In this document: positions 1 through 45,691 of the stretch, in pieces | Numbering within the stretch: the first letter of the stretch is position 1 | How the letters are laid out: each line of letters starts with the position of its first letter | Origin: an uncultured bacterium | Lineage (GTDB): Bacteria; Bacillota; Clostridia; Oscillospirales; Oscillospiraceae | DNA: 45,691 nucleotides | Reading direction: 5' to 3' | Assembly (NCBI GenBank): GCA_947176765.1 | Contig: CAMWRX010000015.1 | Coordinates: forward strand, 1 to 45,691 | Notes under the pieces: model-generated | Told to the model about the DNA's origin: nothing | What the model saw: the letters and a program-made list of their open reading frames with translations, nothing else | Databases searched by the model: none | Translations under genes and position numbers: made by a program

Positions 1-113
1 TGAGATGAAACCTAAGGCAAGTCCTTGTTTTTGGCTTCTTGCTAAAAGTCTATAGGCGTTTATCAGCACAAAAGGTAAATGGGCTAGAAAAACCGTGAAA
101 GGAGACCCGCGCC

Positions 114-3100
114 ATGCTGAATCTGCTATACGCCCGGGCCGGACAGGATATCCGGGGGGAGCTTTTGGAGCGGATGGGCCAGTCCCCCGCCCGCCGCCGT
201 CTGCTCATTGTCCCCGAGCAGTATTCCCATGAAAGTGAGCGGGCTATGTGCGCCGTTTTGCAAGGCCGTGCATCCATGGAATGTGAAGTACTCTCCTTCA
301 CCCGGCTGGCCGGACGGCTCACCGACGCCGCCGGGGGCGGGGCCGCCCCCATGCTGGACGCCGGAGGACGGATGCTGCTGATGTACGCCGCCTTGCGGAA
401 GGTATCCGACGCGCTGACCACCTACCGGGCCCCCTCCCGGAAGCCCGCGTTCCTCACGGGCCTTCTGGCTACGGTGGACGAGTGCCGCTCCTACCGGGTG
501 GAGCCGGAGGCGCTGATCGCCGCCGGGGAGGAGCTGGGGGGCCGTCAGGGGGACAAGCTGCGGGATCTGGGGCTCATCTACGCCGCCTACCAAACCATGG
601 AGCAGGCCGGCGCCGCCGACCCCCGGAGCCGTCTTGACCGGCTGGCCCAGCAGCTCCAGGACACCCGCTGGGGGGCGGGGATGGCGTTCTATGTCTACGG
701 CTTCACCGACTTCACCCCCCAGGAGGAGCAGGTGCTGTCCGCCCTCATGTCCCAGGGGGAGCTGACGGTGGCCTTTGTGTGCGATACCGAGGACGATCCA
801 TCGGGCATCTTCCAGCCCGCCCTGCGGGCCGCCCGACGGCTGAGCCGAGAGGCACACGACAACGGCGTGCTCTTCCTGGAGGAAACCCTTGACCGCCCCC
901 TGCCCCGCCACCCGTCCCTGGCCTTTTTGGAGCAAAACCTGTTCGGGCCCGTGCCCGAAACCCCCTGGCGAGGGGAATGTACCGTCACCCGGATTGCCGC
1001 CGCCACCCCGCGTCAGGAGGCGGAGTGGTGCGCCGCCGAAATCCTGCGCCTGCTGCGGGAGGAGGGCTACCGCTGCCGGGACATCGCTGTGTGCGCCCGG
1101 AAGCTGGACGGGTACGGGGAGCTCATCGAGAGCACCTTTGCCCGGTACGGCGTGCCCGTGTTCCTGTCCGCCATGGAGGATGTGTTGGAAAAGCCGGTGC
1201 TGGCGCTGGTCACCTCCGCCTTAGCCGCGGCGGCGGAGGACTACCCCTATGAGGAGCTGTTCCGCTACCTGAAAACGGGCCTCACCGGCATCACAGACGA
1301 GGAGCGGGATTTGCTGGAAAATTACGCCCTCACCTGGGACTTGAAGGGCTCCGCCTGGACGCGGAAAAAGCCCTGGGATATGCACCCCGAGGGTTACGGA
1401 CGGGAGTTCACCGACGCGGACACCGCTTTCGTGGCGTGGCTGGACGAACTGCGCCGGAAAGTCATCGCGCCGCTGGAAACCCTGCGGAAGGGCAGGGACA
1501 AAACGGGCAAGGGCCGCGCCCTGGCTCTCTATCAACTGCTGGACGACATCGACCTGCCCACCCGCCTCGGACAGCGGGCGGACAGCCTGGAACAGCGCGG
1601 CGACCGCAGCACCGCCGCCCAGTACCGCCAGCTGTGGGACATTCTGGTGGGGGGACTGGAGCAGTGCGCCCTTTTGCTGGGGGACACCGAGCTGGAGCTG
1701 GAGGAGTTCTCCCGGCTGTTCTCGCTGGTGCTGTCCCAGTACGACGTGGGCGCCATCCCCGTGTCGCTGGACGCGGTGACGGTGGGGGACGCCCCCCGCA
1801 TGGCCCACAAAGAGGTCAAGGCGCTGTTCCTGCTGGGGGCGGACAGCAATTCCATCCCAGACTGCGCCCCCTCGCCGGGTCTGTTCTCCGACCAGGACCG
1901 GGACGTGCTGGCCGCCATGGAGGTGGAGCTGGCCCCCCGGCAGGAGGACAAGCTCCGCCGGGAGATGACCATCGCCTACGAGACCTGCGCACGGCCCCCT
2001 GAGCGGCTGTATGTGAGCTATGCCGCCGGGTCGGGGGACAACCAGAAAACGCCCTGCTTCCTCTGGGAGCGGCTGGCGGCGCTCTTCCCTCATGGGCCGG
2101 TGGCGGACGGTTCCGACCCCCTGGCCCGGCTGTCCGCCCCAGACGCGGCGCTGGAGCTGGCGGGGCATGACCCTAACCTGGCCGACGCTCTGCGGCGGGT
2201 GCCCGGGCTGGCCCCCCGGGTGGAGCGTATTCAGGGCGCCACGCAGTGGCGCCGCGGCCGGCTGTCCCGGCTGGCGGTGGACGAGCTGTTTGGCCCGGTG
2301 GTACCCATGTCGGCCACAAGGCTTGACCTCTATAACTCCTGTCACTTCAGCCACTTCCTCCGCTTCGGCCTGGACGCCAAGCCCCGGCAGAAGGCCGCGT
2401 TCCGGCCCTCCGACTATGGCACCTTCGTCCACGCCGTGCTGGAGGACACCCTGCGCGCAGCCAAAAACGCGGGCATTCCGCTGGACAACGCCGACGAGGT
2501 GCGCCGTCTGTCCCAGGAGGCCGCCGACCGCTATGAGGGGGAGGTTTTGACCGGTCTGGACGGCGAGACCGCCCGGTTCCGCTATCTGTTTGAGCGCATG
2601 AAGCAGGCCGCGCTGGACGTGGCCCAGAGCGTGTGCGCGGAGCTTTCCGTCTCCGACTTCATCCCCGCCGCCTTTGAGCTGGGCTTTGGCCGGGGCAAGG
2701 AGCTGCCCCCGGTGGAGGTGGAGCAGGGGGTGCGTCTGCGCCTGTCTGGCTTTGTGGACCGGGTGGACGAGTGGCTCCATGACGGCAAGCGCTACCTGCG
2801 GGTGGTGGACTACAAAACCGGCAAAAAGAGCTTTGACTTCGCCGACGTGGAGGACGGGCGGGGCCTTCAAATGCTACTCTACCTCTTTGCCCTCAGCCGG
2901 GAGGGGGAGCGGGCGCTGGGCCCCGGGGAGATCGTCCCGGCAGGCGTGCTGTACGTCCCCGCCCGCACCCCCCTGGTGGACGGCGAGCGGGGGATGTCCG
3001 ACGAGGACATCCAAAGGGCTCGGGACGGGCTGCTGCGCCGCCAGGGGCTGGTGCTGGACGATCCGGCGGTGCTGTCCGCCATGGAGCACGCCAACCGGGC

Positions 3101-3413
3101 GTTCCGCTTCCTGCCGGTCAGCTCGGGCCGGGGGGGCGGCGACTACCTGGTCACCCCCGAACAGATGGAGCTGCTGGACGGATATATCACGGACGCTTTG
3201 AAGCGCGCCGCCGGGGAGCTGGCGGCGGGCAACATCGACGCCGACCCCTACTGGCGGGGCGCCGACAAGAACCCCTGCCGCTGGTGCGACTACCGGGCCG
3301 CCTGCCACTTCGAGGAGGGCTGCGGAGACGCCAAGCGCTACCGGCGCGGCGTCAAGGCGGCGGAATTCTGGAACTGGCTGGCCCGAAAGGAGGAGGACGG
3401 ACATGGCAATTGA
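114..3413 (+). CDS. addB: AddB, ATP-dependent helicase/nuclease subunit B
   Basis: This is the second subunit of the AddAB helicase-nuclease, which resects double-strand breaks and loads RecA, the Firmicute counterpart of RecBCD. The 1099-residue length fits the family. The C-terminal RecB-type nuclease shows the VVDYKTGKK motif with D899 and K901. Four cysteines fit the Fe-S staple of AddB: C743 in a YNSC context, then C1055, C1058 and C1064 in a CxxCx5C pattern. The N-terminus (residues 1-20) has lost the usual GxxGxGK[ST] Walker A: it reads YARAGQDIRG where other AddB proteins have a P-loop. The start is supported by AAAGGAG eight bases upstream of the ATG. The stop overlaps the addA start by 11 bp, so the pair is translationally coupled. 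Positions 1-113 hold only a leader, with a weak candidate promoter near 25-54. Confidence 0.93.
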   Translation: MLNLLYARAGQDIRGELLERMGQSPARRRLLIVPEQYSHESERAMCAVLQGRASMECEVLSFTRLAGRLTDAAGGGAAPMLDAGGRMLLMYAALRKVSDALTTYRAPSRKPAFLTGLLATVDECRSYRVEPEALIAAGEELGGRQGDKLRDLGLIYAAYQTMEQAGAADPRSRLDRLAQQLQDTRWGAGMAFYVYGFTDFTPQEEQVLSALMSQGELTVAFVCDTEDDPSGIFQPALRAARRLSREAHDNGVLFLEETLDRPLPRHPSLAFLEQNLFGPVPETPWRGECTVTRIAAATPRQEAEWCAAEILRLLREEGYRCRDIAVCARKLDGYGELIESTFARYGVPVFLSAMEDVLEKPVLALVTSALAAAAEDYPYEELFRYLKTGLTGITDEERDLLENYALTWDLKGSAWTRKKPWDMHPEGYGREFTDADTAFVAWLDELRRKVIAPLETLRKGRDKTGKGRALALYQLLDDIDLPTRLGQRADSLEQRGDRSTAAQYRQLWDILVGGLEQCALLLGDTELELEEFSRLFSLVLSQYDVGAIPVSLDAVTVGDAPRMAHKEVKALFLLGADSNSIPDCAPSPGLFSDQDRDVLAAMEVELAPRQEDKLRREMTIAYETCARPPERLYVSYAAGSGDNQKTPCFLWERLAALFPHGPVADGSDPLARLSAPDAALELAGHDPNLADALRRVPGLAPRVERIQGATQWRRGRLSRLAVDELFGPVVPMSATRLDLYNSCHFSHFLRFGLDAKPRQKAAFRPSDYGTFVHAVLEDTLRAAKNAGIPLDNADEVRRLSQEAADRYEGEVLTGLDGETARFRYLFERMKQAALDVAQSVCAELSVSDFIPAAFELGFGRGKELPPVEVEQGVRLRLSGFVDRVDEWLHDGKRYLRVVDYKTGKKSFDFADVEDGRGLQMLLYLFALSREGERALGPGEIVPAGVLYVPARTPLVDGERGMSDEDIQRARDGLLRRQGLVLDDPAVLSAMEHANRAFRFLPVSSGRGGGDYLVTPEQMELLDGYITDALKRAAGELAAGNIDADPYWRGADKNPCRWCDYRAACHFEEGCGDAKRYRRGVKAAEFWNWLARKEEDGHGN

Positions 3414-6400
3414 ACTGACAAAACAGCAGCTTGCCGCGGTGGAAAACCGGGGCGGGAACTTGCTGGTGTCCGCCGCCGCCGGGTCGGGCAAGACGAGGGT
3501 GCTGGTGGAGCGGCTGATGGGCTATGTGGAACAAGGGGAGGACATCGACCGCTTTCTGGTCATCACCTTCACCAACGCCGCCGCCGCCGAGCTGCGCGAC
3601 CGCATCGCCGCCGCCATCCACGCGGCCCTGGCCCAAAGGCCGGGGAACAGGCACCTGCGGCGCAACGCCACCTTAGTATATAAGGCCCCCATCTGCACCA
3701 TCGACGCGTTCTGCCTGGACCTCCTGCGCCAGTGGGGGCACTTGGCGGATTTAGACCCCGACTTCCGCCTGTGCGACGAGGCGGAAGGGGACGAGCTGCG
3801 CCGCCGCGCCCTGGAAGAAGTGCTGGAAGCCCGGTACGCCAGCATCGCCGACGACGCCCCCTTCGCCGCCCTGGTGGACGCCCTGGCCGGGGAACGGGAC
3901 GACCAGACCCTGGAGGACGTGGTGCTGTACGTCCACCAGCAGGTGCAGGCCCAAGCTGATCCGGTGGGCTGGCTCAGGTCGCGCCAGCGGGACTTCGTAT
4001 TCCCGGAGGGCGCAGGCCCGGAGGACACCCCCTGGGGACGCGCCCTGTTGGCCGACGGCTGGGAGCTGGCGGACTACTGGCTGGGGGCGCTGAAAAACCT
4101 GCGGGACGAGATCTACTTTGACGAGCTGCTGACCAAAAACTACGCCCCCACCCTGGGGGAGACCATCGACGCGCTGGAGCGGCTGCGCTCCGCCCTGGGC
4201 CGGGGCTGGGACGAGGCGGCGGCGTGCTTCCCCATCCCCTTCCCCCGTCCGGGAGCCAAGCGGGGCGACTACGACGAGGGGCTGAAGGCCCGCATGACCG
4301 CCCAGCGGGATCAGTGCAAGGCCCAGATGAAAAAGCTGGGGGAGCGGTTCGACGTGACGGGGGCGCAGGCGGTAGACGATCTGCGGGCGGTGGGCCCCGC
4401 CATGGCGGCCCTTCTGGACGTGACAGCCCAGTTCGACGGGGCCTTTGCCAAGCTGAAGCAGCGCCGCCATTTCATCGACTTTGCCGACGGGGAGCATCTG
4501 GCGGTGCGGCTGCTGACAAACCCGGACGGCTCGCCCACCGATTTAGCCCAAGACGTGGGCAAACAGTTCCGGGAGATCATGGTGGACGAGTACCAGGACA
4601 CCAACGCCGTGCAAAACGCCATTTTCAGGGTGCTGTCTCAGGGGGACAACCTGTTCATGGTGGGGGACGTGAAGCAGTCCATCTACCGCTTCCGGCTGGC
4701 GGAGCCGGGTATCTTCCTGGACAAATATGAGCATTTCCCCCCGGCGGAGGGGGCCACCCCCGGCCAGGGGCGGAAAATCCTGCTGTCGGACAACTTCCGC
4801 TCCCGGCCCGAGGTGCTGGACGGGGTCAACTTCATTTTCCGCAACGTCATGACCCGGGCCGCCGGGGAGCTGGACTACACCGAGGCCGAGGCCCTGCGCC
4901 CCGGCCGGACAGATTTCACCCCGGATGAGCGGTACCGGGTGGAGCTGAACTGCGTGGATCTGTCCACCCTCGCCGACAGCGGCGACGAGGAGAAAACGGA
5001 TAAGGATTTGGTCGCCGCCCGGGCCGCCGCAAAGCGCGTCCGGGAGCTGCTGGACAGCGGGGCAGTCGGAGACTGCCGGGACAGTCGTTCGCCGGACGGC
5101 CAAGGGCCGTCGGACCAGTCGTCCTCCCGCAGGGAGGATGACGGTCCCTGGCGAATGACGTCCCTCATCGGGGAGCGCCCCGTGCGGGCGGAGGACATCG
5201 TCATCCTTCTGCGCTCACCGAACCCGGTGCTGCGGTATTACGCCGCCGCCCTGGACGAGCTTTCCATCCCCTGGAGCGCCGACGGAGGCCAGGAGTTCTT
5301 CGGCACAACGGAAATCTCCGTGGTCATCGCGCTGCTCCAGGTGCTGGACAACCCCCGGCAGGACGTGGCATTGCTGGCGGCCCTGCGCTCCCCCCTGTTT
5401 GACTTCACCCCCGACCGGCTGGCCCGCCTCCGGGCGGGGAGCGGCGGCACGGTGTACGACTGTCTGACCGCCGGCGCGGCCAGAGGGGAGGAGGACTGTT
5501 TGTCCTTCCTGGCCCTGCTGGGTGAGCTGCGGGAGCTGGCGGCGGAGGAGGGCAGCCACCGGCTGCTGTGGTACATCTATGGCAAATTGGACGCGCCCGC
5601 CGTGTTTGCCGCCATGCCGGACGGACAGCGGCGGCGGGCAAACCTGATGGCCCTGTACGACGAGGCCGTCCGCTTCGAGAGCGGCGGGCACCGGGGGCTG
5701 ATGGCCTTTTTGCTCCACCTCAGCCGGATGGCGGACAACGGCGTAGCCGTCCCCGTGCCGGGGAGCGAAACGGGGGGCGTGCGCATCCTATCCATCCACA
5801 AATCCAAGGGGCTGGAGTTCCCGGTGGTGCTGGTGTGCGGCCTGGACCGGAAATTCAATGAGACGGACGCCAAGGCCACCATTCTCTTTCACCCTGACCT
5901 GGGCCTGGGTCCCAAGCGCACTGACCGGGCCCGGGGCCTGCGGTACACCACCATCGCCCGGGACGCGGTGGCCCTGCGGCTGCGGCGGCAGCTCCGGGCG
6001 GAGGAGATGCGGCTTTTGTACGTGGCCATGACCCGGGCAGAGCATAAGCTGATTTTATTCTCCGCCGTCAACGGCCTGGGCGGCCAGCTCTCCGCCCTGG
6101 CGGGCCAGGCCCAGTGCCCCCCGCCCCCCCGGCAGATGGCGTCGGCCCGATCCATGTCGGACTGGGTGCTCACCCCCGTGCTGTGCCGGCGGGACAGTGC
6201 CCCCCTCTGGGAGTCGCTGGACGTTCCCCGGCCTCCATTCCCGGCGGACGAGGGCTGTCGCTGGGACATCCGAATGCTGTCCGGGGCGGACTACGAACAT
6301 CCCCAGGGCCTGGGCGGCGGGGCAGCGCAGACCGAGGCCGGCACGCAGCCCCTTGACGGCCTAGCGGAGCGGCTGAGCTGGCGCTACCCCCACCAAAACT

Positions 6401-7059
6401 GCGCCGCCATTCCCTCCAAGCTCACCGCAACCCAGCTCAAGGGGAGGGAGAAGGACGCGGAGGCGGCGGAGGATGCGGTGGAGCTGCGTCCCGCCGCTCC
6501 ACAGACCACGCTACGCCGCCCGGTGTTCGAGGGGCAGCGGCCCCTCACCCCCGCCCAGCGGGGCACCGCCCTGCACATGGTGATGCAGTACCTAAATTAT
6601 GACCGCACAAGCAGCTTCGAGGAGATCGCGGACGAGGTCGCCCGCCTTGTGTCGGGCCAGTACATCACCCCCCAGCAGGGGGAGGCGGTGAACCCGGCGG
6701 ACATCCTGTCCTTCTTCCAGTCCGGGCTGGGCCAGCGCCTGCGCAAGTCCCAGCGTGTGGAGCGGGAATTCAAGTTCTCCCTGCTGGCCCCGGCGGCGGA
6801 CTACTACGAGGAGGCCGAACCGGGGGAAGAGGTACTCCTCCAAGGCGTGGTGGACTGCTGGTTCGCGGAGGCGGACGGCACCGTCACCGTGGTGGACTTC
6901 AAGACCGACCGGGTCACCGAACACACGGTCATAGCCCGCGCAGAGGACTACCGCCCCCAGCTGGATGCCTACACCCGTGCCCTGTCCCAGGCGGCGGGCG
7001 TGACGGTGGGCCGCCGGTGCCTGTGGTTCTTCAGCGTGGGCCACGCGGTGGAGCTGTAA
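3403..7059 (+). CDS. addA: AddA, ATP-dependent helicase/nuclease subunit A
   Basis: This is the UvrD-family motor and second nuclease of AddAB. Visible motifs are Walker A AAAGSGKT (about residues 24-31), Walker B with VDEYQDT (D395, E396), helicase motif VI with YVAMTRAEHK (about 873-882), and a C-terminal RecB nuclease motif VVDFKTDR with D1165 and K1167. The 1218 residues match the family. The gene starts inside the end of addB (ATGGCAATTGA overlap), and an AAGGAGG sits just upstream within addB. Residues about 553-588 are an odd hydrophilic Ser/Asp/Arg-rich stretch between RELLDSG and the conserved RPVRAEDIVILLRS block. It is encoded by a palindromic repeat (5061-5165) that looks inserted in frame. 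The reading frame stays open, so the protein is probably functional. Confidence 0.95.
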   Translation: MAIELTKQQLAAVENRGGNLLVSAAAGSGKTRVLVERLMGYVEQGEDIDRFLVITFTNAAAAELRDRIAAAIHAALAQRPGNRHLRRNATLVYKAPICTIDAFCLDLLRQWGHLADLDPDFRLCDEAEGDELRRRALEEVLEARYASIADDAPFAALVDALAGERDDQTLEDVVLYVHQQVQAQADPVGWLRSRQRDFVFPEGAGPEDTPWGRALLADGWELADYWLGALKNLRDEIYFDELLTKNYAPTLGETIDALERLRSALGRGWDEAAACFPIPFPRPGAKRGDYDEGLKARMTAQRDQCKAQMKKLGERFDVTGAQAVDDLRAVGPAMAALLDVTAQFDGAFAKLKQRRHFIDFADGEHLAVRLLTNPDGSPTDLAQDVGKQFREIMVDEYQDTNAVQNAIFRVLSQGDNLFMVGDVKQSIYRFRLAEPGIFLDKYEHFPPAEGATPGQGRKILLSDNFRSRPEVLDGVNFIFRNVMTRAAGELDYTEAEALRPGRTDFTPDERYRVELNCVDLSTLADSGDEEKTDKDLVAARAAAKRVRELLDSGAVGDCRDSRSPDGQGPSDQSSSRREDDGPWRMTSLIGERPVRAEDIVILLRSPNPVLRYYAAALDELSIPWSADGGQEFFGTTEISVVIALLQVLDNPRQDVALLAALRSPLFDFTPDRLARLRAGSGGTVYDCLTAGAARGEEDCLSFLALLGELRELAAEEGSHRLLWYIYGKLDAPAVFAAMPDGQRRRANLMALYDEAVRFESGGHRGLMAFLLHLSRMADNGVAVPVPGSETGGVRILSIHKSKGLEFPVVLVCGLDRKFNETDAKATILFHPDLGLGPKRTDRARGLRYTTIARDAVALRLRRQLRAEEMRLLYVAMTRAEHKLILFSAVNGLGGQLSALAGQAQCPPPPRQMASARSMSDWVLTPVLCRRDSAPLWESLDVPRPPFPADEGCRWDIRMLSGADYEHPQGLGGGAAQTEAGTQPLDGLAERLSWRYPHQNCAAIPSKLTATQLKGREKDAEAAEDAVELRPAAPQTTLRRPVFEGQRPLTPAQRGTALHMVMQYLNYDRTSSFEEIADEVARLVSGQYITPQQGEAVNPADILSFFQSGLGQRLRKSQRVEREFKFSLLAPAADYYEEAEPGEEVLLQGVVDCWFAEADGTVTVVDFKTDRVTEHTVIARAEDYRPQLDAYTRALSQAAGVTVGRRCLWFFSVGHAVEL
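5061..5165 (+). repeat. In-frame palindromic element inside addA
   Basis: This 105-bp stretch folds as nested hairpins. Hairpin 1 is GGCAGTC (5061-5067) with GACTGCC (5071-5077). An outer stem pairs GGGACAGTCGTTCGCC (5078-5093) with GGCGAATGACGTCCC (5150-5164), with one bulge and one G-U pair. Inside it are GACGGCC/GGCCGTC (5095-5101 with 5105-5111) and a long arm from GGACC at 5113 to GGTCC at 5147, closed around GCA. It is related to the element in metH (29391-29444): the left 30 positions align with about five differences, and both carry ATGACGGTCCC. Its right end shares CGAATGACGTCCCT with the intergenic palindrome at 10681-10715. It is translated as an extra peptide of about 35 residues in AddA. 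Confidence 0.75.
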
Positions 7060-7100
7060 ACGCCCGCCGGGAAAAAGATTTGGGAAATCAAAAAAAGTTC

Positions 7101-7129
7101 TTGCATTTTTCTGCCGGACATGATAAGAT
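7101..7129 (+). promoter_or_regulatory. Promoter of rpmE
   Basis: TTGCAT and TAAGAT are separated by 17 bases, and a TG precedes the -10 (extended -10). The element lies about 80 bp upstream of rpmE and after the addA stop, so rpmE is transcribed separately from addBA. Confidence 0.65.
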
Positions 7130-7209
7130 ACGGTTTGCGTTTACAAGGGGCCGTTGTGCGCGGCACTGGTGCCCCTGGACTTTTGATCGACAGAAAGAGG
7201 TGAATCCCC

Positions 7210-7410
7210 GTGAAGGAAGGCATCCATCCCAACTACAACCACACCACCATTACGTGCGCGTGCGGCAACGTGATCGAGACTGGCTCGACCAAGAAGGACA
7301 TCAAGGTGGAAGTCTGCTCCAAGTGTCACCCCTTCTACACCGGTAAGCAGAAGATGGTGGATACCGGCGGACGCGTCAGCCGCTTCAACAAGAAGTTCGG
7401 CCTGGGCTAA
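7210..7410 (+). CDS. rpmE: 50S ribosomal protein L31, zinc-binding type
   Basis: This 66-residue protein of the large ribosomal subunit is the C+ form of L31. C16, C18, C36 and C39 (TCACGN and VCSKCHP) can hold one zinc ion. The start is GTG, with GAAAGAGG about nine bases upstream. The C-terminus FNKKFGL is typical of the family. The gene has its own promoter and is closed by a strong hairpin terminator. C+ forms are generally used when zinc is sufficient; no Zur site is evident here. Confidence 0.97.
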
Positions 7411-7423
7411 AACCTGTCACTTC

Positions 7424-7466
7424 AAAGACCCGTTGCAAATATTTGCGGCGGGTCTTTCTCTTTTTC
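7424..7466 (+). terminator. Rho-independent terminator of rpmE
   Basis: AAAGACCCG (7424-7432) pairs with CGGGTCTTT (7449-7457). The interior GCAAAT/ATTTGC extends the stem through two G-U pairs. CTCTTTTTC follows. Confidence 0.88.
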
Positions 7467-7517
7467 GCACCGGCCCGCATATACTAATCTTATCATTTTA
7501 TCAGGAGGTATCCCGCC

Positions 7518-8018
7518 ATGTTCCAGAACGTCGATCCCAAAACCTTGAATCTCAACCCCTTTGCCGCCATCGGCGACCAGTGGATGCTCATCACCGCCGG
7601 GACGAAGGAGCGCTGCAACACCATGACTGCCTCCTGGGGCGGGCTGGGCGTGCTGTGGGGCGCGCCCATGGCCACCGCCTATATCCGTCCCCAGCGGTAC
7701 ACCAAGCAGTTCGTGGATGAGAACGAGTATTTTACCCTGTCCTTCTTCTCTGAAGAGTACCGCCCCCAGCTCTCTCTGTGCGGCACCAAGAGCGGCCGGG
7801 ACATGGACAAGGTGAAGGAGTGCGGCTTCACCGTGGCCGAGGGGGCGGGCGGCGCGCCCTACTTCGAGCAGGCCGAGCTGGTGCTGGTGTGCCGCAAGCG
7901 CATGGCCATGCCCATGGACGCCGACGCCATGCCGGCGAACGTGAAGGACAAGTGGTACAAGGGCGACTACCACACCATGTACTGGGGCGAGATTGTGGAG
8001 GCTTTGCAGAAGGTTTGA
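7518..8018 (+). CDS. Flavin reductase-like domain protein (flavoredoxin type)
   Basis: This is a 166-residue protein of the FMN-binding split-barrel flavin reductase family. It begins with a short lead and then the typical core MLITAGTKERCNTMTASWGGLGVLWGAPMA-type segment, in which the TMTASW block contacts flavin. The central YFTLSFF and the LCGTKSGRD motif also fit. Such proteins bind FMN and act as flavin reductases or small electron carriers in anaerobes; the physiological partner is unknown. AGGAGGT lies eight bases upstream of the ATG. It is monocistronic or reads into hflX, which begins 38 bp downstream. Confidence 0.85.
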   Translation: MFQNVDPKTLNLNPFAAIGDQWMLITAGTKERCNTMTASWGGLGVLWGAPMATAYIRPQRYTKQFVDENEYFTLSFFSEEYRPQLSLCGTKSGRDMDKVKECGFTVAEGAGGAPYFEQAELVLVCRKRMAMPMDADAMPANVKDKWYKGDYHTMYWGEIVEALQKV

Positions 8019-8056
8019 CGCCCCAAGTTTTAAGAAAATGAGGTATTTCACATTAT

Positions 8057-9319
8057 ATGTTTGACAAAACCGAAGTAAAAGAGATCAACCGCGCCGTGCT
8101 GGTGGGCCTCAACGCCCCCAGCCTCAGCCGGGAGGAGAACGCCACCGACGAATCTCTGGAGGAGCTGGCCGCCCTGCTGGACACGGCGGGGGGCCAGTGT
8201 CTGGCCACGGTGCTGCAAAACAAATCCTCCCCCGACCCCCGCACCTTCATTGGCGAGGGCAAGGTGGAGGAGGTCAAGGAGCTTGTCCAGCGCCTAGAGA
8301 CGGACATCGTCATCTTTGACAACCCCCTGTCCCCCTCCCAGCAGCGGGTGCTCACCGAGGAGCTGGGCGTCACCGTCATGGACCGCTCCGCCCTGATCCT
8401 GGACATCTTCGCCAAGCGGGCGAGAACCAGCGAGGGGCGGCTCCAGGTGGCGCTGGCCCAGTACAAATATCTGCTGCCCCGGCTGACCGGTATGTGGAAG
8501 CACCTGGAGCGCCAGGAGGGCGCCATCGGCACCCGCGGCCCCGGCGAGACCCAGATCGAGTCTGACCGGCGGCTCATCCGCCGCAAGATCGACAAATTGG
8601 AGGACGAACTCAAGGACGTGCGCCGGGTCCGGGCCACTCAGCGGGAGCGGCGGGAGAAGAACGAGGTGCCCGTGGTGGCCATTGTGGGCTACACCAACGC
8701 CGGCAAGTCCACCCTTTTGAACGCCCTCACCGGCTCGGACATCCCGGCCAACGACCGGCTGTTCGACACCCTGGACACCACCACCCGGACGCTGGAGATC
8801 TCCGACACCTGCACGGTGCTGATCTCGGACACCGTGGGCTTCATCTCCAAGCTGCCCCACCAGTTGGTGGACGCCTTCAAAGCCACCCTGGAGGAGCTGA
8901 CCTTTGCCGACCTGCTGGTTCACGTCATCGACGCCTCCGACCCCAACTGGCGGGAGCAGGCGGATGTGGTGGACCGGCTGATCCAGGAGCTGGGCGCGGC
9001 GGAAACGCCCCGTTTAGAGGTGTTCAACAAGTGCGACAAGTTTGTGGGGGACATCCTCCCCCACGGAGACGGCATTGTGTCCATCTCCGCCAAAACCGGG
9101 GCGGGGCTGGACAACCTATTGTCCGCCATCGGCAAGCGGCTGGACGCCGGCGTGCGCCGGGTGGAGCTGCGCCTGCCCTACGACAAGGGCGGCATTCTGG
9201 ACGCGCTCTACCGGGAAGCCAAGGTGGAACAGGTGGAATACGGCGAGGCCATCCAGGTCACCGCCGTGTGCACCCCCAAGACCCTGGGGCGGCTGGATGA
9301 CTACATCGTCCAGCGCTGA
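8057..9319 (+). CDS. hflX: HflX, ribosome-splitting GTPase
   Basis: This is a 420-residue GTPase that binds the 50S subunit and rescues or splits stalled ribosomes under stress. The HflX N-terminal domain includes FIGEGKVEEVK and FDNPLSPSQQR, followed by the glycine-rich RQEGAIGTRGPGETQIE loop and a basic coiled region. The G domain has G1 GYTNAGKST (211-219), G3 DTVGF, G4 NKCD (324-327) and G5 SAK. The ATG has a modest GAGGT upstream. The gene ends at a hairpin shared with the convergent trmO. Confidence 0.96.
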   Translation: MFDKTEVKEINRAVLVGLNAPSLSREENATDESLEELAALLDTAGGQCLATVLQNKSSPDPRTFIGEGKVEEVKELVQRLETDIVIFDNPLSPSQQRVLTEELGVTVMDRSALILDIFAKRARTSEGRLQVALAQYKYLLPRLTGMWKHLERQEGAIGTRGPGETQIESDRRLIRRKIDKLEDELKDVRRVRATQRERREKNEVPVVAIVGYTNAGKSTLLNALTGSDIPANDRLFDTLDTTTRTLEISDTCTVLISDTVGFISKLPHQLVDAFKATLEELTFADLLVHVIDASDPNWREQADVVDRLIQELGAAETPRLEVFNKCDKFVGDILPHGDGIVSISAKTGAGLDNLLSAIGKRLDAGVRRVELRLPYDKGGILDALYREAKVEQVEYGEAIQVTAVCTPKTLGRLDDYIVQR

Positions 9320-9321
9320 GC

Positions 9322-9359
9322 AAAAAAATACCGCGTGGAGCCAAAAGCTCCCGCGGTAT
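9322..9359. terminator. Bidirectional terminator between hflX and trmO
   Basis: ATACCGCG (9328-9335) plus GGAGC (9337-9341) pair with GCTCC (9347-9351) and CGCGGTAT (9352-9359), with a CAAAA loop. On the minus strand the stem is followed by seven Ts (the A-run at 9322-9328), so it is strongest for trmO. The plus-strand tail is weaker. Confidence 0.85.
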
Positions 9360-9363
9360 CGCT

Positions 9364-10035
9364 TTATTCCTTGCTGATGTCCACCACGGTCAGCACCCCG
9401 TCCGCCACGCGGAAGCGCACCTCAAGCCCGGCAAAGCCGAAGCCGTACACCCGCTGGGGGTCGTCCTGATAGTGGGGCCGGGGGTCCTGGGCCAGCACGC
9501 CAACCAGCGCCGCCCGACGGTTCTCCGGGATCCGCTCCATGAGATCGGGCGGAATCTCCACCGCCAGCGCCCCCTCGGGGGCCGCTCCGGCAAAGCCCCC
9601 CACCGCCTCGGGGCGGCAGTCGGCATAGGGGACGTAGGGCTTGATGTCAAAAATGGGGGTTCCGTCCACCAGGTCGGCCCCGGAGACCACCAACACCGGG
9701 CCGTCCGGGCCGGACAACTCCACCCTCTCCAGCTTCACGCAGGACAGCCCGATGGGGTTTGGCCGGAAGGGGGAGCGGGTGGCAAATACGCCCATGCGCT
9801 GATTGCCCCCCAGCCGGGGCGGACGCACCGTGGGCGACCAGTTCTGCCGCTTGTTTTTGGAGAACTCCCAAATCAGCCACAGGTGGGAAAAGCCCTCAAT
9901 GCCCCGCAGAGCCTCGGGGACGCGGTAGGGCGGCTCAAAGATGATGGCGGCCCGCAGCTCCTCCACCAGCCCCGCCTGCCGAGGCACACCGAACTTGGAG
10001 GAAAAGTCGGAGCGGATGTGTGCGATCGCTTCCAT
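9364..10035 (-). CDS. trmO: TrmO, tRNA t6A37 methyltransferase
   Basis: This 223-residue protein of the TsaA/TrmO family uses S-adenosylmethionine to methylate N6-threonylcarbamoyladenosine at position 37 of certain tRNAs. The N-terminal barrel contains the signature RSPFRPNPIGLS (about residues 87-98) and the following SGADLVDGTPIFDIKPYVPYAD segment, both diagnostic. The C-terminal extension with DPRPHYQDDP is common in the longer forms. It starts three bases after the stop of the upstream HD protein, without its own clear ribosome binding site, so translation is probably coupled. Its operon promoter lies upstream of the HD gene. Confidence 0.92.
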   Translation of the reverse strand: MEAIAHIRSDFSSKFGVPRQAGLVEELRAAIIFEPPYRVPEALRGIEGFSHLWLIWEFSKNKRQNWSPTVRPPRLGGNQRMGVFATRSPFRPNPIGLSCVKLERVELSGPDGPVLVVSGADLVDGTPIFDIKPYVPYADCRPEAVGGFAGAAPEGALAVEIPPDLMERIPENRRAALVGVLAQDPRPHYQDDPQRVYGFGFAGLEVRFRVADGVLTVVDISKE

Positions 10036-10038
10036 GGG

Positions 10039-10596
10039 TCAGTCCACGTTGGGGCTGGAGCGCATCGCCAAAATGGTTTTTTCCATCAGCTCGTCCAGCT
10101 CCCAGCCCAGCATGGCCGCGCCCCGCTCGATGACCTCACGGGAGCACCCGGCGGCGAACTTCTTGTCCTTGTACTTCTTTTTCACCGACTTGACCTCCAA
10201 ATCGCTGACGCTCTTGGAGGGCCGCATGAGGGCCGCCGCGCCGATGAGGCCGGTCAGCTCGTCCACGGCGAACAGCACCTTCTCCATCTGATGCTCCGGC
10301 TGGATGTCCACCGTCAAGCCGTAGCCATGGCTGGCGGTGGCGTGGACGACGGACTCGTCGATATCCCGCTCCCGCATCAGCTCCTGGCTCTTAACGCAAT
10401 GCTGGTCGGGCCACTGCTCGAAGTCCAGGTCGTGGAGAATGCCCACCACCTCCCAGAAGTCAGCGTCCTCGCCATAGCCCAGTTCCTGGGCGAACCAGCG
10501 CAGCACGTCGCCCACGGTGCGGGCGTGTTTGCGGTGGAAGTCGCCCTCGTTGAATTCACACAAAAGCTCCCAAGCCTGTTCGGGGGTGGGGATCAT
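10039..10596 (-). CDS. HD-domain phosphohydrolase
   Basis: This is a 185-residue HD-family protein. Metal ligands are visible as an early histidine (H21 or H24), the HD pair H55-D56 in GILHDLDFE, and later histidines in VVHATASHGYG. A conserved aspartate lies in FAVDELTG. Members of this group are described only as HD-domain hydrolases, acting on nucleotides or phosphate esters; the substrate cannot be read from the sequence. AAAGGAG precedes the ATG. It is the first gene of a two-gene operon with trmO. Confidence 0.85.
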   Translation of the reverse strand: MIPTPEQAWELLCEFNEGDFHRKHARTVGDVLRWFAQELGYGEDADFWEVVGILHDLDFEQWPDQHCVKSQELMRERDIDESVVHATASHGYGLTVDIQPEHQMEKVLFAVDELTGLIGAAALMRPSKSVSDLEVKSVKKKYKDKKFAAGCSREVIERGAAMLGWELDELMEKTILAMRSSPNVD

Positions 10597-10628
10597 GGCA
10601 AACAGCTCCTTTGTTTGTATTTGAAGGA

Positions 10629-10658
10629 ATCATATACCTCTCCTCTGCCTTTTGTCAA
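10629..10658 (-). promoter_or_regulatory. Promoter of the HD/trmO operon
   Basis: On the minus strand TTGACA (10653-10658) and TATGAT (10629-10634) are separated by 18 bases, about 35 bp upstream of the HD gene start. Confidence 0.75.
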
Positions 10659-10680
10659 TCCCTCAGGCGGCCGTTTGCCT

Positions 10681-10715
10681 GGGACGTCATTCGTCCGCAG
10701 GACGAATGACGTCCC
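10681..10715. repeat. Perfect palindrome between divergent promoters
   Basis: GGGACGTCATTCGTCC (10681-10696) is followed by GCA and its exact reverse complement (10700-10715), giving a 16-bp stem with a 3-nt loop. The right arm shares CGAATGACGTCCCT with the end of the palindromic element in addA. There is no U-run, so it is not a normal terminator. It lies between the HD-operon promoter and the cysteine desulfurase promoter. Confidence 0.8.
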
Positions 10716-10729
10716 TAACGCCTCCCCCA

Positions 10730-10758
10730 TTGACTTTCCCGGTGGAACACAGTACAAT
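10730..10758 (+). promoter_or_regulatory. Promoter of the cysteine desulfurase gene
   Basis: TTGACT and TACAAT are spaced by 17 bases, 35 bp upstream of the ATG, a near-consensus sigma-A promoter. Confidence 0.82.
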
Positions 10759-10793
10759 ACAAGGACTGCCACGCCAACAGGAGGAGAACCGCC

Positions 10794-11933
10794 ATGGATC
10801 AGCTCATCTATTTCGACTACGCCGCCACCACCCCCGTGAAACACGAGGCCGTGGACGCCATGGTGGACGCCCTCCGGCAGTTCGGCAACCCCTCCTCCCG
10901 CTACGAGTACGCCCGTCAGGCCGCTTGCCGGGTAAAGGAGGATCGGGTGACGATTGCCCGGGCCTTCGGCTGCTCCCCCGCCGAATTGTACTTCACCTCC
11001 TGCGGCACCGAGAGCGATAACTGGGCCATCCGCCGGGGGGTGGAGCTGGGCCGCCGCCGGGGGCGGCACATCGTCACCACCGCCATCGAACACGCCGCCG
11101 TGCTGGAGACCTGCAAGGATCTGGAGCGGCAGGGGTGCGAGGTCACGTACTTGAAACCCGACAAGGCGGGCCGTATCACCGTGGAGCAGCTCACCGCCGC
11201 CCTGCGGCCCGACACCGTTCTGGTGTCCATGATGCTGGTGAACAACGAGACAGGCGTTATCCTGCCCGTGGCGGACTGCGTAAAGGCCGTCAAAGCCTTT
11301 GATCCCGCCATCCTGTTCCACTGCGACGCCGTGCAGGGCTTTTTGAAAACGCCAGATCCCCTGGCCCGCTTGGGGGCGGATCTGGTGGCTGTCAGCGGTC
11401 ATAAGGTGGGGGCGCCCAAGGGCGTCGGAGCGCTGTACATCAAAAAGGGCGTGCGCCTGCGCCCCCTGCTCACTGGGGGCGGCCAGGAGGACGGCCTGCG
11501 CTCCGGCACCGAGGCCACGGCCCAGATCGCCGGCTTCGCCGCCGCCGTCCGGGCCAACGCGGCAGACCCGGGCCGTCTGGAACGGGCCGCCGCCATCAAG
11601 GAATACACGCTGGCAAAGCTGAAGGAGACCCTGCCAAAATTAGAGGTCATCTCCGCCGGGGACGCTCCCCACATCTGCGCCGTCACCCTCCCCGGCTACA
11701 AGAGCGAGGTGGTCGTCCGGGTGCTGGGGGATCAGGGCGTGTGCGTCTCCTCCGGCTCCGCCTGCCACAAGGGCAAGCCCAGCCATGTGTTCGCCGCCAT
11801 GAACCTGCCCAAGCCCTGGCTGGACGGGGCGCTGCGGCTGTCCTTCTCCCCCGACTCCACAAAAGAGGAGGCGGACGCGCTGGTGTCCGCCCTCACGGAC
11901 GCGGCGGGCCGCCTGTTCACCACCTTATCCTGA
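10794..11933 (+). CDS. Cysteine desulfurase (NifS/IscS family)
   Basis: This PLP enzyme releases sulfur from cysteine for Fe-S clusters or thio-modification. The 379 residues show the N-terminal YFDYAATTPV, the SGHK motif with PLP lysine K204, and the active-site loop SSGSACHKG with catalytic C324, a compact loop of the NifS/SufS-like desulfurases. AGGAGGAG precedes the ATG and a strong promoter lies upstream. No scaffold protein (IscU/NifU) or tRNA thiouridylase is next to it, so the sulfur acceptor is not indicated. The MATE gene starts 59 bp downstream. Confidence 0.94.
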   Translation: MDQLIYFDYAATTPVKHEAVDAMVDALRQFGNPSSRYEYARQAACRVKEDRVTIARAFGCSPAELYFTSCGTESDNWAIRRGVELGRRRGRHIVTTAIEHAAVLETCKDLERQGCEVTYLKPDKAGRITVEQLTAALRPDTVLVSMMLVNNETGVILPVADCVKAVKAFDPAILFHCDAVQGFLKTPDPLARLGADLVAVSGHKVGAPKGVGALYIKKGVRLRPLLTGGGQEDGLRSGTEATAQIAGFAAAVRANAADPGRLERAAAIKEYTLAKLKETLPKLEVISAGDAPHICAVTLPGYKSEVVVRVLGDQGVCVSSGSACHKGKPSHVFAAMNLPKPWLDGALRLSFSPDSTKEEADALVSALTDAAGRLFTTLS

Positions 11934-11992
11934 CGCTTTGTGCCCCCGGTGGGGCACCATCATCCTCAACGGCAAAGGAGTTTCCGACCAAT

Positions 11993-13375
11993 ATGTTCAA
12001 GCTGTTCCAGCGGGAAAAGGGCTTTTACCGCACGCTGCTGGCGCTCGCTCTGCCCATCCTGCTTCAAAATCTCATCACCAACTCTCTGGGGCTTGTGGAC
12101 ACCTTTATGGTGGGCACCATGGGCCAGCTTCCCTTGGCCGGGGTCACCCTGGCCAACATCCCGGTGTTCGTCGTCCAGCTCATGATGTTCGGCATCCAGA
12201 GCGGCTCCTCCGTCCTCATCAGCCAGTACCGGGGCAAGGGAGATCTGGGGGCCATCAACCGGATCATGGGCATCGGGATGTACACCGCCGGATTCATCGG
12301 GCTGGTATTTGCCCTCATCATGGGCTTCCTTCCCAACCAGTTTATGGCCCTGTTTGGCAAGGATCCCCAGGTCATCGCCACCGCCGCCCGGTACGCCCGG
12401 ATCGTGGGCTGGTCTTACCTCTTTGACAGTTTCGTCCAGGTGTACAACGGCGTCCACCGGGCCATGGGCGACCCCCGCCGGGGCCTGTACATCCTGGGCG
12501 TGTCCATGGCGTGCAACACCTTCCTCAACTGGGTGTTCATCTTCGGCAATCTGGGCGCGCCCCAGCTGGGGGTAGAGGGCGCCGCCCTGGCCACCCTGCT
12601 GGCCCGGGTGTTGTCCTGCTCCATCGCCGTCCTGTGGGCCGTCCTGGACAAGGGCTTCCGCATCGACCCCGCCCTGCTCCTCCGCCCAGGCCGGGAGATG
12701 GTGCGGCGTTTTATCCGCTTCGCCACCCCGGTGATGTGCAACGAGACCTTCTGGGGCCTGGGCTCCTCCCTGTTCCCCACCATTATGGGCCACATGGACG
12801 GCTCGGAGCAGATTCTTGCCGCCTACGCCATCGCGGGCAACATCACCAATCTTTGTACCGTGGGCGTGTTCGCCATCGCGGGCACCGCCGCCATCCTCAT
12901 TGGACAGGAGATCGGCTCCGGTCATGCGGACAAGGTGTACTCCCTGGGGGCGCTGCTCAACACGCTGGCCTTCCTGTTTGGGCTGGTGGCAGGGCTTCTG
13001 TTCCTGGGACTGCTCCACGTTTTTATCATCCCGGTACTCTATCCTCTGTTTAAGCTCACCCCTTCAGCGGGGGACATCTGCACCCTGATGCTCACCATGA
13101 TGTTCCTGATGATGGCTCTGCGCTCCATGGAGTGTACCAACATCGTGGGGGTGCTCCGGGGCGGCGGGGATGTGCGGGCGGCCACCCTCATCGACCTGAC
13201 GCCCCTGTGGGCGGTGGCCCTGCCCATCGCCGCCCTGTCCGGCCTGGTGTTCCAGCTGGGCATTTTCTGGGTGTATTTAGGCATGATGAGCGAGAATATG
13301 GTCAAGGCCGTGCTGGGCCTGTGGCGGTTCAAAAGCGGCAAGTGGATCCGGGATGTCACCGTCCCCAACTATTGA
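11993..13375 (+). CDS. MATE family multidrug/cation efflux transporter
   Basis: This is a 460-residue integral membrane protein with about 12 predicted helices in two similar halves, typical of the MATE exporters that use Na+ or H+ gradients. It begins MFKLFQREKGFYRTLLALALPILLQN, and NSLGLVDTFMVG is the conserved first-repeat motif. I chose ATG 11993 because AAAGGAG is well placed upstream. The reading frame is open further upstream, but that part overlaps the desulfurase. The substrate is unknown. It ends just before a strong hairpin. Confidence 0.92.
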   Translation: MFKLFQREKGFYRTLLALALPILLQNLITNSLGLVDTFMVGTMGQLPLAGVTLANIPVFVVQLMMFGIQSGSSVLISQYRGKGDLGAINRIMGIGMYTAGFIGLVFALIMGFLPNQFMALFGKDPQVIATAARYARIVGWSYLFDSFVQVYNGVHRAMGDPRRGLYILGVSMACNTFLNWVFIFGNLGAPQLGVEGAALATLLARVLSCSIAVLWAVLDKGFRIDPALLLRPGREMVRRFIRFATPVMCNETFWGLGSSLFPTIMGHMDGSEQILAAYAIAGNITNLCTVGVFAIAGTAAILIGQEIGSGHADKVYSLGALLNTLAFLFGLVAGLLFLGLLHVFIIPVLYPLFKLTPSAGDICTLMLTMMFLMMALRSMECTNIVGVLRGGGDVRAATLIDLTPLWAVALPIAALSGLVFQLGIFWVYLGMMSENMVKAVLGLWRFKSGKWIRDVTVPNY

Positions 13376-13384
13376 AAAGCGCAG

Positions 13385-13418
13385 ACGAGGGCCTCCCAGC
13401 GGGAGGCCCTCGTTTTCC
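13385..13418 (+). terminator. Terminator of the MATE gene
   Basis: ACGAGGGCCTCCC (13385-13397) pairs perfectly over 13 bp with 13401-13413, with loop AGC, followed by TTTCC. It lies between convergent genes and may also stop spoIIID transcription. Confidence 0.85.
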
Positions 13419-13675
13419 TATTCCCCTTTGTATTTTTTCCTGGTGGCGATGCCGCCCCGTATATGGCGCTCCGCCTTATTTTCCTCCAGGACTTTCTTTA
13501 CCTGCTCATACAGCCCCCGGTTGATGGCGGGCAGGCGCTCACTCAAATCCTTATGTACGGTGGACTTGCTGATCCCAAAGCGGCTGGCGGCGGCCCGGAC
13601 GGTGGCTTTGTTTTCGATGATGTACAGCGCCAGCTCCTGGGCGCGCTCTTCCATATTCCCCTTCACTGACAACAC
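13418..13675 (-). CDS. spoIIID: SpoIIID, sporulation transcription factor
   Basis: This small DNA-binding regulator acts in the mother cell during sporulation. The helix-turn-helix ATVRAAASRFGISKSTVHKDLSERLP and the C-terminal RHIRGGIATRKKYK segment are characteristic of SpoIIID. The open frame begins with GTG at 13675, but an in-frame GTG three codons later or the ATG of MEERAQ are alternatives. GGGGAG lies just upstream. It shows that the host forms spores. The 85-residue length is close to the family norm. Confidence 0.95.
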   Translation of the reverse strand: MLSVKGNMEERAQELALYIIENKATVRAAASRFGISKSTVHKDLSERLPAINRGLYEQVKKVLEENKAERHIRGGIATRKKYKGE

Positions 13676-13780
13676 TCCCCACTGTGGTTCTCGTCACGGT
13701 GATTTATATGCGGGAAGGGGCGGGGATATGAGGAAGGGGTGCTCCGCGCTTCCTAAATAAAAAATTAAGCTTCCATCTCC

Positions 13781-13809
13781 TTTACAGCGCCGATGAAAAA
13801 GTATATAAT
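13781..13809 (+). promoter_or_regulatory. Promoter of the XpaC-like gene
   Basis: TTTACA and TATAAT are separated by 17 bases, 38 bp before the chosen ATG. It rules out a start at 13793, which would lie between the -35 and the -10. Confidence 0.82.
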
Positions 13810-13846
13810 GGTTCTTGTTATCGCATTCCGGGAGAGGGGGATCACC

Positions 13847-15313
13847 ATGGCGGACGGCTACGGCACCGGCGGACAGGATCCGCAGAACAACTCACAGCAG
13901 GACAACACCTATCACTATAACTATAGCTATGGATCCGGCAAAGGAACCACTCCGTCCGGCGGATATAAGCCGCCCAAAAACTCTAACGACTGGGGCGAAT
14001 GGGTGGGCATCGGCGTTTTGCTGTTCATCCTGCCCTTTCCCTTCCTCAAAATCATCGGCGTGATCTGGCTGCTGAGCAAGCTGAGCAAGATGTCCTCCAG
14101 CGAAAAGCGGCGCTATAAGCAGGAGGCCAGGAACGCGGCCAACCGGGCCAGGAACACGGCGGAGCGCTTTTTCCAGCAGAACGCCGAGGCGGCCCAGCGG
14201 GGGGCGGAAGCCGCCCGGCAGGCGGCTGACGCGGCGGCACGCCAGGCCGCTGACAGCACCCGTCAGCAGGCCCAGGGTTCAACCGGCGGCACCTATCACT
14301 ATCAGTATCGGCAGGCCGCCCAGTCCCAGCAGAAGCAGCCGCCCAAGGCGGAGCCCTGGGAACAGGAAGCCCAGCCAGACGCCTGGAACCAGTCGGAGCG
14401 TGACCGGAAAAGAGCGCGGAAAAAAGCGGGACGCGGCACGGGCCTCATCATTGCGGGAAGCATCGTCAGCGGCATCTTCGCCCTGGGTTCTGCTGCAATC
14501 TCCATAGATATCCTTCAGATGATCGTCCACGGCTATGGCTGGGCTGATGAATTCATCGGACTCCTGGCCTGCATGATGTTTCTGGCGGGCGGTTTGGGGA
14601 TGCTGTTCTCCGGCATCGGCAAAAACCGCAGCAGCGAGCGCTACCTCAACTATTTGGCCTATATCGGCGCCAACCGGGAGGTGGCCCTGGCCCCCATGGC
14701 CGCCAGCTTCGGCGTGCCTGTGAGCAAGCTGTGCAAGGATCTGCGGCGGATGCTGGCCAAGGGCATTCTACCCACAGGCTACCTGGATCTGGCCGAGGGC
14801 AAGCTGTTCCTCACCGAGATGGGTTACCACACCCCGGAGCCCAAGCGGGAGACCCCGCCCGTTCAGGAAGAGACAGCCCAGGAGGCCGCCGCCCGGGAGG
14901 ACGATATCCTCCGGGAGATCCGGCAGGTCAACGACGCCATCCCCGACGCGGCGATGAGCGCCAAGATCGACCGCATTGAGGAGATCACGGGAAAGATTTT
15001 GAAGTATCAGAAGGAGCACCCCAACAAGGAGGGCCAGCTGCGCACCTTCCTGAACTACTATCTGCCCACCACCCTGAAGATCCTGCGGGCCTACGCCCAG
15101 CTGGACGCCCAGGGCATCGAGGGGGAGAACATCTCCGCCGCCAAAAAGCGCATCGAGGACATGATGGATCAGGTGGTGTCCGGGTTTGAGAAGCAGCTCG
15201 ACAAGCTGTTCCAGGACGACGCCATGGACATCACCTCCGATGTGGAAGTGCTGGAGAATATGCTCAAGAAGGACGGCCTGTCCGACGAGGGCGGGATCAC
15301 CATGACCCTGTAA
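13847..15313 (+). CDS. XpaC-like membrane protein (5-bromo-4-chloroindolyl phosphate hydrolysis family)
   Basis: This 488-residue protein has a C-terminal domain (about residues 270-480) that fits the XpaC family. The N-terminal 50 residues are rich in Gly, Asn, Gln and Tyr. One hydrophobic segment follows (about 55-75), then an Ala/Gln/Arg-rich probable coiled coil (about 85-145), then two membrane segments (about 200-255) before the C-terminal domain. XpaC was named for chromogenic phosphate hydrolysis in Bacillus and usually sits beside a TelA-like gene; none is here. The true function is unknown. The ATG at 13847 follows GGAGAGGGGG and lies downstream of a strong promoter. A winged-helix-like stretch (NREVALAPMAASFGVPVSKLCKDLRRM) precedes the C-terminal domain. 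Confidence 0.72.
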   Translation: MADGYGTGGQDPQNNSQQDNTYHYNYSYGSGKGTTPSGGYKPPKNSNDWGEWVGIGVLLFILPFPFLKIIGVIWLLSKLSKMSSSEKRRYKQEARNAANRARNTAERFFQQNAEAAQRGAEAARQAADAAARQAADSTRQQAQGSTGGTYHYQYRQAAQSQQKQPPKAEPWEQEAQPDAWNQSERDRKRARKKAGRGTGLIIAGSIVSGIFALGSAAISIDILQMIVHGYGWADEFIGLLACMMFLAGGLGMLFSGIGKNRSSERYLNYLAYIGANREVALAPMAASFGVPVSKLCKDLRRMLAKGILPTGYLDLAEGKLFLTEMGYHTPEPKRETPPVQEETAQEAAAREDDILREIRQVNDAIPDAAMSAKIDRIEEITGKILKYQKEHPNKEGQLRTFLNYYLPTTLKILRAYAQLDAQGIEGENISAAKKRIEDMMDQVVSGFEKQLDKLFQDDAMDITSDVEVLENMLKKDGLSDEGGITMTL

Positions 15314-15329
15314 TAGGGAAGGAAACGAT

Positions 15330-15722
15330 ATGGAACCTATATGGAACGAATTATACCGCGCGGCGAAGGCCGTGCAAAATGAACGCAAAATATCCGATTA
15401 TGTGTATGCCGGCGGGGTCGCCGCCGCGATACAATCCTCATCCGGAAAAATCTACACCGGCGTCTGCATCGACACCTGCTCTACATTGGGAATCTGCGCC
15501 GAACGCAACGCAATCTTCAACATGATTACCAACGGAGAGCAGGAAATCAGCAAAGTCCTCGCCATCATGCCGAACGGAAAGTCGGGCGCCCCCTGCGGCG
15601 CCTGCCGGGAGTTGATGGTCCAGTTGATGCCTGACCATTATCGGGAGATCGAAATCCTTCTTGATTTTGAGGCGGAAAAAATCATCACGCTGGGCGAACT
15701 CACGCCGGAATGGTGGATATGA
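15330..15722 (+). CDS. Cytidine deaminase family protein
   Basis: This 130-residue zinc-dependent deaminase has the motif CAER (C56, E58) and PCGACRE (C89, C92), the ligands and proton shuttle of cytidine deaminases. The subgroup with ICAERNAIFNMITNGE resembles blasticidin-S deaminase-like enzymes as well as Cdd, so the substrate is cytidine or a related nucleoside. GGAAGGAAA precedes the ATG, and the gene starts 16 bp after the XpaC-like gene. Its base composition is slightly more AT-rich than that of its neighbours. It ends at a bidirectional terminator. Confidence 0.82.
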   Translation: MEPIWNELYRAAKAVQNERKISDYVYAGGVAAAIQSSSGKIYTGVCIDTCSTLGICAERNAIFNMITNGEQEISKVLAIMPNGKSGAPCGACRELMVQLMPDHYREIEILLDFEAEKIITLGELTPEWWI

Positions 15723-15732
15723 GCAAAATAAG

Positions 15733-15768
15733 AGCGGCAAGGTCAAACGACCTTGCCGCTCCTGTTTT
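15733..15768. terminator. Bidirectional terminator between the deaminase gene and typA
   Basis: AGCGGCAAGGTC (15733-15744) pairs perfectly with GACCTTGCCGCT (15749-15760) around AAAC. CCTGTTTTATT follows on the plus strand. Confidence 0.88.
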
Positions 15769-15778
15769 ATTCAAACTA

Positions 15779-17608
15779 TCAGGACTTCCCGCCCTTGAGG
15801 GCCTTCATCCGCTTCTCGTGGTTCAAGATGCGCTTGCGCAGGCGCAGGTTTTCCGGCGTGACCTCCAGCAGCTCGTCGTCCGCCAGGAACTCCAGGCACT
15901 GCTCCAGGCTCATGGACTTGGGAGGCACCAGCCGCAGAGCCTCGTCAGAGCCGGAGGCCCGCATATTGGTGAGCTGCTTCTTCTTGCACACGTTGACGGT
16001 GATGTCCTCCATCTTGGGGCACACCCCGACAACCATGCCCTCGTACACGGGCACGCCCGCGCCGATGAACAGCGCGCCGCGCTCCTGGGCGGCGAACAGG
16101 CCGTAGGTCACGGACTCGCCCGTCTCATGGGCCACCAGGGAGCCGGTGTTCCGGCGCTGGATCTCGCCCTTAAATGGGGCGTACTTCTCGAACACGGAGG
16201 CCATGATGCCCTCGCCCTTGGTGTCCGTCAAAAACTCGTTGCGGTAGCCGAACAGGCCCCGGGAGGGCACCAGGAACTCCAGCTTGGTGCGGCTGCCGAT
16301 GGGGTCCATGGACAGGAACTCGCCCTTCCGGGCCCCCAGCTTCTCCATCACCGCGCCCACGTTGTCGGCGGGCACGTCGATGACCACCCGCTCCACCGGC
16401 TCGCACTTCTGGCCGTCCACCACCTGGTAGACCACGCGGGGGGGCGACACCTGGAACTCATACCCCTCACGGCGCATGGTCTCGATGAGGATGGACAGGG
16501 ACATCTCGCCCCGGCCCGCCACGTTGAAGGCGTCGGTGGACGCCTCCACCTCGGTGACCCGCAGGGACACATCTTTCAGCGTCTCCCGGAACAGCCGATC
16601 CCGGAGCTGGCGGCTGGTGACGTACTTGCCCTCCCGTCCGGCAAAGGGGGCGTCGTTGACGGAGAAGGTCATCTCCAGGGTGGGGGCGGAGATTTTGACG
16701 AACTCGATGGGCTCAGGGACGGCGGGGGCGCAGATGGTGTCGCCGATGGTGATGTCGCCGATGCCGCTCATGGCGATGATCTCGCCGGCGCTGGCCTCGG
16801 TGACGGGGGTGCGGGCCAGGCCGTTGAAGGTGTACAGGGAGGTGGCCTTGGCCTTTTTGGGGGCCTCGTCCTGCTTGTGGTAGTTGCACACCACGATCTC
16901 CTGGTTCTGCTTCACGGTACCCCGCTCGATGCGGCCCACGGCGATGCGGCCCACAAACTCGTTGTAGTCGATGGAGGACACCAACATCTGGAAGGGGGCG
17001 TCGGGATCGCAGTCCGGGGCGGGAATATAATCCAAAATGGTCTCGAACAGGGGCACCAGGTCGGTGCCCGCCACGTCGGGGGAATAGCTGGCGGTGCCCT
17101 GCCGCCCGGAGCAGAACAGGGTGGGAGACTCGAACTGCTCATCGGTGGCGTTCAGATCCAGCAGCAGCTCCAGCACCTCGTCCATGACCTCGTGGATGCG
17201 CTGGTCGGGGCGGTCGATCTTGTTCACCACCACGATGACCTTGTGGCCCAGCTCCAGGGCCTTGCTGAGTACAAACCGGGTCTGGGGCATGGGGCCCTCG
17301 GCGGCGTCCACCAGCAGGATGACGCCGTTGACCATTTTCAAAATGCGCTCCACCTCGCCGCCGAAGTCAGCGTGGCCCGGGGTGTCCACGATATTGATCT
17401 TGGTATCCTTGTAGTGGACGGCGGTGTTCTTGGCCAGGATGGTGATGCCCCGCTCCCGCTCCAGGTCGTTGGAGTCCATGACCCGCTCCACGGTGGCCTG
17501 GTTCTCCCGGTAGATGCCGCCCTGCTTGAGCATCTCGTCCACCAGGGTGGTCTTGCCGTGATCCACGTGGGCGATGATGGCGATGTTGCGCAGCTTTTCG
17601 TTTTGCAT
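15779..17608 (-). CDS. typA: TypA/BipA, ribosome-associated GTPase
   Basis: This 609-residue translational GTPase of the EF-G/LepA class helps 50S assembly, and stress and cold growth. The P-loop AHVDHGKTT occupies residues 13-21, followed by RGITI, DTPGHADF and NKIDRPD. The C-terminal part contains the TypA-specific RGLFGYRNEFLTDTKGEGIM and FKGEIQRRNTGSLVA blocks. AGAAGG precedes the ATG. It has its own promoter (17661-17689) and is monocistronic. A long plus-strand frame opposite it (649 codons) is only a shadow. Confidence 0.97.
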   Translation of the reverse strand: MQNEKLRNIAIIAHVDHGKTTLVDEMLKQGGIYRENQATVERVMDSNDLERERGITILAKNTAVHYKDTKINIVDTPGHADFGGEVERILKMVNGVILLVDAAEGPMPQTRFVLSKALELGHKVIVVVNKIDRPDQRIHEVMDEVLELLLDLNATDEQFESPTLFCSGRQGTASYSPDVAGTDLVPLFETILDYIPAPDCDPDAPFQMLVSSIDYNEFVGRIAVGRIERGTVKQNQEIVVCNYHKQDEAPKKAKATSLYTFNGLARTPVTEASAGEIIAMSGIGDITIGDTICAPAVPEPIEFVKISAPTLEMTFSVNDAPFAGREGKYVTSRQLRDRLFRETLKDVSLRVTEVEASTDAFNVAGRGEMSLSILIETMRREGYEFQVSPPRVVYQVVDGQKCEPVERVVIDVPADNVGAVMEKLGARKGEFLSMDPIGSRTKLEFLVPSRGLFGYRNEFLTDTKGEGIMASVFEKYAPFKGEIQRRNTGSLVAHETGESVTYGLFAAQERGALFIGAGVPVYEGMVVGVCPKMEDITVNVCKKKQLTNMRASGSDEALRLVPPKSMSLEQCLEFLADDELLEVTPENLRLRKRILNHEKRMKALKGGKS

Positions 17609-17660
17609 ATCCGTACCTTCTATCTGAATTTTAGAATCATTTCTCTAAGCACAAGATAGT

Positions 17661-17689
17661 ATTATATCCTCAGTTTCCTGCGATTGCAA
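17661..17689 (-). promoter_or_regulatory. Promoter of typA
   Basis: On the minus strand TTGCAA (17684-17689) and TATAAT (17661-17666) are separated by 17 bases, about 50 bp upstream of the ATG. Confidence 0.82.
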
Positions 17690-17740
17690 CAGTCGGAAAA
17701 GCGGAATTCCTGGACTTTTCGGAAAATTTATTGTGCCGCA

Positions 17741-17769
17741 TTGACAGAAGGCGGAAAATTGGTTACAAT
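17741..17769 (+). promoter_or_regulatory. Promoter of tRNA-Arg
   Basis: TTGACA and TACAAT are spaced by 17 bases, 24 bp upstream of the tRNA 5' end. Confidence 0.85.
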
Positions 17770-17793
17770 AAAGGTCGCTTAACAGCGGCACAC

Positions 17794-17869
17794 GCCCGCG
17801 TAGCTCAGGGGATAGAGCATTCGCCTCCTAAGCGAAGGGTCGGACGTTCGATTCGTCTCGCGGGTGCCA
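17794..17869 (+). tRNA. tRNA-Arg (anticodon CCT)
   Basis: The acceptor GCCCGCG (17794-17800) pairs with CGCGGGT (17859-17865; one G-U at the end), followed by discriminator G and an encoded CCA. The anticodon stem TTCGC/GCGAA encloses the loop CTCCTAA, with anticodon CCT at 17827-17829 reading the codon AGG. The T arm contains GTTCGATTC. Length is 76 nt. A terminator hairpin follows directly. Confidence 0.95.
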
Positions 17870-17876
17870 GTGAAGC

Positions 17877-17914
17877 CGGCAGATTTCCACAAGAAATCTG
17901 CCGACTTCCCCTTT
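17877..17914 (+). terminator. Terminator of tRNA-Arg
   Basis: CGGCAGATTTC (17877-17887) pairs with GAAATCTGCCG (17893-17903) around CACAA, followed by ACTTCCCCTTTT. The 17915-18035 stretch shows no gene. Confidence 0.8.
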
Positions 17915-18035
17915 TGCAAACGTTTCGTTCGGTGCGTCTTTTTTGTCAGAGGAAGAAAGCCGCCAGTGAATGGGAACGCCGCAGGCGTGGACATTTAGAG
18001 GTTTGAAAGCCCTGCGGGACAGGGAAACGCACGTT

Positions 18036-18359
18036 CTAAAAAACATGAGGGGAAAAGGAAACTTCGTAATCCGGGCCAAGTTCTGCACAAAGTTGCTCAT
18101 AAGCAGATTTGGCTTCTTCTTCAAATATTGTTTGCTGCATCTTATCCCAAAGCAACTCGCCTCCCGGATTATCCCAATTCAATGCTGTATCATGTTGGGC
18201 AATTAGTTTGTTAAGCAGATTTACAAGTTCTTGGGAGATTGGTAAATCTGTAGTTTCAATCGGATAATGATTAAACTTCGCCTTGGCAGCAGCATTCGCA
18301 CTCCAAACACATACCCCACTACCCCAATCATACATAAACTTTAATTCATATTTTCCCAT
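18036..18359 (-). CDS. Small hypothetical protein next to tRNA-Arg
   Basis: I do not recognise this 107-residue acidic protein. It begins MGKYELKFMYDWGSGVCVWS and is rich in Asn, Glu, Trp and Tyr, without membrane segments or a signal peptide. Its codon use is clearly more AT-rich than that of the flanking genes. It lies in a small islet between tRNA-Arg and the purine phosphorylase gene, which suggests acquisition by transfer. The start has GAGGAGTATTAC just upstream on the minus strand, a good ribosome binding site. It could be an orphan immunity-type protein, since such proteins are often small, acidic and scattered, but that is only inference. Confidence 0.6.
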   Translation of the reverse strand: MGKYELKFMYDWGSGVCVWSANAAAKAKFNHYPIETTDLPISQELVNLLNKLIAQHDTALNWDNPGGELLWDKMQQTIFEEEAKSAYEQLCAELGPDYEVSFSPHVF

Positions 18360-18519
18360 GTAATACTCCTCATAACAACTGATTTGTTGATGGGCTGTAC
18401 TTTTTTATTGTTAGTTTATCACAACAGCCGCCATTTTTCCACCGCTATTCACTAAAAATTTCAAAGTACAAACCTGTGCCTGCTATGCAAACAGCTCCAT
18501 TCTGTGCTACTATAAGCTC

Positions 18520-18942
18520 TTGTTTCGGGACGAGCCAGCCGCTATTTGCACAGAGTTTGCAAAAGAATTCTTTGGTGCAGATTGTATTGTCAAGGCTCCT
18601 GTTTCTCAAGACGGTTGGCCTGATGGGATAGGCGAAAACAGCACTTGGCAGGAATGGGTACAGGCAGGCGGGAGAATATTAGATATAACAATATGGTTCT
18701 GTGATTTTCTCCCGAAGGATGATGAATTTATTGCATTTGCCGATGCTCTTGCGGAAAAACTCCCAATCGCTGTTTCTATTAAATGCAGGGGGTTGACAGC
18801 AGAGGGATACAAAGAGGTATCCGAACAGCGGGATGTACCAGGCACAATTTGGAATGAACATCGGGAATGGATTATCGGACGAATAGATTATATCCTCGAG
18901 GACCGCGAAATTGTACTATCACAGAGATATTCCACCGATTGA
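18520..18942 (+). CDS. Hypothetical protein, probably 5'-truncated
   Basis: This 140-residue acidic protein is unrecognised. The segment QDGWPDGIGENSTWQEWVQAGGRILDITIWFCDF looks like a folded cytoplasmic domain. The only possible start in the frame is TTG at 18520, and no ribosome binding site stands before it. The same frame stays open back to 18415 without any ATG, so the gene may have lost its 5' end or be a remnant. Base composition is AT-richer than the genomic background, as for the minus-strand neighbour. A weak hairpin follows its stop. Confidence 0.42.
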   Translation: MFRDEPAAICTEFAKEFFGADCIVKAPVSQDGWPDGIGENSTWQEWVQAGGRILDITIWFCDFLPKDDEFIAFADALAEKLPIAVSIKCRGLTAEGYKEVSEQRDVPGTIWNEHREWIIGRIDYILEDREIVLSQRYSTD

Positions 18943-18978
18943 CAATCAATCAAAATCCAATCAGTCGCTCGAACTCAA

Positions 18979-19003
18979 AGCGTCATTTTGACGCTCTGAT
19001 TTT
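18979..19003 (+). terminator. Weak terminator after the islet gene
   Basis: AGCGTCA (18979-18985) pairs with TGACGCT (18989-18995) around TTT, followed by CTGATTTT. The stem is short, so this is tentative. Nothing else is visible up to the next promoter. Confidence 0.45.
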
Positions 19004-19110
19004 CGGGCGGCTTTCTATTTTTCAAACAGGTGCGGCAGCGCATCACAATCGTACCGCCGCGGCACAAACAGCACCCCCACGGAAACTACGCAGAATTTAT
19101 AGCCTGTTCA

Positions 19111-19139
19111 TTGCTTTTTTCTCAAAAAAGGTGTAAACT
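19111..19139 (+). promoter_or_regulatory. Putative promoter of the purine phosphorylase gene
   Basis: TTGCTT and TAAACT are separated by 17 bases, about 40 bp upstream of the ATG. Confidence 0.55.
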
Positions 19140-19179
19140 ATATTGATTCAACAAAATTTTCCCATAGGAGGCTGTGACC

Positions 19180-20004
19180 ATGGCTTACACATTTGCACAG
19201 TATCAGGAGAGCGCTGATTACATCAAGGAAAAAATCGGAGGTTTTATCCCCAAAGTTGCCATGGTACTGGGCTCCGGCCTGGGCTTCCTGGGCGACGTGG
19301 TGGAGAACCCCACCGCCATCCCCTACGGCGAAATCCCCCACTTCAAGGCGTCCACCGCCCCCGGCCACAAGGGCCAACTGGTGTTCGGCGTTCTGGCGGG
19401 CAAGAACGTGGCCGTCATGCAGGGCCGGATGCACCACTACGAGGGCTACGGCTATGACGACGTGTCCTACGCCGTCCGCGTTCTGCGTCTGCTGGGCTGC
19501 GACACGCTGATCGTCACCAACGCCGCCGGCTGCGTGCGCACCGACTGGCAGGCGGGCGACCTGATGCTCATCACCGACCAGATCAAGATGTTCTCCGAAT
19601 CCCCGCTCCGGGGGGCAAATATCCCCGAGTTCGGCGTGCGCTTCCCCGACGCCTCCCACCTGTACACCGTCCGGCTCCAGGACGTGGCCCGTCAGGCGGC
19701 GGCGGAGCTGTCCATCCCCCTGCGGGAGGGCGTGTACTTCTATTGCTATGGCCCCCAGTACGAGACTCCTGCGGAAATCCGCGCAGCTCGGATTTTGGGC
19801 GGCGACGCGGTGGGTATGTCCACCGCCCCGGAGGCCATTGTGGCGGGCCACTGCGGCATGGAGATTCTGGGCTTCACCCTGCTGAGCAACATGGCGGCGG
19901 GCATCCTGGACCAGCCCCTCAGCGAGCAGGAGGTGCTGGACGCCGCCGCCGCCGCCAAAGATAAATTCTCCCGGCTGGTGCTGGCCTGTCTGGAAAAACT
20001 GTAA
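19180..20004 (+). CDS. Purine-nucleoside phosphorylase, trimeric type
   Basis: This enzyme cleaves purine (deoxy)ribonucleosides with phosphate to free base and sugar 1-phosphate. The 274 residues show the phosphate loop LGSGLGFLGD, the motif MHHYEGYGYDDV, VTNAAGCV, and the purine-site segment GPQYETPAEIRAARILGGDAVGMSTAPEAI, all typical of the trimeric PNP family. I prefer ATG 19180 to the in-frame GTG at 19174 because AGGAGG ends nine bases before the ATG. The next gene, an MTA/SAH deaminase, starts 13 bp downstream, so the two form a purine and methylthio/adenosyl salvage operon. Confidence 0.93.
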   Translation: MAYTFAQYQESADYIKEKIGGFIPKVAMVLGSGLGFLGDVVENPTAIPYGEIPHFKASTAPGHKGQLVFGVLAGKNVAVMQGRMHHYEGYGYDDVSYAVRVLRLLGCDTLIVTNAAGCVRTDWQAGDLMLITDQIKMFSESPLRGANIPEFGVRFPDASHLYTVRLQDVARQAAAELSIPLREGVYFYCYGPQYETPAEIRAARILGGDAVGMSTAPEAIVAGHCGMEILGFTLLSNMAAGILDQPLSEQEVLDAAAAAKDKFSRLVLACLEKL

Positions 20005-20017
20005 GGGGGCCGTTTTT

Positions 20018-21322
20018 ATGACCACGCTGTTTACCAACGTCACCGCCCTGCTGATGGACGAGGGCTTTACCACCCTGCGCAGCGGCTATGTGGCGGTGGA
20101 TGGGACAAACATCTCCTATGTGGGCACTGCGTGCCCACCAGGGAACTTTGACCAGACCATCGACTGCACCGGCAAGGTGATGATGCCCGGCTTCGTCAAC
20201 TGCCACACCCACATCCCCATGACCCTCATGCGGGGCTACGGCGGCGGGCACGATTTGCAGAGCTGGCTCAATGACTTCATCTTCCCTGCCGAGGCCAAAT
20301 GGGATGACCGGGCTGTCGCCGCCGCCACGGGGCTGGGGCTGGCGGAGATGATCGCCTGCGGTGTCACCTGCATCGCGGATATGTATATGCGCACCGGCGT
20401 CATCGCCAAGCAAGTGCTGGATGCGGGCATTTCCGCCAACCTGTCCGTGGGCGGGGTCTACTTTGGCGCGCCCGAGGATTTCTCCCCCGGCACCTGCGGC
20501 GACTGCGCCAACCAGAAGGCCCTCACCGAGGAGTGGCACATGGCCGGGGACGGGCAGATCATGGCCGACGCCTCCATCCACGGGGAGTACACCTCCTCCG
20601 TCCCCCTGTGGCAGTGGATGGCGGACTACGCCCTGGAGCACGGCCTGGGTATGCACGTCCACATCTCCGAGACGAAAAAGGAGCATGAGGAGTGCAAGGG
20701 CCGCCGGGGCGGCCTCACCCCCATCCAGACGCTGAACCAATACGGCGTGTGGGACACCCGGGCCATCGCCGCCCACTGCGTGTACACCACCCCCGAGGAC
20801 TGGGCCATCATGGCGGGCAAGGGCGTGTCCTGCGTCCACAACCCCTACTCCAACCTGAAGCTGGGCTCCGGCGTGGCCCCCATCCCCGCCATGCTCCGGG
20901 CCGGGGTCAACGTGGCCCTGGGCACCGACGGCGTCAGCTCCCACAACAGCGTGGATCTGTTCGCTGACATGAAGCTGGCCGCCATCCTCCACAACGGCGT
21001 GGCCTGCGACCCCATGGCCCTCACCGTCCGGCAGGCGCTGGAAATGGCCACCGTCAGCGGGGCGAAGGCCCTGGGCCGGAACACCGGGCGCATCGAGGCG
21101 GGCGCTGTGGCCGACCTGATCCTGGTGGACTTTGACGCCCCCAACCTGACCCCCTGCCACGACGAGGCGGAAAACCTGGTGTTCTCCGCCCACGGCTCCA
21201 ACGTGTGGATGAATATGGCGCGGGGCAAAATCATATACAAAAACGGGGCTTTCCTGACCCTGGATCTGGAGAAAATCAAGGCCGAGGTCAAGCAATACGC
21301 CCTGCCCCTTATCTTCCGTTGA
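20018..21322 (+). CDS. MTA/S-adenosylhomocysteine deaminase family amidohydrolase
   Basis: This is a 434-residue metal-dependent amidohydrolase. The ligands are seen in NCHTHIPM (H63, H65), HVHISE, the AAHCVYT histidine and the late aspartate in GTDGVSSHN. The arrangement matches 5'-methylthioadenosine/S-adenosylhomocysteine deaminases, which convert these by-products of SAM use to inosyl compounds. Pairing with purine-nucleoside phosphorylase supports nucleoside salvage. Related enzymes such as guanine or chlorohydrolase-like deaminases cannot be excluded. GGGGG lies upstream of the ATG and the gene follows the PNP gene closely. Confidence 0.87.
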   Translation: MTTLFTNVTALLMDEGFTTLRSGYVAVDGTNISYVGTACPPGNFDQTIDCTGKVMMPGFVNCHTHIPMTLMRGYGGGHDLQSWLNDFIFPAEAKWDDRAVAAATGLGLAEMIACGVTCIADMYMRTGVIAKQVLDAGISANLSVGGVYFGAPEDFSPGTCGDCANQKALTEEWHMAGDGQIMADASIHGEYTSSVPLWQWMADYALEHGLGMHVHISETKKEHEECKGRRGGLTPIQTLNQYGVWDTRAIAAHCVYTTPEDWAIMAGKGVSCVHNPYSNLKLGSGVAPIPAMLRAGVNVALGTDGVSSHNSVDLFADMKLAAILHNGVACDPMALTVRQALEMATVSGAKALGRNTGRIEAGAVADLILVDFDAPNLTPCHDEAENLVFSAHGSNVWMNMARGKIIYKNGAFLTLDLEKIKAEVKQYALPLIFR

Positions 21323-21340
21323 TGGGAAAGGTCTGAGGAT

Positions 21341-22996
21341 ATGTCTGCATCCACCCCAAAAAAGAATACCTTTTTCGGCGGCGCCGCCATTTTGGCGGCC
21401 AGCGTCGTGCTGGTCAAGGTCATCGGCGCGCTATACAAGATTCCCCTGGGCGGCATCCTCACCGACGCGGCTTTTGCCGACTTCAACACCGCCTATTATA
21501 TCTACTCCCTGCTCATCATCATCTCCACCGGCGGCCTGCCGGTGGCCCTGTCCAAGATGGTGTCCGAGGCCCAGGCCCAGAACCGGGGCAATCAGGTGCA
21601 GAAGGTTTTTCGGCTGGCCATGGGGGCTTTCTGCGCCCTGGGCGCGCTGAGCTGCGCCATCATGCTCCTCTTCCCTAAGCAGTTGGCGGCTCTGATGAAC
21701 AACTCCCACAGCTATTGGAGCATCCTGGCCCTGGCCCCCGCCCTGTTCTTCATCTGCCCCATGTCCGCCCTCCGGGGGTATTTCCAGGGCCACTCCCTCA
21801 TGACCCCCACCGCCGTGTCCCAGGTCATCGAGGCGCTGTGCAAGCTGGTCATCGGCCTGGCCCTGGCCAAGATGATGGTAGGCGCGGGGATGGACGAGTC
21901 CCAGACCGCCGGCGGCGCCATTCTGGGCGTGTCGGTGGGCTGCGCCCTGGGCATGGTGTATATGTTTTTCTGCTACGGGCGCTTCCGCCTGTCCCTGCCC
22001 AAGTTCCGGGACAAACCGGATGAGTCCGACAAGATCCTGTCCACCCTGGCCAAGCTGGCCGTCCCCATCACCCTGGGCTCGTCAGTGATGGCGGTGGTCA
22101 ACCTGCTGGATTCCAGCATCATCATGGGCCGGCTCCAGGACGCCGCCGGCTTCACTGAGGAGGCCGCCCGCACCTTAAAGGGCATCTACGACAAGGCCAT
22201 GACCCTCTATAACCTGCCCGCCTCCTTCATGGTCCCCCTGACGGCCAGCGTGGTCCCCACGGTATCCGCCGCCCGGGCCACAAAGAATTACCGGCAGGCC
22301 GCCCAGGTCAGCGAGACCGCCCTGCGCACCACCGCCCTGCTGGCCCTGCCCGCCGGGGCGGGCCTGTTCGTGCTGGGCGAGCCCATCATTCGGCTGCTCT
22401 ACCCCAGCACCGACGTGGCCCTGGCGGGCTGGATGTTGTCCATGCTGGGCCTCGCCTCCATTTGTGTGTGCGTCATGCTGGTGTGCAATTCCATCATGCA
22501 GGCCCACCGGCTGGTCTCCATCCCCGTGCTCACCACCGCCATCGGCTGCGTCCTCAAGATCATCATCAACTTCATCCTGGTGGGCAAGCCCGACATCAAC
22601 ATCCAGGGCGGCCCCATCGGCACCCTGGTATGCTTCGGCGTCATCGCCATTCTGGATCTCGTCATCATCAAGCTGGCCCTGCCTCGCTCCCTGAGCTATG
22701 TCCGGGTGTTCGCCAAGCCTGCGGCGGCCACCGCCGCCATGGGCGCGTCCGTCTGGGCCGTCTACGGCCTGGCCTCCAAGCTGCTGGTGAAGCTTGACGC
22801 GTTCCAAACCATCCCCGGCGAAGGGCTGGAACCCGTGCTGTCCTGGAAGGGGAACGCCCTGTCGGTGATCGCCGCCATTGGGGGGGGCGTCATCGTCTAT
22901 TTCGCCCTGGTGCTGCTCACCCACGCCATCTCCCGGGAGGATCTGGCCCTCATGCCCAAGGGGGATAAGATCGCCCGGCTGCTCCGTATCCCGTAA
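21341..22996 (+). CDS. SpoVB/YabM-like polysaccharide flippase
   Basis: This is a 551-residue membrane protein of the MOP superfamily with about 14 helices. The N-terminal TFFGGAAILAASVVLVKVIGALYKIPLGGIL is typical of the SpoVB/YtgP/MurJ-like flippases, which move lipid-linked glycan precursors across the membrane. In Bacillus, a paralogue (YabM) lies directly before a MazG-domain gene, as here. A role in cortex or cell-wall precursor export is therefore plausible but not proven. GAGGATATG supplies the start. It begins 18 bp after the deaminase gene and may be in the same transcript. Confidence 0.88.
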   Translation: MSASTPKKNTFFGGAAILAASVVLVKVIGALYKIPLGGILTDAAFADFNTAYYIYSLLIIISTGGLPVALSKMVSEAQAQNRGNQVQKVFRLAMGAFCALGALSCAIMLLFPKQLAALMNNSHSYWSILALAPALFFICPMSALRGYFQGHSLMTPTAVSQVIEALCKLVIGLALAKMMVGAGMDESQTAGGAILGVSVGCALGMVYMFFCYGRFRLSLPKFRDKPDESDKILSTLAKLAVPITLGSSVMAVVNLLDSSIIMGRLQDAAGFTEEAARTLKGIYDKAMTLYNLPASFMVPLTASVVPTVSAARATKNYRQAAQVSETALRTTALLALPAGAGLFVLGEPIIRLLYPSTDVALAGWMLSMLGLASICVCVMLVCNSIMQAHRLVSIPVLTTAIGCVLKIIINFILVGKPDINIQGGPIGTLVCFGVIAILDLVIIKLALPRSLSYVRVFAKPAAATAAMGASVWAVYGLASKLLVKLDAFQTIPGEGLEPVLSWKGNALSVIAAIGGGVIVYFALVLLTHAISREDLALMPKGDKIARLLRIP

Positions 22997-23073
22997 TTTT
23001 CCCGCCTCAAGCCCTGTTTTTACGCCAAAAAGGCAAATTCCCGCGCAAAATCTATTGCAATTCAGGTGACACT

Positions 23074-23868
23074 ATGGTAAACTGGCCAGAGAAATCGTCC
23101 TATAACTGTAAGGATCTGGAAGAAATTGTCCGCATCCTGCGTCATCCCGGCGGCTGTCCCTGGGATCAGGAGCAGACCCACCAGTCCATCCGCCGCAACT
23201 TTTTGGAGGAGGCCTACGAGACAGCCGAGGCCATCGACCGGGACGATGTGGACGGCCTGAAGGAGGAGCTGGGCGACGTACTCCTCCAGGTGTACTTCCA
23301 CACCTCCATTGAGGAGGACGCGGGCCGGTTCACTCTGGACGACGTGGCGGACGGCGTGTGCAAAAAGCTGATCTACCGCCACCCCCATGTGTTTGGTAAT
23401 GTGTCGGTGGATTCCACCGACCAGGTTCTCTCCAACTGGGAGGAGCTGAAAAAGAAGGAAAAGCACCAGGATACCCAGGCCGACGCGGTGGATGCCGTGG
23501 CCCGCACCCTGCCCGCCCTGTGGCGTGCGGAGAAGATGAAGAAGAAGGCGGCAAAGGCCGGCTTTGACTGGCGGGAGGTCTCCGGCGCGTTGGACAAGCT
23601 GTCCGAGGAGCTGGACGAGCTGAAAGCCGCCGCCCTGGACGGAAAGGGCGACCCGGCGGAGGAGCTGGGCGACCTGCTCTTTGCCGCCGTCTGCGTGGGC
23701 CGCTTCCTGGACGCCGACCCGGAGGACGCCCTCCACGCCGCCTGTGACAAGTTTTCCGTCCGCTTCCGCAAGACGGAGGAGCTGGCGGCACAGCGCGGCC
23801 TTGAGCTGGACAAGCTGTCCGACCAGGAGCAGATCGCCCTGTGGAACGAGGCAAAGCACAATCCCTGA
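23074..23868 (+). CDS. mazG: MazG nucleoside triphosphate pyrophosphohydrolase
   Basis: This is a 264-residue all-alpha NTP pyrophosphatase that hydrolyses (often non-canonical) NTPs to NMP and PPi. The first MazG domain starts at LRHPGGCPWDQEQTH and carries the metal site EEAYE (E45, E46, E49) and EELGD (E65, D68). A second MazG-like half has EELDELKAA and EELGDLLFA. It lacks the tetrapyrrole methylase domain fused in Bacillus YabN. AGGTGA precedes the ATG. The order flippase-mazG-hup-rqcP is conserved in spore formers. Confidence 0.95.
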   Translation: MVNWPEKSSYNCKDLEEIVRILRHPGGCPWDQEQTHQSIRRNFLEEAYETAEAIDRDDVDGLKEELGDVLLQVYFHTSIEEDAGRFTLDDVADGVCKKLIYRHPHVFGNVSVDSTDQVLSNWEELKKKEKHQDTQADAVDAVARTLPALWRAEKMKKKAAKAGFDWREVSGALDKLSEELDELKAAALDGKGDPAEELGDLLFAAVCVGRFLDADPEDALHAACDKFSVRFRKTEELAAQRGLELDKLSDQEQIALWNEAKHNP

Positions 23869-23992
23869 GCAACTTACAGCGTCATTCGCGCTTTAAGTTT
23901 ATATATTCTGCGGCCGGTGCCGCAATCATGGAAGGCAGCGGCGCGCCACCGCGCGGCTTGCCGGAACACAAATTTTAGGAGGAAGAGAAAAC

Positions 23993-24268
23993 ATGAACAA
24001 AACCGAACTGATCGCCGCCGTGGCGGAGAAAACCGGCCTGTCCAAGAAGGACAGCGACGCCGCCCTGGCCGCCGTAGTGGACACCATTACCGAGTCCCTG
24101 GTGAACGGCGAGAAGGTGCAGCTGGTGGGCTTTGGCTCCTTCGAGGTGAAGAGCCGCGCCGCCCGCATGGGCCGCAACCCCCACACCAAGGAGCAGATCG
24201 AGATTCCCGCGTCCCGGGTTCCCGTGTTCAAGGCCGGCAAGGCGCTCAAGGACACCGTGGCGAAATAA
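23993..24268 (+). CDS. hup: HU family DNA-binding protein
   Basis: This is a 91-residue histone-like protein. It shows the typical [25 protein letters not shown] start, the [24 protein letters not shown] arm region and the C-terminal [14 protein letters not shown]. It bends and compacts DNA as a dimer. TAGGAGGAAGAG lies before the ATG. The 124-bp gap before it contains TATATT at 23902-23907, a possible -10, but no good -35. A stem-loop follows the stop. Confidence 0.97.
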
Positions 24269-24274
24269 TATAAT

Positions 24275-24305
24275 ATATTCCCACCTCCTTTGGGGGTGGG
24301 AATAT
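24275..24305 (+). terminator. Stem-loop between hup and rqcP
   Basis: ATATTCCCACC (24275-24285) pairs with GGTGGGAATAT (24295-24305). No T-run follows on the plus strand, so it may be an mRNA processing or attenuation hairpin that sets the high hup to low rqcP ratio. Confidence 0.5.
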
Positions 24306-24323
24306 CTGTTATGGAGGATTACC

Positions 24324-24566
24324 ATGAGATTGGATAAATGGCTAAAAGTGTCCCGGCTCATCAAGCGGCGCACCGTGGCCAACGAGGCCTGCGACGCAGG
24401 GCGGGTGTCCGCCAACGGCAGGCCGGTGAAAGCGTCCTATGACGTGAAGCCCGGGGACGTGCTGGAGCTGAAGTTCGGCGAAAAGCTCATCCGGGTGGAG
24501 GTGCTGTCCACCGCCGACATCGTGGGCAAGGCGGACGCGGAGGCCATGTACCGCCAGATCGTATAA
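24324..24566 (+). CDS. rqcP: RqcP (YabO), S4-domain protein of ribosome quality control
   Basis: This 80-residue protein is mostly one S4 RNA-binding domain: MRLDKWLKVSRLIKRRTVANEACDAGRVSANGRPVKASYDVKPGD is split here into recognisable helices and loop. RqcP works with RqcH to add alanine tails to nascent chains on obstructed 50S subunits. The location after hup, in the cluster with mazG, matches the yabO locus of Firmicutes. ATGGAGGATTACC precedes the start. Confidence 0.92.
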   Translation: MRLDKWLKVSRLIKRRTVANEACDAGRVSANGRPVKASYDVKPGDVLELKFGEKLIRVEVLSTADIVGKADAEAMYRQIV

Positions 24567-24602
24567 CACATAGATAAACACTATAGAGAGGAAACGTTTC
24601 AA

Positions 24603-25010
24603 ATGGAGAAGCAGAACAAGAAAAAGCTTGCCCCGGTATTGGCTGCGGCGATTTTCGTGGTGCTGGCCGTGGTGCTGGCACTGGTGTGGCAGTTCACCAA
24701 ACCCGAGCCGGCCCAGGGCGCTAAACACATCACCGTAGAGGTGATCCACAAGGACGAGAGCACCAAGACCTTCACCTATGACACCGATGCGGAATATCTG
24801 GCCGAGGTGCTGGTGGACGCGGGGCTCATCTCGGGCGACGAGGGCGAGTTCGGCCTGTATGTCAAGGTGGTGGACGGCGAGACCGCCGACTATGACGTGG
24901 ATCAGAGTTGGTGGGCCCTGTCTATTAATGGGGAGTTTGCCCAGACCGGCGTGAGCTCCACCCCGGTGTACGACGGGGACGCCTATACCTGGACCTACAC
25001 CGTCGGCTGA
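24603..25010 (+). CDS. DUF4430 membrane-anchored extracellular protein
   Basis: This 135-residue protein has one N-terminal hydrophobic segment (about residues 10-29) after a lysine-rich start, then an exported domain ending DQSWWALSINGEFAQTGVSSTPVYDGDAYTWTYTVG, the DUF4430 signature. The fold is that of the C-terminal domain of cobalamin carriers such as transcobalamin. There is no lipobox cysteine, so it is anchored by the helix. It is directly followed, one base later, by an ECF S component, so it is probably an accessory ligand binder for that transporter. GAGAGGAAA lies upstream. Confidence 0.78.
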   Translation: MEKQNKKKLAPVLAAAIFVVLAVVLALVWQFTKPEPAQGAKHITVEVIHKDESTKTFTYDTDAEYLAEVLVDAGLISGDEGEFGLYVKVVDGETADYDVDQSWWALSINGEFAQTGVSSTPVYDGDAYTWTYTVG

Positions 25011-25011
25011 C

Positions 25012-25521
25012 ATGGCCCGCACCCTTGCCCGGAGGATCGCCCTCTTCGGCCTGCTGGGCGGGCTGCTTTTCGCTGCCAAAATGGCCATGGCCCCCCTGCC
25101 CAACATCGAGCCGGTGTCCCTGCTGGTGATGCTGTACGCCGTGTGCTTCGGCTGGCGGGGGCTGTACGCCGTCTACGTCTACGTACTGCTGGAATACGCC
25201 GTCTGGGGCCTCCAGCTCTGGTCTGTGTTCTACTTATACGTGTGGCTGGTGCTGTTCTGTCTGGCCCGCCTGCTGCGAAAAATGGAGTCCCCCTTAGGCT
25301 GGGCGGCGCTGTCCGGCCTGTTCGGGCTGGGCTTTGGGGCGCTGTGCGCCCTCACCTACTGGGTCGTGGGCGGCTGGGCAGCGGCGCTGTCCTGGTGGCT
25401 GTCTGGCATCCCCTGGGATCTTGTCCACGGCATCGCCAACTTCGCCATCGCCCTGGCGCTGTTTAACCCCCTGCGCAAACTGCTCACCAGGCTGTGCGGT
25501 CAATACGGCTTCAACCTATAA
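25012..25521 (+). CDS. ECF transporter substrate-binding (S) component
   Basis: This is a 169-residue membrane protein with about five or six helices. It starts with a basic segment (ARTLARRIALFGLLGGLLFAAKMAMAPLPNIEPVSLLVMLYAV), a helix-1/2 organisation common to S components, including the short Ala-rich motif used to dock the shared T component. No ATPase or T subunit is in the window, so it would be of the group II type that uses a common EcfAAT module. Coupling with the DUF4430 gene, and the B12-dependent methionine operon next door, make cobalamin or a related cofactor the first guess, without direct proof. Confidence 0.78.
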   Translation: MARTLARRIALFGLLGGLLFAAKMAMAPLPNIEPVSLLVMLYAVCFGWRGLYAVYVYVLLEYAVWGLQLWSVFYLYVWLVLFCLARLLRKMESPLGWAALSGLFGLGFGALCALTYWVVGGWAAALSWWLSGIPWDLVHGIANFAIALALFNPLRKLLTRLCGQYGFNL

Positions 25522-25525
25522 AAGA

Positions 25526-25561
25526 ATCGGGCTCCGGCTTACGCCGGAGCCCGATCTTTTT
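25526..25561. terminator. Bidirectional terminator after the ECF gene
   Basis: ATCGGGCTCCGGC (25526-25538) pairs perfectly with GCCGGAGCCCGAT (25543-25555) around TTAC, followed by CTTTTT. It separates the ECF gene from the convergent metF-type gene. Confidence 0.9.
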
Positions 25562-27317
25562 ACCGCAATTCTTTCATGATCCGCGCAATCAGTTCCACCC
25601 GTCGGAAGGGGGTCATGAGATACCACCCGTCGGTATAGGACTCCATGTCCCGGGCGGTTTTCACCGACAGTTCCACCGCCAGCTCCTCCGCCGCCTCCCG
25701 GCCCAGGCCCTCGTATCGCCTCACAATCTCCTCCGGCACGGATACCCCCGCCACCTCGTTGTTGAGGAACAGGGCGTTGCGGTGGCTGACAATGGGGAAC
25801 ACACCGCCCAGAATTTTCCCCTTCAGCGTCTGACGGGCCAGCGCCAGGTTTTCCAGCGCCCGGGGGGAGTGGACGGGCTGGGTGAGGAACCCCGCCGCCC
25901 CGGCCTCTTCTTTTTCCAGCGCCAGCTCCAGCTGCTTCTGAAAATTGACGGCGTTCACGTTCAGCGCCCCAAAAATCTGGAAGGGGACGGACAGACCGTG
26001 GTCGGTGAGCCCGCTGACATAGCGGATCAGCTTCCGGGAGTTGAAGTTGAACACGCTCTTCACCTCGTCCCGATCCTCGGTGGGGACGGGGTCGCCGGTG
26101 ACCAGCAGCACGTTGCGCACGCCCTCCATGCTCAGCCCCAGCAGCAGCGCCTTGGTGGCATTCAGGTTGCGGTCCCGGCAGGTCATGTGGGGCAGGGGCT
26201 CCATCCCCGTCTCCCGGCGGATCTTGCAGGCCAGCAGGGAGCTGTCCGCGCGGGGCCGGCCCACCGGGCAGTCGGACACGGTGATGGCGTCCGCCCCCGC
26301 GTCCCGCAGGGCCCGCACCCCCTCCATAAACCCGTCCACCTGGTCGTCCGCGGGCGGGTCCAGCTCCACGGCGATGACCCGCTTCCCCGCCTCCAGCTTG
26401 TCCCGCAGGCGGTTGCGCCCAGGTTGTTTCTCCATCCTGACCCTGGGCTGGGCCGGGAGGACAGCGGGCGCTATGGATAATCCCTCCAGCGCCCCGGCGG
26501 TGGCGGCGATGTGCCGGGGCGTGGTGCCGCAGCAGCCGCCCACAATGGCCGCCCCCGTCCGGACGATGTCCGCCATCTGGGCGGCAAAGTAGTCCGCTTG
26601 GCCCTGGTATACCACCCGCCGGCCCAGCACCGTGGGATAGCCCGCGTTGGGCATCACAGAGAGGAATTTGCCGTTCAAAACACTCAAATCCAGCCCCCGG
26701 ACAAATTCCAGCAGGTGATGGGGGCCCGACACGCAGTTGAAGCCCACCGCGTCCACCCCATCCAGGGCGGCGGCGCGCTCAAAGAGAGCGCGCCCTGGCA
26801 GGCCCTCCCGGGTCATTCCGTCCGCCCCCACAGCAAAGGATACCAGCAGAAACGCCTCGGGACAGCGCTCCTTGATGTACCGGGCCAGCTCGGGGATACC
26901 CTCGTCGGAGGACAGGGTCTCCACTACGAAATGGGTCAGCCCCTGATCCAAAAACACCTCCGCCTGTTGGCGGTAGCACTCCCCAGGGGACTGCGCCCCC
27001 TCCTGGGGCGCGGGGCCCAGGTCGGCGAACACGTAAGCGCCGAAGGGCCGGGCCGCCGCCAGGGCAAGGCGGCATCCCGCCCGGATAATGCGTCCGGCGG
27101 CCTCCCCGTCCGTCCCCACGTCGAAGGTGTTGGTGCGGATGGCCCGGCACCCCGCCTCCAGATAGGCCCGGTGGATGGCAGCGATCTCCTCTGGGTGGTT
27201 CACGTTTTCCGGCTCACACCGGGCCTCGATCCGGCCGGGGCGGGAGGCAAAGTACGTCCCCATGGCCCCGTCGAACAAAAGGGGCCGGTCTTGCGCCAAA
27301 TACTCTCGAATGTTCAT
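25560..27317 (-). CDS. Bifunctional homocysteine S-methyltransferase / methylenetetrahydrofolate reductase
   Basis: The 585 residues hold an N-terminal homocysteine methyltransferase domain (about 1-285) and a C-terminal MTHF reductase domain (about 300-585), like Bacillus YitJ. The zinc site is visible as GFNCVSGP and GGCCGTTP. The reductase part shows VIAVELDPP, the folate/FAD barrel motif LVTGDPVPT and AAGFLTQPV. It produces 5-methyl-THF for MetH and can itself methylate homocysteine. Its ATG overlaps the metH stop by 4 bp (ATGA), so it is translationally coupled and the last gene of the methionine operon. Confidence 0.93.
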   Translation of the reverse strand: MNIREYLAQDRPLLFDGAMGTYFASRPGRIEARCEPENVNHPEEIAAIHRAYLEAGCRAIRTNTFDVGTDGEAAGRIIRAGCRLALAAARPFGAYVFADLGPAPQEGAQSPGECYRQQAEVFLDQGLTHFVVETLSSDEGIPELARYIKERCPEAFLLVSFAVGADGMTREGLPGRALFERAAALDGVDAVGFNCVSGPHHLLEFVRGLDLSVLNGKFLSVMPNAGYPTVLGRRVVYQGQADYFAAQMADIVRTGAAIVGGCCGTTPRHIAATAGALEGLSIAPAVLPAQPRVRMEKQPGRNRLRDKLEAGKRVIAVELDPPADDQVDGFMEGVRALRDAGADAITVSDCPVGRPRADSSLLACKIRRETGMEPLPHMTCRDRNLNATKALLLGLSMEGVRNVLLVTGDPVPTEDRDEVKSVFNFNSRKLIRYVSGLTDHGLSVPFQIFGALNVNAVNFQKQLELALEKEEAGAAGFLTQPVHSPRALENLALARQTLKGKILGGVFPIVSHRNALFLNNEVAGVSVPEEIVRRYEGLGREAAEELAVELSVKTARDMESYTDGWYLMTPFRRVELIARIMKELR

Positions 27318-29737
27318 GCTCCAAACACCTTCCGGGCGATCTCCACCGACTGGCGGGCGTCCTTCGCGTAGTAGTCCGCCCCCATCTCCTTGGCGTACTC
27401 GGGGGTGACCACCGCGCCGCCCACCCAGACCGCCGGGGGATCGGGCAGGGCCTTGAGCTGCTTGATGGTCTCCTCCATGGCGGGCAGGGTGGTGGTCATC
27501 AGGGCGGACAGCCCCACCAGCCCGATATTCTGCTCCTTCACCGTGCCCACAATGACCTCTGGCGGCACATCCCGGCCTAAATCTACGGCCTCATAGCCGT
27601 AGTTCTCCATCACCGTGCGCACGATGTTTTTACCGATGTCGTGGATGTCCCCCTTGACGGTGGCGATGGCAAACTTGCCTTTCTTCACCGGGGCGCCGCC
27701 CTTTTCCGCAATGGAGGCTTTGATCACGTCGAATACCGCCTGGGCGGCCTGGGCGGCGCTCAAAAGCTGGGGCAGGAAGGCCCGCCCCGCCTCGTAGTCC
27801 TCGCCCACCTTGTCCAGGGCGGGGATGAGCCGCCCCTCCACCAGGGACAGCTCGTCCTGGCTTTGCAGCGCCTCTTTCGCCAGCCGTCCGGCGTCCCCTT
27901 CCAGTCCCCGGATAATGGCGTCCTCCAGGGTGAGACCCTTCCCCGGCGCGGCGGGGGCGGTTTTCGCCGCCGGGGCAGCGTCGGCAAACCGGGCGATGTA
28001 GTCCCGGCTGCCCGCGTCCTCGCCGGACAGCACCTTGAACGCCGCCACCGCGTCCATCATATCCCGCTGGTTCGGGTTGATGATGGGCAGGGTGAGCCCC
28101 GCCGCCATGGCCTGGATGAGGAAATTCTGGGTGACCAGGGGCCGGTTTGGCAGGCCGAAGGAGATGTTGGACACCCCCAGCACCACCTGGAGGCCCAGCT
28201 CCTCCCGCACCATGCGCACAGCCTTGAGGGTCTCTTGTGCTTGCTCCTGTTGGGCAGACACGGTGAGGGTCAGGCAGTCGATCCACACGTCCTCCGCCGG
28301 GATGCCATAGCTGAGGGCCGCGTCCAGAATGCGCCGGGCAATGGCCACCCGGCCCTCGGCGGTCTGGGGGATGCCGCGCTCATCCAAGCACAGGCCCACC
28401 ACGCTGGCCCCGTACTTTTTCACGATGGGCAGAATGCGGTCCAGCACCGCCCGCTCGCCGTTCACCGAGTTCACCGCCGCCTTGCCGTTGTACACCCGCA
28501 GGCCCGCCTCCAGAGCGTCAGGGTTGGAGGAGTCCAGTTGCAGGGGCAGGGAGACGGCGCTCTGGATCTTCTTCACCACACGGGGGAGCATGGCCACCTC
28601 GTCCACTCCGGGGAAACCTACATTCACGTCCAGGATGTCCGCCCCGGCGTCCTCCTGCTGGACGGCCACGTCCAGGATGTAATCCAGGTCGTTTTCCAAA
28701 AGGGCCTGCTGGAAGCGTTTCTTGCCCGTGGGGTTGACCCGCTCGCCGATGACCCGCACCCCGTCCAGGGCGCAGGGGGTCATGGCGGAGCACACAAAGC
28801 CCGTAGACCAGTACGTCCTGGGGGCGGGCATTTTGTCCTCCAGCGCCTTCGACAGCGCCCGGATATACTCCGGCGAGGTGCCGCAGCAGCCGCCAAAGAT
28901 GGTGACGCCCACGTCCAGGCAAGGGGCCAGCGCCTGGACAAAGTCCTCCGGGTTCATGTCGTAGGCCCCGGTGGCCGGGTCAGGCAGGCCCGCGTTGGGC
29001 TTGGCAATGACGGGCAGGCGGGTGTTCTCGCACAGCTCCTTGAGCAGCGGAGCCAGCAGGTCGGGGCCAAGGGAGCAGTTCAGCCCGATGGCGTCCGCCC
29101 CCAGACCCTCCAGCGTCCGGGCCATGGAGGCGATGGTACAGCCGGTGAAGGTGCGGCCATTTTGCTCAAAAGACATGGTGACGAACACCGGCAGATTTGT
29201 GTTCTCCTTCACCGCCAGCAGCGCGGCTTTGGCCTCGTAGAGGTCGGTCATAGTCTCGATGACCGCCAGGTCGGCCCCCGCCTTCTCCCCGGCAACGGCC
29301 ACCTCTTTGAACCACTCATAGGCCCGCTCAAAGGGCAGGGTGCCCAGCGGCTCCAGCAGCTCCCCCAGGGGGCCCATGTCCAGGGCTACGGCAGTCGGCA
29401 GACTGTCGGACCGGTCGTTGGGGCGAAGCCCCAATGACGGTCCCCCGGCATCGGTCCCAGCGGCGGCCTCTTTCGCGATGGCGATGGCGGCGGACACCAC
29501 CTCGTCCACGCTGTGCCCGGTGGAGGCCAGCTTGGGGGCGCTGGCCCCGAAGGTGTTGGCGTAGATGATATTGCTCCCGGCGTCGATGTACTCCCGGTAA
29601 ACACTTCTCAGCAGGTCGGGCTGAGTGAAGTTCAACAGCTCCGGCTTGCCCCCAGGGGGCAGGCCCTTCTGCTGCAATACGGTGCCCATAGCGCCGTCCA
29701 GAATGACGATCCCATCATATAAAAAATCAAGCTCCAC
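27314..29737 (-). CDS. metH: MetH, cobalamin-dependent methionine synthase (without activation domain)
   Basis: This 807-residue protein transfers a methyl group from 5-methyl-THF to homocysteine via cobalamin. Domains in order are homocysteine-binding (about 1-310; zinc cysteines in GLNCSLGP and GGCCGTSPE), pterin-binding (about 325-590; NPTGKKRFQQAL, DVNVGFPG) and the cap plus B12-binding module (about 610-807) with D697-x-H699-x-x-G702, where H699 is the lower axial ligand. The SAM-dependent activation domain is missing and encoded by the upstream gene. The start is GTG, with AAGGAGG seven bases before it inside the upstream gene (11-bp overlap). Residues about 96-115 are an in-frame insertion encoded by a palindromic element. 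Confidence 0.95.
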   Translation of the reverse strand: MELDFLYDGIVILDGAMGTVLQQKGLPPGGKPELLNFTQPDLLRSVYREYIDAGSNIIYANTFGASAPKLASTGHSVDEVVSAAIAIAKEAAAGTDAGGPSLGLRPNDRSDSLPTAVALDMGPLGELLEPLGTLPFERAYEWFKEVAVAGEKAGADLAVIETMTDLYEAKAALLAVKENTNLPVFVTMSFEQNGRTFTGCTIASMARTLEGLGADAIGLNCSLGPDLLAPLLKELCENTRLPVIAKPNAGLPDPATGAYDMNPEDFVQALAPCLDVGVTIFGGCCGTSPEYIRALSKALEDKMPAPRTYWSTGFVCSAMTPCALDGVRVIGERVNPTGKKRFQQALLENDLDYILDVAVQQEDAGADILDVNVGFPGVDEVAMLPRVVKKIQSAVSLPLQLDSSNPDALEAGLRVYNGKAAVNSVNGERAVLDRILPIVKKYGASVVGLCLDERGIPQTAEGRVAIARRILDAALSYGIPAEDVWIDCLTLTVSAQQEQAQETLKAVRMVREELGLQVVLGVSNISFGLPNRPLVTQNFLIQAMAAGLTLPIINPNQRDMMDAVAAFKVLSGEDAGSRDYIARFADAAPAAKTAPAAPGKGLTLEDAIIRGLEGDAGRLAKEALQSQDELSLVEGRLIPALDKVGEDYEAGRAFLPQLLSAAQAAQAVFDVIKASIAEKGGAPVKKGKFAIATVKGDIHDIGKNIVRTVMENYGYEAVDLGRDVPPEVIVGTVKEQNIGLVGLSALMTTTLPAMEETIKQLKALPDPPAVWVGGAVVTPEYAKEMGADYYAKDARQSVEIARKVFGA
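29391..29444. repeat. In-frame palindromic element inside metH
   Basis: On the plus strand GCAGTC (29391-29396) can pair with GACTGT (29401-29406). A larger arm GGACCGGTCGTTGGGGC (29408-29424) pairs with GCCCCAATGACGGTCC (29428-29443) around GAA, with one bulge and one G-U. It aligns with the addA element: GGCAGTCGG, AGACTG and GTCGTT on the left, ATGACGGTCCC on the right. Relative to the gene it lies in the opposite orientation. It encodes AGGPSLGLRPNDRSDSLPT between the conserved AIAKEAAAGT and VALDMGP blocks of MetH. Confidence 0.75.
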
Positions 29738-30386
29738 AGGTTTTCCCCTCCTTGCGGTATTGGCAGCTCTCTCGCAGATTGCAAAACCCGCAGCCCCGGA
29801 TGCGGGCGGGCTGGGGACGGTCAGACAGGCCGATGACGGCGGTGACGGACTTGGTGGGGTTCATCAGCAGGCTGTCCGTCACCTGCACCCCCAGCCGCCG
29901 CTGTGCGTCCAGCAGGGCACAAATTTCCGTTTGTAAGACCAGCGGCAGGTCGCCGTAGCCGGGGCTGAAGCGGTCGGTCAGATACAGCCCCGGGTAACGG
30001 GCGGAAATCTCCTGCTCCGCCTCATCGCAGCCCGCCTCCACCCAGGCGGAACCGCACACGTCCAGCATGGCCGCCCGGGCCATGCTCCGGGCCTGCTCGG
30101 CCCGCAGCAGCGTCTCGAACCCCGCCCCCAGGGTACAGGCCAGCAGGACAGCCTGGGAACAGTCGGCCAGCATTTTGCGGGCCATCTCCCCGGTGAGGAC
30201 GAGGCCCGTCCCCGTCAGCCCCTCTCCATCAAACATATGTTTCACATGAAACACCCGCCACACCCACCGGGGCGTCACGGTTTGGGTGAGCCTGTCCGCC
30301 ACAGCGGACATCTCAGCGTACAGCCCGGGGTCAGGCTCGCCCCGCACCCCCAGGTAGCGCAGGGGCTCCGATAAATCCAGCTTCAT
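29727..30386 (-). CDS. Stand-alone methionine synthase activation domain protein
   Basis: This 219-residue protein corresponds to the C-terminal activation module of full-length MetH, which binds S-adenosylmethionine and re-methylates oxidised cobalamin. Supporting motifs are TDRFSPGYGDLPLVLQ and SLLMNPTKSVTAVIGLSD, followed by a Cys cluster in GCGFCNLRESC near the C-terminus. It overlaps metH by 11 bp and is translated first, so the split enzyme would be made in coupled amounts. GAGGGTGATGGG precedes the ATG. The only hairpin upstream is the terminator that overlaps the preceding gene's stop; I see no separate promoter, SAM riboswitch or B12 riboswitch. Confidence 0.88.
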   Translation of the reverse strand: MKLDLSEPLRYLGVRGEPDPGLYAEMSAVADRLTQTVTPRWVWRVFHVKHMFDGEGLTGTGLVLTGEMARKMLADCSQAVLLACTLGAGFETLLRAEQARSMARAAMLDVCGSAWVEAGCDEAEQEISARYPGLYLTDRFSPGYGDLPLVLQTEICALLDAQRRLGVQVTDSLLMNPTKSVTAVIGLSDRPQPARIRGCGFCNLRESCQYRKEGKTCGA

Positions 30387-30403
30387 CCCATCACCCTCTT
30401 GTG

Positions 30404-30432
30404 AAAAGGCCCCGCGCCGTCAACGCGGGGCC
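30404..30432 (-). terminator. Terminator overlapping the ATP-grasp stop codon
   Basis: On the minus strand GGCCCCGCG pairs with CGCGGGGCC (30424-30432 with 30408-30416), followed by TTTT (30404-30407). It overlaps the stop of the ATP-grasp gene and ends only about 18 bp before the start of the methionine synthase activation gene, so it could act as an attenuator. Confidence 0.7.
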
Positions 30433-31451
30433 GATTTTGCTTCCTCCTCGGCCTCAATGGCCCGGAACCGGGACATGATACCGATCTTGTCCGGGGTGTG
30501 GACGGGAAGCTGATAGATGTCATGGCCGGGGAACTGGTTGCCCTCCACCAGGCAGGGGCCGTCCGGGGTAAAGCACACATCCCAGCCCACGTATCCCACC
30601 TCCGGGATGATCTGGGCGGCTTCCGTCACCAGGGCCTTGGCCTTGTCCCAGTCGGGGAAGGCAAAGCCCTTGATCTGCGTCCCCGTGGCGGGGTGGTCGG
30701 CGTACAGGTTTTTCTGCTTGTCCAGCGCCCGGTCGATGACGGTGCCCGTGTCCGGATCCATGGGGGCCACCATGCCGCCGCTGTTGAAGTTGTCCACGAA
30801 CTTGCCGTTGCCGATGCGGAACATGGCGGTGACCAGATACACCTTGCCGCTCTTCCCCCGGATGGTCACCATGCGCACCGTGTTGATGGAGCCGGGGTAA
30901 ATGGCCGCCACCGCGGGGTGCTGGACGATGACCTCCTCCAGCTCCAGCAGGGGGGCTTTCTCCGCCAGGTGGTCGTAGAGGGCGTCCAGGGAGGGAAAAT
31001 CCTCTGTTTTCAGCTTTTCGATGCCCCAGCCGCAGCTTCCCTTTGAGGGCTTTGCCATGAACACCGGATGGCGGCTCAGGAACGCCAGCACGTCCTCTCT
31101 GTTGTCCCCGGTCACCGGCACCCACTCCCGGTGGAGGAACCGCTCAAACCGGGCGTTAAACCTGATTTTGTCCCCGAAATCGTCCATATGGGCCTTATCA
31201 TTGTATTTCACCACGATCTCGTTGTTTCGTCCCCGGGTCAGGTAGGTGTCCCGTTGCTCTGGGGTGAGATTGTACATCTCAAACAGGTCGTAGTCCATAT
31301 AGCCCGCGCCGTACTTCACCGCGCAGTCCCGCATGTCCCGGAAGATAGACAGGCGGGAGCGGCCCGTCTTTTTATGGATGGAGCTGATTTTGTCCAGCAT
31401 GGCTTTATAGTTCATATTCAGCGCCCGCTGAACCAGATATTTTACCTTCAT
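30420..31451 (-). CDS. Sugar-transfer-associated ATP-grasp protein
   Basis: This 343-residue protein belongs to the ATP-grasp superfamily, close to the ATPgrasp_ST group often found near glycan or exopolysaccharide genes. The ATP-binding core shows FMAKPSKGSCGWGIEKL, then the acidic EEVIVQHP and the metal-binding end PCLVEGNQFPGHD. The group probably makes peptide- or acyl-type bonds on a polysaccharide or its carrier; the substrate is not known. I chose ATG 31451 because GGGAGG lies five bases before it; the open frame extends seven codons upstream. It is followed at once by a terminator that overlaps its stop. Confidence 0.78.
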   Translation of the reverse strand: MKVKYLVQRALNMNYKAMLDKISSIHKKTGRSRLSIFRDMRDCAVKYGAGYMDYDLFEMYNLTPEQRDTYLTRGRNNEIVVKYNDKAHMDDFGDKIRFNARFERFLHREWVPVTGDNREDVLAFLSRHPVFMAKPSKGSCGWGIEKLKTEDFPSLDALYDHLAEKAPLLELEEVIVQHPAVAAIYPGSINTVRMVTIRGKSGKVYLVTAMFRIGNGKFVDNFNSGGMVAPMDPDTGTVIDRALDKQKNLYADHPATGTQIKGFAFPDWDKAKALVTEAAQIIPEVGYVGWDVCFTPDGPCLVEGNQFPGHDIYQLPVHTPDKIGIMSRFRAIEAEEEAKSAPR

Positions 31452-31537
31452 GGAGACCTCCCAAGTAACCAAAAAAGAACTTTAACCCGCTGACGGCCCA
31501 AGCAAAAGCCTATCCTTTACCGCCCGGCAACAAACAT

Positions 31538-31551
31538 TTACCATATGGTAA
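31538..31551. promoter_or_regulatory. Perfect 14-bp palindrome in a divergent promoter region
   Basis: TTACCATATGGTAA is a perfect dyad between the divergent ATP-grasp and bioY genes. It has the size of a dimeric repressor operator, but the regulator is unknown. Confidence 0.4.
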
Positions 31552-31553
31552 CA

Positions 31554-31575
31554 CATTGCGGGGAAAAACGCAATG
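31554..31575. repeat. Stem-loop next to the 14-bp palindrome
   Basis: CATTGCG (31554-31560) pairs with CGCAATG (31569-31575) around an A-rich loop. It ends 15 bp upstream of the bioY -35. Its role is unknown. Confidence 0.45.
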
Positions 31576-31590
31576 CCGGGAAAAACGGTC

Positions 31591-31619
31591 TTGACAAGGC
31601 ACCGCCCTCATTGTATACT
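31591..31619 (+). promoter_or_regulatory. Promoter of bioY
   Basis: TTGACA and TATACT are separated by 17 bases, 40 bp upstream of the ATG, a near-perfect sigma-A promoter. The -10 lies within a BirA-like operator. Confidence 0.9.
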
Positions 31620-31643
31620 CTAACTCGAAAATCAGTTTACAAT
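31610..31643 (+). promoter_or_regulatory. Putative BirA (biotin repressor) operator
   Basis: ATTGTATAC (31610-31618) and GTTTACAAT (31635-31643) form an inverted repeat (8 of 9 positions) with a 16-base spacer. This matches the known BirA site format, TTGT(T/A)AAC-N14-16-GTT(T/A)ACAA. It overlaps the -10 of bioY, as expected for repression when biotin is plentiful. Confidence 0.72.
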
Positions 31644-31658
31644 CGGAGTGATTCTAGT

Positions 31659-32243
31659 ATGACAGCGAAATCCTTCGTGGACACCCGGCGGCTTACCCTG
31701 TGCGCCGTGATGGCGGCGGTGACGTGCGTGATCGCCCCCATCTCCATCCCCATCGGGCCCATCTCCATCACCGGGGGCACCCTGGCCATCTATCTGACGG
31801 CCTATATGCTAGGCGGCGTGTGGGGGACGGTGAGTACCCTGGTGTATCTGCTGGTGGGTTTTGTGGGCCTGCCCGTGTTCAGCAACTACATGGGGGGCGC
31901 GGCCCGTCTGCTGGGCCCCACGGGGGGCTATCTGGTGGGCTATCTGCCCATGGCCCTGCTGGCGGGGGCGGTGATCCAGTGGTCTGCCCACCGTTTTGAT
32001 GAAAAAGGGAAGCCCGGTATGGCCACCACCTTGGCGGTACAGTTCGCCGGGATGGTGCTGGCCACCGCGGTGCTGTACGCCTTTGGCACCGCCTGGTACT
32101 GTATCCAGGCGGGGGTGGATCTGCAAAAAGCCCTGGCGGCCTGCGTGTTCCCGTTTATCCCCTGGGATCTGGCCAAAATGGCGGTGGCGCTGATTGTGGG
32201 CACCCCCATCCGCCGCCGGCTGGAACGGGCCAACCTGCTGTGA
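31659..32243 (+). CDS. bioY: BioY, biotin ECF transporter S component
   Basis: This 194-residue membrane protein has about six helices. BioY signatures are visible: ISIPIGPISITGGTLAIYLTAYMLGG near the start, LVGFVGLPVFSNYMGGAARLLGPTGGYLVGYL in the middle, and AACVFPFIPWDLAKMAVA near the end. It captures biotin and works with an EcfAAT module or alone. I chose ATG 31659 because CGGAGTG precedes it and the promoter lies just upstream; the longer frame from 31545 would include the promoter. The BirA-like operator supports the function. A strong terminator follows. Confidence 0.94.
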   Translation: MTAKSFVDTRRLTLCAVMAAVTCVIAPISIPIGPISITGGTLAIYLTAYMLGGVWGTVSTLVYLLVGFVGLPVFSNYMGGAARLLGPTGGYLVGYLPMALLAGAVIQWSAHRFDEKGKPGMATTLAVQFAGMVLATAVLYAFGTAWYCIQAGVDLQKALAACVFPFIPWDLAKMAVALIVGTPIRRRLERANLL

Positions 32244-32250
32244 GTCCAGC

Positions 32251-32293
32251 GCCCTGTCCCGGTACGCGCGCCGTACCGGGGCAGGGCTTTTTT
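32251..32293 (+). terminator. Terminator of bioY
   Basis: GCCCTGTCCCGGTACG (32251-32266) pairs with CGTACCGGGGCAGGGC (32272-32287), with one G-U, followed by six Ts. Confidence 0.92.
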
Positions 32294-32401
32294 CGGGTTG
32301 ATCCACCTATGGCGAAAAGAGTTGGCAAAAAAGGGCTTTCTTTTCCCGCCGGTTCGTAGTAATATATTGAGGTTGAGGATTTTCCCGTTTTACAGACGTG
32401 A

Positions 32402-32416
32402 GCGCGCCCGGCGCGC
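32402..32416 (+). repeat. Short GC hairpin upstream of the PMT gene
   Basis: GCGCGC (32402-32407) pairs with GCGCGC (32411-32416) around CCG. It ends two bases before the GGAGG ribosome binding site, so it could limit or tune initiation. Confidence 0.5.
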
Positions 32417-32428
32417 ATGGAGGTTCCC

Positions 32429-34762
32429 ATGATAAACTTACTGGCTTTGACCGCCCCGGCAACCCGGTCGGAGAGCGCCCCGCTCACCCTCCCGGAGATC
32501 TGGGACGCGGTGGTATACGGTGTGTCCTGGTTTTTCGGCAATCTGTCTCCCGCCTTTGTGTGGTTCTTTTTGGGGCTGGCGGTGTGCGTCTCCTTTTTCG
32601 TCTACTACTGGTGGTGCCTGCGTCCCCGGCCCCACAGCCTGGAGTGGATCGCCATGGCGGAGGAGCGCTCCAAGCCCCGCCGCATGACCCTCACCCTGCC
32701 CTGCCACCCCATGGAGCGGCGGGACGTCCTGCCCGTTCTGCTGCTGACGGCGGTGTACGCTTTCACGGCCTTTTTCCGGCTGGGGGATTTTTCCGCTCCC
32801 CAGAACCCGGCCAAATTCCAGCAGGGGGACAGCTATGAGTTCTCTTACGACCAGCCTGTCACGGTGGACACGGTATCCTTTTATACCTCCCTGGGCACCG
32901 GGTATTACACTCTGGAGTGGCAGGACGAGAATGGGAACTGGCAGGGCGTCAAGCTGGATCAGCCCTATAACTCTCTGTTCAAGTGGCGGCCGCTGAATCT
33001 GGAAACCGTAGATCAGAACGGCCTGTCCATCAGCGCGGAGAACAAAAACGAGGATATGGAGCCGGTGGGCGTCATCATGGCCTCCAATTTCCGCCTCACC
33101 GCCTCCAGCGCCCCCCGGCCAGAGGGGTTGTGGCTGTCCGAGCTGGCCCTGTGGAGCGGGGCGTATGTCACCGTGGACGGATCCGGCGGGGAACACCGGG
33201 GCGATTCCGTCCCCCTGCCCATCCCCGACCATGTGGATGAGGGCGCCGAGGCCCTGTTTGATGAGTACGATCTCTGGGATACCAAGGCCACCTATATGAA
33301 TTCCTCCTACTTCGATGAAATTTACCACCCCCGCACCGCCCTGGAGCATTTGAACAACGTCTATCCCTATGAGGTGTCCCACCCGCCCCTGGGCAAGCTG
33401 ATTCTGTCCATCGGGATTATGATCTTCGGCATGGTCCCCTTCGGCTGGCGGTTCATGGGCACGCTGTTCGGCGTGCTGATGGTGCCGGTACTGTATCTCT
33501 TTCTCAAAAACCTGTTCGGCAAAACCCCCGTGGCCCTGTGCGGCGCGGCCCTGTTCACCTTCGACTTCATGCACCTGGTGCAGACCCGCATCGCCACCAT
33601 TGACACCTACGGCGTGTTCTTCATCTTGGTATCCTACTACTTCATGTACCGCTGGCTGGCGGTGCCCGCCGGAAAGAAGCTGCGGTATTACATCCTGCCC
33701 CTGTTTTTGAGCGGCCTGTTCTGGGGCATCGGCTGCGCCTCCAAGTGGACGGTGGTGTACGCCGGGGCGGGGCTGGCCCTGCTGTGGCTGCTGGGGATAA
33801 TCTTCAAGTATGGGGACTGGCACGAGGCCGACAACAAGGCCCGGCTGACGGCGGCTCCCCCGGAGCTCCGCCAGGAGGTGACGGAGGCCATGTTCCAGGA
33901 GGCCCCACCCCCCTGGGAGCGGCCCCAGGTTCCCTCTTTCACCATTCACGTGGCGGGCACCATATTACTGTCCGTATTATTCTTTGTTATCATTCCCCTT
34001 TGTATTTACACGGTGTCTTATTTTCCCTACGCCATTGCCAAGGGAAACGAGGGCGGCTTCCTGGCTCTGGCGGGTGAGGCCCTCTCCTGGCCCTTTGCCC
34101 AGCTGCCAAAGCATATGGAGCAGCTGGCCAAGGCCATGGCTGCGGAGGGCAAAACGCCCGGCCTGTTGGATAGGGTGGACACCTTCTTCAAAATCATCCC
34201 CGGTGATAGCAGCAACCCGGTGGACATCATGCTGAAAAACCAGCACTTTATGCTCACCTACCACCAGGGCGTTCACACCCCCCACCCCTACGAGTCCTAC
34301 TGGTATCAGTGGATCTTCGACGGACGGCCCATCCTGTACTACCGGGATCTGGATGTGCCGGGGATGAAGAGCCTGTTCGCCTCCTTCAACAACCCCCTGG
34401 TGTCCTGGGCGGGGCTGGCGGCCTTCTTCGGCGTGGCCATCCAGACGGTGCGCCGCCGCTGCGGCAAGGGGCTGTTTATCCTCATCGCGATGCTGTCCCA
34501 GTTCGTCCCCTGGCTGCCCATCGGGCGCATCCTGTTCGCCTATCACTACTTCCCCACCGTGCTGTTCCTGTGCTTCGCTATTGCCTATCTCATGGACGAC
34601 ATGATAACCCGGAAGCGGACGGGATACCGGCTGGCGGTCTATGGCTTCACCGGCTGCGCCGCGGGACTGTACGCCATTTTCTATCCCGAACTCATCGGCA
34701 TTTACGTGCCAACCTGGTACGCGGAGTACTTCCTGCGTTGGTTCCCAAGTTGGCCCTTGTGA
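32429..34762 (+). CDS. PMT-family phospholipid-carrier-dependent glycosyltransferase
   Basis: This 777-residue multi-pass membrane protein belongs to the protein O-mannosyltransferase (GT39/GT-C) family. The catalytic loop YFDEIYHPRTA has the acidic DE pair, and SHPPLGK is the next family motif. Two helices at the N-terminus are followed by a soluble extracellular segment (about residues 120-260; SYEFSYDQPVTVDTVSFY... LEWQDENGNW) that looks like a discoidin-type beta sandwich inserted before the catalytic loop. It probably moves a sugar from a polyprenyl carrier to an exported protein or glycan. I chose ATG 32429 because GGAGG is five bases upstream; an ATG at 32417 would use no site. The PHP gene follows after 12 bp. 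Confidence 0.86.
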   Translation: MINLLALTAPATRSESAPLTLPEIWDAVVYGVSWFFGNLSPAFVWFFLGLAVCVSFFVYYWWCLRPRPHSLEWIAMAEERSKPRRMTLTLPCHPMERRDVLPVLLLTAVYAFTAFFRLGDFSAPQNPAKFQQGDSYEFSYDQPVTVDTVSFYTSLGTGYYTLEWQDENGNWQGVKLDQPYNSLFKWRPLNLETVDQNGLSISAENKNEDMEPVGVIMASNFRLTASSAPRPEGLWLSELALWSGAYVTVDGSGGEHRGDSVPLPIPDHVDEGAEALFDEYDLWDTKATYMNSSYFDEIYHPRTALEHLNNVYPYEVSHPPLGKLILSIGIMIFGMVPFGWRFMGTLFGVLMVPVLYLFLKNLFGKTPVALCGAALFTFDFMHLVQTRIATIDTYGVFFILVSYYFMYRWLAVPAGKKLRYYILPLFLSGLFWGIGCASKWTVVYAGAGLALLWLLGIIFKYGDWHEADNKARLTAAPPELRQEVTEAMFQEAPPPWERPQVPSFTIHVAGTILLSVLFFVIIPLCIYTVSYFPYAIAKGNEGGFLALAGEALSWPFAQLPKHMEQLAKAMAAEGKTPGLLDRVDTFFKIIPGDSSNPVDIMLKNQHFMLTYHQGVHTPHPYESYWYQWIFDGRPILYYRDLDVPGMKSLFASFNNPLVSWAGLAAFFGVAIQTVRRRCGKGLFILIAMLSQFVPWLPIGRILFAYHYFPTVLFLCFAIAYLMDDMITRKRTGYRLAVYGFTGCAAGLYAIFYPELIGIYVPTWYAEYFLRWFPSWPL

Positions 34763-34774
34763 GGTGATTTTTTA

Positions 34775-35590
34775 ATGTATCTCTGCGACATCCACAGCCA
34801 CACAAAAATCTCCCACGACAGTCAGGCGGAGCTGTCCGACACCGCCCAAGCCGCCATTGCTGCAGGCCTCCGGGAGTTCTGTGTCACCGACCACCATGAC
34901 CTTTTGAACTTTGACGGGTCACCCGCCGGCCCCTTCGACTGGCCCGCCACCAAGGAGCAGTACCGGGCGGTGAAGCGGGAGGTGGGGGACAAGCTCATCC
35001 TCCGCCTTGGAATCGAGCTGGGCTCCGCGCCCTATAATCCGGACATGGCCCGGGCCGTTCTGGCCCAGGGCGGGGAGGAGCTGGACTTTGTGCTGGGCTC
35101 CCTCCACAACTGGATCGGCATGGAGGGGGATCGGGATCTGTACTTCTCCGACTTCCACGACAATATGGAGCTGGCCCGCCGCGCGGTGGAGAGCACCCTG
35201 GCCCACACCTGGACGCTGGTGACCCAATGCCCCGACTGCTACGACAGTCTGGCCCACATCGTCTACCCCCTGCGGTACATCCACCGGGACGGGGTAGAGC
35301 TGTCCATCGCCGACTATGAGGAGCGGGTGCGGGCCATCTTCACCGAGGTGGCAAAAACCGACCACGCCATGGAGGTCAACGTGTGCCGGGGGGAGGACCT
35401 GGACTCCTGGCCCCCCCTGCTGGCCTGGTTCAAGGAGTGCGGCGGAAAGCTCGTCACCGTGGGGGCGGACGCCCACCGGGCCGAGGACGTGGCAAAGGGC
35501 ATCCCCCAGGCTCTGGAGATGATAAAAGCCGCGGGATTTGACTGTGTGACCACCTACGAACGGCGCAAGCCAGTGCTGCACAAGCTATAA
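34775..35590 (+). CDS. PHP-domain phosphoesterase (HisJ histidinol-phosphatase family)
   Basis: This 271-residue metal-dependent phosphoesterase shows the PHP motifs DIHSHTKISHD, TDHHD, a glutamate in LGIELG, HNW with FHD, the histidine in LAHIVYPLRY and DAHRAEDV near the C-terminus. Histidinol-phosphatase HisJ is the nearest named family, but no histidine gene is near, so it may act on another phosphate ester. GAGGTGA precedes the ATG. It is spaced 12 bp from the PMT gene and 41 bp from rpiB, probably one transcript. Confidence 0.82.
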   Translation: MYLCDIHSHTKISHDSQAELSDTAQAAIAAGLREFCVTDHHDLLNFDGSPAGPFDWPATKEQYRAVKREVGDKLILRLGIELGSAPYNPDMARAVLAQGGEELDFVLGSLHNWIGMEGDRDLYFSDFHDNMELARRAVESTLAHTWTLVTQCPDCYDSLAHIVYPLRYIHRDGVELSIADYEERVRAIFTEVAKTDHAMEVNVCRGEDLDSWPPLLAWFKECGGKLVTVGADAHRAEDVAKGIPQALEMIKAAGFDCVTTYERRKPVLHKL

Positions 35591-35631
35591 AGCAGAGCGA
35601 ATATTTCACGCAAATGATAGGAGGATATGAC

Positions 35632-36069
35632 ATGAAAATTTCCATTGCCTGCGACCACGGCGCCTATGAGCTGAAGGAGCGGCTGAAAGCGCATCTGACA
35701 GAGCAGGGCCATGAGGTCATGGACTGCGGCACCAATAGCACGGATAGCTGCGACTACCCCGACTTTGCCCGCCCCGCCGCCCAGCTGGTGGCGGACGGAA
35801 CCTGTGAGCGGGGCGTCGTCTTGTGTACCACCGGCATCGGCGTGTCCATGGTGGCAAACAAGGTGAAAGGCGTGCGGTGCGCCCTGTGCCACGAAACCCT
35901 GTCCGCCGAGATGACCCGCCGCCACAACGACGCCAACGTGCTGGCCATGGGGGCCGGGGTCACCGGCGGCAACCTGGCGGAGCGGATTTTGGACGTGTTC
36001 CTGTCCACCGAGTTTGAGGGCGGCCGCCACGTGCGCCGGGTGGACAAGGTCATGGAGACGGAACAATAA
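35632..36069 (+). CDS. rpiB: Ribose-5-phosphate isomerase B (RpiB/LacAB family)
   Basis: This 145-residue enzyme of the pentose phosphate pathway interconverts ribose 5-phosphate and ribulose 5-phosphate. It begins MKISIACDHGAYELK with the active-site DHG, and shows YPDFA and CTTGIGVSMVANKVKGVRCALC with the family catalytic cysteine region. GGAGG lies eight bases before ATG 35632; the open frame starts six codons earlier. A perfect-stem terminator lies shortly downstream. Confidence 0.92.
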   Translation: MKISIACDHGAYELKERLKAHLTEQGHEVMDCGTNSTDSCDYPDFARPAAQLVADGTCERGVVLCTTGIGVSMVANKVKGVRCALCHETLSAEMTRRHNDANVLAMGAGVTGGNLAERILDVFLSTEFEGGRHVRRVDKVMETEQ

Positions 36070-36101
36070 ACACTTTTTGTCATATCGCGAAGCAATATAA
36101 C

Positions 36102-36140
36102 AAAACGGAGTGCCTTCCAACATGGAACGCACTCCGTTTT
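36102..36140. terminator. Bidirectional terminator between rpiB and rnmV
   Basis: AAAACGGAGTGC (36102-36113) pairs with GCACTCCGTTTT (36129-36140), with an inner TTCC/GGAA pair. It has a T-run on both strands. Confidence 0.9.
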
Positions 36141-36724
36141 CATTGATTCAGCAGTTCGTCCAGCTCATCCGGGGTATACAGCGCGTTCAGCGCCGAGAGC
36201 AGGGCCTTGGCGCTCATGTGCTCGGGCAGCTCCAGCTTACGCAAAAGGGCGGCCCGCCGCTGGGCCGCGTCGGGCGTCCCCGACAGCCCCAGGGCGAACA
36301 GATCCGCTGGGGTCAGGTTCCCCTGGGGCCGGGCGGGCGCTTCCCCGTCCAGCACCGTGGCCCCGGCCCGGAGGATGGCGTTTCGCAATACGTCCGGGGG
36401 CATCCCCTCCACCCCCAGCTTGCCCTCCTTGCCGGGGGCCCGCTTGCGGCGCTCCTTGCCGTACACGTCGGGCACATAGGCGTGCTTGAGCTGTTCCTTT
36501 GGGATGGCCCCTTTGAGGTAGTTGCGGATGACGAATCCCGCCCCGTCCGGGTCGGTGAGGACGATGAGCCCCCGCTTTGCCGCCAGCTTCCGCAGCAGGG
36601 CCAGCCGCTCCCCGTCCTTGAACACGCCGAACCCGGCGGTGTCTAGGATCAGGGTGTCCACCACCCCGGCCAGGGCGGACTTATCGTACCGGCCCTCCAC
36701 TACAATGGCCTCTTGAATTCTCAT
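36140..36724 (-). CDS. rnmV: Ribonuclease M5
   Basis: This 194-residue nuclease matures the 5S rRNA in low-GC Gram-positives and relatives. The Toprim domain carries E10 in VVEGRYDK and D58, D60 in LTDPDGAG. The C-terminal DUF4093-type part has LGVEGMPPDVLRNAIL. GGGAGACTGAT precedes the ATG. In Firmicutes rnmV often lies near rsmA; here it stands alone before a small AT-rich gene. Confidence 0.93.
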   Translation of the reverse strand: MRIQEAIVVEGRYDKSALAGVVDTLILDTAGFGVFKDGERLALLRKLAAKRGLIVLTDPDGAGFVIRNYLKGAIPKEQLKHAYVPDVYGKERRKRAPGKEGKLGVEGMPPDVLRNAILRAGATVLDGEAPARPQGNLTPADLFALGLSGTPDAAQRRAALLRKLELPEHMSAKALLSALNALYTPDELDELLNQ

Positions 36725-36746
36725 ATCAGTCTCCCATAAATATAGT

Positions 36747-37184
36747 TTATACCACAGCTCTTACCTTTTCAATAAAATCTTCTGTAACATACCTTACAGA
36801 CGGTACATGTATAAAAATTACATGACAGTTATATTTTCTTAACATATACCAGTAGGCTTCGTTACATAAGGATTGGGTTGGGATATTCCCTGCATGAGTA
36901 ATAATTCCGTTTTGATTCAATTTTATAGCAATCGAATCAAAATCCACAGTTGAATATAAGCACACTTCACCTCTTTGGGCTACGCAATCTATTCTAATAC
37001 TCCCTTTTAGCTTTTTGTCCAACCCAAACATGTAGACTAAATCATATGTACCACTGATATTGTCAATATCTTTTTTCAACCCATCATATGAATTTGTCAA
37101 AAACAATTTATCGCCGCTAAGACTTTTTACGATTTTATTAGATGAATTGCCGTTCCCCTTAAAAGCAACGTATAAAACAGACAT
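36747..37184 (-). CDS. Small pyroglutamyl-peptidase-like protein
   Basis: This 145-residue protein is AT-richer than its neighbours. It resembles peptidase C15 (Pcp), which normally has about 200-215 residues with a Glu, Cys, His triad. The C-terminal half shows THAGNIPTQSLCNEAYWYML (C107) and VIFIHVPSV (H126), matching the TAGxYxCNxxxY and FIHVP motifs. The region of the catalytic glutamate has VDFDSIAIKL, where D83 may replace Glu. The N-terminus VLYVAFKGNGNSSNKIV matches VTGFxPFxxxxxNPS only loosely. The protein is shorter than a normal Pcp and may be an altered or inactive member. GAGGTAAACAT precedes the ATG. Confidence 0.6.
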   Translation of the reverse strand: MSVLYVAFKGNGNSSNKIVKSLSGDKLFLTNSYDGLKKDIDNISGTYDLVYMFGLDKKLKGSIRIDCVAQRGEVCLYSTVDFDSIAIKLNQNGIITHAGNIPTQSLCNEAYWYMLRKYNCHVIFIHVPSVRYVTEDFIEKVRAVV

Positions 37185-37302
37185 ATGTTTACCTCGCTAA
37201 ATCCCAATTTGCAAACTTGTGTACTTTTTGTGTACCAGGCACCGCCCAACCCCATGAACCCGTTGCAACACAGAGGGTTCGGGCGGTTGGTACCTTTAAC
37301 TT

Positions 37303-38364
37303 TCAAGAAAAAGGAACCACCCGCCGGCCGGAGGCCAGCTCCATCAGCAGGGCGGTGAGTACCTCATTCTCCTGGCCGTAAGACGATTTCAAGGTGATGT
37401 CCGTCTCGGCGCACCGGCGCACGGCGTACCGGCACCAGGGCAGGGAGAACCGCCGGGCGGCGTCCAGCAGCTTGTCCGCCGGGTAGGCCGACTTCATCCC
37501 CCACAGCTCCATGAACTCCCCCCGGCCCTTCCCCGCGTCCAGGTACAGCCGGGCGGTGTACAGCTGCCGGAAGTACTTGCCCATGGCGGCCAGGATCATG
37601 ATGGGGGCCTGCTGGCTGTGGAGCAGGTCGGCCAGCACCGACGCGGCCTTGTCGAAGTCCTTGCGGGCCATGGCGTCCGTCATCTGGAACACCACCGCGT
37701 CCAGCTTGGGGATGACCACCGCGTCCATGTCCGCCCGGGTGACCCTGGGGTGGGCGGCGTAAGCGGTCAGCTTGCCGATCTCGGAGGCCAGGTCGTGCAT
37801 CAGGTCGCCGCACAGGAAAATGAGGTACCGGGCGTCCTCGGTGTCCACGCTCTTGCCCGCTTTTTTGAACTGGCGGCAGATCCAGTCGGTAAGATCGCCC
37901 TGCTCCTGGCGCTGGAAGTTCACCACCGCCCCCTCTTTTTTCAGCAGAGCCGCCAGCTTGGACCGCCCGTCCGCCTTATAGGGCAGCAGGTCGTACACAA
38001 ACACCAGACAGCAGTAATCCGGCAGGGCGGAGAGAATCTCCATCAACCGCTCCTTCGCCTTGTCTCCTTGGGCGAACAGGTCGAAGTCGGTGACCACCAC
38101 CAGCGTGCGCCCGCTCATCATGGGCAGGCAGTCCACCGCCTGCTCGATCCAGTCCACCGAGCAGTCCTTTCCCCGGGCGGTGTGGAGGTTGAAATCCTCC
38201 AGCCCCTCGGGCAGGATGGCCCGCTTCAGCTGGGCCAGATAGTAGTCCCGGAGGAACGCCTCCTCCCCGTGGAAAACATACAGGTTTTTAGGCGCGCCCT
38301 CCTTCAGGGCCCGCTTCAGCTCCCGCATGGCGGTGTTGTCCACTTTATCCCGTTTTGGCGGCAT
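37303..38364 (-). CDS. holA: DNA polymerase III delta subunit
   Basis: This 353-residue clamp-loader subunit opens the beta sliding clamp. The N-terminal NLYVFHGEEAFLRDYYL and the following GRTLVVVTDFDLFAQ are typical. The C-terminal part holds the delta collar helices, with APIMILAAMGKYFRQLYTARL. ATG 38364 follows AAAGGGGG; the frame is open eight codons further. It lies 41 bp after the comEC stop and shares the comEC promoter. The tail of its transcript could form an imperfect hairpin at about 37237-37292. Confidence 0.92.
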   Translation of the reverse strand: MPPKRDKVDNTAMRELKRALKEGAPKNLYVFHGEEAFLRDYYLAQLKRAILPEGLEDFNLHTARGKDCSVDWIEQAVDCLPMMSGRTLVVVTDFDLFAQGDKAKERLMEILSALPDYCCLVFVYDLLPYKADGRSKLAALLKKEGAVVNFQRQEQGDLTDWICRQFKKAGKSVDTEDARYLIFLCGDLMHDLASEIGKLTAYAAHPRVTRADMDAVVIPKLDAVVFQMTDAMARKDFDKAASVLADLLHSQQAPIMILAAMGKYFRQLYTARLYLDAGKGRGEFMELWGMKSAYPADKLLDAARRFSLPWCRYAVRRCAETDITLKSSYGQENEVLTALLMELASGRRVVPFS

Positions 38365-38405
38365 GGACGCCGCCCCCTTTCTCAGCAAGTATGGAACCGT
38401 TCTTT

Positions 38406-40784
38406 CTAATATACCCCTACCCGATCCCCCTGAATCCGCACAGTGACGGTTCCCTCCTGATCGGTGCGGTAGGTCTCCGCGCCCAGCGCCTCCAAGCGCT
38501 CCAGCGTCTCCTGGGCCGGGTGGCCATAGGAGTTGTTGGCCCCGGCGGAAATCACGGCAAGCTCCGGGGCTGCGGCGCGGAGGAACTCCTCGCAGCTGGA
38601 GTATTTGGAGCCGTGGTGGCCCACCACCAGCAGCTCAATGTCAGGAATGGGGCAATACTTCACCAGCATTTTCTCCACGAAAGCATCCGCGTCCCCGGTG
38701 ATGAGGGTGTCAAACTCCTGACAACTGCACAGGGCAAACAGCCCGGATTCGTTGGAGGTGCCCCCGCCCAGGGGTGGGAACAGGGTGAGGGACGATTTGC
38801 CCAGGACCAGCTCCACCGTGTCGTCCACCAGAAAGACCTCCGCGCCCTCTGCCTCCGCCAGCTCCAGCAGACGGGCGGCGTCCTCGGGGTCTGTATCGCC
38901 CCCGGGAACCGCCACCCTGTCCACCTTCATGCGGTAAAACAACTGCTCCACCCCGTTGAAATGGTCGCTGTCAAAATGGGTGAGTACCAGCAAGTCCAAC
39001 CGGGCGCGGCCCATGGAAGCGAAGTAGTCGGCGGCGACATCCCCGGCGCTGCGGGAGCCGTCCCCGCCGCAGTCCACCAGCGCCGCCCGCCCTCCGGACA
39101 GCAGGGCGGTGGACGAGCCCTGGCCCACGTCCAGGGCGGTGACGGTGAGGTCGGCGGTTTCCACTTCCAGCCTGCCGAACCCGATGGCGGCGCACAACAG
39201 CGCAATCAGCCCGCAGGCGCAGAGCAGGGGCCGCTTTGGCTTCTCCCGGCTGGCAAACGCCGCCAGCAGCGCCAGGTACACCGCCCCCAGCCAGATGACG
39301 CAGTACCGGCTGTCGGTACTCAGGGAGGCGAAGGGGAATCTGCCCAGCCACAAGGCCACCCACCGGGCGTAATGGCCCAGCAGTCCGGCAATCCCGCCCA
39401 AAAAGGCCATGGGAACGGGGAGAAAAACGGCCAGCGTCCCCAGGATTAGGGCGCACATCATCAGAAGGCTCAGCGTCCACAGCGCCAGCACATTGGACAC
39501 CGGGGAGAGCAGCAGGATCTGTCCAAAATACAGCGCGATCAGCGGCACGGTGAACAGCATGGCCCCCAGAGAGACGGACACGCTGGTCAGCGCTGCCCGC
39601 CCAGCCTTCCACAGCATGAGCTTGAGCTTTTGCTCCTTTGAGGGCCGCAGGGGCTTCAAGGGCCGATACATCCATTGAAACAGCGGCCTGGATGCCAGCA
39701 GGATGCCCGCCACCGAGGCAAAGGACAATTGCAAGCCTACGCTGGCGGCGGCAAAGGGGTTCTGAATAAGCAGCACCAGCAGGGCGAGGCCCAGGGCGGA
39801 GGGTCCATCCTCTTCTCTCTGGGCGACGGGCGCGGCCAGCAGGGCGCTCTGCATGATGACCGCCCGGAACGCCGACGGGGTGCCGCCCGCCATGAGGGCG
39901 TAAAACACCAGCAGCGGGATCATGGCCAGCGCCACGCGCCGGCGTTTGCCGCACAGAACCAGCACAATTTGCACCAGAAACGAGATGTGAAAGCCGGACA
40001 CCACCGCCGCGTGCATCAGCCCCGCCCGGTTGAAGGCGGAGAAGAGCGTATCGTCCAATCCCGTCTTGTCCCCCAGGGTGACGGCGGCGGCAATGGGAGC
40101 GGCCAGGTCGTCAAAGGCGGCGTAAATGCCGTCATGGAGCTTGCGGGCGCACAGGGCGGGCCAGTGCCGGAAGGGCACGCGCTCCGCAGCGGTGATCTCC
40201 GGCTCGTCATTGCAGTAGGCCAAGAGATACACGCCCTTGGCGGTGTAGTAGGTGGTCTCGTCGCCGTAGGCCCGGGTGGACAGCTTGACCCGCGCCGTAC
40301 AGTCTACATGATCCCCTGGTTTCAACCCGCCCCAGTCCGCCGAGCCGTACACCAGCGCGTCCGGGGCGAAAAAGCCGCCGTCCAAATGGACTGTTACCGA
40401 ATAGCCGCCAATGGAGGTGGGGGCGGGGTAGGAGGACACCTCGCCGGAGATGGTCACCTCGTCCCCCACCCATTGTTCAGCCGGGGCGCGGAACAGGGCA
40501 AAGTACGCCCCGGCCCACCCGAAGGCCAGCACGCCGCCCAGGCACAGGGCCAGTCCCCGCCGGGAAAATTGGTACAGCGTCCACCGGGACAACGGGCCCT
40601 TCTCTCTGGGGCGGCGCAGGAGGATGGGGTGTTCGTCCTCCCGGGGCCGGGTGGTCAGCCACACCGCCAGCATGAGCCCCAGCAGGGCGGCGGCAATCGC
40701 CACAGGTACAGGGCCCAGGTCAACATAGCACGCCCACAGGCAGGCGGCCCCGAAGCCAGCCGAAAACCATGCCAGCTTCCGCAT
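38406..40784 (-). CDS. comEC: ComEC/Rec2, DNA uptake channel
   Basis: This 792-residue protein is the inner-membrane channel for DNA uptake in competence. An N-terminal DUF4131 beta domain (about 60-185) follows two helices. The competence membrane domain (about 200-490) starts near TLGDKTGLDDTLFSAFNRAGLMHAAVVSGFHISF. The C-terminal metallo-beta-lactamase-like domain (about 535-792) shows ALDVGQGSST, LVLTHFDSDHFNG and VGHHGSKYSS, so it is the complete form. AAGGGGGG precedes the ATG. It forms an operon with holA, a common arrangement. No other com gene is in the window. Confidence 0.95.
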   Translation of the reverse strand: MRKLAWFSAGFGAACLWACYVDLGPVPVAIAAALLGLMLAVWLTTRPREDEHPILLRRPREKGPLSRWTLYQFSRRGLALCLGGVLAFGWAGAYFALFRAPAEQWVGDEVTISGEVSSYPAPTSIGGYSVTVHLDGGFFAPDALVYGSADWGGLKPGDHVDCTARVKLSTRAYGDETTYYTAKGVYLLAYCNDEPEITAAERVPFRHWPALCARKLHDGIYAAFDDLAAPIAAAVTLGDKTGLDDTLFSAFNRAGLMHAAVVSGFHISFLVQIVLVLCGKRRRVALAMIPLLVFYALMAGGTPSAFRAVIMQSALLAAPVAQREEDGPSALGLALLVLLIQNPFAAASVGLQLSFASVAGILLASRPLFQWMYRPLKPLRPSKEQKLKLMLWKAGRAALTSVSVSLGAMLFTVPLIALYFGQILLLSPVSNVLALWTLSLLMMCALILGTLAVFLPVPMAFLGGIAGLLGHYARWVALWLGRFPFASLSTDSRYCVIWLGAVYLALLAAFASREKPKRPLLCACGLIALLCAAIGFGRLEVETADLTVTALDVGQGSSTALLSGGRAALVDCGGDGSRSAGDVAADYFASMGRARLDLLVLTHFDSDHFNGVEQLFYRMKVDRVAVPGGDTDPEDAARLLELAEAEGAEVFLVDDTVELVLGKSSLTLFPPLGGGTSNESGLFALCSCQEFDTLITGDADAFVEKMLVKYCPIPDIELLVVGHHGSKYSSCEEFLRAAAPELAVISAGANNSYGHPAQETLERLEALGAETYRTDQEGTVTVRIQGDRVGVY

Positions 40785-40814
40785 GCCGCCGCCCCCCTTC
40801 TCTGTCTTTTTCCT

Positions 40815-40843
40815 ATTTTATCCGCAAAGACGGGACAAGTCAA
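40815..40843 (-). promoter_or_regulatory. Promoter of the comEC-holA operon
   Basis: On the minus strand TTGACT (40838-40843) and TAAAAT (40815-40820) are separated by 17 bases, about 30 bp before the ATG. Confidence 0.78.
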
Positions 40844-40870
40844 CGCCAGGGAGAAAAATGGCGAAAAGGC

Positions 40871-40899
40871 TTGCCAGAGGGGGGCGGGTCTGGTATGCT
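40871..40899 (+). promoter_or_regulatory. Putative promoter of the HAD gene
   Basis: TTGCCA and TATGCT are separated by 17 bases, 23 bp upstream of the GTG start. Confidence 0.6.
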
Positions 40900-40922
40900 G
40901 ACAGGGACGAGGAGATGATATT

Positions 40923-41555
40923 GTGTACATATTCGATCTGGACGGCACCATTACCGATACCAACGGCCTATGGCTGGAGGTGGATCGGGAATTTCTGTCC
41001 CGCCGGGGGCTGACCCACACACCGGAGTACCAGCGGGTGGTGGAGCGCTCCATTTTCCCCATCGCGGCCCAATTCACCAAGGAGTACTATGACCTGCCCG
41101 ACAGCCCGGAAGACATCATGGCGGAGTGGGACAGCTTGGCCCAGCGCCATTACCAGGAGCTGGCCCCCTTAAAACCGGGGGCGGAGGAATTTCTCCGCCA
41201 GTGCCGCGGGGAAGGCCGCCCCATGGCCATCTTCACCGCCTGCCGCCCCGCCCTGTGCGGTGCGGTGCTGGAGCGCTTCCACCTGCGGGAGCTGTTTGAC
41301 CAGGTGATCTTCGCCGAGAAGATCGGGCTGGAAAAGCGGGATCCCCGGTGTTTCGTGCGGCTCAGCGAGCTGCTGGGCGCGCCGCCCGAGGACTGCACCC
41401 TTTTTGACGACAGCCCGGACAACTGCGCCACCGCTATGAAAGCCGGCATGACCGCCGTGGGGGTATACGACGACTATTACGCCGCCCGCCAGGACGAGCT
41501 GAAGTCGGTGTGCCGCCGGTATGTACGCTCCCTGGAAGAATTGGTGAAACAATAG
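40923..41555 (+). CDS. HAD-superfamily phosphatase, subfamily IA
   Basis: This 210-residue hydrolase has motif I FDLDGT (nucleophile D5, acid D7), motif II in AIFTACRP, a lysine in LEKRDPRCF, and motif IV DDSPDN. The cap with LEVDREFLSRRGL and FTKEYYDLPDS is of the alpha-helical C1 type. It resembles small phosphatases such as phosphoglycolate or beta-phosphoglucomutase-like enzymes, but the substrate is not determined. The start is GTG, with ACGAGGAGA about seven bases upstream. Confidence 0.85.
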   Translation: MYIFDLDGTITDTNGLWLEVDREFLSRRGLTHTPEYQRVVERSIFPIAAQFTKEYYDLPDSPEDIMAEWDSLAQRHYQELAPLKPGAEEFLRQCRGEGRPMAIFTACRPALCGAVLERFHLRELFDQVIFAEKIGLEKRDPRCFVRLSELLGAPPEDCTLFDDSPDNCATAMKAGMTAVGVYDDYYAARQDELKSVCRRYVRSLEELVKQ

Positions 41556-41560
41556 GCCCA

Positions 41561-41590
41561 TTGGCAAAAGCCTCCTCTGTCACATAGAAT
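41561..41590 (+). promoter_or_regulatory. Possible promoter of the ferritin-like gene
   Basis: TTGGCA and TAGAAT are separated by 18 bases. The sequence CATAGAAT also resembles the CATANNNT -10 of sporulation sigma factors. Both readings are tentative. Confidence 0.35.
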
Positions 41591-41616
41591 GTGGGGCAAA
41601 GGAGGTGTTTTACCAC

Positions 41617-42504
41617 ATGGAAGAAATGATCCCATGCTCAGTGAAGGATCAGGAGGTGTTCCAGCGGGTGTGGCAGCGGGTGATGGGAGACCGCGACCAG
41701 GAAAGCAGCCCCATCCGCTCCGGCCCCCTCAATATGGAGGGCGACCTGTCCTGCGACTGCCTGAAGGCCCTGGCGCGGCAGCAGGGAACCGGCTTCCCCC
41801 CGGAGTGTGAGCGCCAGGAGCCACCGGCTCAAGAGCAGCCGGCCCGGCCCATGGAGCCGGAGATGCCGATGGAGCCGGAGATGCCCATGGAACCGGAGCC
41901 GTCCCTTCAGCCGCCCAACTGCTGGCGGCCTATGGGGGGCCCAGCGGCCCAAGAGCCACCGGCTCAAGAAACCCCGGCTCAAGATCAGCCAGTCCCGGAG
42001 GAAACCTGCGAGGACTGCGCCGAAACAGAGGGACTGCCCGAGGCAAACGGCCCCGACCGGGGGAACGACCTGCCCCAGCTGTGGGAGGAGCCCCAGCCTG
42101 CCGACGACCGCACCGCCCGGCTGCGCCGCCACGTGATGGACGCGCTGGAGGGCTGGCAGTTCTACCGCCACCTGGCCAGGAGAACCCGGGGGACGGACGC
42201 CCGGACGCTGAACAGCATGGCGGGGGAGCAGCACAAGGATGCCCGCAAGCTGTCGGCGGCGTATTTTCTGCTCACCGGGCTGCGGTACTGGCCCTCTGAA
42301 CTGCTGGGCGTCCCGGCCATCCCGTCCTACTGGGGGGCGCTGCGCACCCGCCATCAGGCGGAACAGCGGCAGGAGAACGCCTACCGGCTGGCCGCCGACG
42401 ATTGGGACGACCCGGATCTGCTGGCGCTGTACAACGAGCTCATCGAGGGCAGCCAGCGCCGGAGCCACCAGCTGCGGAGTTTGTTAGAACAGGCAAATAC
42501 TTAA
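41617..42504 (+). CDS. Ferritin-like domain protein with Pro/Glu-rich repeats
   Basis: This 295-residue protein has an N-terminal segment with paired cysteines (LSCDCLKAL, about residues 46-50), a linker (about 65-160) of degenerate MEPEMP and EPPAQE repeats with a further CEDC, and a C-terminal helical domain (about 165-290). The helices EGWQFYRHLARR, MAGEQHKDARKLSAAYFLLTGLRYWP and NELIEGSQRRSHQLRSLL have the look of the ferritin/rubrerythrin family. The classical ExxH ligand pattern is only partly visible, so metal binding is uncertain. The start at 41617 follows AAAGGAGGTG; a GTG at 41605 would overlap the site. It could be a spore- or envelope-associated protein, but nothing proves this. 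Confidence 0.65.
   Translation: MEEMIPCSVKDQEVFQRVWQRVMGDRDQESSPIRSGPLNMEGDLSCDCLKALARQQGTGFPPECERQEPPAQEQPARPMEPEMPMEPEMPMEPEPSLQPPNCWRPMGGPAAQEPPAQETPAQDQPVPEETCEDCAETEGLPEANGPDRGNDLPQLWEEPQPADDRTARLRRHVMDALEGWQFYRHLARRTRGTDARTLNSMAGEQHKDARKLSAAYFLLTGLRYWPSELLGVPAIPSYWGALRTRHQAEQRQENAYRLAADDWDDPDLLALYNELIEGSQRRSHQLRSLLEQANT
41851..41904 (+). repeat. 18-bp tandem repeat in the ferritin-like gene
   Basis: ATGGAGCCGGAGATGCC(G/C) is present twice in tandem (41851-41868, 41869-41886), with a degenerate third unit to 41904, coding MEPEMP units. GAGCCACCGGCTCAAGA occurs twice (near 41818 and 41951), with changes. The repeats suggest recent expansion of the linker. Confidence 0.8.
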
Positions 42505-42510
42505 AACCGT

Positions 42511-42545
42511 AGCGCCGGGGCTAAAACCCCGGCGCTCCCTTTATG
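42511..42545 (+). terminator. Terminator of the ferritin-like gene
   Basis: AGCGCCGGGG (42511-42520) pairs with CCCCGGCGCT (42527-42536) around CTAAAA, followed by CCCTTTAT. Confidence 0.8.
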
Positions 42546-42577
42546 TCGTCAAACTGAACGTTGTCTATCTCGTTCCT

Positions 42578-43159
42578 CTATTCTTTTCTGCATATGATAC
42601 TCGAAATGGCAACAATAGCGACCGAATATGCGGCCATAAACCATATATCAAAATTTGCCGCAGCATGGAACAGCTGTAATTCATACGCGTACAATGTGCC
42701 ATTTAACATTGCGTGCAGCAGTACACTCAATCCCAAAAACAGCGCTTTTTTCTTTTGATAAGAAAGATAGTCTATCTTGGTTAATCCCATCATTGCCACA
42801 AAACAAAGCATTCGTGAAGCAACAGAAAAAATAAATACCCTTATATTTGTAAACGCAGCGACGATCGTTGCCATATCATATAAAGTGTGCAGCAGGCTTC
42901 TGCCTAATCCAAACCAAAAGGGCAGACTTTCTGACTGCTCATTTCGTGAAAGTTGTTTTAGAACAAAATAATACCCACACTCTTCCGATACTCCTTGTAT
43001 TATACCAACGATCACACACAAGCTCAGCGTATGTATCGCAAAAAACTGTTTGATCGGTGTGTCTATGATCACCAATAACGCCTGTATTGGCTGTGGCAAT
43101 AAAACGCCAAACACAACTAAGCTAACTGCCCCTATCAACACCAGCTTAACTTTTTTCAT
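42578..43159 (-). CDS. Polytopic membrane protein, possibly a YhfC-like intramembrane protease
   Basis: This 193-residue protein has about five or six membrane helices. The pattern GVSEECGYYF, then GRSLLHTLYDM and LLHAMLNG gives a conserved EE pair and two intramembrane histidines. This is the layout of glutamic-type intramembrane proteases (YhfC and related CPBP/PrsW families), so such an activity is likely but not certain. It is clearly AT-rich compared with its surroundings, which points to transfer. GGAGGTTTTAG precedes the ATG. It lies 19 bp after the GNAT gene, so the two may be cotranscribed. Confidence 0.6.
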   Translation of the reverse strand: MKKVKLVLIGAVSLVVFGVLLPQPIQALLVIIDTPIKQFFAIHTLSLCVIVGIIQGVSEECGYYFVLKQLSRNEQSESLPFWFGLGRSLLHTLYDMATIVAAFTNIRVFIFSVASRMLCFVAMMGLTKIDYLSYQKKKALFLGLSVLLHAMLNGTLYAYELQLFHAAANFDIWFMAAYSVAIVAISSIICRKE

Positions 43160-43178
43160 CTAAAACCTCCGTCAAAAT

Positions 43179-43592
43179 TCAATTTGCATCGCTCAGCTCT
43201 TTTAACAGGATGATCTCCAGCGGCTCACCGGGCAGCAGCAGGGAGCCGCAGTCCACATAGCCGTTTTTTCGGTAAAAGAACTGGGCCTGCTCGTTGGACA
43301 GCGTGGAGGTCAAGACCCGCTCGCAGCCCCGCTTTGCCATCTCCTCCTCCCAACGGCGGGTGAGCCGGGTTCCAAACCCCTTCCCCCTGTATTCCTCCAA
43401 AAAATACAGCATATTCATAAAAGGGATCTCATCCCAGAACAAATTGAACCTGAGCCAGCCCGCAAAAGCGCCCTGGTCAAACATCACGAGAACCCGCCCG
43501 GCCTCTATGCCGCGCGCCAATTCGTCCCCGCTGATGTGGCGGTCATGCTCTCTCAACCGCTCAAAATCACTTTGGTCAGCGTATCGTATCAT
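43179..43592 (-). CDS. GNAT family N-acetyltransferase
   Basis: This 137-residue enzyme has the acetyl-CoA motif EEYRGKGFGTRLTRRWEEEM (R-x-x-G-x-G) and the following STLSNEQAQFFYRKNGYVDCG strand-helix. It acetylates a small molecule, peptide or protein; the substrate is unknown. GGGAGGAGTGAAAGC precedes the ATG. The 194-bp gap upstream holds the pcrA promoter on the other strand and the dyad at 43648-43662. Confidence 0.88.
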   Translation of the reverse strand: MIRYADQSDFERLREHDRHISGDELARGIEAGRVLVMFDQGAFAGWLRFNLFWDEIPFMNMLYFLEEYRGKGFGTRLTRRWEEEMAKRGCERVLTSTLSNEQAQFFYRKNGYVDCGSLLLPGEPLEIILLKELSDAN

Positions 43593-43647
43593 GCTTTCAC
43601 TCCTCCCGATCTGTTTTGGTTATTCTACCATGGCAGGCCCTCCCCTG

Positions 43648-43662
43648 GCAACCCAGGGTTGC
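43648..43662. promoter_or_regulatory. Palindrome upstream of pcrA
   Basis: GCAACCC (43648-43654) and GGGTTGC (43656-43662) form a perfect dyad around one A, about 65 bp upstream of the pcrA -35. It could be an operator for pcrA or for the GNAT gene. No known regulator is assigned. Confidence 0.4.
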
Positions 43663-43726
43663 ATAAATGCCAGCCAAACCTGCTTGACCCGGTTTGGGGC
43701 AGCGAATAAGATGGACTTACTTCCCC

Positions 43727-43755
43727 TGTACTTTTCGGGCGGGGTCTGATATAAT
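43727..43755 (+). promoter_or_regulatory. Promoter of pcrA
   Basis: TGTACT and TATAAT are separated by 17 bases. A TG one base before TATAAT makes an extended -10. It lies 31 bp upstream of the start. Confidence 0.68.
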
Positions 43756-43785
43756 GTCTCCACTTGACAAAAGGAGAATGATACC

Positions 43786-45691
43786 ATGCTGACACAGCAG
43801 CAGGAGCTGGAATTCTGCCGCCTCCGCCGGGAGGTCATCGGCTTAAACTATGCGAACCTCAACCCCGAACAGCGAAAGGCCGTGCTGGCCACCGAGGGGC
43901 CGCTGCTGCTGCTGGCGGGGGCTGGGTCGGGCAAAACCACCGTGCTCATCCACCGGGTGGCCAACCTCATCCGCTACGGCCGGGGCTCGGACAGTCTGGA
44001 GGTGCCCGAGTGGGTCACCGAGGACGATCTGGCTTTTTTGAAGGGCTACGCCGCCAATCCCACAAAGGACGGCCGCCTCCAGGCCGACCGGCTGTGCGCC
44101 CTGGAGCCCGCCGCCCCCTGGACCATCATCGCCATCACCTTTACCAACAAGGCCGCCGGGGAACTGAAAAACCGCCTGGAGAAAATGCTTGGGCCCCAGG
44201 CCCGGGACGTGTGGGCCTCCACCTTCCACTCCGCCTGCGTGCGCATCCTGCGCCGGGACATCGAGAAGCTGGGCTTCCCCTCCTCCTTCACCATCTACGA
44301 CACCGACGACTCCCAGCGGGTGATGAAGGACTGCATCCGGGAGCTGAACTTTGACGACAAGCAGTTCCCGCCCCGCTCGGTGCTGGGCACCATTTCCCGG
44401 GCAAAAGACAAGCTCCAATTGGCGGCGGACTTTGCCAAGGAGTGCGACCAGTCCGGCGACTTCCGGCTGCAAAAGATCGCCAGGCTGTACACCGCCTATG
44501 AGAAACGGCTGTGGGAGGCCGGGGCGCTGGACTTTGACGACATTATCCTGCACACCGTCCGGCTGCTCCAGCAGCATGATGACGTTTTGCAATATTACCA
44601 GAGAAAATTCCGCTACGTACTTATCGACGAGTATCAGGACACCAACAACCTGCAATATCTCCTCGCCTCCCTGCTGGCCGGGGGGCGGGAGAACATCTGC
44701 GTGGTGGGCGACGACGACCAGTCCATCTACCGCTTCCGGGGGGCCACCATCGAGAACATCCTCTCCTTTGAGGATCAATACAAGGGCTGCCGCACCATCC
44801 GGCTGGAGCAGAACTACCGCTCCACCAAAAACATCCTGGACGCCGCCAACGCCGTTATCCGCCACAACCAGGGCCGCAAGGGCAAGGAGCTGTGGACGGC
44901 GGGGAACGAGGGGGATAAGGTGTCCCTGTATACCGCCATGAACGAGAACGACGAGGCCCGGTACGTGGCGGACAAGCTGATGGAGGACTACCGGGCGGGG
45001 GTGAAGTGGAATTCCCACGCCATCCTCTACCGGATGAACGCCCAATCCAACCAGTTGGAAGTGGCCTTCAAGCGCAGCGGCATCCCCTACCGGATCATCG
45101 GCGGCACCCGGTTCTTCGACCGGGCCGAGGTCAAGGATATGCTGGCCTACCTGTGTACCATCCAGAACCACGCGGACGACCTGCGGCTCACCCGCATCAT
45201 CAACAACCCGCCCCGGGGCATCGGGAACACCACGGTGGAAAAGGCCCGGTTTATCGCCGCCCAAAACGGCCTGTCCCTGTGGAACGTGATCGCCAATGCC
45301 GGGGCGTACCCGGAGCTGCAAAAGCCCGCCGCCAAGCTGGGACAGTTTGTCACCATGATAAGCGAACTCACCGCCCTGTCCCAGACCATGGATCTGCCCA
45401 ACTTCTACGAAGAGGTCGTGGCCCGGACGGGCTACGCCGCCATGCTCCAGGCGAAAAATGACATCGAGAGCCGCACCCGTCTGGAGAACGTGCGGGAACT
45501 GCTCACTTCCATCAACGGCTACATGGAAAACGCCGAGGAGGCGCCCACCCTGGCGGGCTTTTTGGACGAGATCGCCCTGTACACCGACCTGGACAGCCAC
45601 GACCCCGACGAGGACGCGGTGGTCATGATGACCATGCACTCCGCCAAGGGGCTGGAGTTCCCCGCCGTGTTTGTGGTGGGCATGGAGGAGG
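43786..45691 (+). CDS. pcrA: PcrA/UvrD-type DNA helicase, 3' end outside the window
   Basis: This is a superfamily 1A helicase, the Gram-positive PcrA used in replication restart, repair and plasmid replication. 635 codons are visible and open at the window end. The Q motif LNPEQRKAV (about 25-33), Walker A LAGAGSGKTT (about 43-52), ITFTNKAA (motif Ia), VLIDEYQDT (motif II), GDDDQSIYRFRGA (motif III) and TMHSAKGLEFP (motif V) are all in order. An extra stretch of about 45 residues (about 65-110), not common in PcrA, lies between motif I and Ia. AAAGGAG precedes ATG 43786. Its closest relative in the window is AddA, but pcrA has no nuclease domain in the visible part. Confidence 0.95.
   Translation, partial: MLTQQQELEFCRLRREVIGLNYANLNPEQRKAVLATEGPLLLLAGAGSGKTTVLIHRVANLIRYGRGSDSLEVPEWVTEDDLAFLKGYAANPTKDGRLQADRLCALEPAAPWTIIAITFTNKAAGELKNRLEKMLGPQARDVWASTFHSACVRILRRDIEKLGFPSSFTIYDTDDSQRVMKDCIRELNFDDKQFPPRSVLGTISRAKDKLQLAADFAKECDQSGDFRLQKIARLYTAYEKRLWEAGALDFDDIILHTVRLLQQHDDVLQYYQRKFRYVLIDEYQDTNNLQYLLASLLAGGRENICVVGDDDQSIYRFRGATIENILSFEDQYKGCRTIRLEQNYRSTKNILDAANAVIRHNQGRKGKELWTAGNEGDKVSLYTAMNENDEARYVADKLMEDYRAGVKWNSHAILYRMNAQSNQLEVAFKRSGIPYRIIGGTRFFDRAEVKDMLAYLCTIQNHADDLRLTRIINNPPRGIGNTTVEKARFIAAQNGLSLWNVIANAGAYPELQKPAAKLGQFVTMISELTALSQTMDLPNFYEEVVARTGYAAMLQAKNDIESRTRLENVRELLTSINGYMENAEEAPTLAGFLDEIALYTDLDSHDPDEDAVVMMTMHSAKGLEFPAVFVVGMEE

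Follow-up and report, generated by a model that had tools for sequence, protein, structure and literature searches.

On sequence comparison, the addA gene of an uncultured gut bacterium of the Oscillospiraceae carries an in-frame palindromic insertion. We consider it probable that this insert is one copy of the S-B unit, a mobile, REP-like element confined to its lineage, which is spread by a hairpin-recognising process acting in trans and is tolerated in frame. The window, by which we mean the whole stretch of DNA that was analysed, is 45,691 nucleotides long. Close species show the empty site, S alone, S-B and nested forms at the same codons, which makes both the polarity and the mechanism testable; the origin and growth of in-frame palindromes is the question on which these orthologue states bear.

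The insert in addA and its orthologues

The host gene and the parts of the insert are as follows.

3403..7059, plus strand: addA (helicase/nuclease subunit A), 1218 aa, the insertion host; an ORF with Pfam matches to UvrD-helicase and PDDEXK_1 and a match to B. subtilis AddA (3u44, E 2.1e-175)
5061..5077, plus strand: small hairpin S1, GGCAGTC-gga-GACTGCC, from the RNA fold; L041 and L052 have identical letters here
5078..5093, plus strand: left arm of B1, GGGACaGTCGTTCGCC, with the conserved bulge and G.U, from the RNA fold and the family pattern
5095..5111, plus strand: small hairpin S2, nested in the B1 loop, from the RNA fold; a hairpin stands here without B2 in L041 and L052
5112..5147, plus strand: second large hairpin, B2, from the model match; absent from L041 and L052
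5150..5164, plus strand: right arm of B1, GGCGAATGACGTCCC, from the RNA fold

The initial annotation had described a palindromic, in-frame stretch inside addA, and this is confirmed at 5061-5165 by the 1218-aa ORF, its Pfam domains, the match to 3u44 and the RNA fold. Its picture of three hairpins within one outer stem is right in the count of three, but S1 stands beside the outer stem B1 and only S2 and B2 lie within it; the size that it gave, 105 bp or about 35 residues, is close to the net gain over an empty site, 99 bp (33 codons). The RNA fold of 5051-5175 has an energy of -80.9 kcal/mol (z -7.4; none of 200 shuffles falls so low), and the three lowest energies among 237 segments of addA (105 nt, step 15) all overlap 5061-5165. 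By the match to 3u44 the insert falls between positions 565 and 578 of the B. subtilis protein. The family's covariance model matches S2-B2 at 5094-5148 with 66.3 bits (E 4.3e-11), S2-B2 being one of the ten sequences from which the model was built.

An AddA match is present in 58 of 60 genomes, our own included, and also in 26 named loci; both flanks could be read at the insert codon in 56 AddA rows, among which several genomes are present twice. Alignment with the AddA of relatives had been proposed as a check, and the insert residues are indeed missing from 50 of the 56 rows, with flanks that can be aligned. The six filled rows belong to the window's own genome (G000: L010 and the window itself) and to two close species, G033 (L011 and L041) and G018 (L012 and L052). 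Most empty rows have an 18-nt gap here; relative to it, AddA is longer at the same codon by 66 bp in G033, 63 bp in G018 and 99 bp in the window. S1 and both arms of B1 are letter-identical in all three. The 33 bp by which the window exceeds G033 (L041) are B2, directly after S2, which among the compared AddA rows is found in the window's genome only. The aligned letters of the element are identical to the window's at 65/67 and 64/67 positions between species, and the flanks (300 nt) show identities of 88% upstream and 95% downstream. Presence is patchy, addA being filled in G000, G018 and G033 and empty in G005 and G027; loss or recombination must therefore also act.

A dispersed family in genes and at tRNA ends

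The family unit is a double hairpin of about 55 bp: a small stem S comes first, and behind it stands a larger stem B, whose bulge and G.U pair are conserved. Searching the own genome with a B-core pattern gives 29 matches, three being longer spans that cover another match, against 0 for a reversed-pattern control. The covariance model R1, built from ten units, gives 36 at E<=0.1, including a few that overlap or lie in reverse. Sixty genomes were searched with R1 (our own, 36 of the same genus and 23 of other families in the order), and matches at E<=0.001 occur in seven, all of one genus: 32 in G000, 24 in G005, 13 in G016, 23 in G018, 4 in G022, 25 in G027 and 26 in G033. In an order-wide search of 295 genomes, with 19 candidates scored per genome, the own genome alone appeared among the matches listed; the six carriers already known were either outside the sample or overlooked, so that low-copy or diverged families could be missed as well.

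A genome-wide search for further copies with compensatory changes had been suggested, and it found many. In a MAFFT alignment of 82 distinct units, chosen from 127 non-redundant ones and with the structure written from the family pattern, 97.1% of 1771 alignment cells hold standard pairs and 17 of 22 pairs have changed on both sides. Double-change cells number 198 against 45.3 in shuffles, and 0 of 500 shuffles reach any of five measures, a result that is not a probability, because the copies are related and the shuffles do not keep relatedness; slid controls are paired in 23-54% of cells. The predicted pairing is supported by these compensatory changes. The G.U pair at columns 32-51 is kept in 80 of the 82 units, and the bulge is likewise conserved. 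Other pairs covary, so that one strand is distinguished. Simple pattern rules class 10 of the 127 units as nested and 16 as tandem.

Tandem S-B arrays with a period of about 53-56 bp lie at G000:C95:7003-7221, G016:C2:3917-4083 and G022:C13:66442-66601. The window itself holds one intergenic copy.

10665..10716, plus strand: intergenic family member, palindrome GGGACGTCATTCGTCC-gca-GGACGAATGACGTCCC; R1 39.1 bits, outside the model-building set

At the loci orthologous to window positions 10560-10800 (L252/L253), G033 has a different family composite and about 0.9 kb of extra sequence.

Rfam at its gathering score reports only tRNA in the window and no known RNA family for the element, and on 5030-5200 it gives one chance-level match (E 2.2). 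Carriage by phage or plasmid was considered and rejected, since two strict patterns have 0 matches in viral contigs and blastn of 5040-5190 finds no match in phages or plasmids.

Placement was scored for 144 rows, comprising 29 of the 36 own matches and 115 matches of relatives; the seven own matches left out were tandem neighbours, overlapping reverse matches and weak ones. By a codon-usage score trained on 12 window genes, the flanks are not coding in one frame in 122 rows, 14 rows are in frame on both flanks, five have coding flanks with a stop between, and three lie at contig edges. This call is imperfect. It takes in the doubtful C64:6011, one flank of which holds a stop and for which Pfam gives no match, and it fails to pick up AddB in G005 and two orthologue-confirmed MetH/MetF-like rows. 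A rougher ORF method puts 28 of the 144 inside ORFs, some of them at ORF ends. Most family copies are non-coding, and the reading of the insert as a palindromic element in frame in addA does not extend to most of its family. Among intergenic rows both neighbours point the element's way in 45 and both point the opposite way in 14, tandem copies and orthologues not being independent in these counts.

A second copy that is read in frame lies elsewhere in the window, in a methionine synthase-like gene.

27314..29737, minus strand: MetH-like corrinoid methionine synthase, 807 aa, the second host gene; Pfam S-methyl_trans, Pterin_bind, B12-binding and B12-binding_2
29389..29444, plus strand: S-B unit in the MetH gene, antisense and read in frame; found first by the pattern match, R1 75 bits, E 8.6e-13 (one of the model's ten sequences); empty and S-only orthologues exist

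When only rows with orthologue support are counted, there are seven gene sites, AddA and six others, with both filled and empty orthologues, and at these the length differences are divisible by 3 and hold no stops. Against one chosen empty orthologue for each of the six, the MetH N-terminal site is longer by 54 bp in the window and 15 in G027 (30 distinct orthologue segments read), the MetH linker by 123 in G018 and 72 in G016 (28 segments), the linker of a homocysteine methyltransferase/MTHFR protein (MetF-like) by 87 in G018 and 81 in G033 (18), the SWIM protein site by 84 in both G000 and G005 and 30 in G027 (12), and the AddB site by 57 in G005 and 9 in G033 (23). The DUF5682 site is longer by 54 bp in G000, and in G027 the element replaces adjacent residues with a net length change of zero (12); DUF5682 and AddB also vary naturally in length. 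The MetH linker and MetF-like linker sites fall between Pfam domains, and the MetH N-terminal, AddB and DUF5682 sites inside one. Fold energy per base on the gene strand overlaps between filled and empty orthologues, an empty MetF-like orthologue having -0.57 against -0.47 and -0.52 for filled ones.

The element is antisense to the gene at five of the seven sites and sense in AddA and DUF5682. Over 126 units, 336 of 378 frames are open on the reverse strand and 228 of 378 on the forward strand, with 67% in shuffled sequence; the excess of antisense copies in genes fits the reverse strand being open more often. The same element DNA, read on both strands, gives unrelated peptides. Outside the orthologue-supported set, a PAS-kinase copy in G027 looks coding by flank scoring, a TrmD-GNAT copy and one SAM-methyltransferase copy are found close to C-termini, and another is close to an N-terminus.

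ARAGORN predicts 57 tRNAs in the 119 loci that hold the rows, some of these loci overlapping. Fourteen of the 144 rows, some mutually orthologous, start 0 nt after a tRNA 3' CCA end, all 14 in the tRNA's orientation; once nested and tandem units are set aside, 22 of 127 units directly follow CCA, which makes up 2.5% of positions. A T-rich 3' edge (at least 6 T in 10 nt) is present in 10 of the 13 tRNA-end units of the non-redundant list, and by another count (at least 5 of 7) a T run is found in 0 of 26 rows called inside ORFs. Behind an orthologous-looking tRNA-Tyr, G000 has S-B and G005 and G027 have other hairpins; tRNA-Gly is followed by S-B, by nested S-B, or by a second repeated, A-rich hairpin and then GGGCACCA and S-B. 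We infer that the S-B copies at tRNA ends act as terminators. They suggest that hairpins can supply or replace terminators, which would link mobile palindromes with transcription termination.

The second repeated palindrome, approximately AAAATAAAAGGACTGCC-nnn-GGCAGTCCTTTTATTTTT, is followed by GGGYAC(C/T)A and then by an S-B-like stretch. It stands directly after tRNA 3' ends in L001, L078, L186, L187, L242 and L260 and away from tRNA in L002, and looks like a repeated terminator of its own.

Growth of the unit and how it may spread

B is present or absent beside S among orthologues at four places. At addA S2 stands alone in G018 and G033 and as S2-B2 in the window's genome only; at the MetH N-terminal site S is alone in G027 and S-B is found in the window; the SWIM gene has S alone in G027 and S-B in G000 and G005, there flanked by a direct repeat; and AddB has an S-like hairpin alone in G033 and S-B-S in G005. 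A tree of concatenated proteins, (G018,(G033,(G000,(G005,G027)))), has moderate supports of 96, 77 and 86. The trees of single genes differ from it but are weakly supported, that of AddB joining G033 and G005 at 55. Because the concatenated tree puts G018 and G033 outside G000 and its sisters G005 and G027, the S2-only state of addA would be the older one, and B2 is most simply a gain. At SWIM, B was most simply lost in G027, between direct repeats. For MetH and AddB, B may have been gained or lost, the direction not being certain.

In the mechanism that we propose, the S-B unit would spread by a process that recognises hairpins and acts in trans, and new B or S-B modules would join a hairpin that is already there, either at its 3' foot or within its loop, giving the nested and tandem forms. 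Modules would also be lost, as apparently happened once between short direct repeats. The bulge and the G.U, being strand-asymmetric, would mark the strand that is recognised or transcribed. Copies in genes would survive only if they keep the frame in a tolerant place, and would be translated as an added peptide that is probably near neutral.

A mobilising enzyme was sought in the transposase class PF01797, and none was found. Y1 transposase (PF01797) is present in one of seven carriers against four of 13 other genomes, several carriers being incomplete, and R1 finds no unit in the 3354-base locus of our own genome's Y1 copy; mobilisation of the RAYT/IS200 kind was rejected on these grounds and because the own copy seems to be without the HUH histidines. 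Comparing filled with empty gene sites by eye, we saw no clean target-site duplication of the kind expected of a MITE, and the search for a parent transposon covered PF01797.

A Y1_Tnp-like ORF of 151 aa lies at L066:1468-1923 (G000:C90). Its HUH histidines seem to be replaced, and we take it to be possibly a domesticated or dead transposase.

Other origins have to be weighed against spread by a trans-acting process. A rather unlikely one is that the unit represents a novel sort of mobile hairpin, one that joins structured RNA or DNA at its 3' foot, possibly via an RNA or single-stranded DNA intermediate and without a transposase of its own. Such a hairpin would land after tRNA CCA ends as a terminator and pile up on itself (S, S-B, S-B inside B), and the genic insertions would be a by-product giving stepwise in-frame growth of proteins.

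We judge it quite improbable that no transposition is involved, and that terminators or stem-loops were instead multiplied by replication slippage, cruciform template switching and homologous recombination between hairpins. The tandem arrays of C95, G016 C2 and G022 C13 and the arm-wise compensatory variation are compatible with template switching within palindromes, a deletion between direct repeats fits SWIM in G027, and the failure to find a mobilising enzyme points the same way. Slippage, however, leaves the dispersal to new loci unexplained. Complete S-B units are found in unrelated genes, and by eye the empty orthologues of these sites contain none, with the qualification that filled and empty orthologues cannot be told apart by fold energy alone.

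We hold it to be very improbable that the inserts are under selection as pieces of the protein, serving as functional linkers or loops, with the symmetry of the DNA a side effect. The MetH linker and MetF-like sites between Pfam domains, the position in AddA between residues 565 and 578 of the B. subtilis protein and the conservation of the addA element (65/67 and 64/67 letters against 88% upstream and 95% downstream) would suit such a role, but the unrelated peptides from the two strands, the non-coding majority of copies, the close relatives without an insert and the three sites inside a Pfam domain (MetH N-terminal, AddB and DUF5682) all speak against it. It is scarcely credible that the element is bypassed by the ribosome, as the byp elements of mitochondria are, rather than translated: the strong RNA hairpin inside an intact gene speaks for bypassing, but all seven gene sites keep the frame without stops, and bypassing would require neither.

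Relation to known palindromic elements

The S-B family has its closest counterparts among other dispersed palindromes and hairpin repeats. In-frame palindromes have been described for more than two decades and are cited from 2000 (PMC10969869, in excerpt). The initial annotation named Rickettsia as their source; they are known there but not only there, since intragenic GTAG and CGTC REPs occur in many species, with recBCD and uvr genes among the hosts (PMC3733652, in excerpt). It had also offered the insert as one without a description in this clostridial group, and we found none for Clostridia in the open-licence literature, by titles and the starts of abstracts. In-frame palindromes as such are already known; what appears to be new is the occurrence in a clostridial lineage, the nesting steps caught among orthologues and the link to tRNA ends. 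The five phyla named for CGTC repeats in the excerpted text of PMC3733652 are without Bacillota, and in-frame REP-like elements are now found in a clostridial lineage outside them.

CGTC-tagged REPs (Di Nocera 2013; PMC3733652, in excerpt) are short, dispersed palindromes, mostly intergenic and not tied to transposase genes, and include RPE-4 and RPE-6 of Rickettsia and dRS3 of Neisseria. According to the same excerpt their CGTC tag is unpaired, the stems are of 8-9 bp, the tail is mostly CCA, and head-to-head dimers dominate. The S-B unit is likewise short, dispersed and mostly intergenic, and in 106 of 127 units B carries CGTCATT on its reverse strand; unlike those REPs, it has its CGTC in a longer paired stem, is preceded by hairpin S, and nests. 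Columns 52-55, which hold the CGTC, pair with 31, 30, 29 and 27 in 79 to 82 of 82 rows, and we do not file the family as a CGTC REP because the tag is base-paired here. ATT follows CGTC in the same 106 of 127, but the stem as a whole is longer than 8-9 bp, and the conserved G.U, which reads A.C on the reverse strand, forms the first of these pairs. In 37 of 127 units CCA is found at the 3' edge, that edge belonging to the forward unit and not to the tail of the CGTC reading.

With GTAG REPs and their RAYT genes the family shares an imperfect palindrome, strand asymmetry and dispersal, but GTAG is present in only 14 of 127 units and a Y1 transposase was not found in six of seven carriers; no RAYT gene flanked by repeats was seen in these genomes, several of them incomplete.

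SPRITE of pneumococcus is dispersed and resembles a Rho-independent terminator, with an AT-rich single duplex and a T-rich tract, and is enriched near the 3' ends of coding genes (PMC3049150, in excerpt). The present family is also a dispersed terminator-like repeat; it differs in being a GC-rich double hairpin that partly abuts tRNA CCA ends and partly lies inside coding genes. Double-hairpin elements of fungal mitochondria consist of two adjacent hairpins and are thought to be mobile; by description they share the two hairpins with our family, and differ in being mitochondrial.

Cod-2 (Cozzuto 2008; PMC2267715, in excerpt) is a small structured repeat found in various coding sequences in different frames and was likened by its authors to elements of R. 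conorii; compared by description, it shares with the S-B unit a small structured repeat in coding sequences. The Rickettsia palindromic elements themselves (RPE-1 and others) are palindromes in frame in unrelated genes (PMC10969869 and PMC3733652, in excerpt), of about 150 bp (PMC10969869, in excerpt). In-frame insertion into unrelated genes, absent from orthologues, is common to both and is found here at seven gene sites; unlike those elements, again compared by description, most copies here are non-coding and some stand at tRNA ends. By analogy with these systems, the family works like known elements, as a dispersed palindrome that is tolerable in frame.
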